This document shows, piece after piece, positions 1-64,000 of a stretch of DNA of 64,000 nucleotides. The notes beneath the pieces were generated by a model, which was not told the origin of the DNA, made no database searches, and saw nothing but the letters and a program-made list of their open reading frames with translations. Source of the stretch: Alphaproteobacteria bacterium (GTDB taxonomy: Bacteria > Pseudomonadota > Alphaproteobacteria > Micropepsales > Micropepsaceae). The stretch lies in contig JANXXU010000027.1 of NCBI GenBank assembly GCA_025350465.1, forward strand, positions 1 to 64,000, read 5' to 3'. Both the position numbers and the translations under genes were made by a program. Every line of letters begins with the position of its first letter. Within the stretch, counting starts at the first letter, position 1.

Positions 1-297
1 TCTTATGGGGCACTCGCTTCACAGTCATTCTTGCCTCCACGGGTTCAAATTAGCGCGCGGCGAGGACCCGCCCCTTTTCGCGCTCGCGGTTGCGAACGCC
101 GCACACGCCGGGGGGACAGCGCCGTCGATGCGATACCTTAGCGCCGCTCTATTCGGAAGAAAACGATCGGGCGCTACATTTATGGCCCATAGCGATAGCC
201 GCTTATAACAATGTTCAGCCGACTAGACCAGTGTATGGCTGCCGTAATGACTCACAGAACGCTGCCTTGGGTCGGATGGGCGCGTTTCCGGTGATGA
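1..297. other. No gene recognised at the left edge
   Basis: Open frames here are short, overlap one another on both strands, and show no family resemblance or convincing ribosome binding site. The stretch lies downstream of the minus-strand gene that ends at 298, so it may hold that gene's 3' untranslated region. I see no hairpin with a T-run. Confidence 0.4.
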
Positions 298-1440
298 TCA
301 GTCGTTCAATTTCCAGACCATTTCCGAGGATTGGGAACCGGTTTGGGCGGCGCGGCAATTCTCGAATTCCTGAAACACTTCGATAAGGTCGGAACCTTCT
401 AGGGCGCCGATCTCGCCGCGTTTGCATTTGAATTCCCAAAAGCTCGACACATGACTGACGACGCCCGCCGTCTCGCCGATTTCGAGAAACATCGCGGGCG
501 ATTTGAGCAGGAACTCCTTGAACGCCGAGGGCTTTTTTTCGACCGTCATGGTCTTGTAGGCGGTGTCGTAGAAGTTGAGCAGGTTGTGCATCGTCTTCAT
601 TTTCTCTTTCAGCATACCGACCGTGCGCGTGCGCATGTTTTTGACCGTCGCGACGGACATGGCATCGCAATTGGCAAAGCTGATACGCTGCATCTGCTCC
701 AACGTGGTCGCGGTCTTGGCCAAAATCTTATTGAACATCCATTTGTAATAAAGAAATCCCTTCCAGCAAAACACGCCGTCCGCCCATTCGGCGCCGTCCA
801 GACCCAACGCCGCTTTCAACGGCGCCAAGCTGTCGGCGTTCTCGTCCGACATGATCTTGGAGGCCATCTGCGCGCCCAGCTCTTTGGAGGCGCCGCTTTT
901 CTCATTGCCCGCGAACGCCATCTGGATGAGGCCGTTGACCTGCTCGCTGACGAAAGCCTGCATGCTGTTCAGGTCGGCGTCGGAAATCTGGAAATAGCAC
1001 CGCGCGGGATCGCGGTTCATCAATCTCAGCTGTTCGCGCAGCAGAAACGGATCAAGGGAGGGAAGTTTGTCGAGCGCGATCAGGAGCTCGGCGTCCTTTT
1101 GCAACTCGCTTGCATCCTTATAGCCGCCTGCCAGATCTTGCAGAGCGCCTTCGAAATTCTTCTGGCCGACGAAGATGTTCGTGCCGCCGATGTTCAGATC
1201 GTCTTTGGCGAGCGGCAAGATCACCTTGGTCACGCTGGGCTTGAGCGATTCGAATAGGTAACGGTCGGCGCCGCGCACCGCGTGCTTCATGATCAAGGCG
1301 CGGTTCAAGGCCTTGCTGAAGAAGAACGGCTTGGCGTTGAAGGGCTCGGTCGTGCCGAAACGCTCGTGCACCACATGCAAGTTGAGGATGCGCGACGTCG
1401 ATCCCGACTTCTTGATCAAGGCAAGACTGCGAAACGTCAC
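298..1440 (-). CDS. Uncharacterised 380-aa protein
   Basis: I do not recognise this family. The frame opens with GTG at 1440 and runs uninterrupted to TGA at 298; an in-frame ATG at about residue 51 is a possible later start. The protein has no signal peptide and no obvious membrane segment. It is rich in Lys, Met and Phe, with scattered cysteines that form no metal-binding pattern, and looks like a soluble, largely helical cytoplasmic protein. It lies 140 bp downstream of cysA on the same strand, with a weak hairpin between, so it could be read through from the sulfate operon or be independent. The length and lack of a competing frame make it a probable real gene; its function is unknown. 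Confidence 0.65.
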   Translation of the reverse strand: MTFRSLALIKKSGSTSRILNLHVVHERFGTTEPFNAKPFFFSKALNRALIMKHAVRGADRYLFESLKPSVTKVILPLAKDDLNIGGTNIFVGQKNFEGALQDLAGGYKDASELQKDAELLIALDKLPSLDPFLLREQLRLMNRDPARCYFQISDADLNSMQAFVSEQVNGLIQMAFAGNEKSGASKELGAQMASKIMSDENADSLAPLKAALGLDGAEWADGVFCWKGFLYYKWMFNKILAKTATTLEQMQRISFANCDAMSVATVKNMRTRTVGMLKEKMKTMHNLLNFYDTAYKTMTVEKKPSAFKEFLLKSPAMFLEIGETAGVVSHVSSFWEFKCKRGEIGALEGSDLIEVFQEFENCRAAQTGSQSSEMVWKLND

Positions 1441-1520
1441 CGCGCACCACCGATCCGCTTAGCCAAAGGCGTTGGGGCACGATAACCATCGGCTGTTAAT
1501 ATTGGTTGTCGGGATCGGCG

Positions 1521-1541
1521 CGCGAAATGGTTAGTTTCGCG
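1521..1541. terminator. Weak hairpin between cysA and the uncharacterised gene
   Basis: A 7-bp inverted repeat (CGCGAAA / TTTCGCG) with a 7-nt loop sits 39 nt after the cysA stop codon. No T-run follows on the minus strand, so an intrinsic terminator is only a possibility; it could equally be an RNA 3'-end structure. Confidence 0.25.
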
Positions 1542-1579
1542 TCTACGCCGCCGGCGAAAGCGCGCAATAGGCAGCTCGC

Positions 1580-2329
1580 CTAGATCCCGCTGCCTTGGGC
1601 GTGGCTGGGCGTGTCGTCCAGGAAGTCGCGCACGAAGGGGGTCGCCGGGGTCTCGCGCAGCTCGCGCGCCGTGCCGACCTGTTCGATGCGGCCCGCGTTC
1701 ATGATGGCGACGCGGTCGGCGAGGGCGAGCGCCTCCTCCTGGTCGTGGGTCACCATGATCGTGGTCAGCTTCATCTCGTCGTGCAGCGTGCGCAACCATT
1801 GGCGCAAGCCCTTGCGCACTTTGGCGTCGAGCGCGCCGAAGGGTTCGTCGAGGAGCAGAATGCGCGGCTCGATCGCGAGTGCGCGGGCGAGCGCCACGCG
1901 CTGGCGCTGGCCGCCGGAGAGCTGGCTCGGGTAGCGCGCGCCCATGTCCTCGAGCTGCATGCGGGCGAGGAGCGCCTGCACGCGGCGTTTGATCTCGCGC
2001 GCCGGGGGCCTCGTGCTCGACGGGCGCACGTCGAGGCCGAAGGCGATGTTCTGCGCCACCGTCATGTGGCGAAACAGAGCGTAGTTCTGAAAGACGAAAC
2101 CGACACGGCGTTCGCGCGCCGGCGTCAGGGTCATGTCCTGCGCGTCGAAGCGCAGCTGCCCCTCTTCGGGCACGTCGAGGCCGCCGACGACGCGCAACAG
2201 CGTCGTCTTGCCCGAGCCCGACGGCCCGAGCAACGCCAGGAACTCGCCGGGCGCCACGATCAGACTGACGGACTGAACAGCCGGGAAGGCGCCGAAGCGC
2301 TTCGTTACGCGGTCGATCTCCAAGGCCAT
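1580..2329 (-). CDS. cysA: Sulfate/thiosulfate ABC transporter ATP-binding protein CysA (short form)
   Basis: This is the ATPase that powers sulfate/thiosulfate import with CysT and CysW. Visible motifs are Walker A GPSGSGKT (residues 35-42), the Q-loop at about Q81, the ABC signature LSGGQ (137-141), Walker B ending LLLDEP (D161, E162) and the switch histidine in MVTHD (H195). I chose the ATG at 2329 because it begins the usual N-terminus of the family and lies 26 nt past the cysW stop codon, behind a GGGGGAAG stretch. A longer frame back to 2398 would overlap cysW. The product is 249 aa, whereas CysA proteins are commonly about 340-365 aa, so the C-terminal regulatory (TOBE-like) region is missing. 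It is the last gene of the sulfate operon. Confidence 0.9.
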
Positions 2330-2355
2330 GCGTCGTACGTCTTCCCCCAAACCCG

Positions 2356-3222
2356 TCAGTGTCGATGCGATGCGGCGATCTCTTCCCCATAGTGCCACTC
2401 GAGCGCACTCTTCAGGACGAGCGTCACCAGCGCCAGCAGCGCCAGAAGCGAGGCGACCGCAAAGGCCGCCGCGAAATTATATTCGTTGTAGAGAATCTCG
2501 ACATGCAACGGCATCGTGTTGGTCAGCCCGCGGATGTGGCCCGAGACCACGGAAACCGCGCCGAACTCGCCCATCGCCCGCGCGTTGCACAGCAAAACGC
2601 CATAGAGCAGCGCCCAGCGCACATTGGGCAGCGTCACGTTCCAAAAGGTCTGCCAGCCCGAGGCGCCGAGCGAGATGGCGGCTTCTTCCTCGCTGACCCC
2701 TTGTTCCTGCATCAACGGGATGAGTTCGCGCGCGACGAAAGGGAAGGTCACGAACATCGTCGCCAGGACCAGCCCGGCGGTCGTGAAGATGATCTTGATG
2801 CCGAGCGCGTCGAGCGTTGGGCCCAGGAAGCCGTGCGCGCCGAACAAGAGCACGTAGACGAGCCCTGAAATCACCGGCGAGACGGAGAATGGCAGGTCGA
2901 TCAACGTGATCAGCAGGCTCTTGCCTTTGAAGTCGTGCTTGGCGATCGCCCAGGCGGCGGCGAGCCCGAAGAGGCTGTTGAGCGGCACGGCGATGCCGGC
3001 GACGATGAAGGTGAGCTTCACCGCGGCGAGCGCATCCTTCTCGACGATCGCGTTGAGGAAGGCATCGACGCCGTTGCGAAAGCCCTCGGTGAAGACGGCG
3101 ATCAGCGGCGTGAAGAGAAAGAGCGAGATGTAGAGAACGGCGACGCTCACCAGCACGACGCGCGTGGCGAAACTTTCGCGCGTGGGCGGATGAAATTCTT
3201 TGCGCGGCGGGCTGGCGGTCAT
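2356..3222 (-). CDS. cysW: Sulfate ABC transporter permease CysW
   Basis: This is one of the two inner-membrane subunits that form the sulfate channel. The 288-aa protein has about six hydrophobic segments, starting with a long one at residues 20-45. The cytoplasmic EAA loop that docks on CysA is seen as [17 protein letters not shown]. An N-terminal run rich in Pro, Arg and Lys precedes the first segment. The gene lies between cysT and cysA, and a 229-bp gap containing a cruciform repeat separates it from cysT. The ATG at 3222 has only a weak purine-rich sequence upstream, so translation may depend on the upstream structure. The match to CysW is strong; substrate choice between sulfate and thiosulfate cannot be told from sequence. 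Confidence 0.92.
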
Positions 3223-3256
3223 GTGTTCGCCCGCCAGCGAAGGAAAGGCGATCGCT

Positions 3257-3430
3257 CTTTCCTCCCTCGCGCGTTCGCGGGGGAGGTGTCGAGCCGGCTA
3301 TACGCTGGCGAGGATCGAACGCGTTGGCGGCGAGACGGAGGGGGCGGGTGACACGATCCGCGCGTCCACGTCCCCCCTCCGCCCTCGGCTTTGCCTCGTG
3401 CACCTCCCCCGTAATAACGGGGGAGGAAAG
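3257..3430. repeat. Cruciform intergenic repeat, copy 1 (inside the cys operon)
   Basis: This 174-bp palindromic element has closing arms CTTTCCTCCC at the left edge and GGGAGGAAAG at the right. Inside are two GC-rich hairpins (about 3261-3286 and 3402-3426) and a central GGAGGGGG / CCCCCCTCC pairing, so a transcript could fold like a cloverleaf. The right half matches the left half of the second copy (7788-7924) read on the opposite strand, including CTCGGCTTTGCCTCG. It sits between cysT and cysW and would be part of the operon mRNA. It resembles the REP-like intergenic elements common in alphaproteobacteria. Confidence 0.8.
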
Positions 3431-3451
3431 AGATTGCTCGGTCTTTCTCCC

Positions 3452-4297
3452 TCATGTGCTGCGCGCCCGGGCCCAGGCTTGCAGCGTGTTGATGGCGAGC
3501 AGCATGGCGAATGAGATCGCCAGCATCGCCGCGCCGACGGCCGCCGCGCCCGCGTAGTCGAACTGCTCGAGCTTGATGACGATGAGAAGCGGCGTGATCT
3601 CGGAAATGAACGGCATGTTGCCGGCGATGAAGATGACCGAGCCGTACTCGCCCACCGCGCGCGCGAAGGCGAGAGCGATGCCGGTGAGCCAGGCCGGCAA
3701 GATCGTCGGGAAGACGACGCGGCGGAAGGCTTGGCCGCGCGTCGCACCGAGCGTCGCCGCCGCTTCCTCGTACTCGCGGTCGAGGTCGTCGAGCACCGGC
3801 TGGACGGAACGCACGACGAATGGCAAGCCGATGAAGGTCAACGCCACCACGATGCCGAGCGGGGTGAAAGCGACGTGGATGCCGAACGGCGCCAGTGCGC
3901 TGCCGATCCAGCCGTTCGGCGCATAGAGCGTCGTCAGGGCGATGCCGGCAACCGCCGTCGGCAAGGCGAACGGGAGGTCGACCAGCGCATCGACGATCCG
4001 CTTTCCCGGAAATCTGTAGCGCACCAACACCCAGGCGACGATCAAACCGAAGACGCCGTTGATGGCGCTGGCGATCGCGGCCGCGCCGAAGCTGAGCTTG
4101 AGCGAGGCAACAACGCGCGGCGCGCTCACCGCATCGATGACGCCGGCGACGCCCAGCTCCCACGGCCGGATCAACAAAGCGGCGAGGGGAATGAGGACGA
4201 TCGCGCTCAGGTAGAACACGGTAAAGCCGAACGTGAGCCCGAATCCCGGCATCACGCTCGGCCGCTTGAACCTCCAGGGGCGCGTCGCTGCGCTCAC
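3452..4297 (-). CDS. cysT: Sulfate ABC transporter permease CysT (CysU)
   Basis: This is the partner permease of CysW in sulfate import. The 281-aa protein has six predicted membrane segments, starting near residues 18-45, and an EAA-type ATPase-docking loop read as YEEAAATLGATRGQAF. The start is a GTG at 4297 that directly follows the TAG of the sulfate-binding protein gene, an arrangement that implies translational coupling. The order binding protein, CysT, CysW, CysA is the classical one. Downstream of its stop codon the operon is interrupted by the palindromic repeat at 3257-3430. Confidence 0.92.
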   Translation of the reverse strand: MSAATRPWRFKRPSVMPGFGLTFGFTVFYLSAIVLIPLAALLIRPWELGVAGVIDAVSAPRVVASLKLSFGAAAIASAINGVFGLIVAWVLVRYRFPGKRIVDALVDLPFALPTAVAGIALTTLYAPNGWIGSALAPFGIHVAFTPLGIVVALTFIGLPFVVRSVQPVLDDLDREYEEAAATLGATRGQAFRRVVFPTILPAWLTGIALAFARAVGEYGSVIFIAGNMPFISEITPLLIVIKLEQFDYAGAAAVGAAMLAISFAMLLAINTLQAWARARST

Positions 4298-5320
4298 CTA
4301 TTTACCCGGCTGATAAATCTGATCGAAGACGCCGCCGTCGGTAAAATGCGTCTTCTGCGCCTTCTGCCAGCCGCCGAAAACCTGATCGACCGTGACGAGC
4401 GAGATTTTCGGAAACTTGGCGCTGTACTGTGCCGCTACCGCCGGATCGGTGGGGCGATAGAAGTTCAGCGCGATGATCTCTTGCGCCGGCCTCGTATAGA
4501 GGAATTTGAGATAAGCCTCGGCCACAGCGCGCGTGCCGTGCTTGTCGGCGTTCTTGTCGACGAGCGCGACCGGGGGCTCGGCGAGAATGCTCAGCGACGG
4601 ATTGACGATCTGAAGTTTGTCGGGCCCGAGTTCCTTGAGCGCCAGATAAGCTTCGTTCTCCCAGGCGATCAGCACGTCGCCGAGGCCGCGCTGCACGAAC
4701 GTCGTCGTCGAGCCGCGCGCGCCGGAGTCGAGCACCGGCACGTTCTTGTAAAGCCTGGTGACGAAGGCCTTTGCGGTCTCATCGTTGCCGCCGGGCTGGC
4801 GCAAGGCATAGGCCCATGCCGCCAGATAATTCCACCGCGCACCGCCCGAGGTCTTCGGGTTGGGCGTGATGACTTGAATGCCGGGCTTGATCAGATCGTT
4901 CCAATCCTTGATCTGCCAAGGATTTCCCTTGCGCACCAGGAAGACGATCGTGGAGGTGTAGGGCGACGAGTTGTTGGGCAAGCGCGACTGCCAATTGGCC
5001 GGCAGCAGGCCGCCGCGCGCCGATATCTCGTCAATGTCGTAAGCGAGCGCGAGGGTCACGACGTCGGCTTCCAGGCCGTCGATCACCGAGCGCGCTTGTT
5101 TGCCCGAGCCGCCGTGGCTTTGGCTGATGGTGACGGTGTCGTGGGTCTTGGCCTTGTAATCCGCCGCGAACGCCTTGTTGATCGCGTCGTAGAGCTCGCG
5201 CGTCGGATCGTAGGAGACGTTGAGTAGCGCGATGTCTTTGGCCAACACGACTTGTGCGAACAGGAATAGGAAGGCTGCGGTCGCTAGCGCATAGCCGGCA
5301 AAACGAGAGCGTGTTGTCAT
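4298..5320 (-). CDS. sbp: Periplasmic sulfate-binding protein (Sbp/CysP type)
   Basis: This protein captures sulfate in the periplasm and delivers it to CysT/CysW. The 340-aa precursor starts with a Sec signal peptide (basic start, hydrophobic core to about residue 27, cleavage after VVLA). The mature N-terminus carries the family hallmark [13 protein letters not shown]. Further characteristic stretches are [20 protein letters not shown] and [17 protein letters not shown]. The ATG is preceded by GGAG at a 7-nt spacing. It lies 39 nt after the porin gene and abuts cysT. Sbp and CysP paralogues differ in preference for sulfate or thiosulfate, which cannot be separated here. Confidence 0.93.
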
Positions 5321-5359
5321 CGCAGTTCTCCGTCCAAAGTCTTGCTGAGCGTGTCGCGC

Positions 5360-7021
5360 CTAGAAACCGACCTGCGCGCGCAACGCGATCGCTTGCACGG
5401 TCTGGTTAGCGTCGACCGTGGGGATCGCCGGCACGCCGGTCGTCGTCGTCGTGACGCCGGTGATCGCGTTCGGGGTCGCGCCCGATCGCAGGCGATCGAT
5501 CTCGATCCACTGATAGTCGAGGGCAAAACGCACGGCTTCGTTCGGATACCAATTGAGGCCCAAGGTAAACGCCTTCTGCTCACCGCCGCGAACGGTGTTG
5601 TAGAACGTGTAGGTGCGCGTCGTGGGCCCGGTCCACGCCGTGATTACGCTCGCGGGGTCGCTCTCGGTGTCGTTCAGATTCAAATCGCTGTAGCGGGCCG
5701 CAAGTTCCCACGCGCCCCAGCCGGAACCGTCGAGTGTGAAAGGGTGATCGGGCTTGGGTGGGGTAAACGCGGCGGTCGTCGGGTTGTAGCCTTTGTTTTC
5801 GCCGGTCAGGACCCAACTCGCCTGCACGTACCAGCCGTTGAAGCTGTTGTTCGCCGGCTGGACGACCTGCGTGACGCTCGTCGAGGAACTGGTGAAGACC
5901 TTGTAGGCGACGGGTGCACGATCGACCTCGAAATCGTAGTAGCCGGCTTGGGCGTAGAGATTCTCGAAATTGGCGGCACTCTCAGCGCCCCATTGCGTGA
6001 CGTGATTGGCGGGGAGAGACGTCGTGTTGGCGAGCCTGATGCCGTTCGCGTCGACGGTGAGTTCGGGGGGATCGGAAAGCGTGAAGCTGTTGAGGGCCGC
6101 CGCGCCCGGCGTCGTGCTCAGGTCCGGCGCGCCGTTGGCAACGGCATCGGGCAACGAGATGATGTACGTGCCGTTGCCGCCCACGATCCAATGCGCGTCG
6201 TCGGCGTTGTAGACGAGATATGACGCGCGTCCGAGCAAGGCTTGCTGTTCGTCGAAGACGGCGCCGTCCTGAACTTTGCCCCCGGTGTACGAGAGAGCGC
6301 CAAACAGGCGGTCGCCGGCGTACAACGCCGTGAACGCATCGCGCCCATCGCCGCCGGCGATGTTGCGCTGGAGGTCGGAGGGCGCATTGCGCTCGAGGAA
6401 GAGCGTATCGCCGGCCGAGGTGCCGTCTTCGATGTTGGCGGGCGGGGGATAAGCGCCGGCGCGCACCGCAAACGGCTTCAGACCGTCATATTGCAGATAG
6501 ACCGATTGAATATGGCCTGGCGTTTCCGTGCCGCCGCTGCCGCCGAAATCGTAGTTGAAGTTGTAAGACCAGTCGCCGAAGAGCTTGCCTTGGATGCCCA
6601 GATAGACGCGGCGGAAATTCGCGCCGCTCGACAGGTCGGGACCGTAGGCCGCGGGCAGCGTCGCCGCCGAAACGTCTTGCGAATAGTAGGCGGCATCGAA
6701 CTGGCCGAGCACGCGAATTTGGGCGCTGAACTTGCCGTCCGCCGATTCGAAGGTCGGCCGGCCGTTCTTGATCGAGGATTTCGGGCTCTCGGCCACCTGG
6801 CGCTGGGTGTCGGCATATTGATTGGACGACGAGGTCTTCACGTCTTGGATCTGAGCGGTCAGCACGTCTAGCTGTTGCTGCTGCGCGGCGATTTGTTTCT
6901 TGAGTGCCTCGACCTGGGCTTGGAGTTCTTCACGCGTACCGGCCAACGCGGGGCAAGCACCCATAAGCGTGACCGCCATTGCGATCAAAGAGACGCTGTA
7001 GAGAAATGAAGATTTGCGCAT
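5360..7021 (-). CDS. OprP/OprO-like outer-membrane porin
   Basis: This is a likely anion-uptake porin. The 553-aa precursor has a signal peptide (cleaved near PALA at about residue 27), then a short coiled coil of Glu/Gln/Leu heptads (about residues 30-65), then a long alternating beta-strand region ending in a C-terminal Phe, as expected for a barrel assembled by BAM. The opening of the barrel (GRPTFESADGKFSAQIRVLG) is typical of the phosphate-selective porin O/P family. The ATG has a strong GAGGAGG upstream. As first gene of the sulfate operon it probably passes sulfate rather than phosphate; that is inference from position. The palindromic promoter lies just upstream. Confidence 0.85.
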   Translation of the reverse strand: MRKSSFLYSVSLIAMAVTLMGACPALAGTREELQAQVEALKKQIAAQQQQLDVLTAQIQDVKTSSSNQYADTQRQVAESPKSSIKNGRPTFESADGKFSAQIRVLGQFDAAYYSQDVSAATLPAAYGPDLSSGANFRRVYLGIQGKLFGDWSYNFNYDFGGSGGTETPGHIQSVYLQYDGLKPFAVRAGAYPPPANIEDGTSAGDTLFLERNAPSDLQRNIAGGDGRDAFTALYAGDRLFGALSYTGGKVQDGAVFDEQQALLGRASYLVYNADDAHWIVGGNGTYIISLPDAVANGAPDLSTTPGAAALNSFTLSDPPELTVDANGIRLANTTSLPANHVTQWGAESAANFENLYAQAGYYDFEVDRAPVAYKVFTSSSTSVTQVVQPANNSFNGWYVQASWVLTGENKGYNPTTAAFTPPKPDHPFTLDGSGWGAWELAARYSDLNLNDTESDPASVITAWTGPTTRTYTFYNTVRGGEQKAFTLGLNWYPNEAVRFALDYQWIEIDRLRSGATPNAITGVTTTTTGVPAIPTVDANQTVQAIALRAQVGF

Positions 7022-7079
7022 GTGAGCCTCGCCTCCTCAGACCGAATCGCTGTCCGGTCGCACCCCCATGGTGCCGCAT

Positions 7080-7136
7080 AAACGATTACTCTAAATCTCT
7101 ATCTAGTCAATAGAGATTAGGTAGTATAAATCGTTT
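7080..7136 (-). promoter_or_regulatory. Nested palindromic operator/promoter of the porin-sulfate operon
   Basis: An AT-rich island in GC-rich DNA holds two inverted repeats with almost the same centre. The outer pair is AAACGATT (7080-7087) and AATCGTTT (7129-7136); the inner pair is AATCTCTAT (7094-7102) and ATAGAGATT (7110-7118) with a 7-nt spacer. On the minus strand the spacer contains TTGACT, a good -35 hexamer, with TAATCG 16 nt on as a weak -10. A repressor bound here would block initiation. The Rrf2-family gene next door is the obvious candidate to bind. Confidence 0.65.
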
Positions 7137-7248
7137 CATGACCTCAGTGCGGCGACACGGAAGCAATGGCTGAAGCCCCGCGCGAGCGCAGGAAACGCAC
7201 CGCGTTGCAAACGGTTTCAAATGGCGCCGGCGGCTTGTAGTTTAAGAG

Positions 7249-7686
7249 TTAAGCAGCGGGCCGGATTTTGCGGCGGTCGGCGAGCGCATCGGCGAGCGAG
7301 TGCTGCTCCAAAATCTTTGCCGTCGAATTGCGCACGTCGATCAAGGATTTGCGGATGGCGCAGGTTGTTTCGTCGGTGCAGTCTTCGCAGCGGCGGTACG
7401 CCGTTGCACTTGCGCAGGGGCTGAGCGCCAGCGGCCCGTCGATCGAGCGGATGATCTCGGCAAAGCTGATCTCTTTTGTCGCTCGACCGAGACGATAGCC
7501 GCCGCTGCGACCGCGCAGGCTGTGCACAAGACCGCGCTTCTTCAACTCCAACAGAATCTGCTCGAGAAACTTGCGCGGCACATTGCTCGCGTCGGCAATG
7601 CCGGCGATCTGCTGCGGTTCGTCCTTCGGTTGCGTCGCCAAATGGAGCATGGCGCGGAGCGCGTAACGGGCTTTTTGCGAGAGCAT
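7249..7686 (-). CDS. Rrf2-family transcriptional regulator
   Basis: This 145-aa winged-helix regulator belongs to the family that includes IscR, RirA and CymR. The N-terminal opening MLSQKARYALRAMLHLA and the RKFLEQILLELKKRGLVHSLRGRSGGY-like recognition region are typical (split here: RKFLEQILLELKKRG, then SLRGRSGGYRL). Four cysteines, C91, C100, C103 and C109, lie where Fe-S-binding members hold their cluster, with spacing CX8CX2CX5C that differs from IscR. It is immediately upstream of the sulfate operon on the same strand, 227 bp away. A cysteine/sulfur-status or Fe-S sensor that represses sulfate uptake is the likely role; iron sensing is the alternative. Confidence 0.85.
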   Translation of the reverse strand: MLSQKARYALRAMLHLATQPKDEPQQIAGIADASNVPRKFLEQILLELKKRGLVHSLRGRSGGYRLGRATKEISFAEIIRSIDGPLALSPCASATAYRRCEDCTDETTCAIRKSLIDVRNSTAKILEQHSLADALADRRKIRPAA

Positions 7687-7715
7687 GTCGCGTGACTTGA
7701 TCGAGTCGCTAGGGT

Positions 7716-7744
7716 TTTACACGGTAACACGTGATTTGGGCCAA
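7716..7744 (-). promoter_or_regulatory. Candidate promoter of the Rrf2 regulator gene
   Basis: On the minus strand TTGGCC (7739-7744) and TGTAAA (7716-7721) are separated by 17 nt, leaving a leader of roughly 22 nt before the ATG at 7686. The spacer contains a short inverted repeat, CACG...CGTG. The hexamers match consensus only moderately. Confidence 0.35.
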
Positions 7745-7787
7745 AGTCACCTCGTTGCAAGCGGGTGTGGTTAAGCTGATGTCGCTT

Positions 7788-7924
7788 CTTTCCTCCCCCG
7801 CGGTTGCGGGGGAGGTGCGCGAGGCAAAGCCGAGAGCGGAGGGGGAAAGTGGCGCGTGCTCACACACTCCCCCTCCGACCTCGCTGCGCTTGGCCACCTC
7901 CCCCGTGAGAACGGGGGAGGAAAG
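7788..7924. repeat. Cruciform intergenic repeat, copy 2
   Basis: This 137-bp element has the same architecture as copy 1 but lies in the opposite orientation: outer arms CTTTCCTCC / GGAGGAAAG, two hairpins built on CCTCCCCCG / CGGGGGAGG at either end, and a central GGAGGGGG / CCCCCTCC pairing. It fills the space between the thrC stop codon and the Rrf2 promoter and ends 3 bp before the thrC stop. It could act as the thrC transcript's 3'-end structure. Confidence 0.8.
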
Positions 7925-7926
7925 AG

Positions 7927-9165
7927 TCATAGCGCTCTAAAATCGATCGCTTTGGTTAGGTCGAGCCGGCGCGTCATGGGCGGTAATTCGTATTTGAGGC
8001 CGCTCGCGCAGTTGAAGAGCACCACGCGGTCGCTCGGCGAAATCTTTCCTTCGGCCAAAGCCTTGCGATAGGCGGCATATGTCGCGGCACCTTCCGGGCA
8101 CATCAAAAGGCCATCCTTGTGCGCGACCTCTTCGCGCGCTTCGATGATCGCTTCGTCGTCGACGGCGATGGCGAAACCACCGCTGTCGCGCACGGCCTGA
8201 AGGATGAGGAAATCGCCGATCGCCTGCGGTACGCGGATGCCCATCGCTACGGTCGAGGCGTTCTGCCAGCGCGTCGCGTGCGTTTGACCTTGGAGGAAGG
8301 CCTTCACCATCGGCGCGCAGCCCGACGCTTGCACCGCCACCATGCGCGGACGCTTGGCACCGATGAAGCCCGCGGCCTCAAGCTCGGCGAACGCTTTCCA
8401 CATGCCGATCAATCCGGTGCCGCCGCCGGTGGGATAGAAGATCGCGTCGGGCACTTCCCAATCGAGCTGTTCGGCGAGCTCGAGCCCCATCGTCTTCTTG
8501 CCCTCGATGCGATAGGGCTCCTTTAGCGTCGAGCACTCGAACCAGCCGCGCGCCTCGCGCCCTTGGGCAACCAGTTTTCCGCAGTCGTCGATCAGGCCGT
8601 TGACGCGATAGACGGTCGCGCCTTGCGCTTCGATCTCGCGCACGTTGATCTCGGGCGTATCGTCGGGACAAAAGATCGTCGCCTTGATGCGGGCGCGGGC
8701 GCAATAAGCGGCGAGCGCGGCGCCGGCGTTGCCGTTCGTCGGCATCGCTGTTTCCTTGATGCCGAACGCTTTCATCATCGATACCGCGAGGGCGACGCCG
8801 CGCGCTTTGAACGAGCCGGTCGGCAAGCGGCTTTCGTCCTTGACCAGGAGTTCGCCGGCACCCAGTGCGCTTTGCTTCAGCCGGATGAGCGGCGTGAGAA
8901 CCTCACCCAGGCTGACGATGTCGCTCGCCTTGCGCACCGGCAGGAATTCCCGGTAGCGCCAGATGTCGTGCTGCCGGCGGCTCAGCTCGTCCTTCGACAG
9001 CGCCTTGCCGATGGCGGCCAGGTCATAGCGCACGAGCAGCGGCTTGCCCGCGCGCGAGAGGTTGGCGATGCGGTCCGCCTCGTAGCGTTCGCCCGTCGCC
9101 GAGCACTCCAAATGTGTGACGAATGTCGGACGTTCGGCGGAGAGATTGTCGGCGCCTATGGACAT
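7927..9165 (-). CDS. thrC: Threonine synthase
   Basis: A PLP enzyme that turns O-phosphohomoserine into threonine plus phosphate. The 412-aa sequence has the fold-type II PLP motif GSFKARG with the Schiff-base lysine at K120. The asparagine loop is PTNGNAGAALAAYC, and a glycine-rich phosphate cup is read as PTGGGTGLIG. An N-terminal segment with a CSATG motif precedes the catalytic core, as in the longer threonine synthases. The ATG at 9165 faces murJ across a 98-bp divergent promoter region. It has no biosynthetic partner gene nearby. Threonine dehydratase-like or cysteate synthase-like enzymes are the main alternatives, but length and motifs favour ThrC. Confidence 0.88.
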   Translation of the reverse strand: MSIGADNLSAERPTFVTHLECSATGERYEADRIANLSRAGKPLLVRYDLAAIGKALSKDELSRRQHDIWRYREFLPVRKASDIVSLGEVLTPLIRLKQSALGAGELLVKDESRLPTGSFKARGVALAVSMMKAFGIKETAMPTNGNAGAALAAYCARARIKATIFCPDDTPEINVREIEAQGATVYRVNGLIDDCGKLVAQGREARGWFECSTLKEPYRIEGKKTMGLELAEQLDWEVPDAIFYPTGGGTGLIGMWKAFAELEAAGFIGAKRPRMVAVQASGCAPMVKAFLQGQTHATRWQNASTVAMGIRVPQAIGDFLILQAVRDSGGFAIAVDDEAIIEAREEVAHKDGLLMCPEGAATYAAYRKALAEGKISPSDRVVLFNCASGLKYELPPMTRRLDLTKAIDFRAL

Positions 9166-9263
9166 TGATCGGCCTTTTACGTGTGCGGGCGTCTAGATAC
9201 ACCGAAATGGGCGGCGCGTCGTATAAGTTGCGCCGTCATCCTTACGGCGAATCGGCTTCGCGA

Positions 9264-10793
9264 ATGCTTCGATCTCTCATCTCCGTCTCAAGCTTCACGT
9301 TGATCAGCCGTCTCACCGGCTTTTTGCGCGACATCCTCATGGCCGCGGTGATGGGGGCGGGACCGTTGTCGGACGCCTTCCAAGTCGCCTGGCGGCTCCC
9401 CAACAATTTCCGCGCGATCTTCGCCGAGGGCGCCTTCAACGCCGCGTTCATTCCACTCTATTCGGGCGTCAAGCAGCGCGAAGGCCGCGCTGCCGCGCTC
9501 AAATTCGCAGGCGACATCATGTCGTGGCAGGTGGTGATCCAGCTGACGCTGCTCGTGGCCGCCTTCATCGCCATGCCCTGGGTCGTGACCGTCTTGGCGC
9601 CGGGCTTCGTCGCGCGTCCCGAGCAGATGGCGCTCGCGACCGATTTCATGCGCATCACCTTCGCCTACCTCGCCTGCGTCGCGCTGGTCAGCCAGTTCGG
9701 CGCGATGCTGAACGCGGAAGCCAGATTCACGGCGGCCGCCTCGTCGCCGATTTTGCTGAACCTGACGATGGCGACGATGCTGGCGCTCGCGTGGGAGTTT
9801 CCGACAGCGGGGCACGCGGCGTCCTACGGCGTTCTGGTCGGCGGCTTGATGGAGTTGACGCTGCTCTTCGTCGCCTCGCGCCGGGCCGGCATGAAGCTGT
9901 CGCTCGCAACGCCCAAGCGAACGAGCGAGGTCGTGCGCTTCGCCCGCATCTTCGGACCCGCAGTGGTGGGCTCGGCGAGCGTCCAGCTCGGGCTTTTCGC
10001 CGACACCATCATCGCGAGCTTCCTGAAGCCCGGCGGATTGACGTCTCTCTACTATGCCGACCGCATCAATCAGCTGCCGATCGGTGTCGTCGGCGTGGCG
10101 CTCGGCACGGTGCTGCTGCCCGAGATGTCGCGGCGCTTGGCGGCGAGCGAACCGCTCGCGGCCGCCACGGCGCAGAACCGCGCCGTCGAGCTCGGCCTCT
10201 TTCTCACCTTGCCGTGCGCCGCGCTGTTTCTCGCGGTGCCAGAACCCATCATGCACGGCCTCTTCGCGCGCGGCGCCTTCAACATCGCCGCCGCCGACGC
10301 CGCCGCCGCCGTCTTGGCGGCCTACGCTCTGGGTTTGCCCGCGTTCATCTTGGTGCGCACGTTCACGCCGCTCTTCTATGCGCGCGGCGATACGGCAACC
10401 CCCGTTCGCGCGACCATGATCTCCGTCGTCGTCAATGTTGCGGTGAAGGTGACGCTGGTCTTGGGCTTCGGCTTCGGCGCGGTGGGTCTGGCGCTGGGCA
10501 CCGTGACCGCGGCCTGGGTCAATTTGGCATGCCTCGCGCTCTTCGCCCGCAGGCAGGACATCCTGCATATCGGCGAGCGGTTGACGCAAGCTGCGCCGCG
10601 CATTGTGGCGGCCGCCCTGGCGCTCGGCGTCGCGATCTACATCGCCGACGCGACACTTGCCGACGTCGTGCGCCTGCTGCCGCGCTTCCAGAAAGAGGCG
10701 CATCTCTTGCTGATCGGCGCGCTGGCGGCGGCGGTCTATGGCGGCGCGGCGTTGATGCTCGGTTTGCGCGGCGTCTTGTCGACCAAGGATTAG
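9264..10793 (+). CDS. murJ: Lipid II flippase MurJ
   Basis: MurJ moves lipid II across the inner membrane for peptidoglycan synthesis. The protein is 509 aa from the ATG at 9264, close to the usual 510 aa; longer readings upstream add sequence unlike the family. It is almost wholly hydrophobic, with about 14 membrane segments. Family signatures are SRLTGFLRDILMAAVMG at the start, the RLPNNFRAIFAEGAFNAAFIP stretch (its first part RLPNNFRAIFAEGAF, then NAAFIP), and SLYYADRINQLPIGVVGVA in the middle. No clear Shine-Dalgarno precedes the start. It is divergent from thrC and 33 nt upstream of an enoyl-CoA hydratase gene, an unrelated function. Confidence 0.92.
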   Translation: MLRSLISVSSFTLISRLTGFLRDILMAAVMGAGPLSDAFQVAWRLPNNFRAIFAEGAFNAAFIPLYSGVKQREGRAAALKFAGDIMSWQVVIQLTLLVAAFIAMPWVVTVLAPGFVARPEQMALATDFMRITFAYLACVALVSQFGAMLNAEARFTAAASSPILLNLTMATMLALAWEFPTAGHAASYGVLVGGLMELTLLFVASRRAGMKLSLATPKRTSEVVRFARIFGPAVVGSASVQLGLFADTIIASFLKPGGLTSLYYADRINQLPIGVVGVALGTVLLPEMSRRLAASEPLAAATAQNRAVELGLFLTLPCAALFLAVPEPIMHGLFARGAFNIAAADAAAAVLAAYALGLPAFILVRTFTPLFYARGDTATPVRATMISVVVNVAVKVTLVLGFGFGAVGLALGTVTAAWVNLACLALFARRQDILHIGERLTQAAPRIVAAALALGVAIYIADATLADVVRLLPRFQKEAHLLLIGALAAAVYGGAALMLGLRGVLSTKD

Positions 10794-10826
10794 TCGGCTA
10801 GGCCGTCCTTCCGGAGGTCCAAGCCC

Positions 10827-11624
10827 ATGCACGGTCTCACGAATTATTCCCGCATTCGCTTCTCGCGCAACGGCCGCATCTTGACCGTGGCGCTGAGCGG
10901 CACCAACCCCGTCAACGCGGTCGATGCGTTGATGCATCAAGAGCTGGCCCGTGTCTTCCTCGACGCGCAGGACGACAACGACAGCGATCTGATCGTGCTG
11001 ACGGGCGAGGGCAGGGCCTTCTGTGCCGGCGGCGATACCACTTGGTTCAAGCAGCAGATCGACGACCCGAAGAACTTCCGCGCCATCACGCCCGAAGCCA
11101 AGCGCATCGTCTCCTCGCTGCTCGACCTTGAGAAGCCCATCATCTGCCGCTTAAACGGCGCCGCCGCCGGTCTCGGCGCGACCATCGCGTTGCTCTGCGA
11201 TGTGGTGGTCGCAATCGACACCGCGGTGATCGGCGATCCACACGTTAAAGTCGGCCTCGTCGCCGGTGACGGCGGCGCTCTGATCTGGCCGCAGCTCATC
11301 GGCTTTGCACGCGCCAAGGAATATCTGATGACGGGCGAGATGCTGACCGCGAAGCACGCTGAGCAGATCGGCCTCATCAACCACGTCGTGCCCGCCGGCG
11401 AACTCGACGCGAAAGTCTCGGAGATCGCGGAAAAGATTCTGGCAAACCCGCGCTGGGCCGTGCGCTGGACGAAGACGGTCACCAACCAGCCGCTCAAGGC
11501 GCTGTCGGCGCAGCTGAGCGAAGCCGCTGTCGCCTACGAGATCTTGTCCAACCTCATGGCCGATCGCCGCGAGGCCGTTGCGGCCTTCGTCGAAAAGCGC
11601 AAACCGAACTATTCGGGCGAGTGA
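10827..11624 (+). CDS. Enoyl-CoA hydratase/isomerase family protein
   Basis: A crotonase-fold enzyme of 265 aa acting on acyl-CoA thioesters. The first oxyanion-hole motif is seen in GRAFCAGGD and the second in NGAAAGLGA. The region where classical hydratases carry the second catalytic glutamate reads VGLVAGDGG, so the exact reaction (hydratase, isomerase, hydrolase) is open. A GGAGG stretch lies 11 nt before the ATG. Its stop codon overlaps the start of the acyl-CoA dehydrogenase gene, indicating a two-gene operon for a beta-oxidation-like or xenobiotic degradation step. Confidence 0.88.
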   Translation: MHGLTNYSRIRFSRNGRILTVALSGTNPVNAVDALMHQELARVFLDAQDDNDSDLIVLTGEGRAFCAGGDTTWFKQQIDDPKNFRAITPEAKRIVSSLLDLEKPIICRLNGAAAGLGATIALLCDVVVAIDTAVIGDPHVKVGLVAGDGGALIWPQLIGFARAKEYLMTGEMLTAKHAEQIGLINHVVPAGELDAKVSEIAEKILANPRWAVRWTKTVTNQPLKALSAQLSEAAVAYEILSNLMADRREAVAAFVEKRKPNYSGE

Positions 11625-12793
11625 TGATAGAGACCGCGCTCGACGAACCCGGCCATGTGACCGAACTGCGCCGCCAGCTGCGCCGTTTCGTGGCCGATAA
11701 AGCGCCGCGCGAGAAACGCCGCGCCTGGGATCGCGCGCATGATTGGCCGCGCGATCTCTTTCGCGAGCTGGCGCAAATGGGAATCTGCGCGCTCACCGTG
11801 CCGGAGGAATATGGCGGCGCGGGCAGGGACATCTGGGCGGCCGTTGCGGTTATCGAGGAATTGACGCGCGCGGGTCCGTTTCTCGCCGGCCCGTTCATTC
11901 ACTGCGCTTTCTACGGCGGCATGAACATCTCCGAGAACGGCAGCGCCGAGCAAAAGGCCGAACTGCTGCCCAAGCTTGCGCGGGGCGATTTGCTCTTTGC
12001 CTATGGCTTGTCGGAGCCCGACGTCGGCGGCGATCTCGCCAGCGTCAAAACACGCGCCCGCATCGATGGCGATTTCATTCGTGTGAGCGGCGCCAAGCGC
12101 TGGTGCACCGGCGCCGATTGGGCGGACTATATCTATTGTCTGGTGAACAGCGATCCGAACGCGCCGAAACGCGAGGCGCTGAGTTTTCTTCTCATTCCGC
12201 CCAAGACGCCCGGCATCACCATCACGCCGATCGAGCACGTCAACCTGAGATACACGGCCTCGTGCGACGTGCATTTCGATGATGTGCGATTGCCGCTGAG
12301 CGCAATCGTCGGAGGGCGCGAAAAATGGGGGCAGGGCTGGAAGATGCTTGCCGGGCGCGCGCTCGACGTCGAGAAGCTCGAGGTCGCCGCGGTCACCTTC
12401 GGCACCGCGCAAGCCGCCGTCGAGGAAGCGTGGACCTATGCGCAAGAGCGCGTGCAGTTCGGCAAACCGATTGCCGCGCACCAGGCGATACGTCACAAGC
12501 TCGTCACCGCTCGCACGCGCCTCGAAGCTTGCCGCCTGATGCTCTACAACGCCGCGCGCCTCGCCCATGAAGGTCTGCCGTGCGCTGTCGAGACGTCGAT
12601 GGCGAAACTTTTCATCGCCGACACCGGCGTGGAGATCGCGCTCGCCTGCCAGCAGATCATGGGCGCCTATGCCCTGTCGGACGCCTACGACATGGACCGC
12701 CACGTGCGCGACCTGCTCGGCATGCCCATCGTCGGCGGCTCGTCCGACATGCAGCGCAACAATCTGGCAAGTCTCTGGCGCTTGCCGGCATGA
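11624..12793 (+). CDS. Acyl-CoA dehydrogenase family protein
   Basis: A FAD enzyme that introduces a 2,3 double bond into an acyl-CoA. About 389 aa with the three family regions: an N-terminal helical domain, a middle beta domain starting at YGLSEPDVGGDLASVKT (FAD-binding signature), and a C-terminal helical domain with ERVQFGKPIAAHQAIRHKL. The ATG at 11624 overlaps the preceding stop codon by one base; a GTG at 11621 is equally coupled. Its product is the natural substrate of the upstream hydratase. Substrate chain length cannot be told from sequence. Confidence 0.9.
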   Translation: MIETALDEPGHVTELRRQLRRFVADKAPREKRRAWDRAHDWPRDLFRELAQMGICALTVPEEYGGAGRDIWAAVAVIEELTRAGPFLAGPFIHCAFYGGMNISENGSAEQKAELLPKLARGDLLFAYGLSEPDVGGDLASVKTRARIDGDFIRVSGAKRWCTGADWADYIYCLVNSDPNAPKREALSFLLIPPKTPGITITPIEHVNLRYTASCDVHFDDVRLPLSAIVGGREKWGQGWKMLAGRALDVEKLEVAAVTFGTAQAAVEEAWTYAQERVQFGKPIAAHQAIRHKLVTARTRLEACRLMLYNAARLAHEGLPCAVETSMAKLFIADTGVEIALACQQIMGAYALSDAYDMDRHVRDLLGMPIVGGSSDMQRNNLASLWRLPA

Positions 12794-12876
12794 CGAACTG
12801 CGCCCGGGCGCGGGAGGCGCCGCGACAACTGATACCTGTATTCGATCCGGGTATTGGTTACGCTGGGCCATAGCGC

Positions 12877-12900
12877 GCTGCCCGGATCGAGCCGGGCAGC
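12877..12900. terminator. Strong hairpin after the acyl-CoA dehydrogenase gene
   Basis: A perfect 9-bp stem GCTGCCCGG / CCGGGCAGC with a 6-nt loop lies about 85 nt past the stop codon and 25 nt before the next gene. There is no T-run, so it is a possible terminator or an RNA processing/stability structure. Confidence 0.35.
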
Positions 12901-12925
12901 TTGGCGTAAATGGAAGGACAGGACG

Positions 12926-13303
12926 ATGTTTTCTCACATCATGATCGGAACGAACGATTTGGATAGAGCCAAGGCGTTCTATGACAAGGTTCTCGGCGCG
13001 ATCGGCGTCCCGCCGGCGATAGTCGACGGCCATCGCATCTTCTACCGCACGCGGACGGGCGTCTTTTCCGTGTCGAAACCGATCGACGGGCAGGCCGCCA
13101 CCGTAGCCAATGGCGGCACGATCGGCTTTGCGTGCAGTTCGACGGAGCAAGCCGACGCATGGCATGCGGCCGGTGTGGCGGGTGGCGGGACGTCCTGCGA
13201 GGATCCGCCGGGGGTGCGCGAAGGGGGGATGGGAAAACTCTATCTCGCCTACCTGCGCGATCCGGATGGCAACAAGATCTGCGCGCTGCATCGCATGAGC
13301 TGA
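12926..13303 (+). CDS. VOC-family (glyoxalase/dioxygenase fold) protein
   Basis: A 125-aa single-module vicinal oxygen chelate protein. The start MFSHIMIGTNDLDRAKAFYD is the standard first strand and helix, with a histidine at position 4 that usually binds metal. The closing YLRDPDGNKICALH is the typical last strand region, where a glutamate ligand is commonly found but a Lys/Cys occurs instead. I took the ATG at 12926, which has GGACAGGAC before it, rather than a longer upstream frame. Members include glyoxalase I, fosfomycin-resistance proteins and ring-cleaving dioxygenases; the actual reaction is unknown. It may be co-transcribed with the two acyl-CoA genes. Confidence 0.85.
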   Translation: MFSHIMIGTNDLDRAKAFYDKVLGAIGVPPAIVDGHRIFYRTRTGVFSVSKPIDGQAATVANGGTIGFACSSTEQADAWHAAGVAGGGTSCEDPPGVREGGMGKLYLAYLRDPDGNKICALHRMS

Positions 13304-13364
13304 AGGGGCTAATTTGCAGGGCAACGTTGCGGCAGAGAACAATGATGCCTTGCAATAGGCAGCT

Positions 13365-13544
13365 CTAGCGCCGCGCGCGAAGTGCAACATAGCCCAGGAA
13401 CAAGATCGCAGTGCCAAACAGCACCAACCCCAGATTCCGTGTCTGGCTGCCGCTGCAGATCGACTCCGACATGAAGACTTCCTGGACAATGCCGATCGCG
13501 TAGCAGCCCTTCGATCCGAGCCAATAGATCAGTGAGTCGAACAA
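13365..13544 (-). CDS. Candidate small membrane protein, 59 aa, TTG start
   Basis: The frame starts with TTG at 13544, five nt after a near-perfect GGGAGG, and ends at TAG 13365. The product would have an amphipathic N-terminal half containing two cysteines and a C-terminal hydrophobic helix (about residues 38-55, LGLVLFGTAILFLGYVAL), ending in a basic tail LRARR, which suggests a tail-anchored inner-membrane protein. An internal ATG would give a 35-aa product with the same helix. It occupies the otherwise empty gap between the VOC gene and the M13 peptidase gene. No family is recognised. The Shine-Dalgarno and helix are the only evidence. Confidence 0.5.
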   Translation of the reverse strand: MFDSLIYWLGSKGCYAIGIVQEVFMSESICSGSQTRNLGLVLFGTAILFLGYVALRARR

Positions 13545-13661
13545 ATAATCCTCCCGACGGCCGGCTCCAGCACGGGTGCTTGAGCGCGACCGTGCGATGA
13601 TATTCCAACATCATAGAATTTGAGAAGAGGGGGCAGGGGCACGGGGTCAGCGGAACGGGGG

Positions 13662-15707
13662 CTACCACACGTGCACACGCGCCTCCGGCTTGAGGTAGAG
13701 CCTGTCTCCTGGAATGACGTGAAACGCGTCATACCACGCGTCGAGATTGCGCACCGTGTCGCTGCGATAGGGCCCGGGAGAGTGCGTGTCGTTGAGAATC
13801 TGATGACGCAGATCCGCCTCTGTTTGCAGTTTGCGCCAGCGCTGCGCGAAAGCCAAAAAGAAGCGTTGGTCTCCGGTCAAGCCGGCCTTGATGACATCCG
13901 GCGTTCCCTTGAGGGAGAGATGGTAGGCGTCATAAGCGACGATGAGCCCGCCGAGATCGTCAATATTTTCGCCCAGGACCTGCTGACCGCGCACGCATAA
14001 ATTCTGCACTGGGCAATACGCATTAAACTGAGCGGCCAGGGGCGCGATAGACGCTTTGAAGTGCTCGGTGTCTCTCGTCGTCCACCACAATTGCAGTCGT
14101 CCTTGTGCGCCGTAGATATTGCCCAGTTCGTCGAAGCTGTGGAGGATTTCATGGCTGATACCGGCCCCGGCCGAACCGTAGTTGGAAGCGCTATCTCCTT
14201 GATAATCGAAATAGGGAGGCTGCAGCAGGCCAGCCGAGAATTGCAACGCGTTAGGGAAAAAATTGATGAGCGCGCTCACACTTTGCGGAGCTATGGACCA
14301 TTCGCCAACATCAACAGGCTGGCGCAGCTTGGCGATTTGTTGCCGGTAATTGAACTCCTCAATGCGGCGAGCGTTGCCCAGCGCATCATCTCGCACAATT
14401 CTTAGCTCGCCGAAATCCGTCCAACGATCCGGGTACCCGAGTCCCACATTCAACGCATTGAGTTTGGCAAGAGCCCTCGTCTTGGTCTCGGGAGTCATCC
14501 AGGTCAGGTTCGCGATGTGGGCGCGAAGAGAGAGTTTAATATTTTCGACCATGGCGTTCGCCGCGGCTTTGGCTTCCGGTGGAAAATAGCGCGCGACATA
14601 CATGTTCCCGATCGCTTCGCCCAACAGGTTCTGCGTTATCAAAAGGGCGCGTGCCGCCGTTGGAGCTCCGTCGCCGATTGGTTCGCCGTCAAATGTCAGG
14701 AAGAGATTGCGATAGGCCGCCGGCAATTCGGGCGCATAATGCTTGATCAAGTGGAACTTCAAATAAGCCTTCCACACCGACAATTTTTCGCTGGCGGCGA
14801 GGGTCGACACGCCTATTACCGCCGCCGGTTGCCAGACGACAAACTCGTCTTGGCCCGCCAAACCAGCGGCGCGGAAATATGCCGGCCAATCCATGCCAGC
14901 CGCCTTCGCGTCGAAGTCGGCAAGCGTCCACACATTATTGTCCTTAAAGACATCGTCGGTGTCGGCCTGCGTCGCATGAGAGCGCGCAATCGCAGTTTCA
15001 AGGGTCAAGACGCGGGCCGCATCGGCGTCAGCGTCAGGTGCGGCGAGTTGCTTCAGCACCGCCGCGATGAGCGTCCGGTATTTCGCGCGAAGCTCGAGCT
15101 TTGCAGGAGCTTGGTCGAGGTAATCGTCTCTGTTGGAGAGCCCCAATCCGCCCTGCTGCATGTGCGGCAGGTAGCGCTCCGCCTCGCTAAATCCTTGATG
15201 GATCCAGACGCCGAATATGCTTTCTGCAGGCGCCCCGGCACCGTCACCGAGCCGCGTAACATGTCCGAGAAAGGTCGCAAGAGAGGCTCGGTCGTGGATG
15301 CCATCCACGATCGCGAGATCTCCTGCAAGGGCCGCTAATCCTCGAGCGTCAATGGTGGTGGTGTCGGTGAGACTGGCACAGGTGTCCCCGACTTGTTGCT
15401 CGAGGCGCGCGCGCGTCTTTACCGGCCTTGCCAGCTCCGCCAGCATCTCTTCCACGCGCCGTTTATTGAGTTCGCGAAGCATGTTGGTGGTGCCGTAGGC
15501 GCCCTGCTCAGGCGGAAGCGGGGTCGCTTTTAGCCAGCCGCCATTTGCATACTGATAGAAATCGTCGCCAGGCTTGCTGGAGCTGTCCATGCCCGTCTTC
15601 ATTGCAGCAAGGCCGGTGCTGTCATCAGGTGCCGCCGAACCTGTCCGTATACTGACGATAAGCAGCAGCGCGGCCGCGGTCAGACACAGTGAACAAAATC
15701 GCTTCAT
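13662..15707 (-). CDS. M13-family (neprilysin/PepO-like) zinc metallopeptidase, exported
   Basis: An extracytoplasmic peptidase that cuts short peptides. The 681-aa precursor has a signal peptide (residues 1-25, ending GSAA). The catalytic site is HEILH (H519, E520, H523), and the third zinc ligand lies in the ENIDDLGG motif (E580, with D584). The C-terminus, LDAWYDAFHVIPGDRLYL, is the usual end of the family. Its start codon overlaps the stop codon of the upstream cysteine hydrolase gene by four bases, so the two are translationally coupled. Size and motifs match the bacterial M13 peptidases closely. Confidence 0.93.
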   Translation of the reverse strand: MKRFCSLCLTAAALLLIVSIRTGSAAPDDSTGLAAMKTGMDSSSKPGDDFYQYANGGWLKATPLPPEQGAYGTTNMLRELNKRRVEEMLAELARPVKTRARLEQQVGDTCASLTDTTTIDARGLAALAGDLAIVDGIHDRASLATFLGHVTRLGDGAGAPAESIFGVWIHQGFSEAERYLPHMQQGGLGLSNRDDYLDQAPAKLELRAKYRTLIAAVLKQLAAPDADADAARVLTLETAIARSHATQADTDDVFKDNNVWTLADFDAKAAGMDWPAYFRAAGLAGQDEFVVWQPAAVIGVSTLAASEKLSVWKAYLKFHLIKHYAPELPAAYRNLFLTFDGEPIGDGAPTAARALLITQNLLGEAIGNMYVARYFPPEAKAAANAMVENIKLSLRAHIANLTWMTPETKTRALAKLNALNVGLGYPDRWTDFGELRIVRDDALGNARRIEEFNYRQQIAKLRQPVDVGEWSIAPQSVSALINFFPNALQFSAGLLQPPYFDYQGDSASNYGSAGAGISHEILHSFDELGNIYGAQGRLQLWWTTRDTEHFKASIAPLAAQFNAYCPVQNLCVRGQQVLGENIDDLGGLIVAYDAYHLSLKGTPDVIKAGLTGDQRFFLAFAQRWRKLQTEADLRHQILNDTHSPGPYRSDTVRNLDAWYDAFHVIPGDRLYLKPEARVHVW

Positions 15708-16276
15708 AGGCCTGCGGCTCCATGGCTGTTGAGGTTCGATGGGATGATGTCGTCGGCTGCGACGACGTGACCAAATTCGCTCAGCAGCGTCGCGACATGT
15801 GCCCTATGGATTGCATCCGCCGAGAGGAGCGTTCCGCGGAAGGCCATTTGGCCGAAGCAGGCACAGGCGTCTTCGACAAGAGTCGTTTGAAATCCCAAAT
15901 TGCTGGCCATGCGCATGGTCGTCGACACGCATTGATCTGTCGTGATCCCGAAGACCGTCAATTCGTTTATTCCGGCCTCGCGCAAGCGTACTTCGAGGTT
16001 GGTGCCGATAAACGCGCTATTGACCGTCTTGCCGATAACCCAATCACTCGCGCGGGGTTCGAAGCCGGGCTTCAGTTTGTGTCCAGGCCGGCCGGGCTGT
16101 AACGGCGAGCGTGGATTCGTCGAATCGTGGCGAACGAGAACAACCTGGCGTTTCGATGCACGCCAATATTGCAGGACTCGTAGTCCGTTGTGCTCGGCTT
16201 GCGGATTATTGCGCTTGCCCCACAAGGGATCGTCGAAGCCCTTTTGCATATCGACAACGAGCAGTGCTCTAGACAT
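15704..16276 (-). CDS. Cysteine hydrolase of the isochorismatase family
   Basis: A cytoplasmic 190-aa enzyme of the isochorismatase/nicotinamidase superfamily. The expected catalytic triad is visible: D9 in LLVVDMQKGF, K83 in VIGKTVNSAF, and C116 in GITTDQCVSTT followed by the conserved MRMASNLGF helix. The substrate is probably an amide or an enol ether but cannot be predicted. It is the first gene of a two-gene unit with the M13 peptidase, and is divergent from the Lrp/AsnC gene 104 bp away, which is the likely regulator. Confidence 0.9.
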   Translation of the reverse strand: MSRALLVVDMQKGFDDPLWGKRNNPQAEHNGLRVLQYWRASKRQVVLVRHDSTNPRSPLQPGRPGHKLKPGFEPRASDWVIGKTVNSAFIGTNLEVRLREAGINELTVFGITTDQCVSTTMRMASNLGFQTTLVEDACACFGQMAFRGTLLSADAIHRAHVATLLSEFGHVVAADDIIPSNLNSHGAAGL

Positions 16277-16380
16277 GTGCGCGGCTAGCGCCCTCCGACA
16301 GGCTTTTCCTGGACTTCAAACTGATGGTACGTTCGCGCACGCTCAGCTGCCATGCGCAAGGCGGCGGTTAGACCTGCGAA

Positions 16381-16830
16381 ATGATTGAAACTCCGGCAAA
16401 AGACAAACAGATCGGCGGTGGGCGGGACGCGCTCGACGAAAAGCTGATCGCGCTCTTGTGTCAGAACGCGCGCATGACCCTAACGGCTCTTGCCAAGGCC
16501 GTTGCCCTTTCGCGAACCGCCGTCCAAGCGCGGATCGCCCGTCTCGAGCGAGACAACATTATTGTCGGCTATCGGGCACAATTGGGCGAGGTTCATGACG
16601 AAAGAAGTGTCGGCGCAGTTCTGTGCATCATTTTCAGCCAGCGGCCATGCGCCCCTGTCGTGGCCAAGTTTCGCCACTGGCCGGAAATCGAAGCCTTTTA
16701 TTCCGTGACCGGACCAATTGACGCCTACGTCGTGGTCAAGGTCGAATCGACTCATGCCTTGTCGGCCTTGGTGCATAAGCTGTCCGCCGTGCCCGGCATC
16801 GCCGCGGTGAATTCAGCGGTGATCATTTAA
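16381..16830 (+). CDS. Lrp/AsnC-family transcriptional regulator
   Basis: A 149-aa regulator with an N-terminal helix-turn-helix (about residues 18-60; LDEKLIALLCQNARMTLTAL then SRTAVQARIARLERDNII) and a C-terminal RAM/AsnC ligand-binding domain ending in the alternating AVNSAVII strand. Members respond to amino acids and often control a divergent neighbour. Here the neighbour is the hydrolase-M13 peptidase pair, so control of peptide or amino-acid breakdown is a reasonable inference. It has no close Shine-Dalgarno. Confidence 0.9.
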   Translation: MIETPAKDKQIGGGRDALDEKLIALLCQNARMTLTALAKAVALSRTAVQARIARLERDNIIVGYRAQLGEVHDERSVGAVLCIIFSQRPCAPVVAKFRHWPEIEAFYSVTGPIDAYVVVKVESTHALSALVHKLSAVPGIAAVNSAVII

Positions 16831-17035
16831 GTCGGTCACGCTGCTCCCACAGTAGTCCCGGACTAGCGGGCGTTGGCGCCATCTTGCCGACATGGACATC
16901 ACGCAACCTTGATCTGCATTACAAGACCTTGAGTTTTTGCCTACCGAATTGATGCAAAAGCAGCGTTTTGACTTTCAATTTGCCACCGGTGATGGTCTCA
17001 CCTCGTCGCCGGTCCACTCTGCGTTTTGAGGAATC

Positions 17036-19885
17036 ATGGACGCGTTTCACCGCCTTGTTCTGCGTGGCATCATCACGGCCGCTGTCGCGGCCCTTCTTGT
17101 CGGGCTCTCATTCAATAGATTTGCGCTTGCCGACGGCGCGCCGGCCTATTTGTCATGGCCCCAAGATCAGAGCGATATCAAGCCCGATCCCGCCGTGCAT
17201 TACGGCGTCCTGCCGAATGGTATGCGCTTTGAGATCCTGCATAACAACCAACCGGAGGGCGTCGCCTCCGCTCGCCTGCGCATCGGCGCCGGCTCGCTCC
17301 AAGAATCGGACGCGCAACGCGGCATCGCGCACTTCATCGAGCACATGGCGTTCAACGGCACAAAAAATTTCCCGGAGGGCGAGGCGTTCAAGATCCTGCA
17401 GCGTATGGGTCTGTCGATCGGGCCGCACGTCAATGCCGCCACGGATTTCGGCGAGACGACCTATTCCTTCGACCTTCCCGGAAACGACGACCAGACATTG
17501 GGCGTGGCGCTGAAGATGCTTCGCGAGATGGCGGATCGGCTGCTGCTCGATCCTGCGGCCATCGATCGCGAGCGTGGTGTCATCCAATCCGAAGAGCGCA
17601 GCCGCGCGGGATCGGACCTGCAAGCGGCGCTGGCTCGCCTCAATCTCTGGTTCGAAGGCCAACGTTACGCCGTTCGCTTCCCTATCGGCGACATGTCGAT
17701 CGTTCGCAGCGCAAACCGCGATCTACTGGCAGATTATTATCATCGTTTCTATCGGCCGGAACGCGCCCTCCTGGTTGTTGTCGGCGACGTCAATCCGGTG
17801 GAGATAGAGGCCAAGCTTCGCGCGCAGTTTTCCGATTGGTCGCAACCGGGCGAGCCGGGTCGCGACCCGGACTTCGGTCGGGTCCAGCATCGCGGGCTGA
17901 TAGCGGGTCATTTGACGGATCCAAGTTTGCCCGAAACGCTAACGATCAGCTGGATTCAACCCAATCCGGCGATCAGCGATTCGCGCGCATTGCGCCGCGA
18001 AAGCAATTTGCGCGCCGTCGCGTTCTCGACGCTCAACCGCCGGCTTAACCGCATCGCGCGTCAGAGCAACGCGCCTTTCATCGGCGCGACGATCGAGCGC
18101 GAAGTACTGCCCAATGCCGGCATTGTCGCCTCACTCGGCGTGAGTGCACGTACCGGACAATGGGAAGCGGCGACGGCGATTGCAGAACAAGAACTCCGCC
18201 GCGCTCTAACGTTCGGCCTGACGCAAGCCGAAGTCGATCGCGAAGCTGCCGAAAATGGCGCGCCATTCCAGCTGGCAGCGGCCAACGCCACAAACCGGCG
18301 CAACGGCGCACTCGCGACCGGCCTCGCTGAAGCCTATGGAACGCGCACCGTCGTCACCGATCCGCGTGTCGATCTCGAGTATTACCGGGCAGACGTGAAG
18401 GGCATTAAGGCTGCGGACGTCACTGCCGTTCTGCGCTCGACATTCAAAGGGGAGGGGCCGGTCGTTTTTCTCTCCGGTCCAATGGCCGTAAGCGACGACG
18501 CCATCCGCGCTGCCTATCAACGTATGACAGCCGTCGCGGTGAGTGCGCCCGCGGCGGGCGCCGAAAAGAAGTTCACCTATACCAATTTCGGCCCACCCGG
18601 CACCGTCGCCGAGCGCCGCCAAGTTGTCGACATGGGCGCAACCTCACTGCGTTTTGCCAACGGCGTGAAACTCAACGTCAAGCCGACGACCTTTGAGAAT
18701 GACAAAGTCGGCGTCACCGTGCGTTTTGCGGGCGGCTATTTGGCGTTGGCGCGGAGCAAGCCGGGACTTGGCTGGGCGCTGCCGTTCGCTTTCGTCGAAG
18801 GGGGCCTTGGCCGTCTCGACAAGCAGGAACTCGAACTGACCGAGCCGGGACGCTTCGCCGGGGTCACTTTGGACTTGGACGAAGACGCCTTTGAACTCAG
18901 CGGCGAGACAGTCGAACGGGATTTGCTCCTCCAGATGCAAATACTGGCGGCCTATATGGTCGACCCGGCTTATCGTTCCGACGGTTTAGAGCGGCTCCAG
19001 GTGGCTGGAGAAGAGATGACGGCGCAATTGATGGCGAGTCCGTCGGGTGTGCTCAATCGCGAACTCTCCGCCAACCTGCACGACAACGATCCGCGATGGC
19101 TTTATCCGTCGCCCGAACAAATGCGTGCGATTTCCATGGCCGATGTACGTGCGGCCCTGGCGCAGCCGCTGGCTTCCGCGCCGATCGAGATCACCATCGT
19201 CGGTCAGCTCAAGGTCGACGCGGCGGTCGAAGCCGTCGCCAAAACCTTCGGTGCGTTACCGCTGCGGGCCGCAACATACCCGCTGCCGGATGGTGCACGC
19301 GATGTTCATTTTCCGGCATCGAGCCGTAAGCTTCAATTTGCTCACACTGGGCGCGCCGACCAGGCGATCGCCTGTGCCGCATGGCCCGCTCCGGACTTCT
19401 ATTCGAACGTTCGTGCCTCGCGCGCCGAGAGTCTCTTGCGGGAGATGCTGGAGATCCGCTTGACGGAAGAGTTCCGTGAAACGCAAGGCGCCACCTACGT
19501 TCCGTTCGCGCAGGATTGGGCTTCGTCGGTCATCAAGGGTTATGGATTCCTAGCGACCGGCGCGGAAACGCGCCCCGATCAAGTCGACGCCTTTTTCAAA
19601 ACGCTCGACAAGATCGAAGACGAGTTGCGCGACGGGAGCTTCTCAGACGACCTCGTCGCGCGGGCGCGCAATCCCGCCCTGACGAAACTCTACGCCGAAA
19701 GAACGACGAACGCGTTTTGGCAAGCAGCCCTTTCCAATATTCAGACGGATGGAAAGAGCCTCACTACGATCCGCTCGCTGGTGCCCGACGTCGAAACGAT
19801 CACACGAGACGAGATAGTCGCGGCGGCAAAACTCATATTCGACGAAAAGCGGCGCATCGATTTACGCATCCTGCCGAAGAAGTAG
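17036..19885 (+). CDS. Secreted M16-family zinc peptidase (PqqL-like), first of a tandem pair
   Basis: A 949-aa periplasmic metallopeptidase of the insulinase type. The N-terminal hydrophobic segment (about residues 12-32) is a signal peptide or anchor. The inverted zinc motif HFIEH is at H99-H103 (catalytic E102), with the distal glutamate in the conserved RERGVIQSEER stretch. Two full M16 halves follow, the second inactive as usual. The ATG is preceded by GAGGAATC. The two-half arrangement and length match E. coli PqqL (931 aa). The gene lies 24 nt before a close paralogue. Confidence 0.92.
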   Translation: MDAFHRLVLRGIITAAVAALLVGLSFNRFALADGAPAYLSWPQDQSDIKPDPAVHYGVLPNGMRFEILHNNQPEGVASARLRIGAGSLQESDAQRGIAHFIEHMAFNGTKNFPEGEAFKILQRMGLSIGPHVNAATDFGETTYSFDLPGNDDQTLGVALKMLREMADRLLLDPAAIDRERGVIQSEERSRAGSDLQAALARLNLWFEGQRYAVRFPIGDMSIVRSANRDLLADYYHRFYRPERALLVVVGDVNPVEIEAKLRAQFSDWSQPGEPGRDPDFGRVQHRGLIAGHLTDPSLPETLTISWIQPNPAISDSRALRRESNLRAVAFSTLNRRLNRIARQSNAPFIGATIEREVLPNAGIVASLGVSARTGQWEAATAIAEQELRRALTFGLTQAEVDREAAENGAPFQLAAANATNRRNGALATGLAEAYGTRTVVTDPRVDLEYYRADVKGIKAADVTAVLRSTFKGEGPVVFLSGPMAVSDDAIRAAYQRMTAVAVSAPAAGAEKKFTYTNFGPPGTVAERRQVVDMGATSLRFANGVKLNVKPTTFENDKVGVTVRFAGGYLALARSKPGLGWALPFAFVEGGLGRLDKQELELTEPGRFAGVTLDLDEDAFELSGETVERDLLLQMQILAAYMVDPAYRSDGLERLQVAGEEMTAQLMASPSGVLNRELSANLHDNDPRWLYPSPEQMRAISMADVRAALAQPLASAPIEITIVGQLKVDAAVEAVAKTFGALPLRAATYPLPDGARDVHFPASSRKLQFAHTGRADQAIACAAWPAPDFYSNVRASRAESLLREMLEIRLTEEFRETQGATYVPFAQDWASSVIKGYGFLATGAETRPDQVDAFFKTLDKIEDELRDGSFSDDLVARARNPALTKLYAERTTNAFWQAALSNIQTDGKSLTTIRSLVPDVETITRDEIVAAAKLIFDEKRRIDLRILPKK

Positions 19886-19909
19886 GGTCGAACGGCCGAG
19901 CGAGGGGAA

Positions 19910-22750
19910 ATGACAAATCCAGCGATGCGCAAGAGCGCAATTCTGACCTTTGTGTTGCTGGTGCTGGTCGCCTGCGCCGGTCTCGCACAGGACGCATCTC
20001 GTCCGTCGACCGCGGCGGACTATCTCTCATGGCCGCATGAGCAGAGCGACCTCAAGCCCGACCCGGGTGTGCGCTACGGCGTATTGGCGAACGGGATGCA
20101 CTACGCCCTGATGCGCAACAGCGAGCCGCAAAATAGCGCCAGCATCAGATTGCGGATCGCGGCCGGATCAATCCAGGAAGCGCAGAACCAGAAAGGGCTC
20201 GCGCACTTCCTCGAACACATGGCCTTCAATGGTTCGAAGAATTTTGCCGAGGGCGAAGCGGTCAAAGCGCTCCAACGCAAAGGACTGGCGTTCGGGCCGC
20301 ATACGAACGCGCATACCGGACTTCAGGAGACCGTCTACCTGCTCGAACTTCCCTCGGTCGACGACAGCACCATGGGCACCGCGCTGCGGTTCATGCGCGA
20401 CGTCTCCGATGGATTGACGCTGGATCAAGGCGCGATCGATCGCGAGCGCGGCGTCATCATGTCGGAGGAGCGTCAGGGCGACTCACCTGAGCGGCGAGCC
20501 TTCAACGCCCGCTGGAAATTGACCTACGCCGGGCATCAGGCGGCTGACCGCTTGCCGATCGGCGATATGCAGGTCGTTCGCACCGCCACCCGCGAACTCA
20601 TCGCCGATTTCTACAACCGCTATTATCGTCCGGAACGGGCGACCCTCGTCATCGTCGGCCAGTTCGACCTCGACGCCATGGAAGCCCGGGTCAAATCCGG
20701 CTTCGGTGATTGGCAGCGCGGGACGCAGGCGGACGGATCGTTCGGCGAAGTCGACCACCCGCCTCTGCGTGCGTCACACCATGTCGAGCCAAACTTGCCC
20801 GATGACGTCGTGGTAAGTTGGATTTCAAGTTCAGACGACTTGCCGGACACCAGTGTAAATCGAGCCGATCGCGACATCCGCGAGCTCGGTTTGGCTGTGG
20901 TCAATCGGCGGCTCGGCCGCGTTGCGCGTCAGCCGAATGCGCCGTTTGTCGCCGCAGCCGCGTCTCGCGGCGCCTTGCGCGGCGTCGCCACCATCGCGGG
21001 GTTTTCGCTCAATGCTCGCCCGGGTCATTGGTCCCAAGGCATGGCGGAGGCGGAGCAAGAGCTTCGGCGCACACTTCAATTCGGCGTCCGCCAAGATGAG
21101 GTCGACCGCGAGATCACGGTGTTCAAGGCCCAACTCGCCGACGCGGCCGCAAGGGCCGACACGCGCTACGACAAGGCGCTGGCCGATGCAATAATCGATA
21201 GCGTCAGCGATCGCCGGGTCTTTACGCATCCGAGGGACGATGTCGCCATCTACGCGCGAACCGTTCAGAGCGTGACTGCGGCGACCGTAACGGCATCATT
21301 GCGGAAATGTTTCGACGGAGACCCGTCGCTGATCTTCGTTTCCAGCGGCCAAGCGATTCAGGGCGGCGACGGAGCCGTTCGTGAGGCGTATTTGAGCGGT
21401 CACGGCGTCGCCGTTGCCGCCGAGCCCGAAATAAAAGCTAAGGAGTTTCCGTATACAGAATTCGGTAAGCCAGGCTCCGTCGCCAGCCGCCAAGAGGTGG
21501 GCGATCTCGGCGTCACGCTAGTGCGCTTTGCCAATGGTGTTCGCGTCAACATCAAGCCGACGCCGTTCGAGAAAGATACGATCGGGGTCAAGGTGCGCTT
21601 TGCGGGCGGCTATCTGGCGTTGCCGCGCAATTCCGTTGGCCTCTACTGGGCGCTGCCCTTTGGTTTTATCGAGGGTGGCCTGGGAAAATTGACCACGGAA
21701 GAACTCGAGCAGACTTTTGCCGGTCGGATCGCCAGCGCGGATTTGTCGCTTGATGAAGATAGTTTCGAACTTGGCGGCAACACCAACGGCCGCGATCTGA
21801 ATTTGCAGCTGCAGCTGCTTGCCGCTTATGCGACGGATCCAGCCTATAGCGGCCAGGGATTGGCCCGCCTTCAAGGCGCCGCCGAGAATTATATGAAGCA
21901 ATATTCTTCAAGTCCGGGCCGCGTGCTATCGCGGGAAATTGGGGCCATCGTCCGTTCAGGCGACGCGCGATGGCGCTTTCCAAGTCTGGCCGAACTCCAA
22001 TCGATCGGGATGCGCGATCTTCAGGCTGTCATGGCGCCGGCGCTGCGCCAAGCACCGGTGGAAATCACGATCGTGGGTGACGTACCCGTCGACGCTGCGA
22101 TTGATGCGGTCGCCAAGACGTTTGGCGCTTTGCCGCAACGTCAAGACGGCGCCGCTCCTCCCCACGATGTCCATTTTCCGGCAAAGGCTCAGCGTCTCCA
22201 ATTCGCGCATGAGGGGCGTGCCGATCAAGCCGTCGCCTATGTCGGCTGGGCCGGGCCCGACTTTCCCTCGAACCCCCGATTGGCGCGCACGGTCGTTCTT
22301 ATGCGCGACATGATCAAAGTCCGCCTGAACGACGAATTTCGCGAAAAGCAGGGCGCGACGTATTCGCCGTTCGCGTCGAGTTGGGCGTCTGGGATTATTC
22401 CGGGCTTTGGCTTTATCTCTGCCGGCAGCGAAACCCCGCCGGCCCAAATCGAGGCATTTTACCAAACGCTCGATCGTATCGCGAAGGACTTGCGCGACGG
22501 CAACTTCGACGAGGATCTGATCACCCGCGCGCGCAAGCCGATCATCGAAACAGCCCAGAAAGATCGCAGCACAAATAATTTTTGGTCAAATGCTCTCGAG
22601 AGCGCACAATCCGAAAGCTGGACACTCCCGGCAATCCGCAGCTATCTCGACGATTTTGGAACCATCAGCAAGGAAGAGATCGTGCGCGCTGCCAACAAAT
22701 ATTTGACGGACGGCCGCCGGATTGAGGTTCGCATTCTGCCGAAGAAATAA
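19910..22750 (+). CDS. Lipoprotein-type M16-family zinc peptidase, second of a tandem pair
   Basis: A paralogue of the preceding gene, 946 aa, sharing its layout almost residue for residue: opening DYLSWPHEQSDLKPDPGVRYG, zinc motif HFLEH (H99-H103) and distal RERGVIMSEER. Unlike its neighbour it carries a lipobox LVAC with the lipidated cysteine at C22, so it is probably anchored in a membrane. An ATG at 19925 would give a more typical short n-region. The catalytic residues are intact, so both copies should be active. Co-transcription with the first is likely given the 24-nt gap. Confidence 0.92.
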   Translation: MTNPAMRKSAILTFVLLVLVACAGLAQDASRPSTAADYLSWPHEQSDLKPDPGVRYGVLANGMHYALMRNSEPQNSASIRLRIAAGSIQEAQNQKGLAHFLEHMAFNGSKNFAEGEAVKALQRKGLAFGPHTNAHTGLQETVYLLELPSVDDSTMGTALRFMRDVSDGLTLDQGAIDRERGVIMSEERQGDSPERRAFNARWKLTYAGHQAADRLPIGDMQVVRTATRELIADFYNRYYRPERATLVIVGQFDLDAMEARVKSGFGDWQRGTQADGSFGEVDHPPLRASHHVEPNLPDDVVVSWISSSDDLPDTSVNRADRDIRELGLAVVNRRLGRVARQPNAPFVAAAASRGALRGVATIAGFSLNARPGHWSQGMAEAEQELRRTLQFGVRQDEVDREITVFKAQLADAAARADTRYDKALADAIIDSVSDRRVFTHPRDDVAIYARTVQSVTAATVTASLRKCFDGDPSLIFVSSGQAIQGGDGAVREAYLSGHGVAVAAEPEIKAKEFPYTEFGKPGSVASRQEVGDLGVTLVRFANGVRVNIKPTPFEKDTIGVKVRFAGGYLALPRNSVGLYWALPFGFIEGGLGKLTTEELEQTFAGRIASADLSLDEDSFELGGNTNGRDLNLQLQLLAAYATDPAYSGQGLARLQGAAENYMKQYSSSPGRVLSREIGAIVRSGDARWRFPSLAELQSIGMRDLQAVMAPALRQAPVEITIVGDVPVDAAIDAVAKTFGALPQRQDGAAPPHDVHFPAKAQRLQFAHEGRADQAVAYVGWAGPDFPSNPRLARTVVLMRDMIKVRLNDEFREKQGATYSPFASSWASGIIPGFGFISAGSETPPAQIEAFYQTLDRIAKDLRDGNFDEDLITRARKPIIETAQKDRSTNNFWSNALESAQSESWTLPAIRSYLDDFGTISKEEIVRAANKYLTDGRRIEVRILPKK

Positions 22751-22846
22751 TCCGCGCCGCGCGCACTCGCCGCCGGATCGGCCCATCCCAATTCACTGCC
22801 AGTGTGACTATGCTCGTGAGCATCGACATCAAAGGGACAGACGATC

Positions 22847-23665
22847 ATGCGCCGCGACCTTGATACGGGCACCAACGACCTCCTTGCGCACGTGGAGGAC
22901 GGCGTTGCGATCCTGACGATGAACCGGCCCGAGCGGCGCAACGCGCTGTCGGGCGAGATGCTCGAAGCGCTCGCGCGAATGCTGGCGCACTGCGAGGCGG
23001 ACTCTGCTGTCGCCGTGGTTTTGCTGACGGGCGCAGGTGGCGCGTTCTGCGCGGGCGGCGACGTCAAAGGCATGGCGGCGCGCGATGATACGCCCGTCGA
23101 CGACCTCGACACTGGGATCCATCGCCAACGCATAAGTCAGCGCGCGACCGCCGGGCGCCTATATCAAATGCCGAAGCCGACGATCGCGGCGTTACCGGGA
23201 GCCGCGGCCGGCGCGGGCCTTTCGCTCGCTCTCGCATGCGATTTGCGCATCGCCGCCGACAACGCGGTGATGACGACCGCGTTTGCCAAGGTTGGCTTTT
23301 CCGGCGACTACGGCGGCACGTTTTTCCTGACGCGCCTTGTGGGCAGTGCGAAGGCACGCGAGCTTTATTATCTCTCCGATCGCGTGACGATGCAGGAAGC
23401 CGAGCGTCTCGGGCTGGTCAATTGGGTCGTACCGGCCGACCAATTGATGCAACGCGCGCTTGAGATTGCCCGTCGCCTCGCCGAGGGTCCTCGCGTGGCC
23501 TATCGCTATATGAAGGAGAACTTGAACCGGGCGGTCGCCGGCGAGTTCGGCGATTGCCTCGACCTCGAGGCGACGCACCACATTCACACAGGTCTCACCG
23601 AAGACCACCGCGAAGCCGCCCGCGCCTTCGTCGAAAAGCGGACTCCGCGTTTCAAGGGCCGCTAG
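22847..23665 (+). CDS. Enoyl-CoA hydratase/isomerase family protein
   Basis: A 272-aa crotonase-fold enzyme. The oxyanion-hole motifs are GGAFCAGGD and PGAAAGAG. The position of the second catalytic acid lies in GFSGDYGG, a variant seen in many uncharacterised hydratase-related proteins. An AGGGACAG stretch precedes the ATG. It is 82 nt upstream of the monooxygenase gene and on the same strand. A role in breaking down a ketone- or ester-derived acyl-CoA is inferred from that partner. Confidence 0.88.
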   Translation: MRRDLDTGTNDLLAHVEDGVAILTMNRPERRNALSGEMLEALARMLAHCEADSAVAVVLLTGAGGAFCAGGDVKGMAARDDTPVDDLDTGIHRQRISQRATAGRLYQMPKPTIAALPGAAAGAGLSLALACDLRIAADNAVMTTAFAKVGFSGDYGGTFFLTRLVGSAKARELYYLSDRVTMQEAERLGLVNWVVPADQLMQRALEIARRLAEGPRVAYRYMKENLNRAVAGEFGDCLDLEATHHIHTGLTEDHREAARAFVEKRTPRFKGR

Positions 23666-23747
23666 TCAGGTTTGCACAGACCCATTGCGCGCGCCGGCTC
23701 TGGGTCCCAACATGGAGCCAACAACGCAAATTCAAGGGAGCGCTCTC

Positions 23748-25226
23748 ATGGGTAAGAAACCGTCCGTCGCCGTGATCGGCGCTGGGCTCGGCGGCCTCTG
23801 CGCCGGCATCAAGCTCAAGGAAGCGGGTTTCGAGGATCTCGTGATCCTGGAGAAGGCCGAGCGCGTCGGCGGCACGTGGGCCGCGAATACTTATCCGGGT
23901 TGCGCCTGCGATACGCCCGTTGCGCTCTACCAATTCTCGTTCGCGCCGAGCCTGCGCTGGAGCCATCTCTTCCCGCGCCACCAAGAGGTTCAGAAATACG
24001 CCGAGGACCTTGCCGATGATTTCAAGCTTCGCCCGCACATTCGCCTCGGCGATGAAGCAGTCTCCGCAACTTGGGACGAAGGCCGCGCGCAGTGGCACAT
24101 CAAAACGCGCGGCGGCAAGACTTACCAGGTCTCCACGATTGTCTCGGCACTTGGCCAGCTCAATCGACCGACGATTCCGGCGATCGAAGGTGGCGACAGC
24201 TTTGTGGGCCCGTCGTGGCACTCGGCACGCTGGAACCATGCGGTCTCATTGAAAGGAAAGCGCGTCGGCGTCGTCGGCTCCGCTGCGAGCGCCGTGCAGC
24301 TCATACCCGAGGTCGCCAAGGAAGCGGCCCACCTGACCATATTTCAGCGCACGCCGAATTGGCTGTTGCCGCGTCTCGATCGTCCGATCACGGAGGAAGA
24401 GAAGGCGTTGATGATGACGGCACCGCATGTGGCGGGACTTGGCCGCGATCTGATCTATCAAAACGCCGACCATCTGTTCTGGCAGGCCTTCGCCTGGACG
24501 AAGGAGGGCAGGGCCGCCTACACCCGCGTCGCCTTGAATCATCTCGACGAACAAGTCGCGGACGAAGCGCTGCGCAAGAAGCTGACGCCCGACTACCCGA
24601 TCGGCTGCAAACGCATTTTGTTCGCCGACGATTTCTATCCGACGTTGACGAGGCCCAATGTTTCGCTGGTCACTGACCCGATCACGCGCATAACCGCAAA
24701 AGGCATCGAGACCAAAGGCGGCGAAAATCACCCGCTGGACGTCATCATCTATGCGACGGGCTTTGAGACCACGGGCTGGGAGTGGTCGATGCACGTCGCT
24801 GGGCGCGCTGGAACCCGGCTGCACGATGTTTGGGCGAAAGGGCCTGAAGCCTATTTGGGTATCACCGCCGCTGGTTTCCCGAACCTCTTCATGCTCTACG
24901 GCCCCAACACCAATCTCGGCCACAACACGATCACCTTCATGCTCGAGCGCCAGGTCGAATACGCCGTCAAGGCGCTGCAAGCGATGGAAGCGAAAAATCT
25001 TGCCGCGATCGAGGTGAAGAAGACAGTGCAAGACCGCTTCAACCGCGACCTGCAGGCGGCGTTGGCAAAGACCACTTGGGCCGATCCGCATTGTCACTCG
25101 TGGTACAAGACGGCGGACGGACGCATCACGCAGAACTGGTCGTCGCACACCCGCGACTATGCCAAGGCGACGGCAACCGTGAACCTGGACGACTACGCCA
25201 CCCACCTGCCAGCCGCGGCGGAATAG
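23748..25226 (+). CDS. Flavin-dependent monooxygenase, Baeyer-Villiger type
   Basis: A 492-aa class B flavoprotein monooxygenase that uses NADPH and O2 to insert oxygen next to a ketone. The FAD Rossmann motif GAGLGG is at residues 11-16, followed by ERVGGTWAANTYPGCACD, typical of the family. The fingerprint FVGPSWHSARWNH fits F-x-G-x3-H-x3-W. A second dinucleotide motif VGSAASA and the late ATGFETTGW stretch are present. I chose the ATG at 23748, which has AAGGGAG 8 nt upstream; earlier in-frame ATGs add unrelated sequence. The substrate is unknown. Confidence 0.9.
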   Translation: MGKKPSVAVIGAGLGGLCAGIKLKEAGFEDLVILEKAERVGGTWAANTYPGCACDTPVALYQFSFAPSLRWSHLFPRHQEVQKYAEDLADDFKLRPHIRLGDEAVSATWDEGRAQWHIKTRGGKTYQVSTIVSALGQLNRPTIPAIEGGDSFVGPSWHSARWNHAVSLKGKRVGVVGSAASAVQLIPEVAKEAAHLTIFQRTPNWLLPRLDRPITEEEKALMMTAPHVAGLGRDLIYQNADHLFWQAFAWTKEGRAAYTRVALNHLDEQVADEALRKKLTPDYPIGCKRILFADDFYPTLTRPNVSLVTDPITRITAKGIETKGGENHPLDVIIYATGFETTGWEWSMHVAGRAGTRLHDVWAKGPEAYLGITAAGFPNLFMLYGPNTNLGHNTITFMLERQVEYAVKALQAMEAKNLAAIEVKKTVQDRFNRDLQAALAKTTWADPHCHSWYKTADGRITQNWSSHTRDYAKATATVNLDDYATHLPAAAE

Positions 25227-25239
25227 AGCGGGGCGCGGC

Positions 25240-25365
25240 TCAGCCGAGCCCCGCCGCCACGCGTTCCAGACCGCCGAGGTAACGCTGCCAGCCATAAGTC
25301 GCGCCTTGGTGGTTCGCGCGCCTTGCGTAAACTGGCTTGCGGCCAAAGCCGGCTAGTATCTTGAA
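25240..25365 (-). pseudogene. 3' remnant of an SRPBCC/AHSA1-like gene
   Basis: On the minus strand a frame of about 40 codons ends at TGA 25240 and reads ...RRANHQGATYGWQRYLGGL followed by ERVAAGLG. This resembles the C-terminal helix of SRPBCC (START-like, AHSA1) proteins, which typically end with a GW..YL.RL pattern. No start codon, Shine-Dalgarno or the N-terminal three-quarters of the domain is present. The frame stops making sense at the terminator at 25375-25404. I read it as the tail of a gene whose front was lost when the neighbouring autotransporter segment arrived. The family match is by eye on a short stretch. Confidence 0.4.
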
Positions 25366-25374
25366 GCTAAGAAA

Positions 25375-25404
25375 AACACCCGCGCGAGCGACCGCGCGGG
25401 TGTT
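25375..25404 (-). terminator. Intrinsic terminator of the autotransporter gene
   Basis: A perfect 12-bp stem, AACACCCGCGCG / CGCGCGGGTGTT, with a 6-nt loop starts 27 nt past the stop codon. On the minus strand it is followed by a T-rich tail. This is the clearest Rho-independent terminator in the window. Confidence 0.85.
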
Positions 25405-25430
25405 GACGATTTGGGTCTGATGGATTGCGC

Positions 25431-27719
25431 CTACCAGTAGAGCTTCACGCCGCCTTGGCCGTTAAATCCGGTCACGTCGGAATTCAAGCCGTCGGTCCAG
25501 CCGACATTGCCGAAGAGAGCCACACGCTCGCCGACGTAAGCCGTCACGCCTGCCTGCGCATCCAATAGATTCGACTGCGTATCGGCGTTGACCACGGCGG
25601 TACCCATCGACACTTTATTGCCACCGGCGAAATCGTCGACGTAAGCAACGGCAACGTAGGGTGCGATTTTCCCGTTCGAGAACGAGCCGTCCACGCGCAG
25701 CGTCGCCTTTCCGAGCCATGAGCTTGCGTCTTCGTTGACGCCCGCGATCAGGCACGAATTGCCGCAGCTTGTGCCGTCGTAGTCGACCTCTCCGATCAGG
25801 CCCACCTGCAATTGACCGAGCGGCCAACGCATGCCGACTTGGGCCGAACCGATCATACCGTTGGCGGTTGCCGATTTCGGCGCGAAGACAGGGCCGTCGA
25901 AGGTCCAATCGGTCGTCGAGTAACCCGCCGACAAGTTCATGAAGACGCTGTTGCGCGCATAGGCCGCGTAACCTTCCACTACACCTTGATTGCCGTCGAG
26001 CTTGGCCATACCTGCCGGCGTTGTCAGATCGACCGAGGAATTGCCATAGCCTCCCGATACGCCAAGACGGACATCCTCATTCGCCGCGAAGTCGATGCCG
26101 CCCGAACCGCATGAGAAGTCCTGGTTCATATCGATGCCGGTGTCAGCGCCGGTGTTGCGGTTGCCGCCGGCGTATTTGACCCAGGCTCGTCCATGCTGCC
26201 CGACGCTTTGTCCGTCGTTCGTGCGCTCAAGTCCACGGAAGCAAGCGTCGGTCATCGTCCGGCCCGCCGAAAGCAACGCCGCGTGGCCCCAGATTTCTTC
26301 GCGCACGCCCGACCGCAGGAAGAAGCTGTCCGGGCCGCTCGTCGGCACGTAGTTCAGAAAATACTGGAAGCCGCCATTGAACGCCGGCGCAGCAAGTTGG
26401 AACGCCGTCGACGAGACCGTGCCATCCACCCTGAAAAGCTCGAACCCGTTGCCCGTCGTGGCAATTCCAGTCCCAGGCGCGTTGATCTGCGACACCGTCA
26501 CCGCCGTTGTCGCACCCGTAGCGTTGCCGGTGACGTGGAAGAAATCATGGGTCGTGCCGTTGACTGGCGTTGCGGCCGCGAGATTGACTTCCATCGTCGC
26601 CGTCGCGCCCGGCAAAGCATTGTAGCTCGCCGTGGTGATGATGCCGGGCGAGTTGCCCGGCGCGATGTTGCCCGCGCTGACGATGCCGCCCAGGAAATTA
26701 CCGTCGCCGCCGAGCTTGCCGCCGGCGTTCACCGTCGTCTGACCGTTGATCACAAAGGGATTGGCAACGGTGCCGCCCTTCAGCACGCCGCCTGATTTGA
26801 CGAGCGCCGTGTCGCTGACCGCGACGCCGGGGCTGATGTTCATGGTGCCTGTGTTTTCAACCTCGACCGCGCCGATCAGATTGGCGCTCAGCGTCTGGTT
26901 CTCGCCAGGCACTGCAATGACGCCATATTTCAGGTGCGACCAATAGAACGTGTTCGGCGTCGTGTTGTTGGTCGTCGCGTTGAGGAAGATGAATGACAGT
27001 GCATTCGTTGGGTCGTCGATCAGAGTCTGGCCGCTGCCGTTCGAAAGCATGAATGTCGCGACCAGAACGCCGTTGAAGTAGTAGTTGTAGCGGTCGCCGC
27101 GATACTCGATCCGTACGTTGTTGAAAGCGCCGAAATTCACGATTGCAGTGGTCGAAATGTTGTTGCCCGTGTTGTCATCGAATCCCCAGATGAAAGTTCC
27201 GGGCGTGTCGCCATTGCGAAAGCGCAGGATCGGAAAACCATTCGTCTGCGCGGGCGACGTGCCGTCAATCTCTCCCCACAATCCCACTGATGTGAAATTG
27301 CCGTAGAAATTGTTCTGGTGCGTTCCGTCCTGCGTGACAGTCGCCGCAATATTCCACGCCGACGGAATGAAGAGATCGACCGACGCGAAGGCCTCGCCGG
27401 CAGGCAGTCCCGTCGTGCCCTTGATGCCTTGCGTCGAATAGAACTGCGATTGGCAACAGCCGTTGCGATTGTCGGCGTAGCCGTTGGGGCCGAGGTCGAT
27501 CTGCATGACGTCGGTGCGCCCGCCGAACGAGACGGGGAATGTATAGTTGTCTGCGTTGTAGCGATCGACGGTCCAGTTGAGACCGCCGTATGAGAAGGGC
27601 GGCGTCGCTGCAGATGCGATGCCAATGCTCGCGAAAAGCGCTGCGGCTACAACTCCAACAAGGGTTCGATTTTTTGAACAAAGACGGCGCGACGACGCGC
27701 GAATTGCAGCGCTACCCAT
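25431..27719 (-). CDS. Autotransporter-like outer-membrane beta-barrel protein
   Basis: A 762-aa surface protein. The start is the ATG at 27719, behind GGGGGG at a 7-nt spacing. A long signal peptide (to about residue 38, ending IASA) is followed by a globular domain with a pair of adjacent cysteines, resembling a jelly-roll/lectin-like module. Next comes a Gly/Asn/Thr-rich passenger with the repeat-like GGKLGGDGNFLGGIVSAGN typical of beta-helix autotransporters. The C-terminal 260 residues are alternating strands ending in an aromatic Trp, as in autotransporter barrels. A terminator follows it. Function is unknown; adhesion or glycan binding is a guess. Confidence 0.8.
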   Translation of the reverse strand: MGSAAIRASSRRLCSKNRTLVGVVAAALFASIGIASAATPPFSYGGLNWTVDRYNADNYTFPVSFGGRTDVMQIDLGPNGYADNRNGCCQSQFYSTQGIKGTTGLPAGEAFASVDLFIPSAWNIAATVTQDGTHQNNFYGNFTSVGLWGEIDGTSPAQTNGFPILRFRNGDTPGTFIWGFDDNTGNNISTTAIVNFGAFNNVRIEYRGDRYNYYFNGVLVATFMLSNGSGQTLIDDPTNALSFIFLNATTNNTTPNTFYWSHLKYGVIAVPGENQTLSANLIGAVEVENTGTMNISPGVAVSDTALVKSGGVLKGGTVANPFVINGQTTVNAGGKLGGDGNFLGGIVSAGNIAPGNSPGIITTASYNALPGATATMEVNLAAATPVNGTTHDFFHVTGNATGATTAVTVSQINAPGTGIATTGNGFELFRVDGTVSSTAFQLAAPAFNGGFQYFLNYVPTSGPDSFFLRSGVREEIWGHAALLSAGRTMTDACFRGLERTNDGQSVGQHGRAWVKYAGGNRNTGADTGIDMNQDFSCGSGGIDFAANEDVRLGVSGGYGNSSVDLTTPAGMAKLDGNQGVVEGYAAYARNSVFMNLSAGYSTTDWTFDGPVFAPKSATANGMIGSAQVGMRWPLGQLQVGLIGEVDYDGTSCGNSCLIAGVNEDASSWLGKATLRVDGSFSNGKIAPYVAVAYVDDFAGGNKVSMGTAVVNADTQSNLLDAQAGVTAYVGERVALFGNVGWTDGLNSDVTGFNGQGGVKLYW

Positions 27720-27992
27720 GACTAGGCCCCCCAAGCCTTATTTACCTGGCGGTAGTGGGCGCGTTAATCATTTAATCCGTCAAGTTGAAACGGGGCGGAC
27801 CTGCAAGTTCTACGTGGTTCCGCCACGACTGTGGCGAGGGCGCACCTGGTTTCAGGCCCGTGCTTCTCAAGCGGGCGAGCGACGTTCGTCGCACTCGCCT
27901 GGTAGGCGGATAGCGAGGATGCCTGCAGCCAGCTGGATGAATGATACTCCTACACTGACCAACCGCGAACCGCGAACAATGAGCCTCTCGTT

Positions 27993-29627
27993 TTACGTGG
28001 CTGTGGAGGCCTCCTGGCCAACGCATTCTCTTGCCACGGCCTCTGCGACTTTGATGCCGTCTATCGCGGCCGAGAGGATTCCGCCGGCGTAACCGGCACC
28101 TTCTCCGGCTGGATAAAGACCGCGCGTATTGACGCTCTGAAAATCGGCGCCGCGACGAATTGAAATCGGCGAAGATGTACGCGTTTCGACACCGGTGAGT
28201 ACCGCGTCCTCCATGACGAAACCTCGTATCTGGCGGTCGAAGGCGGGAAGCGCCTCTCGGATCGCGGTAATGGCATAGTCGGGCAAACACGTCGAAAGAT
28301 CGGTGGGACGCACCGACGGCTTGTAGGAGGGTACGACGGTGCCAAGCGACGTCGACGAACGACCGGCGACGAAGTCTCCGACAAGCTGGCCGGGCGCCGA
28401 GTAGTCGCGGCCGCCCGCTTCAAATGCGCGCTCCTCCCAGTGCCGTTGAAACGCGACGCCTGCCAGCACGTGACCTGGGTAGTCCGCAGGCGTGATGCCG
28501 ACAACGATGCCGGCGTTCGCATTGCGCTCGTTGCGCGAATACTGGCTCATGCCGTTGGTGACGACGCGCCCTGGCTCTGACGCCGTTGCCACCACCGTGC
28601 CGCCGGGGCACATGCAAAAGCTGTAGACCGTGCGGCCATTGGCGCAGTGATGAACGAGCTTGTAATCCGCCGCACCCAGCAGCTTATTGCCGGCGTTTGG
28701 TCCATAGCGGCAATGATCGATGAGCGATTGCGGGTGCTCGATGCGATAGCCGATCGAGAACGGCTTGGCCTCAAGATAAACACCCTCGTCGAACAGCATT
28801 TGAAACGTGTCGCGTGCGCTGTGCCCGACCGCCAGAACGGCATTATCCGTCTCGATCGATGAGCCGTCGGCGCAGACGAGACCCTCGACGCGACGTTCAC
28901 CGCCTCGCGATTTGCCGACTACGATGCGCTCGACGCGCGTCTGAAAGCGAAACTCGCCGCCGAGCGCCTCGATCGTCGCGCGCATATTTTCGACCATGCC
29001 CACCAAGCGAAACGTGCCGATATGGGGTTTCGCGACATAAAGGATTTCGGGCGGCGCCCCGGCCTTGACGAATTCGGTCAAGACCTTACGGCTGAGGAAG
29101 CGCGGGTCTTTGACCTGGCTGTAGAGCTTGCCATCGGAAAAGGTTCCCGCGCCGCCTTCGCCGAACTGTGCATTGGATTCCGGATTGAGCACGCGGCGGC
29201 GCCAAAAGCCGAACGTGTCCTTGGTGCGTTCGCGCACAACCTTGCCGCGCTCCAGGATCAGCGGACGAAATCCCATCTGCGCCAAAATGAGCGCGGCGAA
29301 GAGGCCGCACGGTCCGGTGCCGATGACAACGGGCCGGCGGGCGGGAGGCGTCGATCGTTGGGTCACGAAGCGGTAGGCCATGTCCGGGGTCGGCGCGACG
29401 TTTCTGTCGCCCGTTAGGCGCTTCAGAACCGAAGCCTCGTCCTTCAGCTCGATATCGAGCGTGTAGGTGAGCAAAATCGCTTTGGGCTTGCGCGCATCCG
29501 CGGCCCGCCGGAACACCGAAAAGTCGACAAGATCGCGCGACGCAATGCCCAGCCGCTTGAGAAGCGCCGCGCGCAAGTCGGCGTCGGTGTGGTCCAGCGG
29601 GAGTTTAAGGTCTGTCAAACGCAACAT
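27993..29627 (-). CDS. NAD(P)/FAD-dependent dehydrogenase (COG2509 type)
   Basis: A 544-aa flavoprotein of a widespread but poorly characterised family. After an N-terminal domain of about 95 residues of mixed alpha/beta, the FAD-binding motif GTGPCG is at residues 103-108. It is followed by NAQFGEGGAGTFSDGKLYSQ and the late NTRGLYPAGEGAGYAGGI FAD-contact stretch, both diagnostic of the family. No signal peptide is present. It is divergent from the class III alcohol dehydrogenase gene. A 273-bp gap separates it from the autotransporter gene; I see no gene there. Physiological substrates are not known. Confidence 0.88.
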   Translation of the reverse strand: MLRLTDLKLPLDHTDADLRAALLKRLGIASRDLVDFSVFRRAADARKPKAILLTYTLDIELKDEASVLKRLTGDRNVAPTPDMAYRFVTQRSTPPARRPVVIGTGPCGLFAALILAQMGFRPLILERGKVVRERTKDTFGFWRRRVLNPESNAQFGEGGAGTFSDGKLYSQVKDPRFLSRKVLTEFVKAGAPPEILYVAKPHIGTFRLVGMVENMRATIEALGGEFRFQTRVERIVVGKSRGGERRVEGLVCADGSSIETDNAVLAVGHSARDTFQMLFDEGVYLEAKPFSIGYRIEHPQSLIDHCRYGPNAGNKLLGAADYKLVHHCANGRTVYSFCMCPGGTVVATASEPGRVVTNGMSQYSRNERNANAGIVVGITPADYPGHVLAGVAFQRHWEERAFEAGGRDYSAPGQLVGDFVAGRSSTSLGTVVPSYKPSVRPTDLSTCLPDYAITAIREALPAFDRQIRGFVMEDAVLTGVETRTSSPISIRRGADFQSVNTRGLYPAGEGAGYAGGILSAAIDGIKVAEAVARECVGQEASTAT

Positions 29628-29726
29628 AATGATCGCTTAGCGAGCCGCCGCCGATTGCGCAACCTGTTGCGATTTTCGATCTGCCGCGCTTTATGTGGTT
29701 GCTCATATATTGCTCGAGGTCATCCA

Positions 29727-30836
29727 ATGGACGTTCGCGCCGCCGTGGCGTTTGAGGCCGGAAAGCCGCTGTCGATCGAAACCGTCAAGCTCGACGGACC
29801 GCGCGCCGGCGAGGTGCTGATCGAAATTAAGGCCACGGGCATTTGTCACACCGACAAGTTCACGCTGTCCGGCGCTGATCCCGAAGGCCTCTTCCCGGCG
29901 ATCCTGGGGCACGAAGGCGCGGGGATCGTGCGTGAGGTTGGTGCGGGCGTGTCAAACGTTACCGTCGGCGACCATGTAATCCCGCTCTACACGCCCGAAT
30001 GCCGCGAGTGCGATTACTGCACCAGCCGCAAGACCAACCTCTGCCAGAAAATTCGTATCACCCAGGGACGGGGGCTGATGCCGGACGGCTCGAGCCGTTT
30101 CTCATTAAAGGGCAAGCCCGTTCTCCACTACATGGGCTGCTCCACCTTTGCGAATTTCACGGTGCTGCCCGAGATCGCTGTCGCCCGGGTGCGCAAGGAC
30201 GCCCCCTTCGACAAAATCTGCTACATCGGCTGCGGCGTCACGACCGGCATCGGCGCCGTTATCTTCACCGCCAAAGTGGAGCCCGGCGCAACTGTCGTGG
30301 TGTTCGGACTCGGCGGCATCGGGCTCAACGTCGTGCAGGGCGCGAAGCTTGCCGGCGCCGGCGTGATCGTCGGCGTCGACGTGAATCCAAAGCGCGAAGT
30401 CTTAGGCCGCAAGTTCGGCATGACGCATTTCGTCAACCCGAAGGAAATCAAGGGCGACCTTGTCGCGCACATCGTCGAGTTAACGAAGGGCGGCGCCGAC
30501 TACAGTTTCGAGTGTGTCGGCAACACGACGCTGATGCGCCAGGCGCTCGAGTGCTGTCACAAGGGGTGGGGCATTTCGACGATCATTGGCGTAGCCGGGG
30601 CAGGGCAGGAGATCTCGACGCGTCCGTTCCAGCTCGTGACGGGCCGCGTCTGGCAAGGCTCGGCCTTCGGCGGCGCTCGCGGCCGCACCGATGTACCCAG
30701 AATTGTCGATTGGTACATGGAGAAGAAGATCAACATCGACGACCTGATCACGCACACGCTGCCGCTGGAGCGCATCAACGAAGGCTTCGACTTAATGGAA
30801 CGGGGCGAGTCGATACGCAGCGTGGTGGTTTACTGA
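29727..30836 (+). CDS. adhC: S-(hydroxymethyl)glutathione dehydrogenase / class III alcohol dehydrogenase
   Basis: An NAD-dependent zinc enzyme that oxidises the glutathione adduct of formaldehyde; members also reduce S-nitrosoglutathione. The protein is 369 aa from the ATG at 29727. Catalytic zinc ligands are C40, H62 and the cysteine in IGCGVTTG. The structural zinc site is C92, C95, C98 and C106. The NAD site is GLGGIGL. The class III signature loop PECRECDYCTS is present. A longer upstream reading exists but lacks a ribosome site. A globin gene follows after 44 nt. Confidence 0.93.
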   Translation: MDVRAAVAFEAGKPLSIETVKLDGPRAGEVLIEIKATGICHTDKFTLSGADPEGLFPAILGHEGAGIVREVGAGVSNVTVGDHVIPLYTPECRECDYCTSRKTNLCQKIRITQGRGLMPDGSSRFSLKGKPVLHYMGCSTFANFTVLPEIAVARVRKDAPFDKICYIGCGVTTGIGAVIFTAKVEPGATVVVFGLGGIGLNVVQGAKLAGAGVIVGVDVNPKREVLGRKFGMTHFVNPKEIKGDLVAHIVELTKGGADYSFECVGNTTLMRQALECCHKGWGISTIIGVAGAGQEISTRPFQLVTGRVWQGSAFGGARGRTDVPRIVDWYMEKKINIDDLITHTLPLERINEGFDLMERGESIRSVVVY

Positions 30837-30880
30837 GGGCGCTTGCGCCGTCGGCGGTCTTCGCGCCAAACTTCGCGCAC

Positions 30881-31279
30881 ATGGATGCCGAGGCGATTAT
30901 GTGCAGCCTTGAACTCGTCGCCGCACGCGGCGATCCGACGGCGCTCGTCTATGCGCGTCTCTTTGCTCAGTATCCGCAGATGGAAGCCCTCTTCGTTCGC
31001 GACGTGAACTGCGCGGTGCGGGGGAACATGCTGGCGGAGGTGATCACCGCGTTGCTTGATTTCGTCGACGCCAACAATTACGGCGGCAACTTTATGCGCG
31101 CTGAGATCGTCAACCACGAGCATCTGGGGGTGCCGCCGCAGCATTTCGGGGCTTTTTTTACAACACTGCGCGACGTTTTCGCCAACATACTCGGAGCTGA
31201 GTGGACGCCGAACATCGATGCCGCATGGGCTGAATTGTTGGCGCGGATTGACGGTGTTCTGCTCGAAAAATCCGCCTGA
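30881..31279 (+). CDS. Globin-family protein
   Basis: A 132-aa protein that resembles a single-domain bacterial globin. It has the helix A-B pattern VYARLFAQYPQMEALF, a middle helix around RGNMLAEVITALLDFVD, then NHEHLGVPPQHF, where H79 aligns with the proximal heme ligand. The GH region WTPNIDAAWAELLARI is classical. The distal residue cannot be assigned with confidence. It follows the class III alcohol dehydrogenase by 44 nt and converges on the DUF1287 gene with 4 nt between them. Heme and O2/NO binding is inferred from the fold; the start codon lacks a good Shine-Dalgarno, so a non-ATG start upstream is possible. Confidence 0.78.
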   Translation: MDAEAIMCSLELVAARGDPTALVYARLFAQYPQMEALFVRDVNCAVRGNMLAEVITALLDFVDANNYGGNFMRAEIVNHEHLGVPPQHFGAFFTTLRDVFANILGAEWTPNIDAAWAELLARIDGVLLEKSA

Positions 31280-31283
31280 AGGT

Positions 31284-32081
31284 TCAGGGCGCGGGCGGAG
31301 CGGCCGTCGGTTGTGATTGCACCGCGTCCGTTGCCACAGGCTGAATAGGCGGCGCATCCGCCGGTTTTGCCGAGGCCTCGAAAGGCGCCGGCAGGGTTTC
31401 AGGCTTCAAGCCGCCTTCGAACCGATAATGTCCGATGATTTTGTACTCGAAGAGTTTGTCCTCGACGTGCGGACCAGAAGAGATGTTGTGCATGACGAGC
31501 GGACGCAGGTGCTTCTTCGACCATTTGCGCGTCACTAGTCCGATGTGCAGTTGGAAATTGTCGAGATCCCAAATGATCACCTCGCCGGGTTTGTAGTCTT
31601 TGCCGGCGTTGGTGATCGGTAAGACGTCGGCATTGCGATTGAAGAACGCCTGCAGATTGTAGACGCGCCTGTGATCGATATTCGGATCGGGGGCGCTCAA
31701 ATGATATTTTCTCGGGTAGGCGGCAAAATCGCGCACCATGTCCTCGTGCACAAGTTGCTGCAGATCCACGCCCACAAGACGATAGGCTCGCACGACCTCG
31801 TCCGTGCAAGTGCCGCGGTCCGCAGGTACATCGCCCATCGGATAGGCCATCGGATACCCGGAGCCGTCGTAAATGACATGATGGTGCGCGCGCTCTTCGG
31901 CGGCTGCCGCGAGGCGCAGGGCGAAGGGTAGCTTGAGGCTCAGCCATTCTGGCCTCGGCTTGGACGCCGGCGCCACACGGGCCGCTGTCGGCGCTACGGG
32001 GGCGGTCGCCAGCTCCGGTGCCGCTGAGGCTAGGCCGCAGGCGAGGACCGTCGGAAAGACCATCGAGAGGCTGCGAAACAC
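31284..32081 (-). CDS. DUF1287 exported protein
   Basis: A 265-aa periplasmic protein. The start is GTG at 32081, placed 7 nt after AGGAG; it opens a signal peptide ending near residue 22 (GLASA). A later ATG at 32063 is the alternative. The core from about residue 75 matches DUF1287: YDGSGYPMAYPMGDVP, RGTCTDEVVRAYRLVG, PDPNIDHRRVYNLQAFF and GEVIIWDL...HIGLV, with conserved Cys, Asp and His that suggest an NlpC/P60-like papain fold. The C-terminal 40 residues are Pro/Ala-rich. Its role is not established; peptidoglycan or peptide hydrolysis is plausible. Confidence 0.85.
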   Translation of the reverse strand: MFRSLSMVFPTVLACGLASAAPELATAPVAPTAARVAPASKPRPEWLSLKLPFALRLAAAAEERAHHHVIYDGSGYPMAYPMGDVPADRGTCTDEVVRAYRLVGVDLQQLVHEDMVRDFAAYPRKYHLSAPDPNIDHRRVYNLQAFFNRNADVLPITNAGKDYKPGEVIIWDLDNFQLHIGLVTRKWSKKHLRPLVMHNISSGPHVEDKLFEYKIIGHYRFEGGLKPETLPAPFEASAKPADAPPIQPVATDAVQSQPTAAPPAP

Positions 32082-32210
32082 CTGCCAACTCCTGGATTTG
32101 CCACCAAGAATGCGCTGCCGGACGCCCCCTCGGCAACCTGGCTTTACCGACGGAAGGCGGCACCCTAGTCTCCGCTCCAAACTCCGAATCCGAGAGCCCG
32201 CCTCGCACGT

Positions 32211-32594
32211 ATGATCAAATTCTTCAATTGGTTGCTGACCTGGTGGAACGGATCGACCTTGGGCACACGGATCTACACGTGGCGCCAAGGGCATTTCGTC
32301 GGCGAGGACATTTTCGGCAACCGCTATTTTCACGACAAGACAGGGCGCCGGCGCTGGGTGCTGTACAAGACGATCGCAGAGGCTAGTCAGGTACCCGCCG
32401 AATGGCACGGCTGGCTTCACCACACGTTTGCTGATCCGCCGACGATGGATCCTCCGCACGTCCAGCCGTGGGAGAAGGAACATGTCCCGAACCTAACCGG
32501 GACGCCTTACGCTTATCGCCCTTCGGGCAGCCTGCTTGCCTCGGGGCAACGCCCGCCGGCGACCGGCGACTATGAGGCCTGGCGGCCGGAATAA
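32211..32594 (+). CDS. NADH:ubiquinone oxidoreductase accessory subunit NDUFA12
   Basis: A 127-aa accessory subunit of respiratory complex I, shared by alphaproteobacteria and mitochondria. Diagnostic stretches are FGNRYFHDKTGRRRWVLYK near residue 45 and VPAEWHGWLHHTFADPP near residue 65, which sit on the peripheral arm. The Pro-rich tail is usual. It begins a string with MlaD-like and DUF2155 genes that is often found together in alphaproteobacteria, and is a good marker of the lineage. Confidence 0.93.
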   Translation: MIKFFNWLLTWWNGSTLGTRIYTWRQGHFVGEDIFGNRYFHDKTGRRRWVLYKTIAEASQVPAEWHGWLHHTFADPPTMDPPHVQPWEKEHVPNLTGTPYAYRPSGSLLASGQRPPATGDYEAWRPE

Positions 32595-32621
32595 ATCTTT
32601 TTTGGACGAGGGTTGCGCCCA

Positions 32622-33137
32622 ATGCAGAACAGTTTCGTAGAAACCTTGATCGGCGCCGCCGTGCTCGTCATCGCCGGCGCGTTTTTCTTCTACGCCTATA
32701 ACCGCACAGACGCCGGTACGGTCTCCGGCTATCAACTGACCGCCAAATTCGATCGCATCGACGGTATTGCGATCGGCGCCGACGTGCGCATGTCGGGCAT
32801 CAAGATCGGCACGGTGACGGGCGAGGAATTGGATCAAAAGACCTACCGCGCGCTCGTTCGCATGTCGGTCCGCTCGGATATCAAGATTCCCGATGACTCC
32901 TCGATCCGTGTCGCGACCGTCGGTTTGCTCGGCGGCTCGTTTCTGTCCGTCTCGCCAGGCGGCAACGACACGTCGCTGGCTGCCGGTGGCGAGTTCCCGG
33001 TGACGCAAGGCTCGATCGACCTCATAGGTTTACTGGGCAAAACGATGTTCAACGGCGACGACTCAAAACCGAAGCCGAACAGTGGCGCGACTGCGCCCGC
33101 TCCAGGGACGACAGCACCGGCACAGTCCAATCCGTAA
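32622..33137 (+). CDS. mlaD: MCE-domain (MlaD-like) lipid-transport protein
   Basis: A 171-aa protein with one N-terminal membrane anchor (residues 5-25) and a periplasmic MCE domain. The domain includes AKFDRIDGIAIGADVRMSGIKIG and the central LLGGSFLSVSPGG, which forms the pore loop in hexamers (AKFDRIDGIAIG, then ADVRMSGIKIG, in order). MlaD subunits hold phospholipid between the ABC transporter and MlaC. The ATG at 32622 was chosen over a TTG three codons earlier. No mlaE, mlaF or mlaC genes are next to it. A Pro/Ala-rich tail ends the protein. Confidence 0.88.
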   Translation: MQNSFVETLIGAAVLVIAGAFFFYAYNRTDAGTVSGYQLTAKFDRIDGIAIGADVRMSGIKIGTVTGEELDQKTYRALVRMSVRSDIKIPDDSSIRVATVGLLGGSFLSVSPGGNDTSLAAGGEFPVTQGSIDLIGLLGKTMFNGDDSKPKPNSGATAPAPGTTAPAQSNP

Positions 33138-33160
33138 TCGTTGGTTATTGGGTGACTTCG

Positions 33161-33739
33161 ATGGGTAAGCTTACAGCCGCTGCGGCTCTTGCCGCGCTTC
33201 TCGCATCGGTCAGTTTTGCGCTCGCGGCGCCGACTGCTGCGACTGCGCCGCCGCCGGTCGCACCGACGACTTCGGCCCCGACCGAACCGCCGGATGACGG
33301 AATGCCGCCAGTCGAGACCTTGCCGTTGCCGCCCGTCCAACCCTCGCCGCTGACGCCGCCCCCGCCCGTCGACACTCCGCCGCCCAAACCGCTCGCGTCG
33401 CCCGTTGTCGTCGGCGTCGTGCTCGGCGGGCTCGACAAGATCGCGGCACGCACGGCGCGCTTCGAGGCCGATATCAATCAGCAGGTATTTTACAACACGC
33501 TGATCGTCACCGCTCGCGTCTGCAAAACGCGCCCGCCCGAGGAGCCACCGGAGTCTGCGGCCTATATCGATATTCAGGAACGCAAACCGGACGGCACGAC
33601 GGCTAACATCTTCTCAGGCTGGATGTTTGCCTCGAGTCCGGCACTCAACGCACTCGAGCATCCGGTCTATGACATCTGGGTAATCAGCTGCAAAACCGTG
33701 CCGCCCGATACGGCCGCACCTGCTCCGCCCAACTCATAG
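33161..33739 (+). CDS. DUF2155 exported protein
   Basis: A 192-aa secreted protein with a signal peptide ending near ALAA at residue 23, a proline-rich linker (about residues 30-80), then the DUF2155 domain beginning with VVVGVVLGGLDKIAARTARF. Two cysteines (in VCKTRP and ISCKT) bracket the domain and may form a disulphide. The domain is known from alphaproteobacteria without an assigned function. The ATG at 33161 replaces a GTG three codons upstream. Its last 73 nt overlap the 3' end of the convergent aat gene, so its C-terminal tail beyond ISCK is encoded opposite Aat codons. Confidence 0.85.
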   Translation: MGKLTAAAALAALLASVSFALAAPTAATAPPPVAPTTSAPTEPPDDGMPPVETLPLPPVQPSPLTPPPPVDTPPPKPLASPVVVGVVLGGLDKIAARTARFEADINQQVFYNTLIVTARVCKTRPPEEPPESAAYIDIQERKPDGTTANIFSGWMFASSPALNALEHPVYDIWVISCKTVPPDTAAPAPPNS

Positions 33740-34353
33740 AAATTCGCGCGCGCGTCGACCGCAGGTCGCAGCATGTCGTGATAGCGCCCGCGCGGAATCT
33801 CGATCGCTCCGAATTGCGAGAGATGTTCGGTAACGAATTGCGTGTCGAGCAGTTTGTATTTCCCAACCTTCAAGCGAGCCACCAAATGCGCCAGCGCGAT
33901 CTTACTCGCGTCACGCCGCTCGCTGAACATGCTCTCGCCGAAAAAAGCACCACCCACTGAGACGCCATAGAGGCCGCCGATCAGTTCGTCACAATCGTAG
34001 ACTTCGACACTGTGTGCGTGGCCGGCGCGATGCAGCTCGACATATGATCGCTCGATTACATCGTTGATCCAGGTTTTTGGCCGGCCGCGCGCCGGCTTGG
34101 CGCAGGCGGCAATCACCGTATCAAATGCGTTATCGACGCGGGTCACGAGCGGCGTCGTACGAACGGTGCGCGCTAGCCGCTTGGGCAGGTGGAAGGCGTC
34201 GAGCGGCAATATTCCGCGCCATTCGGGATCGATCCACATAATGTCGGGATCGTCCCGGGTCTCGGCCATTGGGAAGACGCCGTAGGAATAGGCCTGAATC
34301 AGGGCAGCGACCGAAATGGTTTCAGGCTTTGCCGGTCGGCGCGTGCGTGACAT
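33667..34353 (-). CDS. aat: Leucyl/phenylalanyl-tRNA-protein transferase
   Basis: Transfers Leu or Phe from aminoacyl-tRNA to proteins with N-terminal Arg or Lys, marking them for ClpS/ClpAP degradation. The 228-aa protein has the family opening AYSYGVFPMA, the block WIDPEWRGILPLDAFHLPKRL (in two parts: WIDPEWRGI and LPLDAFHLPKRL), and the catalytic core HSVEVYDCDELIGGLYGVSVG with FFGESMFS (the acyl-tRNA pocket). The stop codon lies inside the convergent DUF2155 gene (73-nt overlap). The residues beyond RYHDMLRPAV are less conserved in the family. Confidence 0.92.
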   Translation of the reverse strand: MSRTRRPAKPETISVAALIQAYSYGVFPMAETRDDPDIMWIDPEWRGILPLDAFHLPKRLARTVRTTPLVTRVDNAFDTVIAACAKPARGRPKTWINDVIERSYVELHRAGHAHSVEVYDCDELIGGLYGVSVGGAFFGESMFSERRDASKIALAHLVARLKVGKYKLLDTQFVTEHLSQFGAIEIPRGRYHDMLRPAVDARANFYELGGAGAAVSGGTVLQLITQMS

Positions 34354-34466
34354 GTCTGGATGCTACGCCAGAACCGGCGGATCTGCATTAGCATTGCGTT
34401 AGGAAATGCCGGCCGGTGGCGTGGTGCTTTACGTCAGGTTTACGCGGCCGGGTGATAATTCGCCTC

Positions 34467-36326
34467 ATGTTCCATGTCATCGGTTGCATCTTCCAACAGC
34501 ACGATCTGCGTCTCGTTGTCTTGGCGGCCGCTCTTTGCGTCTTTGCTTGCGCGACTGCGCTGTCAATGATCGGGCGCGGTCGAGCGAGCGCCGGGCGCAC
34601 ACGCGCTCTCTGGCTGGTTGCAGCTGCGACTGTGGCGGCCTGCGGAATCTGGGGCACGCACTTTGTCGCCATGCTCGCCTTCGAGACGAGCCTGCCCGTC
34701 GCCTACGACCCCAGCCTGACGCTGCTCTCGATCATCGTTGCTGCGCTCGTTTCGAGCGTCGGATTCAATCTTGCGCTGACGCGTGCCGGTGCCTTTGTCG
34801 GCGGTCTCGTCACGGGTGGCGCCATTAGCGCCATGCATTTCATCGGAATGGCCGCCGTCGAGATGCAAGCGCGCGCCGAGTGGGACCAAACTTATGTCGT
34901 GGCGGCCATCGTCATCGGGATGGTGCTCAACGGAGTCGCGCTTTGGGTTGCCCTTCGCAAGGCGGATCGCTTGTCGTTAATTATCGGCACCGGACTCCTC
35001 ACCGTTGCAATCGTAGGCATGCATTTCACCGCGATGGCGGCGGTCACGTTCACTCCGGACCCATCGATCGCCATACCGCAAGGTGTGATTGCGCCCACCA
35101 TTCTCGCCATTGCTATCGCCGCGATCTCGACCCTAATCGTTGCGCTTGGCCTCATCGGCTCACTTATCGATTATCATTTCGCGAACCGAGCTTTCGACGA
35201 AGGGACCCGCTTGCGCGCGCACATCGCCGAGCTCGAAACGACCAAGCGGGAACTCGAAGCGACATCTTCGCGACTGAGCACCGCGCTTGCCCAGGCCGAT
35301 ATGGTGACGCAAGCCAATGCCGCCAGCGCCGCTTCGCAAGCTGAAGTGGTTGAAGATTTGGGCGAAGGGTTGTCGCAGCTTGCCCAAGGGCACATCGCGT
35401 TTCGTTTGAAACGCCCGTTCCCCGGCGGCTATCGCAAGCTCAGCGACGATTTCAACGGCGCGATGGACCAGCTCAAAGATGTGATCGGCCTGATTCAAGC
35501 GAGTGTCCACTTGATCAACGCGAATGCCAAAGAGATCGATGAGTCCGCCCAGCATTTGTCTCAACGCACGGAACGTCAAGCCGCAAGCGTCGAAGAGGCG
35601 GCGGTGACGCTTGCGCAAATCACCGCGACGGTGAGGCAGACGGCCGACGGTGCGGTCGGCGCTAACAAGATCGTAACCGCGGCCAGAGGCGACGCCGAGG
35701 CGAGCAGCGCGGTCGCGCGACAAGCGATCGGTACAATGCGGGAAATCGACAATTCCGCGCGCCAAATCGCCCAGATCCTAAGCGTAATCGACGAGATTGC
35801 GTTCCAAACGAATTTGTTGGCGCTCAACGCCGGCGTCGAGGCGGCTCGGGCGGGCGACGCCGGCAAGGGTTTTGCGGTCGTGGCAACCGAAGTGCGTGCC
35901 CTTGCGCAACGGTCCGCCGCCGCCGCCAAGGAAATCAAAACGCTGATCATGAAGTCGGCGGATCAAGTCGGTGCGGGCGTTGCACTTGTCGACCGCATGG
36001 GCGAAGCGCTGATACGCATTCTTTCCAATATCGCTGAAATCAACGTGTGCGTCAGCGGCTTTGCGACGTCGGCGGGCGAACAGGCAACCGGTCTGATCGA
36101 CATCAACAGCACCGTGGAGCAAATTGACAAGGCGACGCAGCAAAACGCCGCCATGGCCGAGGAAACGACGGCGACGGCTGTGACCTTGGCCTCGGAAACT
36201 GCCCATCTCGCCGCATTGATCGCACGCTTTGATATTGGCGAGTCGGTCAAGCCTGCCCTGCCAGCGCGCAAGCCAGGCGTCGCCGCACTCTTGCCAATGC
36301 GCAAACCGCGGTCGGCCCGCGCCTAG
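34467..36326 (+). CDS. Methyl-accepting chemotaxis protein with an MHYT sensor domain
   Basis: A 619-aa receptor. The N-terminal 230 residues hold about seven membrane helices with three MHYT-type motifs (GTHFVAM, MHFIGM, MHFTAM), thought to bind a metal, perhaps copper, and sense O2, CO or NO. A coiled coil and HAMP-like region follows (about residues 240-340). The MCP signalling domain carries the hairpin [20 protein letters not shown] near residue 440, the CheA/CheW contact site. MHYT domains are more often joined to GGDEF/EAL or kinase domains, so this fusion is less common. I chose the ATG at 34467; an upstream GTG/ATG would add about 17 residues. It converges on the carbonic anhydrase gene with 7 nt between. 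Confidence 0.87.
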
Positions 36327-36333
36327 AGTTTGC

Positions 36334-36939
36334 CTACGGGCGGGTGACCGTGACGTCGAGATCCCTGACCAATCCGTTGGCGAGCGAATAGACCCAGCCG
36401 TGAACGGAAAGTTCTTGGCCGCGTGACCAAGCTTCCTGCACAAACACGTCTGAAGCCACGTTCTTCACTTGCCGGATCACGTTGAGTTCGCATAGGCGAT
36501 CGAGGCGCGCGGCGACGTCCGTCAGCTCGTTGAGTTCGTGAGCGTGCTCGTGATTGAGCTCGCGAATGGGATGCAGCCAGTGATCGACGAGCCCGCGCCG
36601 CTTGCCGTCGACCGCCGCCCTGACGCCGCCACAACCATAATGCCCGACGACCATGACGTGCTTAACCTTCAAGACGTCGACCGCAAACTGGAGCACTGAG
36701 AGGTAATTCGCATCCTGCGGCGGCGCGAGGTTCGCGACATTGCGGTGTACAAACAGCTCGCCGGGGTCGAGCCCGACAATTTCGTTGGCAGGCACCCGGC
36801 TGTCGGAACAGCCGATCCATAGGTATTCGGGCGCCTGTTGACGTTCTAAACGCTTGAAGAAGCCGGCATCGGCGGAAACCATCCGCTCGGCCCAGGCCCG
36901 GTTGTTTGCCTTAAGGTGGTCCAGCATGGGCACGGCCAT
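36334..36939 (-). CDS. Beta-class carbonic anhydrase
   Basis: Interconverts CO2 and bicarbonate in the cytoplasm. From the ATG at 36939 the protein is 201 aa. The zinc site is C44, D46, H100 and C103, with the Asp-Arg dyad D46-R48 in WIGCSDSRVP and HYGCGG around H100. The block GELFVHRNVANLA is diagnostic of the class. Upstream in-frame starts (to 37002) or an ATG at 36927 are possible, because none has a good Shine-Dalgarno. Bicarbonate supply for the biotin-dependent acetyl-CoA carboxylase about 3 kb away is a plausible use, not shown. Confidence 0.92.
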   Translation of the reverse strand: MAVPMLDHLKANNRAWAERMVSADAGFFKRLERQQAPEYLWIGCSDSRVPANEIVGLDPGELFVHRNVANLAPPQDANYLSVLQFAVDVLKVKHVMVVGHYGCGGVRAAVDGKRRGLVDHWLHPIRELNHEHAHELNELTDVAARLDRLCELNVIRQVKNVASDVFVQEAWSRGQELSVHGWVYSLANGLVRDLDVTVTRP

Positions 36940-37036
36940 AGCGTGATCGGGGACGAGCCACAAGTTCTGCCGCCGGGTTGCCTTAAGAGGCCGGGTCCGC
37001 AATCATTGCTTTGACCAGAATACGGGAGGTGAGCCA

Positions 37037-38227
37037 ATGCCTTATGTCGCCAACCGCATTGTTCACGATGCCGACTCGCATTTGATGGAGCTGGCCGATT
37101 GCCTCGACGGCTTCATGGATCCGAAGCATCGCGCGAGATACGATGCCCTCCCGAAATTGCAGGCTTGGCCGCGCGACGGCAAATGGGTAACCGGCGCGCG
37201 CGCCAAGCAGGGTGACCCGGCGTTTCGCGCCGGCGCATCCGAGAATTTGCTCCTGCGCAAGAATTACGAGGCGCTGGGCGCGTTCCAGCGCGAGGATCGG
37301 CCGCGCGCACTCGACCTCCTCGGTTTTTCGAGTCAACTCGTTTTCACTACTTGGTGCCTCGGAAATTTTCAGCTGGACGAGTCTGCGGATCTCGATCTCG
37401 CTTATGCGACCGCGCAAGCGCACAACCGGATGATGGCGGCGTTCTGTTCGGTTGATCGCCGGTTTCTGGGCACGGGGTATGTGCCGCTTGCCGATTTCGA
37501 TTGCGCGAATGCGAGGGCAAAGGAAGCAATCGATCTGGGTCTCAAGGCCTTGCTCATCCCATCGCGCTGCCCGAACGGACATTCGCCAAGCCATATTGCC
37601 TTCGATCCGATCTGGGCGATGGCGCAAGAGGCAGGCCTGCCGATCGTCTTCCATGTCGGTGGGGAAGAAAAACTGAAACCCGACTACTTCAACAACGGGT
37701 TGCCGAAGGTGAAGGACTTCCATGGCGGCGAGGAAAACTTCACTTCGGTCAGTTTCATGGCCATTCCGAATTCGGTGATGCAGACGCTCGCCGCTTTGAT
37801 TTTCGACGGCGTGCTCGATCGTTTTCCAAGGCTCAAATTCGGCGCCATCGAACTCGGCGCTTCATGGTTGCCGAGCTGGATGCGCTATCTCGACGCCGGC
37901 TATGGCGCCTTCTACAAAGGCGAGGAGCGCTTAAAGAAACTGTCGATGAAGCCCAGCGACTTCGTGAAGCGTCAGGTGCGTGTCACGCCCTATCCGCACG
38001 AGGACGCCGGCTGGATCGTGAACAATTCCGGCGAAGAGATCTGCTTGTTCTCGTCCGATTTTCCGCATGTCGAAGGCGGGCGCAATCCGGTCAAGCGCTT
38101 CGACGAAAGCCTGGCAAGCCTCCTGCCCCGCGCTATTGAGCGCTTCTACTGCGACAACTTCATCGACCTGATGGGCGAGGGCTTGGCGCCCGATCTTCGC
38201 CGTCCGGCTCACCTCTCGGCAGCCTAG
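37037..38227 (+). CDS. Amidohydrolase-family metal-dependent hydrolase
   Basis: A 396-aa amidohydrolase of the amidohydrolase-2 (ACMSD-like) type. The metal motif is DADSH near residue 11 (the usual D-x-H ends this region). A second histidine lies in LPIVFHVGG, and the C-terminal aspartate in LFSSDFPHVEGG. A strong GGGAGGTGAGCC stretch lies before the ATG. It is followed after 5 nt by the LuxR-type regulator gene, hinting at co-expression. Members decarboxylate or hydrolyse aromatic-acid intermediates; the substrate is unknown. Confidence 0.9.
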   Translation: MPYVANRIVHDADSHLMELADCLDGFMDPKHRARYDALPKLQAWPRDGKWVTGARAKQGDPAFRAGASENLLLRKNYEALGAFQREDRPRALDLLGFSSQLVFTTWCLGNFQLDESADLDLAYATAQAHNRMMAAFCSVDRRFLGTGYVPLADFDCANARAKEAIDLGLKALLIPSRCPNGHSPSHIAFDPIWAMAQEAGLPIVFHVGGEEKLKPDYFNNGLPKVKDFHGGEENFTSVSFMAIPNSVMQTLAALIFDGVLDRFPRLKFGAIELGASWLPSWMRYLDAGYGAFYKGEERLKKLSMKPSDFVKRQVRVTPYPHEDAGWIVNNSGEEICLFSSDFPHVEGGRNPVKRFDESLASLLPRAIERFYCDNFIDLMGEGLAPDLRRPAHLSAA

Positions 38228-38232
38228 CGCTT

Positions 38233-38646
38233 ATGTGGCGCACGATTGCCATTTATGCAGGCGCCTTGGCGGTGGGCGCCTTCGCGCTGCAGTGGCTCCA
38301 ATACAATTACCTCGCCCAAACCATGACGCCCGAGTTCTACGTTGTCCTTATCGCGCTGGCCTTTACGGGGCTCGGCATCTGGGCGGGCAACCGGCTGACG
38401 CCCAAGACTGTCGCCCCGGCCTTCGAGCGGAATGGGGCGGCCCTGAAGACGCTCGGCGTCACCGAGCGCGAGATCGCCGTGCTCGAGCTCCTGGCTGCCG
38501 GCAGCTCGAACAAGGAAATCGCCCGTCAGCTCGACATCTCGCCCAACACGGTCAAGACACACATCGCCAGCATCTTCGCCAAGCTCGAGGTTCAGCGCCG
38601 CACGCAGGCGATTCAGAAAGCGCGCGAACTCGGCCTTCTCCCGTGA
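38233..38646 (+). CDS. Membrane-anchored LuxR/GerE-type regulator
   Basis: A 137-aa protein with two N-terminal membrane helices (about residues 5-22 and 34-52) and a C-terminal LuxR-type helix-turn-helix (residues 75-137: LGVTEREIAVLELLAAGSSN, then KEIARQLDISPNTVKTHIAS). There is no receiver domain, so it is not a classical response regulator. The gene begins 5 nt after the amidohydrolase stop codon and heads a cluster with a VOC protein and a DUF4199 protein. Control of that cluster from the membrane is the likely job. Confidence 0.87.
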   Translation: MWRTIAIYAGALAVGAFALQWLQYNYLAQTMTPEFYVVLIALAFTGLGIWAGNRLTPKTVAPAFERNGAALKTLGVTEREIAVLELLAAGSSNKEIARQLDISPNTVKTHIASIFAKLEVQRRTQAIQKARELGLLP

Positions 38647-38746
38647 GCCCGAACGGCTGAATTCAGCTAAATCACCCGTTCGGGCGATGGCGCAAGCGGC
38701 GCATATCCGGCAAACATCGAGCCTCAATCAAGCGGGACTCACCTGT

Positions 38747-39232
38747 ATGCAATCGAACGAGCTGACACGGCGTGGCGCGCTTGGCATCGCGACTGGAGTC
38801 GCGGTCTGCGCCGCGGCAAACGCAACAGGGCTCACCACCCAAGGCGGAGAAGCGATGGAAAAGGTAACCGGTATCGGCGGGTTCTTCTTTCGGGCAAAGG
38901 ACCCGAAAGCCCTAGCCAAGTGGTACGCCGATCATCTCGGCGTCACGATGACGCCTGATAGCTATGGGGGAACGGCCTGGCGCCAGGAGGCGGGGACGAC
39001 GGTCTTCGCCCCCTTCAAGCAGGACACGGCCTATTTCGGAGACATGCGCTATCAGTGGATGATCAATTTCCGCCTGCGCAACCTCGACAAGATGGCGGAG
39101 CAGCTTCGCGCCGCGGGCACCAAGGTCGAGATCGATCCAGAGACCTACCCGAACGGCCGCTTCGCCCAGACTGCGGATCCCGAAGGCAACCCCATTCAAC
39201 TCTGGCAGCCCGGCGGCGTCGACAAGAGCTGA
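38747..39232 (+). CDS. VOC-family protein, possibly Tat-exported
   Basis: A single-module glyoxalase-fold protein. The core from residue 37 (MEKVTGIGGFFFRAKDP...WYADHLGV) is a standard VOC start; the end ADPEGNPIQLWQPG carries the usual acidic motif. Two starts are possible. From 38747 the product is 161 aa and begins with NELTRRGALGIATG, which resembles a twin-arginine signal. From 38855, where GGAG lies 5 nt upstream of the ATG, it is a 125-aa cytosolic protein. I give the longer one because the extension reads like a genuine signal peptide. It lies 10 nt before the DUF4199 gene. Confidence 0.7.
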   Translation: MQSNELTRRGALGIATGVAVCAAANATGLTTQGGEAMEKVTGIGGFFFRAKDPKALAKWYADHLGVTMTPDSYGGTAWRQEAGTTVFAPFKQDTAYFGDMRYQWMINFRLRNLDKMAEQLRAAGTKVEIDPETYPNGRFAQTADPEGNPIQLWQPGGVDKS

Positions 39233-39242
39233 GGACCACCCC

Positions 39243-39773
39243 ATGACCAACACGGCATTTCTCTACGGCACGATCGGCGGCCTCATCACCGTCATTGGGC
39301 TCATCGCGGCCTCGACATTCCTGAGCCAGGCCAATCCATCCTCGCTCGAGTGGCTCGGCTATCTCGTCATGATCCTGGCTCTGTCGATGATCTTCTTCGG
39401 TATCAAGCGCTACCGCGACCGCGAAGGCGGCGGCGTAATCAAGTTCGTCCCGGCGCTGCTCCTCGGCGTCGGCATCGCGTTCGTCGCCGGCATCATCTAC
39501 GTCCTCGTCTGGGAGGTATACGACACGGCGACGAACCACACCTTCATCGACGTCTACACGTCGAGCGTCATCGCGGCCGAGAAGGCCAAAGGCGTGTCCG
39601 GCCCCGCGCTCGAAGCTTCGATTGCCGAGATGGCCAAGTTGAAAACGCAGTACGCCGACCCGCTTTTCCGTCTGCCGATGACTTTCCTGGAAATTTTCCC
39701 GGTCGGCCTCGCGATCGCCCTGATCTCGGCCGCGATCCTCCGCAATCCCAAGGTCCTGCCCGATCGGGCTTAA
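39243..39773 (+). CDS. DUF4199 membrane protein
   Basis: A 176-aa inner-membrane protein with four hydrophobic segments (about residues 9-28, 38-55, 70-90 and 146-166). A GIKRYRDREGG loop follows the second, the core motif of DUF4199, a family of unknown function found mainly in Bacteroidetes and proteobacteria. A 50-residue soluble loop lies between segments 3 and 4. It is the last gene of the LuxR-VOC-DUF4199 cluster and is followed by a hairpin at 39779. Confidence 0.86.
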   Translation: MTNTAFLYGTIGGLITVIGLIAASTFLSQANPSSLEWLGYLVMILALSMIFFGIKRYRDREGGGVIKFVPALLLGVGIAFVAGIIYVLVWEVYDTATNHTFIDVYTSSVIAAEKAKGVSGPALEASIAEMAKLKTQYADPLFRLPMTFLEIFPVGLAIALISAAILRNPKVLPDRA

Positions 39774-39778
39774 GCGAG

Positions 39779-39800
39779 GCGCGCCGGCAACGCGGCGCGC
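39779..39800. terminator. Bidirectional hairpin between DUF4199 and accC
   Basis: A perfect 8-bp GC stem GCGCGCCG / CGGCGCGC with a 6-nt loop lies in the 52-bp gap between two convergent genes. Neither strand has a T-run, so it is a possible two-way terminator of the Rho-assisted or structure-only kind. Confidence 0.4.
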
Positions 39801-39825
39801 TGAGCGAGGTCTCTCTCGTAGCGGC

Positions 39826-41175
39826 CTATGCTTCCGCGGTGCGCGCCAGATATTTTTCGAGCCAATGAATATTGTAGCTGCCGTTGATGATATCAGGCTC
39901 GTTCACCAGAGCCTGAAAAAGCGGCACCGTAGTGTCGATACCGTCGATGACGAATTCGCCAAGCGAGCGGCGCAAGCGCATGAGGCATTCCGTGCGGTTC
40001 TTGCCGTGCACGATCAGTTTGCCGATCAGGCTGTCGTAGTGTGGTGGGATTCGATAGCCCGAATAGGCAGCTGAATCGACGCGCACGCCGAGGCCGCCCG
40101 GCGTATGGAAATCCTTGATCAGACCGGGCGACGGGCGGAACGTTCGAGCGTTCTCGGCGTTGATTCGGCACTCGATCGCGTGACCGGCGAAGGTCACGTC
40201 CTCCTGCTCGAAGTCGATCGAACCGCCGTGGGCGACACGCAGTTGCTCGCGGACGAGGTCTAAGCCGGTGATCATCTCGGTCACCGGATGCTCGACCTGC
40301 AGCCGCGTGTTCATCTCGATGAAATAGAACTCGCCGTTTTCGTACAGAAATTCGACCGTCCCGACGCCGAGATATCCGAGTTCCGTCAAGGCCCGTGTGA
40401 CGACGCCGCCAATGCGCTCGCGTGTCGCGGCATTGAGCGCAGGCGACGGTGCTTCCTCCCACACTTTCTGATGCCGGCGCTGCAGCGAACAATCGCGTTC
40501 GCCCAAATGCACGACGTCGCCATGCGAGTCCGCCAGGACTTGAATCTCGATATGGCGCGGCAACTCCAGGTATTTTTCGAGATACACCTCGTCGTTGCCG
40601 AACGCCGCCTTCGCTTCGGTGCGGGCCGTCTGCAAGGCAACCGAAAGCTCAGCTTCGGAGCGCGCGACCTTCATGCCGCGCCCGCCGCCGCCGGCAGATG
40701 CCTTCACTAGAACCGGATAGCCGATCGCGCCGGCGATGCGCTTGGCTTCGCCGTCGTCGGTAACCGCACCGTCCGAGCCGGGCACGCAAGGAATGCCGAG
40801 GCGCTTCACCGCACGTTTGGCTTCGATCTTGTCGCCCATCAGGCGAATGTGTTCGGGCCTGGGCCCGATGAAGATCAGGCCATGTTCTTCGACGATTTCG
40901 GCGAACTTCGCGTTTTCCGACAAGAAGCCGTAGCCGGGGTGCACCGCTTGCGCGTTCGTGATCTCGCACGCCGCGATGATGGAAGGGATGTTGAGATAGC
41001 TGCCTGAAGCCGGTGCCGGCCCCACACACACGCTCTCGTCCGCCATGCGCACGTGCATGGCATTGGCGTCGGCGGTCGAATGGATGGCGACGGTCGAGAT
41101 GCCCATCTCGTGACAGGCACGGTTGATGCGCAGCGCGATTTCGCCGCGATTTGCGATGAGGACCTTGTCGAACAT
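39826..41175 (-). CDS. accC: Acetyl-CoA carboxylase, biotin carboxylase subunit
   Basis: Carboxylates the biotin on AccB with bicarbonate and ATP, the first half-reaction of fatty-acid synthesis. The 449-aa protein is of normal length. It opens with [17 protein letters not shown], has the ATP-grasp glycine loop [12 protein letters not shown] near residue 160, and the conserved [14 protein letters not shown] block with the catalytic Glu/Arg. Its ATG overlaps the accB stop codon by one base (TAATG), so the two are coupled. accA and accD are not in this window. Confidence 0.97.
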
Positions 41176-41630
41176 TATTCGATGATCATCAGCGGTTCGC
41201 CGAATTCGACCGGCTGACCGTCGCTGATAATGATTTGCGTAACCCGGCCCGAGCGCGGAGCCGGAATTTGATTCATCGTCTTCATCGCCTCGATGATAAG
41301 CAGCGTTTGGCCCTCGTTGACCATATCGCCCACTTTTATGAACGGCAGCGCACCCGGCGACGGCGCCATGTACGCAGTGCCCACCATCGGCGAAGCGACG
41401 AGGCCGGGGTGACTTGAAACATCGCTTGTCTTCGCCGCGACCGGCGCGCTCAGTGCAGTTCCCACCGAATTATGCGCGGCAGCCACGACCTGAATTTGGC
41501 GCGCAACGCGGATGCGCAATCCCGCCTTTTCGATCTCGATCTCCGACAGGCCCGTTTCCTGAAGGATGGCCGCGAGATCGCGGATCATTTTTCCCTCAAG
41601 TGGGTCAGCGGCGTCTTCCGGCTTGCTCAT
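41175..41630 (-). CDS. accB: Acetyl-CoA carboxylase biotin carboxyl carrier protein
   Basis: Carries the biotin that shuttles CO2 between AccC and AccAD. The 151-aa protein has an N-terminal helical region, an Ala/Ser/Val-rich flexible linker (about residues 48-75), and a C-terminal biotinyl domain with the acceptor lysine K117 in [10 protein letters not shown]. It overlaps aroQ by 4 nt upstream and accC by 1 nt downstream, so aroQ-accB-accC is one operon. Confidence 0.96.
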
Positions 41631-42088
41631 GTTTTTCCTTTTTTGCCGCCGAGGACCAGCGCCGCAATCCCATCGACAGCAAATTCATATCCCTGCGCGC
41701 GCAGACCACAGATCACGCCCGTCGCGGCGTGAGAAACATAGGAGTGATGGCGGAACGGTTCGCGGGCGTAGGGGTTTGAAAGATGAACCTCGATCACAGG
41801 CACTTTGATTGCCTTGATCGCGTCATAAAGGGCGATCGATGTATGAGTGTAGGCGCCACCGTTCAGGATAACCCCACAGGCCCTCTCGCGTGCTTCGATC
41901 AGCCAGTCGACCAACTCACCTTCGCGGTTGGTTTGGCGGAAATCTACGCTGAGACCATGGGTCTTGGCCCGCGCCGCCGTCATCGCGTTGATGTCGTCGA
42001 GCGTGGTCGTCCCGTAGATCTCGGGCTCTCGCGTGCCCAAGAGGTTCAGGGTCGGACCGTTCAGAACAAATACAGGCTTGGCCGTCAT
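41627..42088 (-). CDS. aroQ: 3-dehydroquinate dehydratase, type II
   Basis: Third step of the shikimate pathway, dehydrating 3-dehydroquinate. The 153-aa protein has the family blocks [17 protein letters not shown] near the start (general acid/base Tyr in EIYG), [16 protein letters not shown], and [17 protein letters not shown], which includes the catalytic His. First gene of the aroQ-accB-accC operon; its start lies 155 bp from the divergent thiS start. Confidence 0.96.
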
Positions 42089-42117
42089 CGGGTTTGGCGA
42101 GGCGGGTGCCCAAATCG

Positions 42118-42146
42118 TTGAGGGTAAATAGCTTGGCCCTTATATC
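42118..42146 (+). promoter_or_regulatory. Promoter of thiSG
   Basis: TTGAGG (42118-42123) and TATATC (42141-42146) are separated by exactly 17 nt on the plus strand, a good sigma70-type arrangement. Transcription would start near 42153, leaving a leader of about 90 nt before thiS. Confidence 0.55.
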
Positions 42147-42152
42147 TATTGG

Positions 42153-42243
42153 GGGCCGGGAGTGAAAGCCAGCCCGCACCGGGTGGTTACCGGCCTGGGG
42201 ACAGGCTATTTCAATCTACAGCCGAGGTTGGGACTAACGTCGA
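42153..42243 (+). promoter_or_regulatory. Structured leader of thiSG (not a TPP riboswitch)
   Basis: The leader contains at least two stems: CCCG-CAC-CGGG (42173-42183) and GCCTG-GGGA-CAGGC (42193-42206), the latter closed by a GNRA-type tetraloop. The flanking GCCGG and CCGGC can pair around the first. The conserved CUGAGA and ACCUGAU elements of the THI box are absent. It could be an unrecognised RNA regulator, a transcription attenuator, or a translation-control structure covering no obvious Shine-Dalgarno. Confidence 0.4.
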
Positions 42244-42444
42244 ATGCGCCTGCACGTCAATGGTGAACCACGGGAGTTCGATGCGCCGATATCGGTTGCG
42301 TCGCTTGTGGAGAAGTTGGGCCTGGATGCCCGCAAGATTGCTATCGAACGCAATCTGGAAATCGTTCCTCGTTCGGCTTATGGCCTGACGGCGCTGGGCG
42401 AGGGCGACCGCTTGGAGATCGTGAACTTTGTCGGCGGCGGATGA
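42244..42444 (+). CDS. thiS: Thiamine biosynthesis sulfur carrier ThiS
   Basis: A 66-aa ubiquitin-like protein that carries sulfur as a C-terminal thiocarboxylate for thiazole formation. The protein ends VNFVGGG, with the exposed Gly-Gly tail that ThiF-type enzymes adenylate. The start MRLHVNGEPREF and the EGDRLEIVNFVGGG end are typical. Its stop codon is directly followed by thiG. Neither thiF nor thiO is in the window, so the activating enzyme must be encoded elsewhere. Confidence 0.93.
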   Translation: MRLHVNGEPREFDAPISVASLVEKLGLDARKIAIERNLEIVPRSAYGLTALGEGDRLEIVNFVGGG

Positions 42445-43230
42445 ATGATGACGCGCACGAATGACGACAGCTGGGAAGTGGCGGGGCGCAGGTTCCGCTC
42501 GCGCCTCATCATCGGTACAGGCAAGTACAAGGATTATGCCGAGAACGCCGCGGCGCTCGAGGCTTCCGGCGCAGAGATCGTCACGGTGGCGCTTCGCCGC
42601 GTGAACTTGATGGAGCCCGGCCAGCCCAAACTCGTAGACTTTATCGATCCAAAGAAGGTGACCTATTTGCCCAACACCGCCGGCTGTTACACCGGCGAGG
42701 AGGCGATCCGCACGCTTCGTTTGGCGCGTGAGGCGGGCGGATGGACGCTGGTGAAGCTCGAAGTCCTAGGCGACCGCAAGACGCTCTACCCCGACATGAT
42801 CGAGACGCTGCGCGCGGCCGATATCCTGATCAAGGATGGCTTTGAGGTGATGGTCTATTGCACGGACGATCCCTTGATGTGCAAGCGGCTTGAGGAGATC
42901 GGCTGCGCGGCAATCATGCCGTTGGCGGCGCCCATCGGCTCGGGCCTGGGCATTCAAAATCCAGTGAACATCCGATTGATAGTGGAGCAGGCGAGGGTGC
43001 CGGTCCTCGTTGACGCCGGTGTCGGAACCGCTTCGGACGCGGCGATTGCGATGGAGCTTGGCTGTGACGGCGTATTGATGAACACGGCTATTGCAGAGGC
43101 AAAATCGCCGGTGCAAATGGCACGTGCGATGAAATTGGCCGTTGAAGCGGGGAGGCTCGCCTATCTCAGCGGCCGTATGAAAAAAAAGCTTTACGCCGAC
43201 CCGTCGTCACCGCTCGCCGGCCTAATTTGA
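42445..43230 (+). CDS. thiG: Thiazole synthase ThiG
   Basis: Forms the thiazole ring of thiamine from deoxyxylulose phosphate, dehydroglycine and ThiS-COSH. The 261-aa TIM-barrel protein has the Schiff-base lysine K104 in [22 protein letters not shown], and the phosphate-binding [16 protein letters not shown]. The protein is of normal length. Its ATG follows the thiS stop codon with no gap. The stop codon overlaps the 3' end of the convergent DsbA-like gene by 9 nt. Confidence 0.96.
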
Positions 43231-44019
43231 TGCGTGCTCCTGCTTTTTGCGCGCGGCGGCGACCATTTCCTTGAGCTTCTCGACCGGATAGGCGCCCGAC
43301 GCGGGCTCGGTCCCGATGATAAAGGTCGGTGTGGCTTTCACTTCCATGCTTTCGGCCAATTTGAAGTTGCGATCTAACCGCGCCTGAACCTTCGGATTTT
43401 TCATGTCGCGCTTCAGCCGCTCGACATCAAGGCCGACTTGTTGTGCGAGCGCATAGATCGCCGGTTCGCTCAGATCGTCCGAACCCAACAAGGCCAAATG
43501 AAACGGCCAGTATTTTCCCTGTTCGACCGACGCGATCGCGGCACGTGACGCCATCTCCGATTCCGCCGTCAGAATGGGAAACTCTTTGAGGATTAGGCGG
43601 ATCTTGCCGTCGTCCTTCAGCAATTTGACGAGGTCGTCACGCACCTTCTTGCAGTACGGACAGTGGTAATCGAAGAACTCGACCATCGTCACGTCACCGT
43701 TCGGATTGCCGACTACGATGGGTGTCGGCTCTCTGAAGAGTTCGGTGGCGTTTTTCTTGGCGCCCTCTCGCATCCGGTCGACTTCCCGAATCGACTCATT
43801 GGCTTGATAGCGTTCCATCGCTTCCACGATGACGTCGGGATGCTGCAGGATATAATTGTGCACGATCTGCTCGATCTCGGTCTTGGACCCGGTGCCTCCG
43901 CCGGCAAAGAGCGAACCGGGTTCGCTCAAGCGTCCGGCGAAATGCAACGCGCCGAAGACGGCAAGGACCATTGCCGCCGCGGCAACAAGAACGACGAGAA
44001 ACGCTTTCCGGTCCGCCAT
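43222..44019 (-). CDS. DsbA-family thiol:disulfide oxidoreductase, membrane-anchored
   Basis: A 265-aa periplasmic thioredoxin-fold protein. A single hydrophobic anchor covers about residues 7-27. The helical extension (about residues 45-95) precedes the thioredoxin core, as in Com1/ScsC-like proteins. The active site is CPYC (C120-C123); the cis-Pro loop is read in [10 protein letters not shown] used the ATG at 44019; an upstream reading to 44058 is less likely. It follows the BepA-like gene by 7 nt, so both are probably co-transcribed for periplasmic protein quality control. Confidence 0.9.
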
Positions 44020-44026
44020 ATCCAGT

Positions 44027-45457
44027 CTAGTTCGCCGTCGAGCCGGAGAACGTGACACGAGGCATCAGTTGCCGTTGGCCCCCGCGCCGGTTCGCCATTT
44101 GAGCTTGCGCGACCGCGAGGATGTCGTTCGCCCGCTGCCAATCTTGCGTACCTTCTTTGAGTTGCTTCTGGGCGCGCTTGGCAAATTGCATGGCGCCGCC
44201 CATGTCCTGCACCGCGAAATCACGCTCGGCCGTGGCCAGCGCGGCCATCGACGGATTGCCCTCGGTGTCATAGACGCTGGCGAGATAGTACCAGGCCATG
44301 GCGTTGTCCGGCTCCTGCTCGATGGCGAGTTTGAGATGCTTCTTCGCCTCTTCCATTAATGCCGCGTTTTCGGTCGCCACCAGCGCCGCGCCGAGGCTTG
44401 CCTGCAGCAGCGGTTCGTCGGGTGCTAATTCAACGGCTTTGCGATAGGCGGGGACGCCCTCCGTGGGCTTTGAGGATTCGACCAAGATTTGTCCTTTGAG
44501 TTCCCAGAAGAAGGCGTAGCTCGGCCGCTCCGCTATCAAACTGTCTATCTGAGCCAATGCTGTTTGGAGATCCGCGCCCTTGAAATAGGCGACGGCTCGC
44601 GCATAGCGCGCAGGCATACTCGTATCGCCAGGCGGATAGCGTCGCAACGTCACTTCCGGCGAGTCGACAAAGCCCCGCAACTTCGCGCGCAACATGTCGT
44701 AGGCTTCCAGCTCCAGCTTGGAGTCCGGCTTGTCTCGGAATGGTGAAGCGGCCACCATCTGTTCAAGCGCCGCAAGACGATCGCGAGATAACGGGTGGGT
44801 GCGAACGAATGGATCTTGGCGATTTCCGCTTAAGGCCTCTTGGTCAGCGAATTTGTTGAACACCTCAAGCATGCCCTTGGCCGATTGGCCTGTTGAGGTC
44901 AAATATTTTACACCGGCTTGGTCGGCGGAGGATTCCTGTACGCGGCTAAAGGCCAGAAGTTCGCGTTGCGCGACGCCTTGGGCGCCGACAATCATGGCCA
45001 TACCGATGTCAGGAGCTCCGGCCGCAATCGCCGCGACACCGGCAAGCATGGTGATGATCATCGGGATTTCAGCCTTTGACATCGCTTCCGGACCGCGCGC
45101 GAGATGCCCACCGGCGATGTGGCCGGTTTCGTGCGCGATGATGCCTTTCAGTTCGCTTGGCGTGTCGAGCTCCATGATCGTGCCGGTATTGATGAAGATG
45201 TTCTGTCCGCCGGCAACGAATGCGTTGATGCTGGAATCGTTGATGATGTAGACGTGAATTGCCTTGGGATCGAGACCGGCAGCTTTCCAAATCGGCTCGC
45301 CGTAGCTGCGCAACGTCTTCTCAATCTCCGAATCGCGAATCCCAGAGCCCGCAAGGGCGGGCGCGACCGACGCAACAGCGGCGACCGCCGCCACACTCAA
45401 GACAGCGACGACTGACGAATGGATTTTGGCCCTAGAGGGCGCTCTGAAAAGGGTCAC
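44027..45457 (-). CDS. M48-family metallopeptidase with TPR repeats (BepA-like)
   Basis: A periplasmic protease/chaperone that in E. coli (BepA) helps assemble or remove outer-membrane proteins such as LptD. From a GTG at 45457 the precursor is 476 aa, with a signal peptide ending APALA near residue 36. The zinc site is HETGH (H109, E110, H113); a third ligand lies in the ESSADQAG stretch. The C-terminal 180 residues form TPR-like helices. The GTG has GGGAG upstream; an ATG at 45511 would extend it without a ribosome site. A hairpin-free gap then separates it from an aminotransferase remnant. Confidence 0.87.
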   Translation of the reverse strand: MTLFRAPSRAKIHSSVVAVLSVAAVAAVASVAPALAGSGIRDSEIEKTLRSYGEPIWKAAGLDPKAIHVYIINDSSINAFVAGGQNIFINTGTIMELDTPSELKGIIAHETGHIAGGHLARGPEAMSKAEIPMIITMLAGVAAIAAGAPDIGMAMIVGAQGVAQRELLAFSRVQESSADQAGVKYLTSTGQSAKGMLEVFNKFADQEALSGNRQDPFVRTHPLSRDRLAALEQMVAASPFRDKPDSKLELEAYDMLRAKLRGFVDSPEVTLRRYPPGDTSMPARYARAVAYFKGADLQTALAQIDSLIAERPSYAFFWELKGQILVESSKPTEGVPAYRKAVELAPDEPLLQASLGAALVATENAALMEEAKKHLKLAIEQEPDNAMAWYYLASVYDTEGNPSMAALATAERDFAVQDMGGAMQFAKRAQKQLKEGTQDWQRANDILAVAQAQMANRRGGQRQLMPRVTFSGSTAN

Positions 45458-45695
45458 AACCGATGATCTCCCGATCAACTCAAGCGTGCACGAAGCCGCG
45501 TGGCGCCCCATGACCGCTGCGACGACTATTCCCCGCCCGACGATGCGTGACCGTAGGGTTGAGGCCGCTTGGCGTCAATTGGAGCAATTTCACGACCCCG
45601 CGCGACCGAGAGGAAAAAACCGGGAAACGGCGAAGTTTTGCCGCCCGTTAGATAAATTCGCGGTAGGAATTGGCCAACCGGATGGACCATTCGAG

Positions 45696-45975
45696 ATGGC
45701 ATTGGCCCGCCGCGCGCGGATCGATCCCTTCCTCGCCACGGACGTCCTTGCGCGTGCAAACCAGCGAGCACGCGCCGGCCAGCCCGGCTTCGCCGACGTT
45801 TCAAACTTCGGCCTAGGCACGACCCCTATGGCCCGCGCGGTTGCTCGAAGAGGCCGGCGTCGCTGTGACGCCAGGCCTCGACTTCGATCCGGAACAAGGC
45901 GAATCTTGGCTGCGTCTCCCTTATGCCGGCAGCGAATCTGAGATCGCGGCTGCGGCGAGTACGCTCGTCAAATGA
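45696..45975 (+). pseudogene. Class I/II aminotransferase gene with a large internal deletion
   Basis: The first part, from the ATG at 45696, reads ALARRARIDPFLATDVLARA and then NQRARAGQ, the usual N-terminus of PLP aminotransferases. After about 45 codons the coherent reading moves to another frame: from about 45838 RLLEEAGVAVTPGLDFDPEQ and then LRLPYAGSESEI, a typical C-terminus, ending at TGA 45973. About 300 codons of the middle, including the PLP lysine, are absent and the two ends are out of frame. The gene cannot give an active enzyme. Neighbours are the BepA-like gene and the rne gene. Confidence 0.7.
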
Positions 45976-46004
45976 TGCAAGGCCCGCAGACCTTAAATCT
46001 AGAC

Positions 46005-48815
46005 CTACTTGTCGGCGTTTCGCTGCCACCAGCCTTTGCGCGACGATTTCTGGTCGGCGGTTTCGCTCTCGGTTTGTGGTTTTCCCGCAAATCCGAAGAA
46101 CGCGGCGAGACCGGAACGCTCAGGCTTGGAATCCGCCGAGGCCAGTTCTTCTCTAGTTTGAGTTGGTTTCTTGGGTGCGGCGGCTTCCATGACGTCGGTC
46201 CCGCGCTGCGGGACGTGTAGGCGTGGTCGGTCGCCTGGTTGCGTATCGAAGCCACCGCTCGCCGGCCAGTCCGGCGCTTCCAAAGCCTCCGCCGGCGTCG
46301 GGAGCGAGCCGAGCGGCGAGCGCATCGGTTCCGGCCGCCCTGACCCCTGGTGTTGTTGCCCATGCTGCTGTGGTTGGCCGTCCTCGAAGCGACGGCCGCG
46401 ACGACCGCGACGGCCGCGACGCCGCCGACGGCGCGGTTGTCCATCCGCCCCTACCTGATCGTCGGCCTGGGGTTGTCCCTCAGGCGCGCCGTCGGCTACG
46501 TCGTCGTCCTCATCGACGTCGCTCATCCCGGTCGCTTGTGGCTGAAATTGAGGGCTTGGCTCTTCGGCGAATTCGACGACGGGCTGAGGCCCGAATCCAG
46601 CCGGAGCCGACGCCGCTTGGGGCTGAGGTTGACGCTCGTCGTGAAAACGATCGCGCCCTCCGCGCCGGCGGCGGCGGCGTCCGCGACGCGGATCATTGTC
46701 AGGTTGCTGTTGCGCAGCAGGGGTATCTGCTTCCCCAACTTCTTCGATGTTTGGTTCGACGCTGGGTTCAACGCCTTCGGCAGGTTCCTCAACGACGTCG
46801 TCATTTGCTTCCAGAGCGCTTTCGACGGTGACCGCCGACGGCGCAGATTTGCGAGGCTCGAACGGCACGTTCGCACCGCGCTCGACCTCATAAGTCGAGG
46901 CGGTCAAAGACGGCTTGGATTCAATATAGATATAGATGCCGTAGCGGTCTTCGATGGCCGTCAATTGCGTGCGCTTGTGATTGAGGATGTAAAGCGCGAT
47001 CTCCGGCGGAACGCGCAATGTAATCGCCGGCGACTTCTCGCTCTGACAAAACTCCTCGACCGCGCGCAGGACACGCAACGCCATCGAACCAACCGAACGG
47101 ATGACGCCACGCCCTTCGCAATGCGGACAGGGCAGGGTTGCGCCCTCGATCATTCCGGCGCGAAGGCGCTGGCGCGACATTTCGAGCAGGCCGAACGGGC
47201 TGATACGGCCGAGCTGAATTCGGGCTCGATCGAATCGCAAACAATCTTTCAATCGCTTCTCGACTGACCGATTGTTTCGGTTCTCTTCCATATCGATGAA
47301 GTCGATGACGACGAGGCCGGCGAGGTCGCGCAGCCGGAGTTGACGAGAGACCTCCTCTGCTGCTTCGAGATTGGTCTTGAGTGCCGTGTCTTCGATATGG
47401 TGCTCGCGCGTCGCCTTGCCCGAGTTCACGTCGATGGCGACAAGCGCTTCGGTCTGATTGATGACGATATAGCCGCCCGACCGCAACCGAACGATCGGAT
47501 TGAACATCGAGTCAAGCGCTGCCTCGACGCCAAAGGCCTGATAGAGCGGTAGCCGATCGCGGTATGGCTTGACCGCATCCGCATGGCTTGGCATCAGCAT
47601 TTGCATGAATTCGTGCGCGTCGCGAAAGCCTTGCTCGCCCTCGACCAGAATTTCACCGATATCCTTGGAATAAAGATCCCGGATCGCGCGCTTGACTAGG
47701 TTTCCTTCTTCATAGACGACCGTCGGCGCGCTCGATTTCAGCGTGAGCTCGCGCACGGCGTCCCATTGACGCATGAGGTATTCGAAGTCGCGCTTGATCT
47801 CTTGTTTTGTGCGATTGGCGCCGGCGGTGCGGATGATCACGCCCATGCCTTCCGGCACTTCCAATTCGGTCGCGACTTCCTTCAACTTGCGACGGTCGGC
47901 CATGTTGGAAATCTTGCGCGAGATGCCGCCGCCGCGATCCGTGTTCGGCATCAAGACGCAATAGCGTCCCGCAAGCGAGAGATAGGTCGTCAGGGCGGCG
48001 CCCTTGTTGCCGCGCTCTTCCTTGACGACTTGAACCAACAGCACTTGGCGCCGCTTGATCACTTCCTGAATTTTGTAACGCTTCAATGCGCGGTAGTCGC
48101 GTCGCGGCAGTTCTTCGAGCGCATCGTCGGCACCGGCCGCTTCAGCCTCGGCAGCAGCGTTCGACCGTGCGAGGTCGCTTGCCGCCATCGTGGGTTCGGG
48201 CACTACGAACGCGTCGGCACTGGTGTCAGGCTCGACCGTGAACTCGGAGACAGCGACTTCATCGAGCGATCCGGTGGAGGCGCCGCGTTCGGAGTCATTT
48301 GCCCCTTCGGGGCCATCTTCCGGATCGTGCACCCACACGTCGTCCGTTGCGTCGCTCGCCACTTCGATGACGCCGCTGCCGGTCTCACCGTCCGAAACAG
48401 CCGGCTCGGAGGGCGACGCGGTCGTGTGGTCGTCGCCCGAATTTTCTTTGGCCGCCGACGCGTTCTGTGTGGAAGTCGCCGTCGGCTGCGCAACGTCCTC
48501 GATCTCGTCGTCGTCGGCGTGGCGTTCGACCGCGCGCGTTGCTTCGAGCAAGGCTTGGCGATCGGCTGTCGGGATTTGATAGTAGTCGGGATGGATTTCC
48601 GAAAAGGCCAGGAAACCGTGGCGGTTGCCGCCGTACTCGACGAAGCAAGCCTGCAACGATGGTTCGACCCTCGTTACCTTTGCAAGGTAGATATTGCCTT
48701 TGAGCTGCCGTCTAGAAGCTGATTCGTAGTCGAATTCCTCTACGCGATTGCCGTCAACGACGACGACGCGGGTCTCTTCCGGGTGGCTGGCGTCCACCAG
48801 CATTTTCTTCGACAT
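46005..48815 (-). CDS. rne: Ribonuclease E
   Basis: The main endoribonuclease for mRNA decay and rRNA/tRNA processing, and scaffold of the degradosome. The 936-aa protein starts at ATG 48815 (GGAG upstream). The S1 RNA-binding domain around residues 38-80 is split from the rest by an acidic, Asp/Glu/Ser-rich insertion (about 100-240), seen in many alphaproteobacterial RNase E proteins. Catalytic aspartates are in VAIDVNSGKAT and VVIDFIDM; the zinc-link is CPHCEGRG. The C-terminal third is disordered, with two arginine-rich RNA-binding patches (RRGRRRRRRGGR and RRRRRRGRRGRRGRR). Confidence 0.96.
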   Translation of the reverse strand: MSKKMLVDASHPEETRVVVVDGNRVEEFDYESASRRQLKGNIYLAKVTRVEPSLQACFVEYGGNRHGFLAFSEIHPDYYQIPTADRQALLEATRAVERHADDDEIEDVAQPTATSTQNASAAKENSGDDHTTASPSEPAVSDGETGSGVIEVASDATDDVWVHDPEDGPEGANDSERGASTGSLDEVAVSEFTVEPDTSADAFVVPEPTMAASDLARSNAAAEAEAAGADDALEELPRRDYRALKRYKIQEVIKRRQVLLVQVVKEERGNKGAALTTYLSLAGRYCVLMPNTDRGGGISRKISNMADRRKLKEVATELEVPEGMGVIIRTAGANRTKQEIKRDFEYLMRQWDAVRELTLKSSAPTVVYEEGNLVKRAIRDLYSKDIGEILVEGEQGFRDAHEFMQMLMPSHADAVKPYRDRLPLYQAFGVEAALDSMFNPIVRLRSGGYIVINQTEALVAIDVNSGKATREHHIEDTALKTNLEAAEEVSRQLRLRDLAGLVVIDFIDMEENRNNRSVEKRLKDCLRFDRARIQLGRISPFGLLEMSRQRLRAGMIEGATLPCPHCEGRGVIRSVGSMALRVLRAVEEFCQSEKSPAITLRVPPEIALYILNHKRTQLTAIEDRYGIYIYIESKPSLTASTYEVERGANVPFEPRKSAPSAVTVESALEANDDVVEEPAEGVEPSVEPNIEEVGEADTPAAQQQPDNDPRRGRRRRRRGGRDRFHDERQPQPQAASAPAGFGPQPVVEFAEEPSPQFQPQATGMSDVDEDDDVADGAPEGQPQADDQVGADGQPRRRRRRGRRGRRGRRFEDGQPQQHGQQHQGSGRPEPMRSPLGSLPTPAEALEAPDWPASGGFDTQPGDRPRLHVPQRGTDVMEAAAPKKPTQTREELASADSKPERSGLAAFFGFAGKPQTESETADQKSSRKGWWQRNADK

Positions 48816-49188
48816 CAATTTGTTCTCCGGGGCGCGCGCAACGCGGCAGCGAAGCCAAAAGCCCCGCTAGATTGAGCCGGCGCATGCCGCTCCCCCTTTT
48901 GTTGGATTTGAAACGAAAGCCCGCGTGCGCGGCTTGGCGCACCGCGTGCGTGAAGCACACGGATGTCGCGTGGACCGGAAGCGCGCTGGCAAAACCTGTC
49001 ATGGGCCTATTCGAACCCCTTGTGCACGTCGGACCGGGCTCGGTCTGGGGACACGCTGCTCGCGGGCCGGCCCGAGGCCATACCGCTTGCTCCATCGACC
49101 TATCGGCGCCAGCTCAAGCCCCGCCTGACATATCCGGCAGGCACAAGCATCTGTGGCACCTTGATGACGCTGCGTCGGCGATTCGCCG
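48816..49188. other. Divergent region between rne and the amidase gene
   Basis: This 373-bp region probably holds the promoters of both genes and the long 5' leader often seen before rne, the target of RNase E self-control. I see a perfect palindrome CGGGCCGGCCCG at 49063-49074 and a GGGGC/GCCCC pairing next to the rne start (about 48830-48866). Short open frames on both strands lack ribosome sites or family likeness. No RNA gene is recognised. Confidence 0.4.
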
Positions 49189-50682
49189 GTGTCGCAGGCG
49201 TTAACATGTGTGGTTGTAGCCTTGACCCGTCCCTCCCGCAACCTCTTTGCTGCTCACGGGTTTTTGCAGCTTGCATTGGGCTTTCGCAGGGACGTTGCAT
49301 TCGACCACGCGACCTATGGTAAAGGCGCTTTGCTAACACCCCGTCAATTGTGGTCCCTGAACAGTGGAAATACGCGGTTGCCGGAAGCTGAGAAGACCCC
49401 AAGGAAGCGCGCGCTGAGTGCGAATTGGACACGCAGCGTGGTCGTGTTGGCAAGTACGCTGGTCGGCCTCGCAGCCAATGCCGAACCTCCATTCCCGCGG
49501 CCCAAACCGCTTGAGATTCTATTGGCGTCCACCGGCGTGGCGGTGACGGACGCGCGCATTGGCAAAACTGGCGACCACACCCGCTTCGTCTTGAATTTAT
49601 CCGACAAGGTAGATTTCGAGCTGTTTACCCTGGCAGACCCTTATCGCATCGTGATCGACTTGCCGGAGGTTGCCTGGCGCTTGACTGGCGATAGCCAGCA
49701 AGCGACAGGCGGCGCCATTCGCGGCTATCGCTATGGCTTGTTCCGGTCCGGTCGATCGCGGATGGTAATCGATTTGGCGGGCCCTGTGGCTATCGCAAAC
49801 AAATTTCTACTGCCGCCGGAGGGCGAACGCCGGTATCGCCTCGTCTTGGATCTGGCGCCGGTCGATCGCGCCAAATATCTGACGACGGCAGGCTGGCCGA
49901 AGGACGCGCAGGAACCATCGGTCGCAACTTCAGAGCCGCCGATATTCCCGGACGGCAACCAACGCCCAAGCAACGCCAGGCGAATAGTCGTCATCGACCC
50001 GGGCCACGGCGGTGTTGACCCCGGAACGACCGGGTATGCGGGAACTTACGAAAAAGACGTGGTGCTCGCGTTAGGTAAGGCCCTTCGCGAGGCGCTCATT
50101 CGCACCGGCCACTACGATGTCGTCATGACCCGCGACACTGATATCTTCTTGTCGTTGCGCGCACGTGTTGCGGTGGCGCGCCGAGCCAAAGCCGACCTCT
50201 TCGTTTCGCTGCACGCCGATTCTGCTCCCAACTCTTCCGTGCGCGGGGCGTCAGTCTACACGTTGTCGGAGCGCGCCTCCGATCGCGAGGCTGATGCGCT
50301 GGCGCGCGCCGAAAACCAGTCGGATATCATCGCGGGCGTCGACCTGACAAATGAGCCAGACATCGTTACCAGTATTTTGATCGACCTGGCGCAACGTGAG
50401 ACCAAGAACAATTCGGCGCGTTTCGCTCAGGCGCTTCTTCCGGAGCTACGCAACTCGGGTCGAATCGTGGCACAAACTCATCGCTTCGCCGGTTTTGTCG
50501 TGCTTAAGGCTCCTGACGTGCCGTCGGTCTTGATCGAAAACGGCTACTTGTCGAACAGGGAAGACGAAGAGGCGATGAACGAAACCCATTGGCGGCTGGA
50601 TATGGCCGCGGGAATCGCTAAGGGTATCGATCGTTACTTTGCGCTAATCCGTCACGGCCGTACGGCGGGCGGAATGGAGTAA
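49189..50682 (+). CDS. amiC: N-acetylmuramoyl-L-alanine amidase (AmiC/AmiB type)
   Basis: Splits septal peptidoglycan by cutting the amide bond to the stem peptide. After a signal peptide ending near ANAEP (residue 100 of the long reading) come an AMIN domain (about residues 105-230) and an Amidase_3 domain with zinc ligands in VIDPGHGGVDPG, TYEKDVVLAL and SLHADS and the catalytic Glu in VLIENGYLSN. The true start is not settled. GTG at 49189 opens the frame, but the signal peptide would then follow 75 extra residues, so a TTG at 49330, 49348 or 49378 is more natural. It precedes mrcA on the same strand. Confidence 0.9.
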   Translation: MSQALTCVVVALTRPSRNLFAAHGFLQLALGFRRDVAFDHATYGKGALLTPRQLWSLNSGNTRLPEAEKTPRKRALSANWTRSVVVLASTLVGLAANAEPPFPRPKPLEILLASTGVAVTDARIGKTGDHTRFVLNLSDKVDFELFTLADPYRIVIDLPEVAWRLTGDSQQATGGAIRGYRYGLFRSGRSRMVIDLAGPVAIANKFLLPPEGERRYRLVLDLAPVDRAKYLTTAGWPKDAQEPSVATSEPPIFPDGNQRPSNARRIVVIDPGHGGVDPGTTGYAGTYEKDVVLALGKALREALIRTGHYDVVMTRDTDIFLSLRARVAVARRAKADLFVSLHADSAPNSSVRGASVYTLSERASDREADALARAENQSDIIAGVDLTNEPDIVTSILIDLAQRETKNNSARFAQALLPELRNSGRIVAQTHRFAGFVVLKAPDVPSVLIENGYLSNREDEEAMNETHWRLDMAAGIAKGIDRYFALIRHGRTAGGME

Positions 50683-50759
50683 ATTCTAGGGAAACCATCA
50701 CAATCGGGCTGAAAAGACGGCGAATTGAACAGTGGCGGCCATGGCCAAGCGGGCTGTCG

Positions 50760-50768
50760 TGCTATAAA
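50760..50768 (+). promoter_or_regulatory. Extended -10 promoter element before mrcA
   Basis: TGCTATAAA, an extended -10 sequence, lies 41 nt before the mrcA ATG, in the 127-bp gap after the amidase gene. No good -35 hexamer lies at the usual distance. It suggests mrcA can be transcribed on its own. Confidence 0.35.
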
Positions 50769-50809
50769 TACGCTTCGGCGCAGTATGAGGCGCGGGACAA
50801 CTCACAAAC

Positions 50810-53263
50810 ATGTATCGTTTTTTCGCGTACACGCTGGGCGCGATCGCGGTTCTCTTCATTTCGGTCTCCGCGGGCGTCGCGCTTTATCTTTATAAGCTCA
50901 GTCAGGATTTGCCTGCGTATGGCTCGCTGGCAAACTACCAGCCGCCTGTCACAACGCGCGTTTACGGCAACGACGGCTCGCTGATCGCTGAGTACGCACG
51001 CGAGCGGCGCCTCTTCGTCCCGATCGAAGCAATTCCGCGCCGCGTCATCGACGCGTTTCTGTCGGCCGAAGACAAAGATTTCTACTCTCACCCCGGCGTC
51101 GATTTTTACGGTGTCATGCGCGCCGGCATTTCGAACTTAGAGGGATATATGCAGGGCGCGAACCATCGCCCTGAAGGCGCATCGACGATCACGCAGCAGG
51201 TGGCGAAGAATTTCCTTCTGTCGAGCGAAGTCAGCCTTGAGCGCAAGATCAAAGAATGGATGCTCGCCTTTCGACTTGAGAGTGCCTACACGAAGGACAA
51301 GATCCTCGAACTCTATCTGAACGAAATCTTCCTGGGCTCGAATTCCTATGGCGTCGCGGCGGCAGCCTATAACTACTTTGACAAATCGCTCGACCAACTG
51401 ACGGTGGCTGAGGTCGCCTATCTTGCCGGCCTTCCGAAGGCGCCTAGCAACTATCATCCGGTGCATAATAAGCAGCGCGCGATCGAGCGGCGGAATTACG
51501 TGATCGATCGCATGGCGGAAAACAACTTCATTAGCGCCGAGGATGCCGACAAGGCGAAGAATGAAGACCTGATCCCACACTTCCGGCCGGCGGGCGCGCA
51601 ATCGCCCGACGCGCAATTCTTCGCCGAGGAAATTCGCCGCTGGATCCAACAGAACTACGGCGACCAGGCGCTCTATGACGGTGGTCTCGCGGTTCGCTCG
51701 ACCTTTGACCCGCGCCTGCAGCGTATCGGCACCCAAGCACTGCGAGACGGACTTGTCGCCTACGACGTTCGCCACGGCTATCGCGGGCCGGTATCTCACC
51801 TCGATCTCGCCAGCAATTGGCAAAAGGCCTTGGGCGACATGCCGGCGCTTGCCGATGTCACCGAATGGAAGCTTGCGGTCGTGACGGGTTTTGCCCCGAC
51901 CGATGCGGTCAAGATCGCTTTTGCCGACGGCACAGAGGGCCGCATCACATTCGCTCAACTGAAGTGGGCGCGGAAATACATCAAAGAAGAAGCCCTCGGA
52001 CCCGAGCCAAAGAAGTGCACGGACGTTTTGGCGACGGGTGACGTCGTCTACGTGCAGGCGCTGCTTGCAGCGACGGACGGATCCACCAAAGGGCAATTCG
52101 CGCTTCGCCAAGTGCCCAAGCTCAACGGCGGCCTGATCGCCATGGACCCTCAGACGGGGCGCGTCCTGGCGTTGGTGGGCGGCTTTAGTTTCTACGCCAG
52201 TGAGTTCGACCGCGCGTGGCAAGCCATGCGCCAGACAGGTTCCTCGTTCAAGCCGATCGTCTACGCGGCGGCTCTGGATTCCGGCTATACGCCGTCCAGC
52301 ATTGTGCTCGACGCTCCGTTCGTGGCCAGCCAGGGCGTCGGTTTGCCGATGTGGCGACCTGAAAACTACGACGAAAATTACGCCGGCCCGGCAACCCTGA
52401 GATCAGGTCTAGAGCACTCCCGCAACTTGATGACCGTTCGTATCGCCGCCGATATCGGCATGGAGAAAGTCGCCGATTACGCGCACAGATTCGGCATTGC
52501 CGATCACATGCTGCCGGTCCTTGCGAACGCGCTCGGTTCGACTGAAACGACGCTCAACCGTATGGCTGCTGCATATTCGACGTTCGTGAACGGCGGGAAG
52601 CGCGTGATCCCGGCGCTCGTAGATCGGATTCAAGATCGCAATGGCAAGACCATATTCCGCCAAGACAAGCGCCTCTGCGAGGGCTGCAACGCGCAAGCTT
52701 GGGCCAATCAAGATGAGCCTTTGATCGCGGGCAATGCAGAAGAAATTCTGGATTCGCGGACCGCTTATCAGATCGTGCATATGCTCGAAGGTGTTGTGGA
52801 GCGCGGCACAGCCATGGTCGTCAAGGACGTGGGCGTTCCTCTTGCCGGCAAAACCGGTACTACGAACGACTTCAAAGATGCCTGGTTCATGGGATTCTCG
52901 CCAAATTTGACAGTTGGTGTCTATGTCGGCTTCGACGAACCGGCGTCGATGGGCCATGGCGAAACCGGCGGCCACAACGCGGCGCCGATCTTTCGCGATT
53001 TCATGAAAGCGGCCATCGGCAACCAACCTGCCGTGCCGTTCCGCGTCCCGTCCGGCGTGCGCATGGTACGCGTCGACCTGAAGAGCGGCCGCCCGGTCAA
53101 CGAAGGTGGCATCATGGAAGCCTTCAAAGCAGGCACAGAACCGGGCTCCGGCTATGTCGCGCGTGGCGAAATGGGGGGCGGAACGGCCGACGGGTCTACC
53201 GAGGAAGACCCCAATGCGCCCGCTCAACAGGGGCAAACCTCGGGGGCTTGGGGCCTTTATTAG
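50810..53263 (+). CDS. mrcA: Penicillin-binding protein 1A
   Basis: A bifunctional peptidoglycan synthase of 817 aa. It has a single N-terminal membrane anchor (residues 5-27), a GT51 glycosyltransferase domain with catalytic E87 in SAEDKDFYSHPGVD and the STITQQVAKNFLL block, an OB-like insert, and a transpeptidase domain with SSFK (S478, K481), an SRN-like motif in HSRN, and KTG (K681). The C-terminal Gly/Ala-rich tail is disordered. It lies between the amidase gene and prfB. Confidence 0.96.
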   Translation: MYRFFAYTLGAIAVLFISVSAGVALYLYKLSQDLPAYGSLANYQPPVTTRVYGNDGSLIAEYARERRLFVPIEAIPRRVIDAFLSAEDKDFYSHPGVDFYGVMRAGISNLEGYMQGANHRPEGASTITQQVAKNFLLSSEVSLERKIKEWMLAFRLESAYTKDKILELYLNEIFLGSNSYGVAAAAYNYFDKSLDQLTVAEVAYLAGLPKAPSNYHPVHNKQRAIERRNYVIDRMAENNFISAEDADKAKNEDLIPHFRPAGAQSPDAQFFAEEIRRWIQQNYGDQALYDGGLAVRSTFDPRLQRIGTQALRDGLVAYDVRHGYRGPVSHLDLASNWQKALGDMPALADVTEWKLAVVTGFAPTDAVKIAFADGTEGRITFAQLKWARKYIKEEALGPEPKKCTDVLATGDVVYVQALLAATDGSTKGQFALRQVPKLNGGLIAMDPQTGRVLALVGGFSFYASEFDRAWQAMRQTGSSFKPIVYAAALDSGYTPSSIVLDAPFVASQGVGLPMWRPENYDENYAGPATLRSGLEHSRNLMTVRIAADIGMEKVADYAHRFGIADHMLPVLANALGSTETTLNRMAAAYSTFVNGGKRVIPALVDRIQDRNGKTIFRQDKRLCEGCNAQAWANQDEPLIAGNAEEILDSRTAYQIVHMLEGVVERGTAMVVKDVGVPLAGKTGTTNDFKDAWFMGFSPNLTVGVYVGFDEPASMGHGETGGHNAAPIFRDFMKAAIGNQPAVPFRVPSGVRMVRVDLKSGRPVNEGGIMEAFKAGTEPGSGYVARGEMGGGTADGSTEEDPNAPAQQGQTSGAWGLY

Positions 53264-53331
53264 TTTCCGCTTGAGGTCGAGCGCGTTCGCCCGATATACG
53301 TCGCGCCCGTTCTTGTGTGCCGAGGCCCTAA

Positions 53332-54466
53332 ATGCGTGCGGAAACTCAAGCCGTCGCCGAGCAGATCCAGCAATCGCTGGCCCTGCTGAGGAGGCATCTT
53401 TGACTGGGATACAGCGCGCAAGCGCCTCGACGAGCTGAACGCGAAGGCGGAAGACCCCTCGCTCTGGAATAGCCCGGCGAACGCCCAAAAACTTATGCGC
53501 GAGCGAAACAAGCTTGAAGCCGCGATCACCAACTACGCGCGCCTTGAGTCCGACTTTCGCGACGGCGTCGAGATGATCGAGCTTGCCGCCGCCGAAGGGG
53601 AGGGCGGCATCGTCGCTGAAGCGGAGGCGTCGCTCAAGGCCTTGCAGGCGCGGGCGGGCGAACTGGAGCTGCAGTCGCTCTTGTCGGGCGAGGCCGATGG
53701 CAACGACGCCTATCTTGAGATTCACGCCGGCGCCGGCGGCACGGAAAGTCAGGATTGGGCGAGCATGTTGCTGCGCATGTATGCACGTTGGGCGGAGCGG
53801 CGCGGCTTCAAGGTGGATTTCATCGAAGAAAGCGCTGGCGAGGAAGCCGGCATCAAATCGGCGACCATTTTAATCAAAGGCGAAACCGCCTACGGCTGGG
53901 CGAAGACGGAATCGGGCGTGCACCGCCTCGTGCGCATCTCGCCGTTCGATTCGAATGCACGGCGTCATACGAGCTTCGCCAGTGCCTGGGTCTATCCCGT
54001 CGTCGACGACACAATCGATATCGATGTCAACGAAAAGGATGTCCGCATCGACGTCTATCGGGCGAGCGGTGCGGGCGGCCAACACGTCAACAAAACGGAG
54101 AGCGCCGTTCGCATCACGCATTTGCCCACGGGCATCGTCGTCTCGTGTCAGAATGATCGCTCGCAACACAAGAATCGAGCGACGGCGTGGGCAATGTTGC
54201 GTTCGCGTCTCTACGAGCACGAACTAGAGAAACGGGAGGCGATCGCGGACGCACAAAATGCGAAAAAGACGGATATCGGTTGGGGTCACCAAATTCGCTC
54301 GTACGTTCTTCAGCCCTATCAGTTGGTGAAGGACCTGCGGACCGGCGTGCAAAGCTACTCGCCGCAAGACGTGCTCGACGGCGATCTCGACAAGTTCATG
54401 CAAGCCTCGCTCGCACAACGCTTGAAGGGCGCAGCTGAAACGGCGCCCGTCGAAGATTTGGAATAA
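53332..54466 (+). CDS. prfB: Peptide chain release factor 2 (programmed +1 frameshift)
   Basis: Terminates translation at UGA and UAA. The gene is read in two frames. Codons 1-23 (53332-53400) end at CTT, followed by an in-frame TGA; moving one base on (from 53402) opens a frame of 354 codons to 54466. Together they make about 377 aa, near the E. coli length. The stop-codon tripeptide SPF is at 203-205 and the catalytic GGQ at 248-250. The second frame alone, starting at 53495, would lack the N-terminal domain. Neighbours are mrcA and bactofilin genes. Confidence 0.95.
53389..53404 (+). promoter_or_regulatory. RF2 autoregulatory frameshift signal
   Basis: AGGAGG at 53389-53394 acts as an internal Shine-Dalgarno, three bases (CAT) before the slippery CTT, then the TGA stop codon and a C. 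The spacing matches the E. coli prfB site. Low RF2 leaves the ribosome paused at TGA and shifts it +1 into the full frame. Confidence 0.95.
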
Positions 54467-54475
54467 GTATTTGCG

Positions 54476-55030
54476 CTATTGCGCCGGCTTGATCGCGCCG
54501 AGCAAGTTGCCGCCGATCTTGCCGCCGCCAGGCTTTTGAATCACATTCGATCCGTGAGCGCTACTCGATGCGATGCCGAGATCGCGCTTTGGCTCGAATG
54601 CCGGACGTTGCGGCTCCGGCTTTGTCACCACTTCCGAGAGTGGATCGGCGGAATGACGGCAATTGCCCTCAAAGAACGCGCCGACTTCAACCGCAAGCGC
54701 TTCATGTAAGATTGTGCCTTCAACGTGGCAGGTGCCGGCGAGAGAAACCTTCCGTGCACGGATTGTTCCGTTGACACGCCCACGAACCGTCACCTCTTCG
54801 GCTACGATTTCGCCTTCGAAGTTTGCCTTCTCACCGATCGTGACCGAGCCCGAGCGAATGTCGCCATCGACGCGGCCGTCGATTTGAACGTCGCCGGTAG
54901 ACGTCAACGTTCCAACCACTACAAGATCGGTGGAGATGATTGAAGGAGCGGCCTTACCCAAGCGACGCTGCGCTTGTGGAACGGGCAAATTGTCGGAAGA
55001 CGAATGGCCCTTGCTACCCCTTGTAAACAT
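54476..55030 (-). CDS. Bactofilin
   Basis: A 184-aa polymer-forming cytoskeletal protein. The core (about residues 34-125) shows the regular beta-helix hydrophobic pattern, as in VGTLTSTGDVQIDGRVDGDI and later turns containing RGRVNGTIRARKVSLAG. The unstructured ends rich in Ser, Pro and Lys are usual. Its start overlaps the 3' end of the M23 peptidase gene by 17 nt, so the two are translationally coupled. Bactofilins of this type position cell-wall enzymes and shape stalks or cell curvature. Confidence 0.92.
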   Translation of the reverse strand: MFTRGSKGHSSSDNLPVPQAQRRLGKAAPSIISTDLVVVGTLTSTGDVQIDGRVDGDIRSGSVTIGEKANFEGEIVAEEVTVRGRVNGTIRARKVSLAGTCHVEGTILHEALAVEVGAFFEGNCRHSADPLSEVVTKPEPQRPAFEPKRDLGIASSSAHGSNVIQKPGGGKIGGNLLGAIKPAQ

Positions 55031-56396
55031 AACGCCCCGCCTCGAAGAACTTGATTGGATCGCGAACGACGCTATTGAACCACACTTCGTAGTGACAGTG
55101 TGGTCCGGTGCTGCGTCCGCTTGATCCCATCAACGCAATACGCTGACGGAATTGCACGAAGTCGCCCGGTTTGACAAGAGCTTGCATGAGATGTCCGTAG
55201 CGGGTGTGGATTCCATGTCCATGATCAACCTCAACCATAAGGCCATACGGACCGCGCCGTTCCGCTGCGATGACCCGGCCCGGTGCCGTCACCAAAATCG
55301 GGGTTCCAAACTCTCCGGCGAGGTCTGTTCCGGAATGGTACGCCACGCGACCTGTAAACGGGTCAACGCGATAACCAAACCCGCTGGTTAGTCTGTAAAG
55401 CCCACTGGCGACAGGCGTGACGAGCGGAATGCGCGACAATGCCGTGGTCAGGCTGTCGAGCCGGTCATAGCGTTTCGCCAGCACGGTAAACTGCTTTTCA
55501 AATTCGTCGGTCAGCCCGTCCGACACCGAGCGCACGTCAGCGCCGACGGGAATGAGCGGGCCGCCGCGTCCCGTCCGGTCACCCATGGTCATCGCGACCT
55601 GATCGACGTCAAGTCCAGTCAGTTTGATGACGTGTTCTACACGATCGATTTCACCGTTCGCGGTCTCGTCCAGTTCGCTCAGCAGCGACATTTGCTGCTT
55701 TTGGACTCCCATCAAGCGGTCTTCGAGACCCTCGATTCGTCGCACCACATAGTTTTGGGCGAGAGCATTGTTCGGCCCGCGGCCGCCAGAACGCGGCGCC
55801 AATGAGGCAGCTACTTTAGCAATTCCGCTGTTGCTGTATTGCTGTCTGTCACGGCTTTGACGCGTGGCGGCCTCAGCATCCGCAACTTCCATGACAAGTA
55901 TATTGGAACCGTCAGCACCCACGACGTCTGCCAATTGCGGTGTACGGCCCGCGTACCCATCCATGACCGCGACTTGACGCTTTATGTCGACCTTCACTTT
56001 GTCCATCGCCTGCTTTTGCATCAGCAAGGCAGTCAGTTGGCGATGTTTCGCTTCAAGGTCGCGCGTGGCATTTTGGAAGCGTTCCTCCGCCAGGACCAGC
56101 ATGCTGTTCAGCTCGTCGTATTGGAGCTGCATTTGCGAAATGCGCCCTTCATAGGCCGCCTGCATGCTTGAGTAACGTTGGTCCTTCGCTGTCATGATCT
56201 GCTCTTTGAAGATCACGACGACGGACGAATATGCGACCCAGCCCAACAAGAAAAGGCTGACGAACGCAACGGTCATTTGGAAGGTGGGCGACAGCTCGAA
56301 GAACTGAACCGATCCCCGACTTCTAAGGTAAAATTGACGGTGGGGAAAAAGCCGCTGAAAAAACGCCAGTACTCTGGCCACGGGCGAGGTGGACAT
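55014..56396 (-). CDS. M23-family peptidase with coiled coil, membrane-anchored
   Basis: A 460-aa cell-wall endopeptidase. A cytoplasmic N-terminus precedes one membrane helix (about residues 42-63), then a periplasmic coiled coil (about 70-140), and the C-terminal LytM domain. The zinc ligands are complete: YHSGTDLAG (H and D) and GPHCHYEVW (HxH), so it should be catalytically active. It is the upstream partner of the bactofilin gene, like the LmdC-bactofilin pair of other alphaproteobacteria, where bactofilin recruits the enzyme. Confidence 0.9.
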   Translation of the reverse strand: MSTSPVARVLAFFQRLFPHRQFYLRSRGSVQFFELSPTFQMTVAFVSLFLLGWVAYSSVVVIFKEQIMTAKDQRYSSMQAAYEGRISQMQLQYDELNSMLVLAEERFQNATRDLEAKHRQLTALLMQKQAMDKVKVDIKRQVAVMDGYAGRTPQLADVVGADGSNILVMEVADAEAATRQSRDRQQYSNSGIAKVAASLAPRSGGRGPNNALAQNYVVRRIEGLEDRLMGVQKQQMSLLSELDETANGEIDRVEHVIKLTGLDVDQVAMTMGDRTGRGGPLIPVGADVRSVSDGLTDEFEKQFTVLAKRYDRLDSLTTALSRIPLVTPVASGLYRLTSGFGYRVDPFTGRVAYHSGTDLAGEFGTPILVTAPGRVIAAERRGPYGLMVEVDHGHGIHTRYGHLMQALVKPGDFVQFRQRIALMGSSGRSTGPHCHYEVWFNSVVRDPIKFFEAGRYVYKG

Positions 56397-56567
56397 GCAA
56401 CGGACCCTTCAGAGGTTCTCCGGCTCGGGCGACTCTGCCATCGTCCGAACGGTCGGAAGACGTGCACATCAGCAGGCCGGTTCGTAGTGGGGTGATTGTT
56501 ACGAATTTGTAGGCATTCGCCAACCCGTGAAATTCGTGGGCCGCTTACAAGTTTTTAACGATTCGCG

Positions 56568-57041
56568 TCATAAGGCGCGAACAGCGGCCAAGACCTCTTC
56601 TACGTGTCCTGGAACCCTTACTTTCCGCCATATCCTTGCAATTTTTCCCTTGCTGTCGATCAAAAACGTGGAGCGATCGATTCCCATGTACTTCCTTCCG
56701 TACATGCTTTTCTCGATCCACGAACCGTAAGATTCGATAACCTTGCCGTCGAGATCGGAGGCTAGAATCACGCTTAACTTGTGCTTTTTCTTGAACTTTT
56801 CGTGCGCCCCGACGGTATCTTTTGAGACCCCAACGACGGCGACGCCGAGCTTAGTGAAGGCCCTGGCACTCGCGGTAAAGTCCAATGCCTCCCGGGTACA
56901 ACCTGAAGTATCGTCTTTTGGATAAAAATAGAGAACCAGAGGCCTCCCGGTAAAATCCTTGAGCGAAACCTTGCCTCCGCCATCGGCATCCATAGCGAAA
57001 GCGACAGCGCTTGAGCCTTGTTCTAACGACGACTTCGCCAT
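56568..57041 (-). CDS. bcp: Thioredoxin-dependent peroxiredoxin, Bcp/PrxQ type
   Basis: Reduces hydrogen peroxide and organic hydroperoxides. The 157-aa protein has the peroxidatic cysteine C48 in KDDTSGCTREALDF, with the upstream FYPKD block. The second cysteine found five residues on in E. coli Bcp is replaced by a leucine/alanine-type stretch, and no other Cys is present, so this is a 1-Cys form. The ATG at 57041 lies 166 bp from the divergent AsmA-like gene. It has no known partner here. Confidence 0.93.
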   Translation of the reverse strand: MAKSSLEQGSSAVAFAMDADGGGKVSLKDFTGRPLVLYFYPKDDTSGCTREALDFTASARAFTKLGVAVVGVSKDTVGAHEKFKKKHKLSVILASDLDGKVIESYGSWIEKSMYGRKYMGIDRSTFLIDSKGKIARIWRKVRVPGHVEEVLAAVRAL

Positions 57042-57207
57042 GCGTCTCTATCTCCGGGCTGGCGGACACTCCGCACGTGGTTTACGCGCGCAAGTTTACC
57101 GTCGCAACTGGCAGCGTGATTACCGGCGCCCCATGGTACGATGCCTTCTGCGCGGTGAATGTCGACGATGGTTCGATGTCTGCTCAAGGGCAGTGGGGTA
57201 GTTCGGT

Positions 57208-60200
57208 TTGATTAGGCGTTCGGCCAAAGTCGCACTGCAAGTCGTCGCCGCGGGTCTGGCGGGGCTGTCCGTTCTGGCGGGCGTTGTGATCTGGCAAGCG
57301 TCGCGCGGCCCGGTTTCGCTAAGCTTGCTGACCCCGCGGCTCGAGGCCATGATCAACGATGGTCTGAAGGATTTTCAGCTACGATTCGCCGACAGCGTTC
57401 TCGATTGGCGCGACGGCAGGCAGACCGCGCACCTCCAGTTCCTGAACGTCGAAGCAGTCGACAAATTCGGCACCGTGATTGCGCGCATCCCTCGGGTCGC
57501 AATCGGACTGAGCGGTCCGGCGTTGCTTCAAGGTCGAGCTGCGCCGACGAGCGTTGAAATGATCGGGCCGAGTGCGATCCTTGTCCGTCGCGCCGACCGC
57601 AGCTTCCAGCTCGGCTTCCAAAACAATGCCGCCGCCAACGCAGGCACGGAGGCGTCTTCGCCCAACGTGATTCAATCTGTGCTCGCAGCGATGTTGGCGC
57701 CGAAGGCGGACGATACCCTATCGCACTATCTGACGCGCTTTGCCGTGCGCGACGCGAAGCTTACGATCTTCGACGAAACAACGAGAAGCTATTGGACGGC
57801 GGACGGAGCCTCGTTCGCGTTCGAACGGACGGAAGGCGGCTTGACGGCAACTGTCAAAGCGCCGTTGAAGATGCCGGACAAATCGATATGGCAGATCAAC
57901 GCGGCGGCCACCTATCGCAAGGGCGCAACGGAAATTTCGTTGGAGTTGGCACTGGGCGACATTTCGCTCGCTAAACTCGCGGCGAGTGGGACGGGCCTAA
58001 AACTACTCGACGGGATGGACGTCCCCGCCAACGGCAACGCGACATGCAACATGACTTTGAAGGGTGTGTTCGGGCGCTGCAAGCTGTGGCTGAACGTGGG
58101 TAGGGGGCAATTGCGCTTGCCCGTGCTGAAGACTGAACCTTTGTCGGTGCAGTCCGCAGCCCTCACCGCTGAAATCGACTTCCCGACACGGCGCTTCTCG
58201 CTGGAGACCCTGAATTGGACCGGCGCGGGCAACAAGGCTCAGATCTCGGGCGCCGGCGGCTTCAGCTTCAACGGCAACGGAGGGCTGGCGCAAATTTCGG
58301 CCGATATGACGGCGGACGACATCGCTGTCGATGTTCCCAATGTTTTCGGCGGCCCGATCGATATTGAAAGTCTCGCGGTGAACGCGTCTTACGACGTGGC
58401 GGCAGCGCGCATCGTGCTGGAGCGCGCTCACATGCGCCACGGTAGTTTCGATCTGACTCTCGCCGGCGAAATTCAGGAAAACCCCGTCTCGGACGGACTT
58501 AAGCTTGATGGAACCTTCGACAACCTTCCCGTAGTCGACCTCAAGCGGCTGTGGCCGCAAGGCTCGGCCGAAGGGGCTCGGGTTTGGATTTCGAACAACG
58601 TGCACGACGGAACTCTGAACGGCGGCAAGATCAAAATCGATATTCCGGCGGGTACGACCTTCGCCGAAGGGCGCATCCCCGACGAGATGATGAATATCAG
58701 CTTCGGTATTGGCTCCGTGCGTACGACTTATCTACAAGGCCTGCCAGACATCGCGAAGATCTCGGGAACGGCAACGCTTCTCGGCGATACCTTCAGCGCT
58801 ACCGTGACTTCCGGTGCGATAGGATCTGTCGTGCTGAAATCGGGCCAAATCCAAATTGCCGAATTGCACCGCCACGGCAATATAGGCACGATCAGCGGTA
58901 CTATCGATGGTCCGACCGCCGACATGCTGGCCATCATCGATCTCCCGCGTTTGGGTTACCCGACGCGCTTCGGAATCAAACCGAGCGAGGCCGGCGGTAC
59001 AGGTGAGGTTGGATTCACATTTGCCATACCGATGCTACATGACCTAAAGGCGGAGGATGTCGGCATCAACGTGGATGCTGAGATGAAGGACCTCAAGCTG
59101 CCGGTAATGACCGGGATCGCCATTACCGGTGGAATTATGGCGCTACACGTCGACGGCAAAAGCATGAAGGCGCACGGTGCCATTCAAGTGAACGGCGCGC
59201 CGATGGGTATCACCTGGAGTGAAGATTTCACCGGGCAGTTGGCAGTCGGCACCCGTATGGATGTGACCTCAACGCTTAACGATCAGAACCGGGCCGATCT
59301 CGGCCTCGATCTGCGACCGTACATCGAAGGCAAGAACACGATCACCGCGATTTTCACGGGCCATGGCGGCAAGGTGTACAATGCCAAGATCGATGCCGAC
59401 CTGTCGGGCTCGCGCCTCTCAGCGCCACAGTTGAATTGGGCAAAAACGGCGGGCGAACCGGCGCGCCTGAGCGCTGACATTGCCTTCAAGCCCGATCAGA
59501 TCGAGATCACCAACATAGATGCGGCGGGCCAAAACCTCAAAATGCTGGGCCGGCTCGTCGTCTCGCACGGCACCGTGAGCCAAGCCGACTTCAAACAATT
59601 GAAGCTTGGCGCGCATAACGATTTCGCGCTGCTCTACCAAGTCGAGCAGAATGGTGCGCGAACGATCGACGCGAGGGGTAAGGTCGTCGACGCCGGGAAC
59701 GCGTTGGATAGCGACGACGAAGAATCACGTGCCAAGCACGAAGCGAGACGCGCGCCACTCACTATCAAAGCCGCCTTCGATGTGGCGCACCTGAAAAACG
59801 AGGTTTGGTACCAGAACCTCCATCTGAACTATTCCGACGACGGCCAACACCTCACGGCATTCAATCTGACAACGACTGCCGACAACACCGGCATCCGCGG
59901 CGATTTGACAACCTCGCCTGACGGTTCACGTAGCTTGCGCGTTTACACCGAAGACGCGGGACGGATGTTGCGTGGGTTCACCGAATTTCACAGCATGGTG
60001 GGAGGTCAGCTCAGCCTGACGGCGGACTTGTCACCGATGCCGTCCGCCGGGCAACGAACGGGGGCCACCGACGCCGCTTATGACGGAGAACTCAAGATCG
60101 ACCGATTCAAGGTGACGAACCAGCCGTTTCTCGCGCGCCTCTTTGCGGCGGGATCGTTCGCCGGTGTCGGAGATTTGCTGCAAGGCGAGGGCGTGAGCTT

Positions 60201-60621
60201 CAGCCATTTGGAACAACGCTTCCAAGGCCGCGGCGACCTCCTCACCTTGACTGAAGGGACAGCAAGCGGTCCATCAATCGGATTGACGATCCAAGGGCTC
60301 GTCAACCGTGGCGCCGACACGGTTGATCTGAACGGTACCGTTGTACCGCTTTACGGGATCAACGGCATGCTCTCGGATTTCCCGGTGCTCGGTGAACTCT
60401 TAACGTCGCGTAAGGGCGAAGGCATTTTTGGCATGACCTATGGCATTTCGGGTCACGTCGATGAATTGCGAGTAGCGGTCAATCCGATCTCGACGTTGGC
60501 GCCTGGGATCCTGCGGCGGATCTTTGAAATGGGACCCACGCCTACGATCGCAACGCCACTACCGCAGCACAAACCCGCGCCTTCCAACGCGTTCCAAACG
60601 CAGTCTAGCGGGACGAACTAG
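57208..60621 (+). CDS. Very large AsmA/YhdP-like envelope protein
   Basis: An 1137-aa protein with one N-terminal membrane helix (about residues 8-30) and a long periplasmic chain of repeating beta-strand segments, as expected for bridge-like lipid transport proteins that span the periplasm. The start (DUF3971-like, about residues 35-130) and the AsmA-like C-terminal third (about 850-1120) fit the YhdP group. The start codon is TTG at 57208, behind AGTGGGGTAG. It is on the same strand as hpnM, 76 nt upstream. Phospholipid or hopanoid traffic to the outer membrane is inferred. Confidence 0.85.
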   Translation: MIRRSAKVALQVVAAGLAGLSVLAGVVIWQASRGPVSLSLLTPRLEAMINDGLKDFQLRFADSVLDWRDGRQTAHLQFLNVEAVDKFGTVIARIPRVAIGLSGPALLQGRAAPTSVEMIGPSAILVRRADRSFQLGFQNNAAANAGTEASSPNVIQSVLAAMLAPKADDTLSHYLTRFAVRDAKLTIFDETTRSYWTADGASFAFERTEGGLTATVKAPLKMPDKSIWQINAAATYRKGATEISLELALGDISLAKLAASGTGLKLLDGMDVPANGNATCNMTLKGVFGRCKLWLNVGRGQLRLPVLKTEPLSVQSAALTAEIDFPTRRFSLETLNWTGAGNKAQISGAGGFSFNGNGGLAQISADMTADDIAVDVPNVFGGPIDIESLAVNASYDVAAARIVLERAHMRHGSFDLTLAGEIQENPVSDGLKLDGTFDNLPVVDLKRLWPQGSAEGARVWISNNVHDGTLNGGKIKIDIPAGTTFAEGRIPDEMMNISFGIGSVRTTYLQGLPDIAKISGTATLLGDTFSATVTSGAIGSVVLKSGQIQIAELHRHGNIGTISGTIDGPTADMLAIIDLPRLGYPTRFGIKPSEAGGTGEVGFTFAIPMLHDLKAEDVGINVDAEMKDLKLPVMTGIAITGGIMALHVDGKSMKAHGAIQVNGAPMGITWSEDFTGQLAVGTRMDVTSTLNDQNRADLGLDLRPYIEGKNTITAIFTGHGGKVYNAKIDADLSGSRLSAPQLNWAKTAGEPARLSADIAFKPDQIEITNIDAAGQNLKMLGRLVVSHGTVSQADFKQLKLGAHNDFALLYQVEQNGARTIDARGKVVDAGNALDSDDEESRAKHEARRAPLTIKAAFDVAHLKNEVWYQNLHLNYSDDGQHLTAFNLTTTADNTGIRGDLTTSPDGSRSLRVYTEDAGRMLRGFTEFHSMVGGQLSLTADLSPMPSAGQRTGATDAAYDGELKIDRFKVTNQPFLARLFAAGSFAGVGDLLQGEGVSFSHLEQRFQGRGDLLTLTEGTASGPSIGLTIQGLVNRGADTVDLNGTVVPLYGINGMLSDFPVLGELLTSRKGEGIFGMTYGISGHVDELRVAVNPISTLAPGILRRIFEMGPTPTIATPLPQHKPAPSNAFQTQSSGTN

Positions 60622-60697
60622 TAGCGACCGTGACAAGAGCTTGTTAGAACGAACATCCACAATCCACCTCGCTCGCAATTTCGAGGGAGAATGAAGC

Positions 60698-61345
60698 ATG
60701 AGAATATTTCAGCGTGTTGTAATTGCACTCTGCGTCTCGGTTCTCGCAACGACGGGCGTCTCGGCGAAAGCCCGGCCCCACGGAAACCCCGCCGTCCATC
60801 AAGAAAATACCGCTGTCCATCAAATCGAAAACTTCTACGACGCGCTCCTTAGCGTCATGAAACAGGGCGCCCAATTGGGCGTCGAGGGCCGTTTCAAGAA
60901 ACTTGCGCCCGCGATCGATTCAACGTTCGACCTGGCGGCCATGACCAAGTTTACGGTTGGGTCCTCCTGGGACACGATGTCCGAAGCCGACCACAAAGCA
61001 CTAATCGATGCCTTTCGCCGCATGACGATTGCCGACTACGCGCACAACTTCGCGAGCTTCAACGGTCAGAAGTTCGTCGTCGATCCGACGGTCGAAGAGC
61101 GCAATATCGATCGTCTCGTCCACAGCCAACTTATTCCGGTAGACGACAAACCCGTCAGTCTCACCTATCGCATGCGCCAGTCTGGCGGCACCTGGAAAGT
61201 AATCGACGTTTTCCTCGAGGGTTACGTCAGCCAACTGGCGACGCGGCGCTCTGATTTCGCGGCGACCGTTCAAAGCAGCGGCGCGACCGGGCTTATCCAG
61301 AAACTCAACGAATTGTCGGACAAATTTACGAAGGGCGAAAACTGA
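60698..61345 (+). CDS. hpnM: HpnM-like (MlaC-fold) hopanoid-associated periplasmic protein
   Basis: A 215-aa secreted protein with a signal peptide ending near VSA at residue 23. The core from residue 45 to 195 matches the Tol-Tol-Mla/MlaC-like family: LAPAIDSTFDLAAMTKFTVG, then FRRMTIADYAHNFASFNGQ, and VIDVFLEGYVSQLATRRSDF. HpnM is thought to carry hopanoids or lipids through the periplasm with HpnN. The GAGGGAG before the ATG is good. Its stop codon is 1 nt from that of hpnN on the other strand. Confidence 0.87.
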   Translation: MRIFQRVVIALCVSVLATTGVSAKARPHGNPAVHQENTAVHQIENFYDALLSVMKQGAQLGVEGRFKKLAPAIDSTFDLAAMTKFTVGSSWDTMSEADHKALIDAFRRMTIADYAHNFASFNGQKFVVDPTVEERNIDRLVHSQLIPVDDKPVSLTYRMRQSGGTWKVIDVFLEGYVSQLATRRSDFAATVQSSGATGLIQKLNELSDKFTKGEN

Positions 61346-61346
61346 C

Positions 61347-63944
61347 TCAGAGCCTGCCCATGCTTCGATCAGTCAATTGCAAGAGCGGCGGCAATACGAA
61401 GAGTACGATCACCAATATCCACGCGAGCGAGATCATCAGCAATTCCCCCATGCTCGCGGTTCCGGGGTGGCTGGACAACCACAGAGCGCCAAAGCCGCAC
61501 GCGGTCGTGCCCGCGCTGAAAGTCACGGCGCGCGCCAGCGGCGATTGAAGCAGGGCACGCGTGCCGCCGCGCCACGCCATCACGAAATAGATATCGAAGG
61601 CGACGCCGATGCCGAAGAGAAGCGGCAGGGCGATGATGTTGGCATAATTCAATTTCAAATCGATTGCGACGCAGGTGCCCAGCGTTAGCGCGCCGGCGAG
61701 AAGTAGCGGTCCCAAACTAAGCGCGACTTCCTTCGCGTCGCCCAGGGCGACAGCGAGAAGTGCGGCGATTGCCAGAAACGACAACACGCCGGCTTCGATG
61801 AAGGCGTCCGAAATCGTCCGCCCGGACTCTGCAATCGACAACGGCACACCGACGGCTTGCGGCGCGATGGCGCGAACCGCCGCCGTGAACCGCCGAAGAA
61901 CCGCGTTGTCCGTCGGATTGCCCTTGGGAAAAATCGTTACCCGTGCGGCGCCCGACGGCGCCATCCAATCGCGTGCTAAGTCGGCCGGGACAGATTGAAG
62001 CGTGATCGGTTCGGCCTTGAGCAAGCTTCGGACCTGATCGAGCATCGTATCGAGGCCGTTGGTCAGGACTTCGGCGGCTCGCGTTCTTGTCGCGGCGTCG
62101 GCAGTGGCCAAGCGTTCCAGTGACGCTGCGAGCGCGCGCGCGTTCGCGGCTGCAGCGGTGTTCGCGCTTCCGGCGGCTTCTTTCAATTGGCGCGCCGTCG
62201 CTCCAAGGCTCGCCGCGAGTTCAAGATCGGTCGGTGCTGGCTTCATTGAGGGCGGACTGAGCGTCAGATCGAGGAGCATCGATGCGTCGGCGATTTGCGA
62301 AAGTTTTTGCTGCTGATCCTTCGGAATGAAATCGTCGATGGTGATGACGCGAGCGACCTCCGGCAAAACAGATAGCCTCCGCGCCAATGCAGCAGCGGCA
62401 TCGTGAGTGGGAGCGGCGACATCCAGCGTGTCGGGCGAGGTGTCGGGATCGCGGGACAAATCGAGAAGAGTCGCCATCGATTCGACGTCGTGGCTGCGCA
62501 GGTTGAGTGGGTTGAAATCGAATTCGAGCCACGGCATGAGCGCCAGCGCGACAACACCGCTCGCGGCCGCCGCCGTAACGATCGGGCGGGCGCGATCGCG
62601 CAAGAACCGATCGACGCCGGCCAAACCACGAGAGCCGATTTTCTCCGACTCACCGGGGGGCTGCATTAGTTTGATCAGCGCCGGCAGGAGCGTCAGGCTC
62701 AAGACAAACATCACCGGCATGCCCATGCCGGCGACAAGGCCGAGTTCGGCGACGCCCGAATAGCTGGTTGGCAGAAAGGCCAAGAAGCCGGCAGTGATCG
62801 CCATCATCGCAAGCGTCAGCGAAGGACCGAGGCCGCGCCCCACTGCAGCCAATGCTCGATCAAGGTCTTCCACAGCCTGGCGCTCGGTCCGATAGCGCAC
62901 GCAGACCTGGATACCAAAATCGATGCCCAGGCCGATGAAGAGTGCGATGAAGGCGATGGATATGAGATTGAATGCACCGACAAACAACAAACCCAGCGTC
63001 GTCGTGACCGCGAGGCCGACCAAGACTGTGGTCAAAACCGCGACGATGAGGCGCAGCGACTGCAGTGCCATCAACAACATCGCCAAGACTGCCGCACCCA
63101 TGACCACGGCGATCGCGTCGGCGCGGTCGGCCAAGGAAGCAAATTCCTCGTCAGCGAGCGGCACGGGTCCCGTCAAACGGACCCGCACACCGTTATTCGG
63201 TAGAAGCCCGAGCTGCTTTGCGGTTGCACGAATGAAGTCGCTCGCGTTGCCTCCCGGCGTCAACGCCTCGTAGTCGAGGATAGCTTCGACCTCGATCAGG
63301 CGCCGAGTTTGGCGCAAGCTTGCATCGCCCCCCATCGCCAATTTGCGCCACGACAAGAACGCGCGCCGGCCGCCAAAGAAATCCTCGAGCGTTCGCTGCA
63401 ATTCCGAAATTGGCCGGCTCATACGATCGAGCGTCACTTGTCCGTGCGTTACACCCAGCAACGCCGTGGACAAGCTGTCCATCACCCCGCGAAGATTTGG
63501 ATCGGCAGCGAGCGCGCCCAAGAACGGCTGGGCAGCAACAATGTCTTGAACGGCTGCAGCCGTCTCTTGCGTGCTGAGAAATAGAAGTCCGTTCCGCTCA
63601 AAGAACGGGCCGCCCCCCGGCCGTCTGACCGAATAAAAAAGATCGCGGCGCTTTTCGAGAGCGTCCGTCAATCCCACAGTTGCCTGTTGCGCGCGCTCCG
63701 GCGTCACACCGTCTATAACAATGAGGATCAGGTTTTTTCGATCCGGAAAAATCTTGAAGAATTGTGCCTCACGCTGGCGCCACGGCAGTTCGGGCGAGAG
63801 GAGCTTGGTCGTGTCGCTGTTGAGCGCAAAATGCGTGCCCGCGTAACCGCCGCAAATGATGGCGAGTACTGTTGCCGCGATGACAACGCCCGTCGCATGG
63901 CGCGTACAGAAACCCACGGCGCGCGCGATCCCCGATGCCAACAT
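61347..63944 (-). CDS. hpnN: Hopanoid RND transporter HpnN
   Basis: An 865-aa RND-superfamily (MMPL) transporter that delivers hopanoids to the outer membrane. It has two halves, each with one membrane helix, a large periplasmic loop (about residues 35-265 and 480-690) and a helix bundle (270-450 and 700-860). The charged residue pattern GLGIDFGIQV in the first bundle and LPLLFGIGVAFDIYFVM in the second carries the Asp residues that usually relay protons. It converges on hpnM, so the pair is not one operon here. Confidence 0.92.
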   Translation of the reverse strand: MLASGIARAVGFCTRHATGVVIAATVLAIICGGYAGTHFALNSDTTKLLSPELPWRQREAQFFKIFPDRKNLILIVIDGVTPERAQQATVGLTDALEKRRDLFYSVRRPGGGPFFERNGLLFLSTQETAAAVQDIVAAQPFLGALAADPNLRGVMDSLSTALLGVTHGQVTLDRMSRPISELQRTLEDFFGGRRAFLSWRKLAMGGDASLRQTRRLIEVEAILDYEALTPGGNASDFIRATAKQLGLLPNNGVRVRLTGPVPLADEEFASLADRADAIAVVMGAAVLAMLLMALQSLRLIVAVLTTVLVGLAVTTTLGLLFVGAFNLISIAFIALFIGLGIDFGIQVCVRYRTERQAVEDLDRALAAVGRGLGPSLTLAMMAITAGFLAFLPTSYSGVAELGLVAGMGMPVMFVLSLTLLPALIKLMQPPGESEKIGSRGLAGVDRFLRDRARPIVTAAAASGVVALALMPWLEFDFNPLNLRSHDVESMATLLDLSRDPDTSPDTLDVAAPTHDAAAALARRLSVLPEVARVITIDDFIPKDQQQKLSQIADASMLLDLTLSPPSMKPAPTDLELAASLGATARQLKEAAGSANTAAAANARALAASLERLATADAATRTRAAEVLTNGLDTMLDQVRSLLKAEPITLQSVPADLARDWMAPSGAARVTIFPKGNPTDNAVLRRFTAAVRAIAPQAVGVPLSIAESGRTISDAFIEAGVLSFLAIAALLAVALGDAKEVALSLGPLLLAGALTLGTCVAIDLKLNYANIIALPLLFGIGVAFDIYFVMAWRGGTRALLQSPLARAVTFSAGTTACGFGALWLSSHPGTASMGELLMISLAWILVIVLFVLPPLLQLTDRSMGRL

Positions 63945-64000
63945 CAGGTCCGCCGTCGAACGGAGTCAGAACTCGGGGAGCGATTGCGTATTCGGCTTGC

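Follow-up and report, generated by a model that had tools for sequence, protein, structure and literature searches.

A putative 25-bp operator of an adjacent Rrf2-family regulator at the promoter of a sulfate-import operon in an alphaproteobacterial order

Described Rrf2-type regulators and the present locus

Control of sulfur genes by Rrf2-family proteins is known in kind from CymR, the repressor of cysteine metabolism in Bacillus subtilis and Staphylococcus aureus. According to the accessible parts of two published accounts, CymR carries no Fe-S cluster and, in B. subtilis, works with CysK (PMC9338935, PMC3828012). The locus analysed here is contained in a window (the whole 64,000-nucleotide stretch of DNA under study) from a 4.06-Mb genome (52 contigs), and encodes an Rrf2 protein that shares the CymR fold and is proposed, by analogy, to control sulfur acquisition as CymR does. 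The two differ in that the aligned stretch of CymR (2y75) lacks the four-cysteine loop of the protein described here, and in that CymR is a broad regulator, whereas the present type is associated with one main operon per genome.

Three other systems offer points of comparison. IscR of Rhodobacter sphaeroides is, like the one proposed here, an alphaproteobacterial Rrf2 repressor, and its sites (Iron-Rhodo-box) overlap the -35/-10 region or lie very close to it; the available text of that study describes a 19-bp palindrome, iron genes, and cluster ligation involving a single cysteine (PMC4618611), whereas the present system has a 25-bp palindrome, sulfate genes, and four cysteines. NsrR of Streptomyces coelicolor, as outlined in the accessible part of PMC9338935, binds as one dimer to a 23-bp, partly palindromic site and has a small regulon that includes its own gene, but it is an NO sensor. 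A Rhodococcus Rrf2 protein has likewise been assigned to sulfur assimilation; this assignment is based on annotation and proteomics only, and the available portion of the source gives neither an operator nor a link to sulfur genes (PMC8557817). In the open-licence literature searched, no paper describing control of sulfate import by an alphaproteobacterial Rrf2 protein was found, which does not prove that none exists, and neither the 25-bp operator nor the cysteine arrangement was found described.

The operon, its regulator, and the inverted repeats

On the minus strand of the window, rrf2 is followed by the genes for an outer-membrane porin, a sulfate-binding protein, and the CysT, CysW, and CysA components of an ABC transporter (Table 1). 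A 380-aa open frame after cysA (298-1440, minus strand) has no match in Pfam or NCBIfam. The source genome has two further Rrf2-type genes, and such a gene, 39% identical, is located on the same contig just past the window (G000:C6:68244-68522).

Table 1. Positions of the genes and predicted regulatory features in the window
Feature	Position	Strand	Remarks
CysA-type ATPase	1580..2398	-	TIGR00968 above cut-off
CysW permease	2356..3222	-	TIGR02140 above cut-off
CysT permease	3452..4297	-	TIGR02139 above cut-off
Sulfate ABC transporter substrate-binding protein	4298..5320	-	NF008022, 522.5 bits (cut-off 288)
Outer-membrane porin, first gene of the operon	5360..7021	-	PF07396, O/P type
Outer inverted repeat	7080..7136 (arms 7080-7087 and 7129-7136)	.	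Real, unconserved, excluded from the putative operator
-10 position, predicted by homology	7083..7088	-	16 nt after TTGACT; TAATCG here, a poor match
25-bp putative operator AATCTCTATTGACTAGATAGAGATT	7094..7118	-	10/12 dyad pairs; conserved core
Predicted -35 hexamer TTGACT	7105..7110	-	Centre of the putative operator; TTGA invariant in 15/15 aligned sites
Rrf2-family regulator	7249..7686	-	Cys91/100/103/109; proposed repressor
Weak operator-like site	7693..7717	-	Its end is 6 bp from the ATG of rrf2; candidate for autoregulation

The regulator belongs to the Rrf2 superfamily (PF02082, 133.5 bits, cut-off 30; TIGR00738, 120.6 bits, cut-off 73.3). Its AF2 model (pLDDT 83.3) has the Rrf2 winged-helix fold and is nearest to IscR of T. 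potens and CymR of B. subtilis, the best PDB match being 4cic and the second 2y75 (E ~3e-9). The protein scored below the equivalog cut-offs for CymR (NF047409, 74.4 bits vs 195) and IscR (TIGR02010, 87.4 vs 207.55), and below the cut-offs for RirA (NF008886, 75.2 vs 193) and NsrR (NF008240, 67.6 vs 182). Its cysteines, arranged as C-x8-C-x2-C-x5-C, are invariant in all 19 aligned relatives and do not match the three-cysteine cluster motif of IscR, which in Escherichia coli has the spacing C-x5-C-x5-C. Of the internal parts of the AF2 model, the cysteine loop has the lowest confidence (block mean of 55 for residues 91-100), and the model is therefore uninformative on metal binding.

Both inverted repeats are situated between rrf2 and the porin gene. 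The inner arms, AATCTCTAT (7094-7102) and ATAGAGATT (7110-7118), are separated by a 7-nt spacer (7103-7109) and centred at 7106, and the outer arms, AAACGATT (7080-7087) and AATCGTTT (7129-7136), are centred at 7108. The preliminary description of this DNA, which reported two perfect and nearly concentric repeats in an AT-rich patch, was thus accurate on both points, the GC content of 7080-7136 being 28% as against 61% for the whole window. It also reported a four-cysteine Rrf2 regulator approximately 110 bp away, and the encoded protein indeed has exactly four cysteines, the 3' end of its gene being 113 bp away. The motif TTGACT, which had been placed within the inner spacer, has five of its bases there, while its first T is part of the inner arm.

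Neither of the two repeats stands out in 64 kb when only the number of such repeats is considered. The window contains 23 inner-type repeats (9-bp arms, spacer of 0-20), as against an average of 13.5 over 60 first-order Markov resamples; the corresponding figures are 1 and 1.3 for AT-rich ones, and 32 and 32.2 for outer-type repeats (8-bp arms, spacer of 35-48). The significance of the inner repeat lies in its conservation and not in its count. It forms the core of a 25-bp site with the operon-strand consensus AATCTCTATTGACTnnRTAGAGATT. The 15-row alignment shows no variation at positions 7-12 (TATTGA) or at position 18 (T), and both arms are conserved over most of their length. The leave-one-out score of this site is 41.4 bits, compared with 13.2 for the next distinct place in the window, and in the source genome it matches sequence model R1 with an E-value of 3.1e-5, the next-best match having 0.68.

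Judging from the sequence, the palindrome has the predicted -35 hexamer, TTGACT, at its centre, and the earlier claim that the palindrome spans the -35 of the sulfate porin operon holds. Of 21 other loci, which lie at unequal distances from one another, at least 10 have TAnnnT exactly 16 nt after TTGACT; at this spacing the window has TAATCG, a poor -10, which speaks against the proposed operator. The palindrome covers the -35 hexamer and most of the -35/-10 spacer, and is therefore placed where a repressor would be expected to bind.

Recurrence of the site across the order

Relatives of the locus were collected by protein searches with Rrf2, the sulfate-binding protein (Sbp), and the porin, and their intergenic stretches were then inspected. 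Within the family, the same site recurs between rrf2 and the porin or Sbp genes. When 61 genomes were searched for the pattern with as many as 3 mismatches allowed, matches with 0-1 mismatch occurred at the rrf2-porin locus only (in G000, G005, G007, G009, G010, G026, G031, G032, and G033). The 15 aligned sites from which model R1 was derived necessarily match it, and the order-wide search with this model adds genomes outside that set. The preliminary description had proposed looking for the palindrome before orthologous operons, and the outcome is favourable: matches at E ≤ 0.05 were found in 51 of the 96 genomes searched for the order, and 47 of the 56 matches precede a porin or sulfate-binding-protein gene, the other 9 being elsewhere. 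Several of the named loci duplicate genomes of the order-wide set (e.g. L117 and G102 are one genome) and do not form an independent sample. No such site was found near more distant Rrf2 relatives, namely at the rrf2 loci of Sphingomonas, Caulobacter, and Azospirillum.

The occurrence of the site follows that of the Rrf2 orthologue. A match is present in 50 of the 71 genomes with an orthologue (defined at E ≤ 1e-30, G081 with 39% identity and E 5.9e-21 being counted among those without) vs 1 of the 25 genomes without (Fisher p 2.6e-9, uncorrected for kinship). Thus, 50 of the 51 genomes with a match also have the orthologue, and in the exception, G096, a contig end is located just upstream of the site. 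Most genomes that lack the orthologue also lack the operon, and the association is therefore partly due to linkage. Among the 21 orthologue-positive genomes without a listed match, 10 of the 12 rrf2 loci fetched carry a site of at least 19 bits, and the remaining nine genomes, represented by shorter loci only, include some with diverged sites and some with none. In five genomes with rrf2 at another location (G034, G067, G084, G085, and G103), the site has nevertheless remained at the operon or its porin gene.

A weaker, diverged copy of the site is found a short way upstream of rrf2 in many orthologues, including that of the window (Table 1). Among distinct places in the 64-kb window, the copy there ranks second when scored directionally and third when scored symmetrically. 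At least 10 bits were reached in 10 of 27 rrf2 upstream regions, vs an average of 0.14 with mirrored column-permuted matrices, and in 15 of the 27 the best match of at least 6 bits falls at -45 to -15 (permuted mean, 0.22); in both comparisons, none of 300 permuted matrices reached the observed number. When 162 control pieces from these loci were scored, 1 reached 10 bits. A strong site occupies the position before rrf2 at three named rrf2-cys loci (L128, L135, and L155, two of which are from Dongia mobilis). The weaker copy suggests autoregulation of rrf2. Elsewhere in the window, 50885-50909, TATCTTTATAAGCTCAGTCAGGATT, has the second-highest symmetric operator score (16.4) among distinct places. 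The region between rrf2 and the threonine synthase gene (7790-7930) contains GC-rich inverted repeats, CCTCCCCC...GGGGGAGG, which resemble a dispersed intergenic repeat, similar stretches being present near some other loci.

The indications of a wider regulon are weak, because the 9 off-operon matches in 96 genomes compare with approximately 5 expected by chance at E ≤ 0.05 and the model E-values are rough; only those linked to sulfur are suggestive. Off-operon sites are located upstream of genes for an O-acetylhomoserine sulfhydrylase in G105 (NF004650, 791.5 bits, cut-off 667) and a TauE/SafE permease in G019, and the others include sites at genes for an NMT1-like binding protein (G104), a second porin (G074), and DUF1684, DUF1254, and PstS-like proteins. 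Sites before CmcJ/NvfI-type oxidoreductase genes were observed in two complete genomes (G105 C1:98144, L292; G104 C1:4263793, L289), the family being scored for the G105 protein. Both genes are located approximately 5 kb or less from a second, ~50%-identical Rrf2 paralogue, which may represent another regulator that prefers the same kind of site. Among distant Rrf2 relatives, that of Rhodobacter sp. YIM 73028 (L185) adjoins a TauE/SafE permease gene and that of Pedobacter metabolipauper (L187) a tetrapyrrole methylase gene, neighbourhoods suggesting that the Rrf2 subfamily may have a broader role connected with sulfur.

In the source genome, neither model R1 nor pattern searches revealed a second convincing site, and a candidate at C11:41741 was rejected as it lies between convergent genes. 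A scan of 30 PF01507 loci (CysD/CysH type, sulfate activation/reduction) gave no comparable site at promoter positions; a weak match recurring in many of them lies within coding sequence and was discarded. A broad regulon was rejected on these two grounds, i.e. the lack of a second convincing site in the source genome and of a site at PF01507 promoters.

Proposed regulation and alternative explanations

The preliminary description had proposed an operator on the -35 through which the neighbouring Rrf2 protein exerts sulfur control, and conservation of the site at orthologous operons supports this. We consider it highly probable, on comparative sequence evidence, that the 25-bp palindrome serves as operator for the adjacent Rrf2 protein, by which sulfate import and, weakly, the regulator's own gene are repressed. 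One Rrf2 dimer, the stoichiometry that we infer, would bind the palindrome and cover the -35 hexamer and the -35/-10 spacer. When reduced sulfur is sufficient, Rrf2 would keep RNA polymerase off the porin-sbp-cysTWA promoter; when sulfur is short, it would leave the site, and the outer-membrane porin and the sulfate ABC importer would be made. At the weaker site before rrf2, the protein may limit its own synthesis. Repression under sulfur sufficiency is the most likely direction, given the position of the putative operator and the analogy with CymR. The four invariant cysteines could plausibly form a thiol, metal, or Fe-S site that reads the signal; alternatively, the signal may come through a partner such as CysK.

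Binding of the palindrome by a different regulator, either another Rrf2 paralogue of the IscR/RirA type or a LysR-type activator such as CysB, is unlikely. The two further Rrf2-type genes of the source genome would provide candidates, and the motifs of IscR and CymR are reportedly similar, as stated in the accessible part of PMC3828012. However, no site was found in genomes that have only weaker-scoring Rrf2 paralogues and no orthologue (e.g. G001, G004, and G006), so that the paralogues do not explain the site, and a position over the core promoter suits a repressor and not a LysR-type activator.

Still less probable is the arrangement originally put forward, a dimer-of-dimers operator in which the nested inner and outer repeats are both bound. 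An 8-bp outer repeat this nearly concentric with the inner one has a P of ~0.002 in flank shuffles, a post hoc value, but only the inner palindrome is conserved: the outer repeat is missing from all 21 other loci (themselves unequally distant from one another), where the best complementary run at its position is 2-5 bp. In addition, the structurally known NsrR operator is, according to the available text of PMC9338935, a 23-bp site for one dimer. The outer repeat is either private to the source genome or a coincidence.

A conserved promoter or RNA hairpin without any regulator deserves almost no credence: TTGACT and a -10 at 16 nt account for part of the conservation, but both palindrome arms are conserved beyond the -35, a similar palindrome recurs upstream of rrf2, and, as it contains the -35, the site would not be transcribed from this promoter.

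Beyond the single operator-regulator pair, we propose, much more tentatively, that the Rrf2 subfamily with the C-x8-C-x2-C-x5-C arrangement may be a dedicated repressor of sulfate import in this order, in which a metal, Fe-S, or thiol switch at these cysteines would sense sulfur sufficiency, and one type of 25-bp operator, arranged around the -35, would serve to couple the porin, the ABC importer, and the level of the regulator itself. For an alphaproteobacterial order that is largely uncultured, the locus provides a precisely defined candidate operator and regulator of sulfate uptake, together with a four-cysteine Rrf2 subfamily whose member in the window passes no NCBIfam equivalog. It allows a direct test of whether sulfate import is gated by Fe-S or cysteine status.
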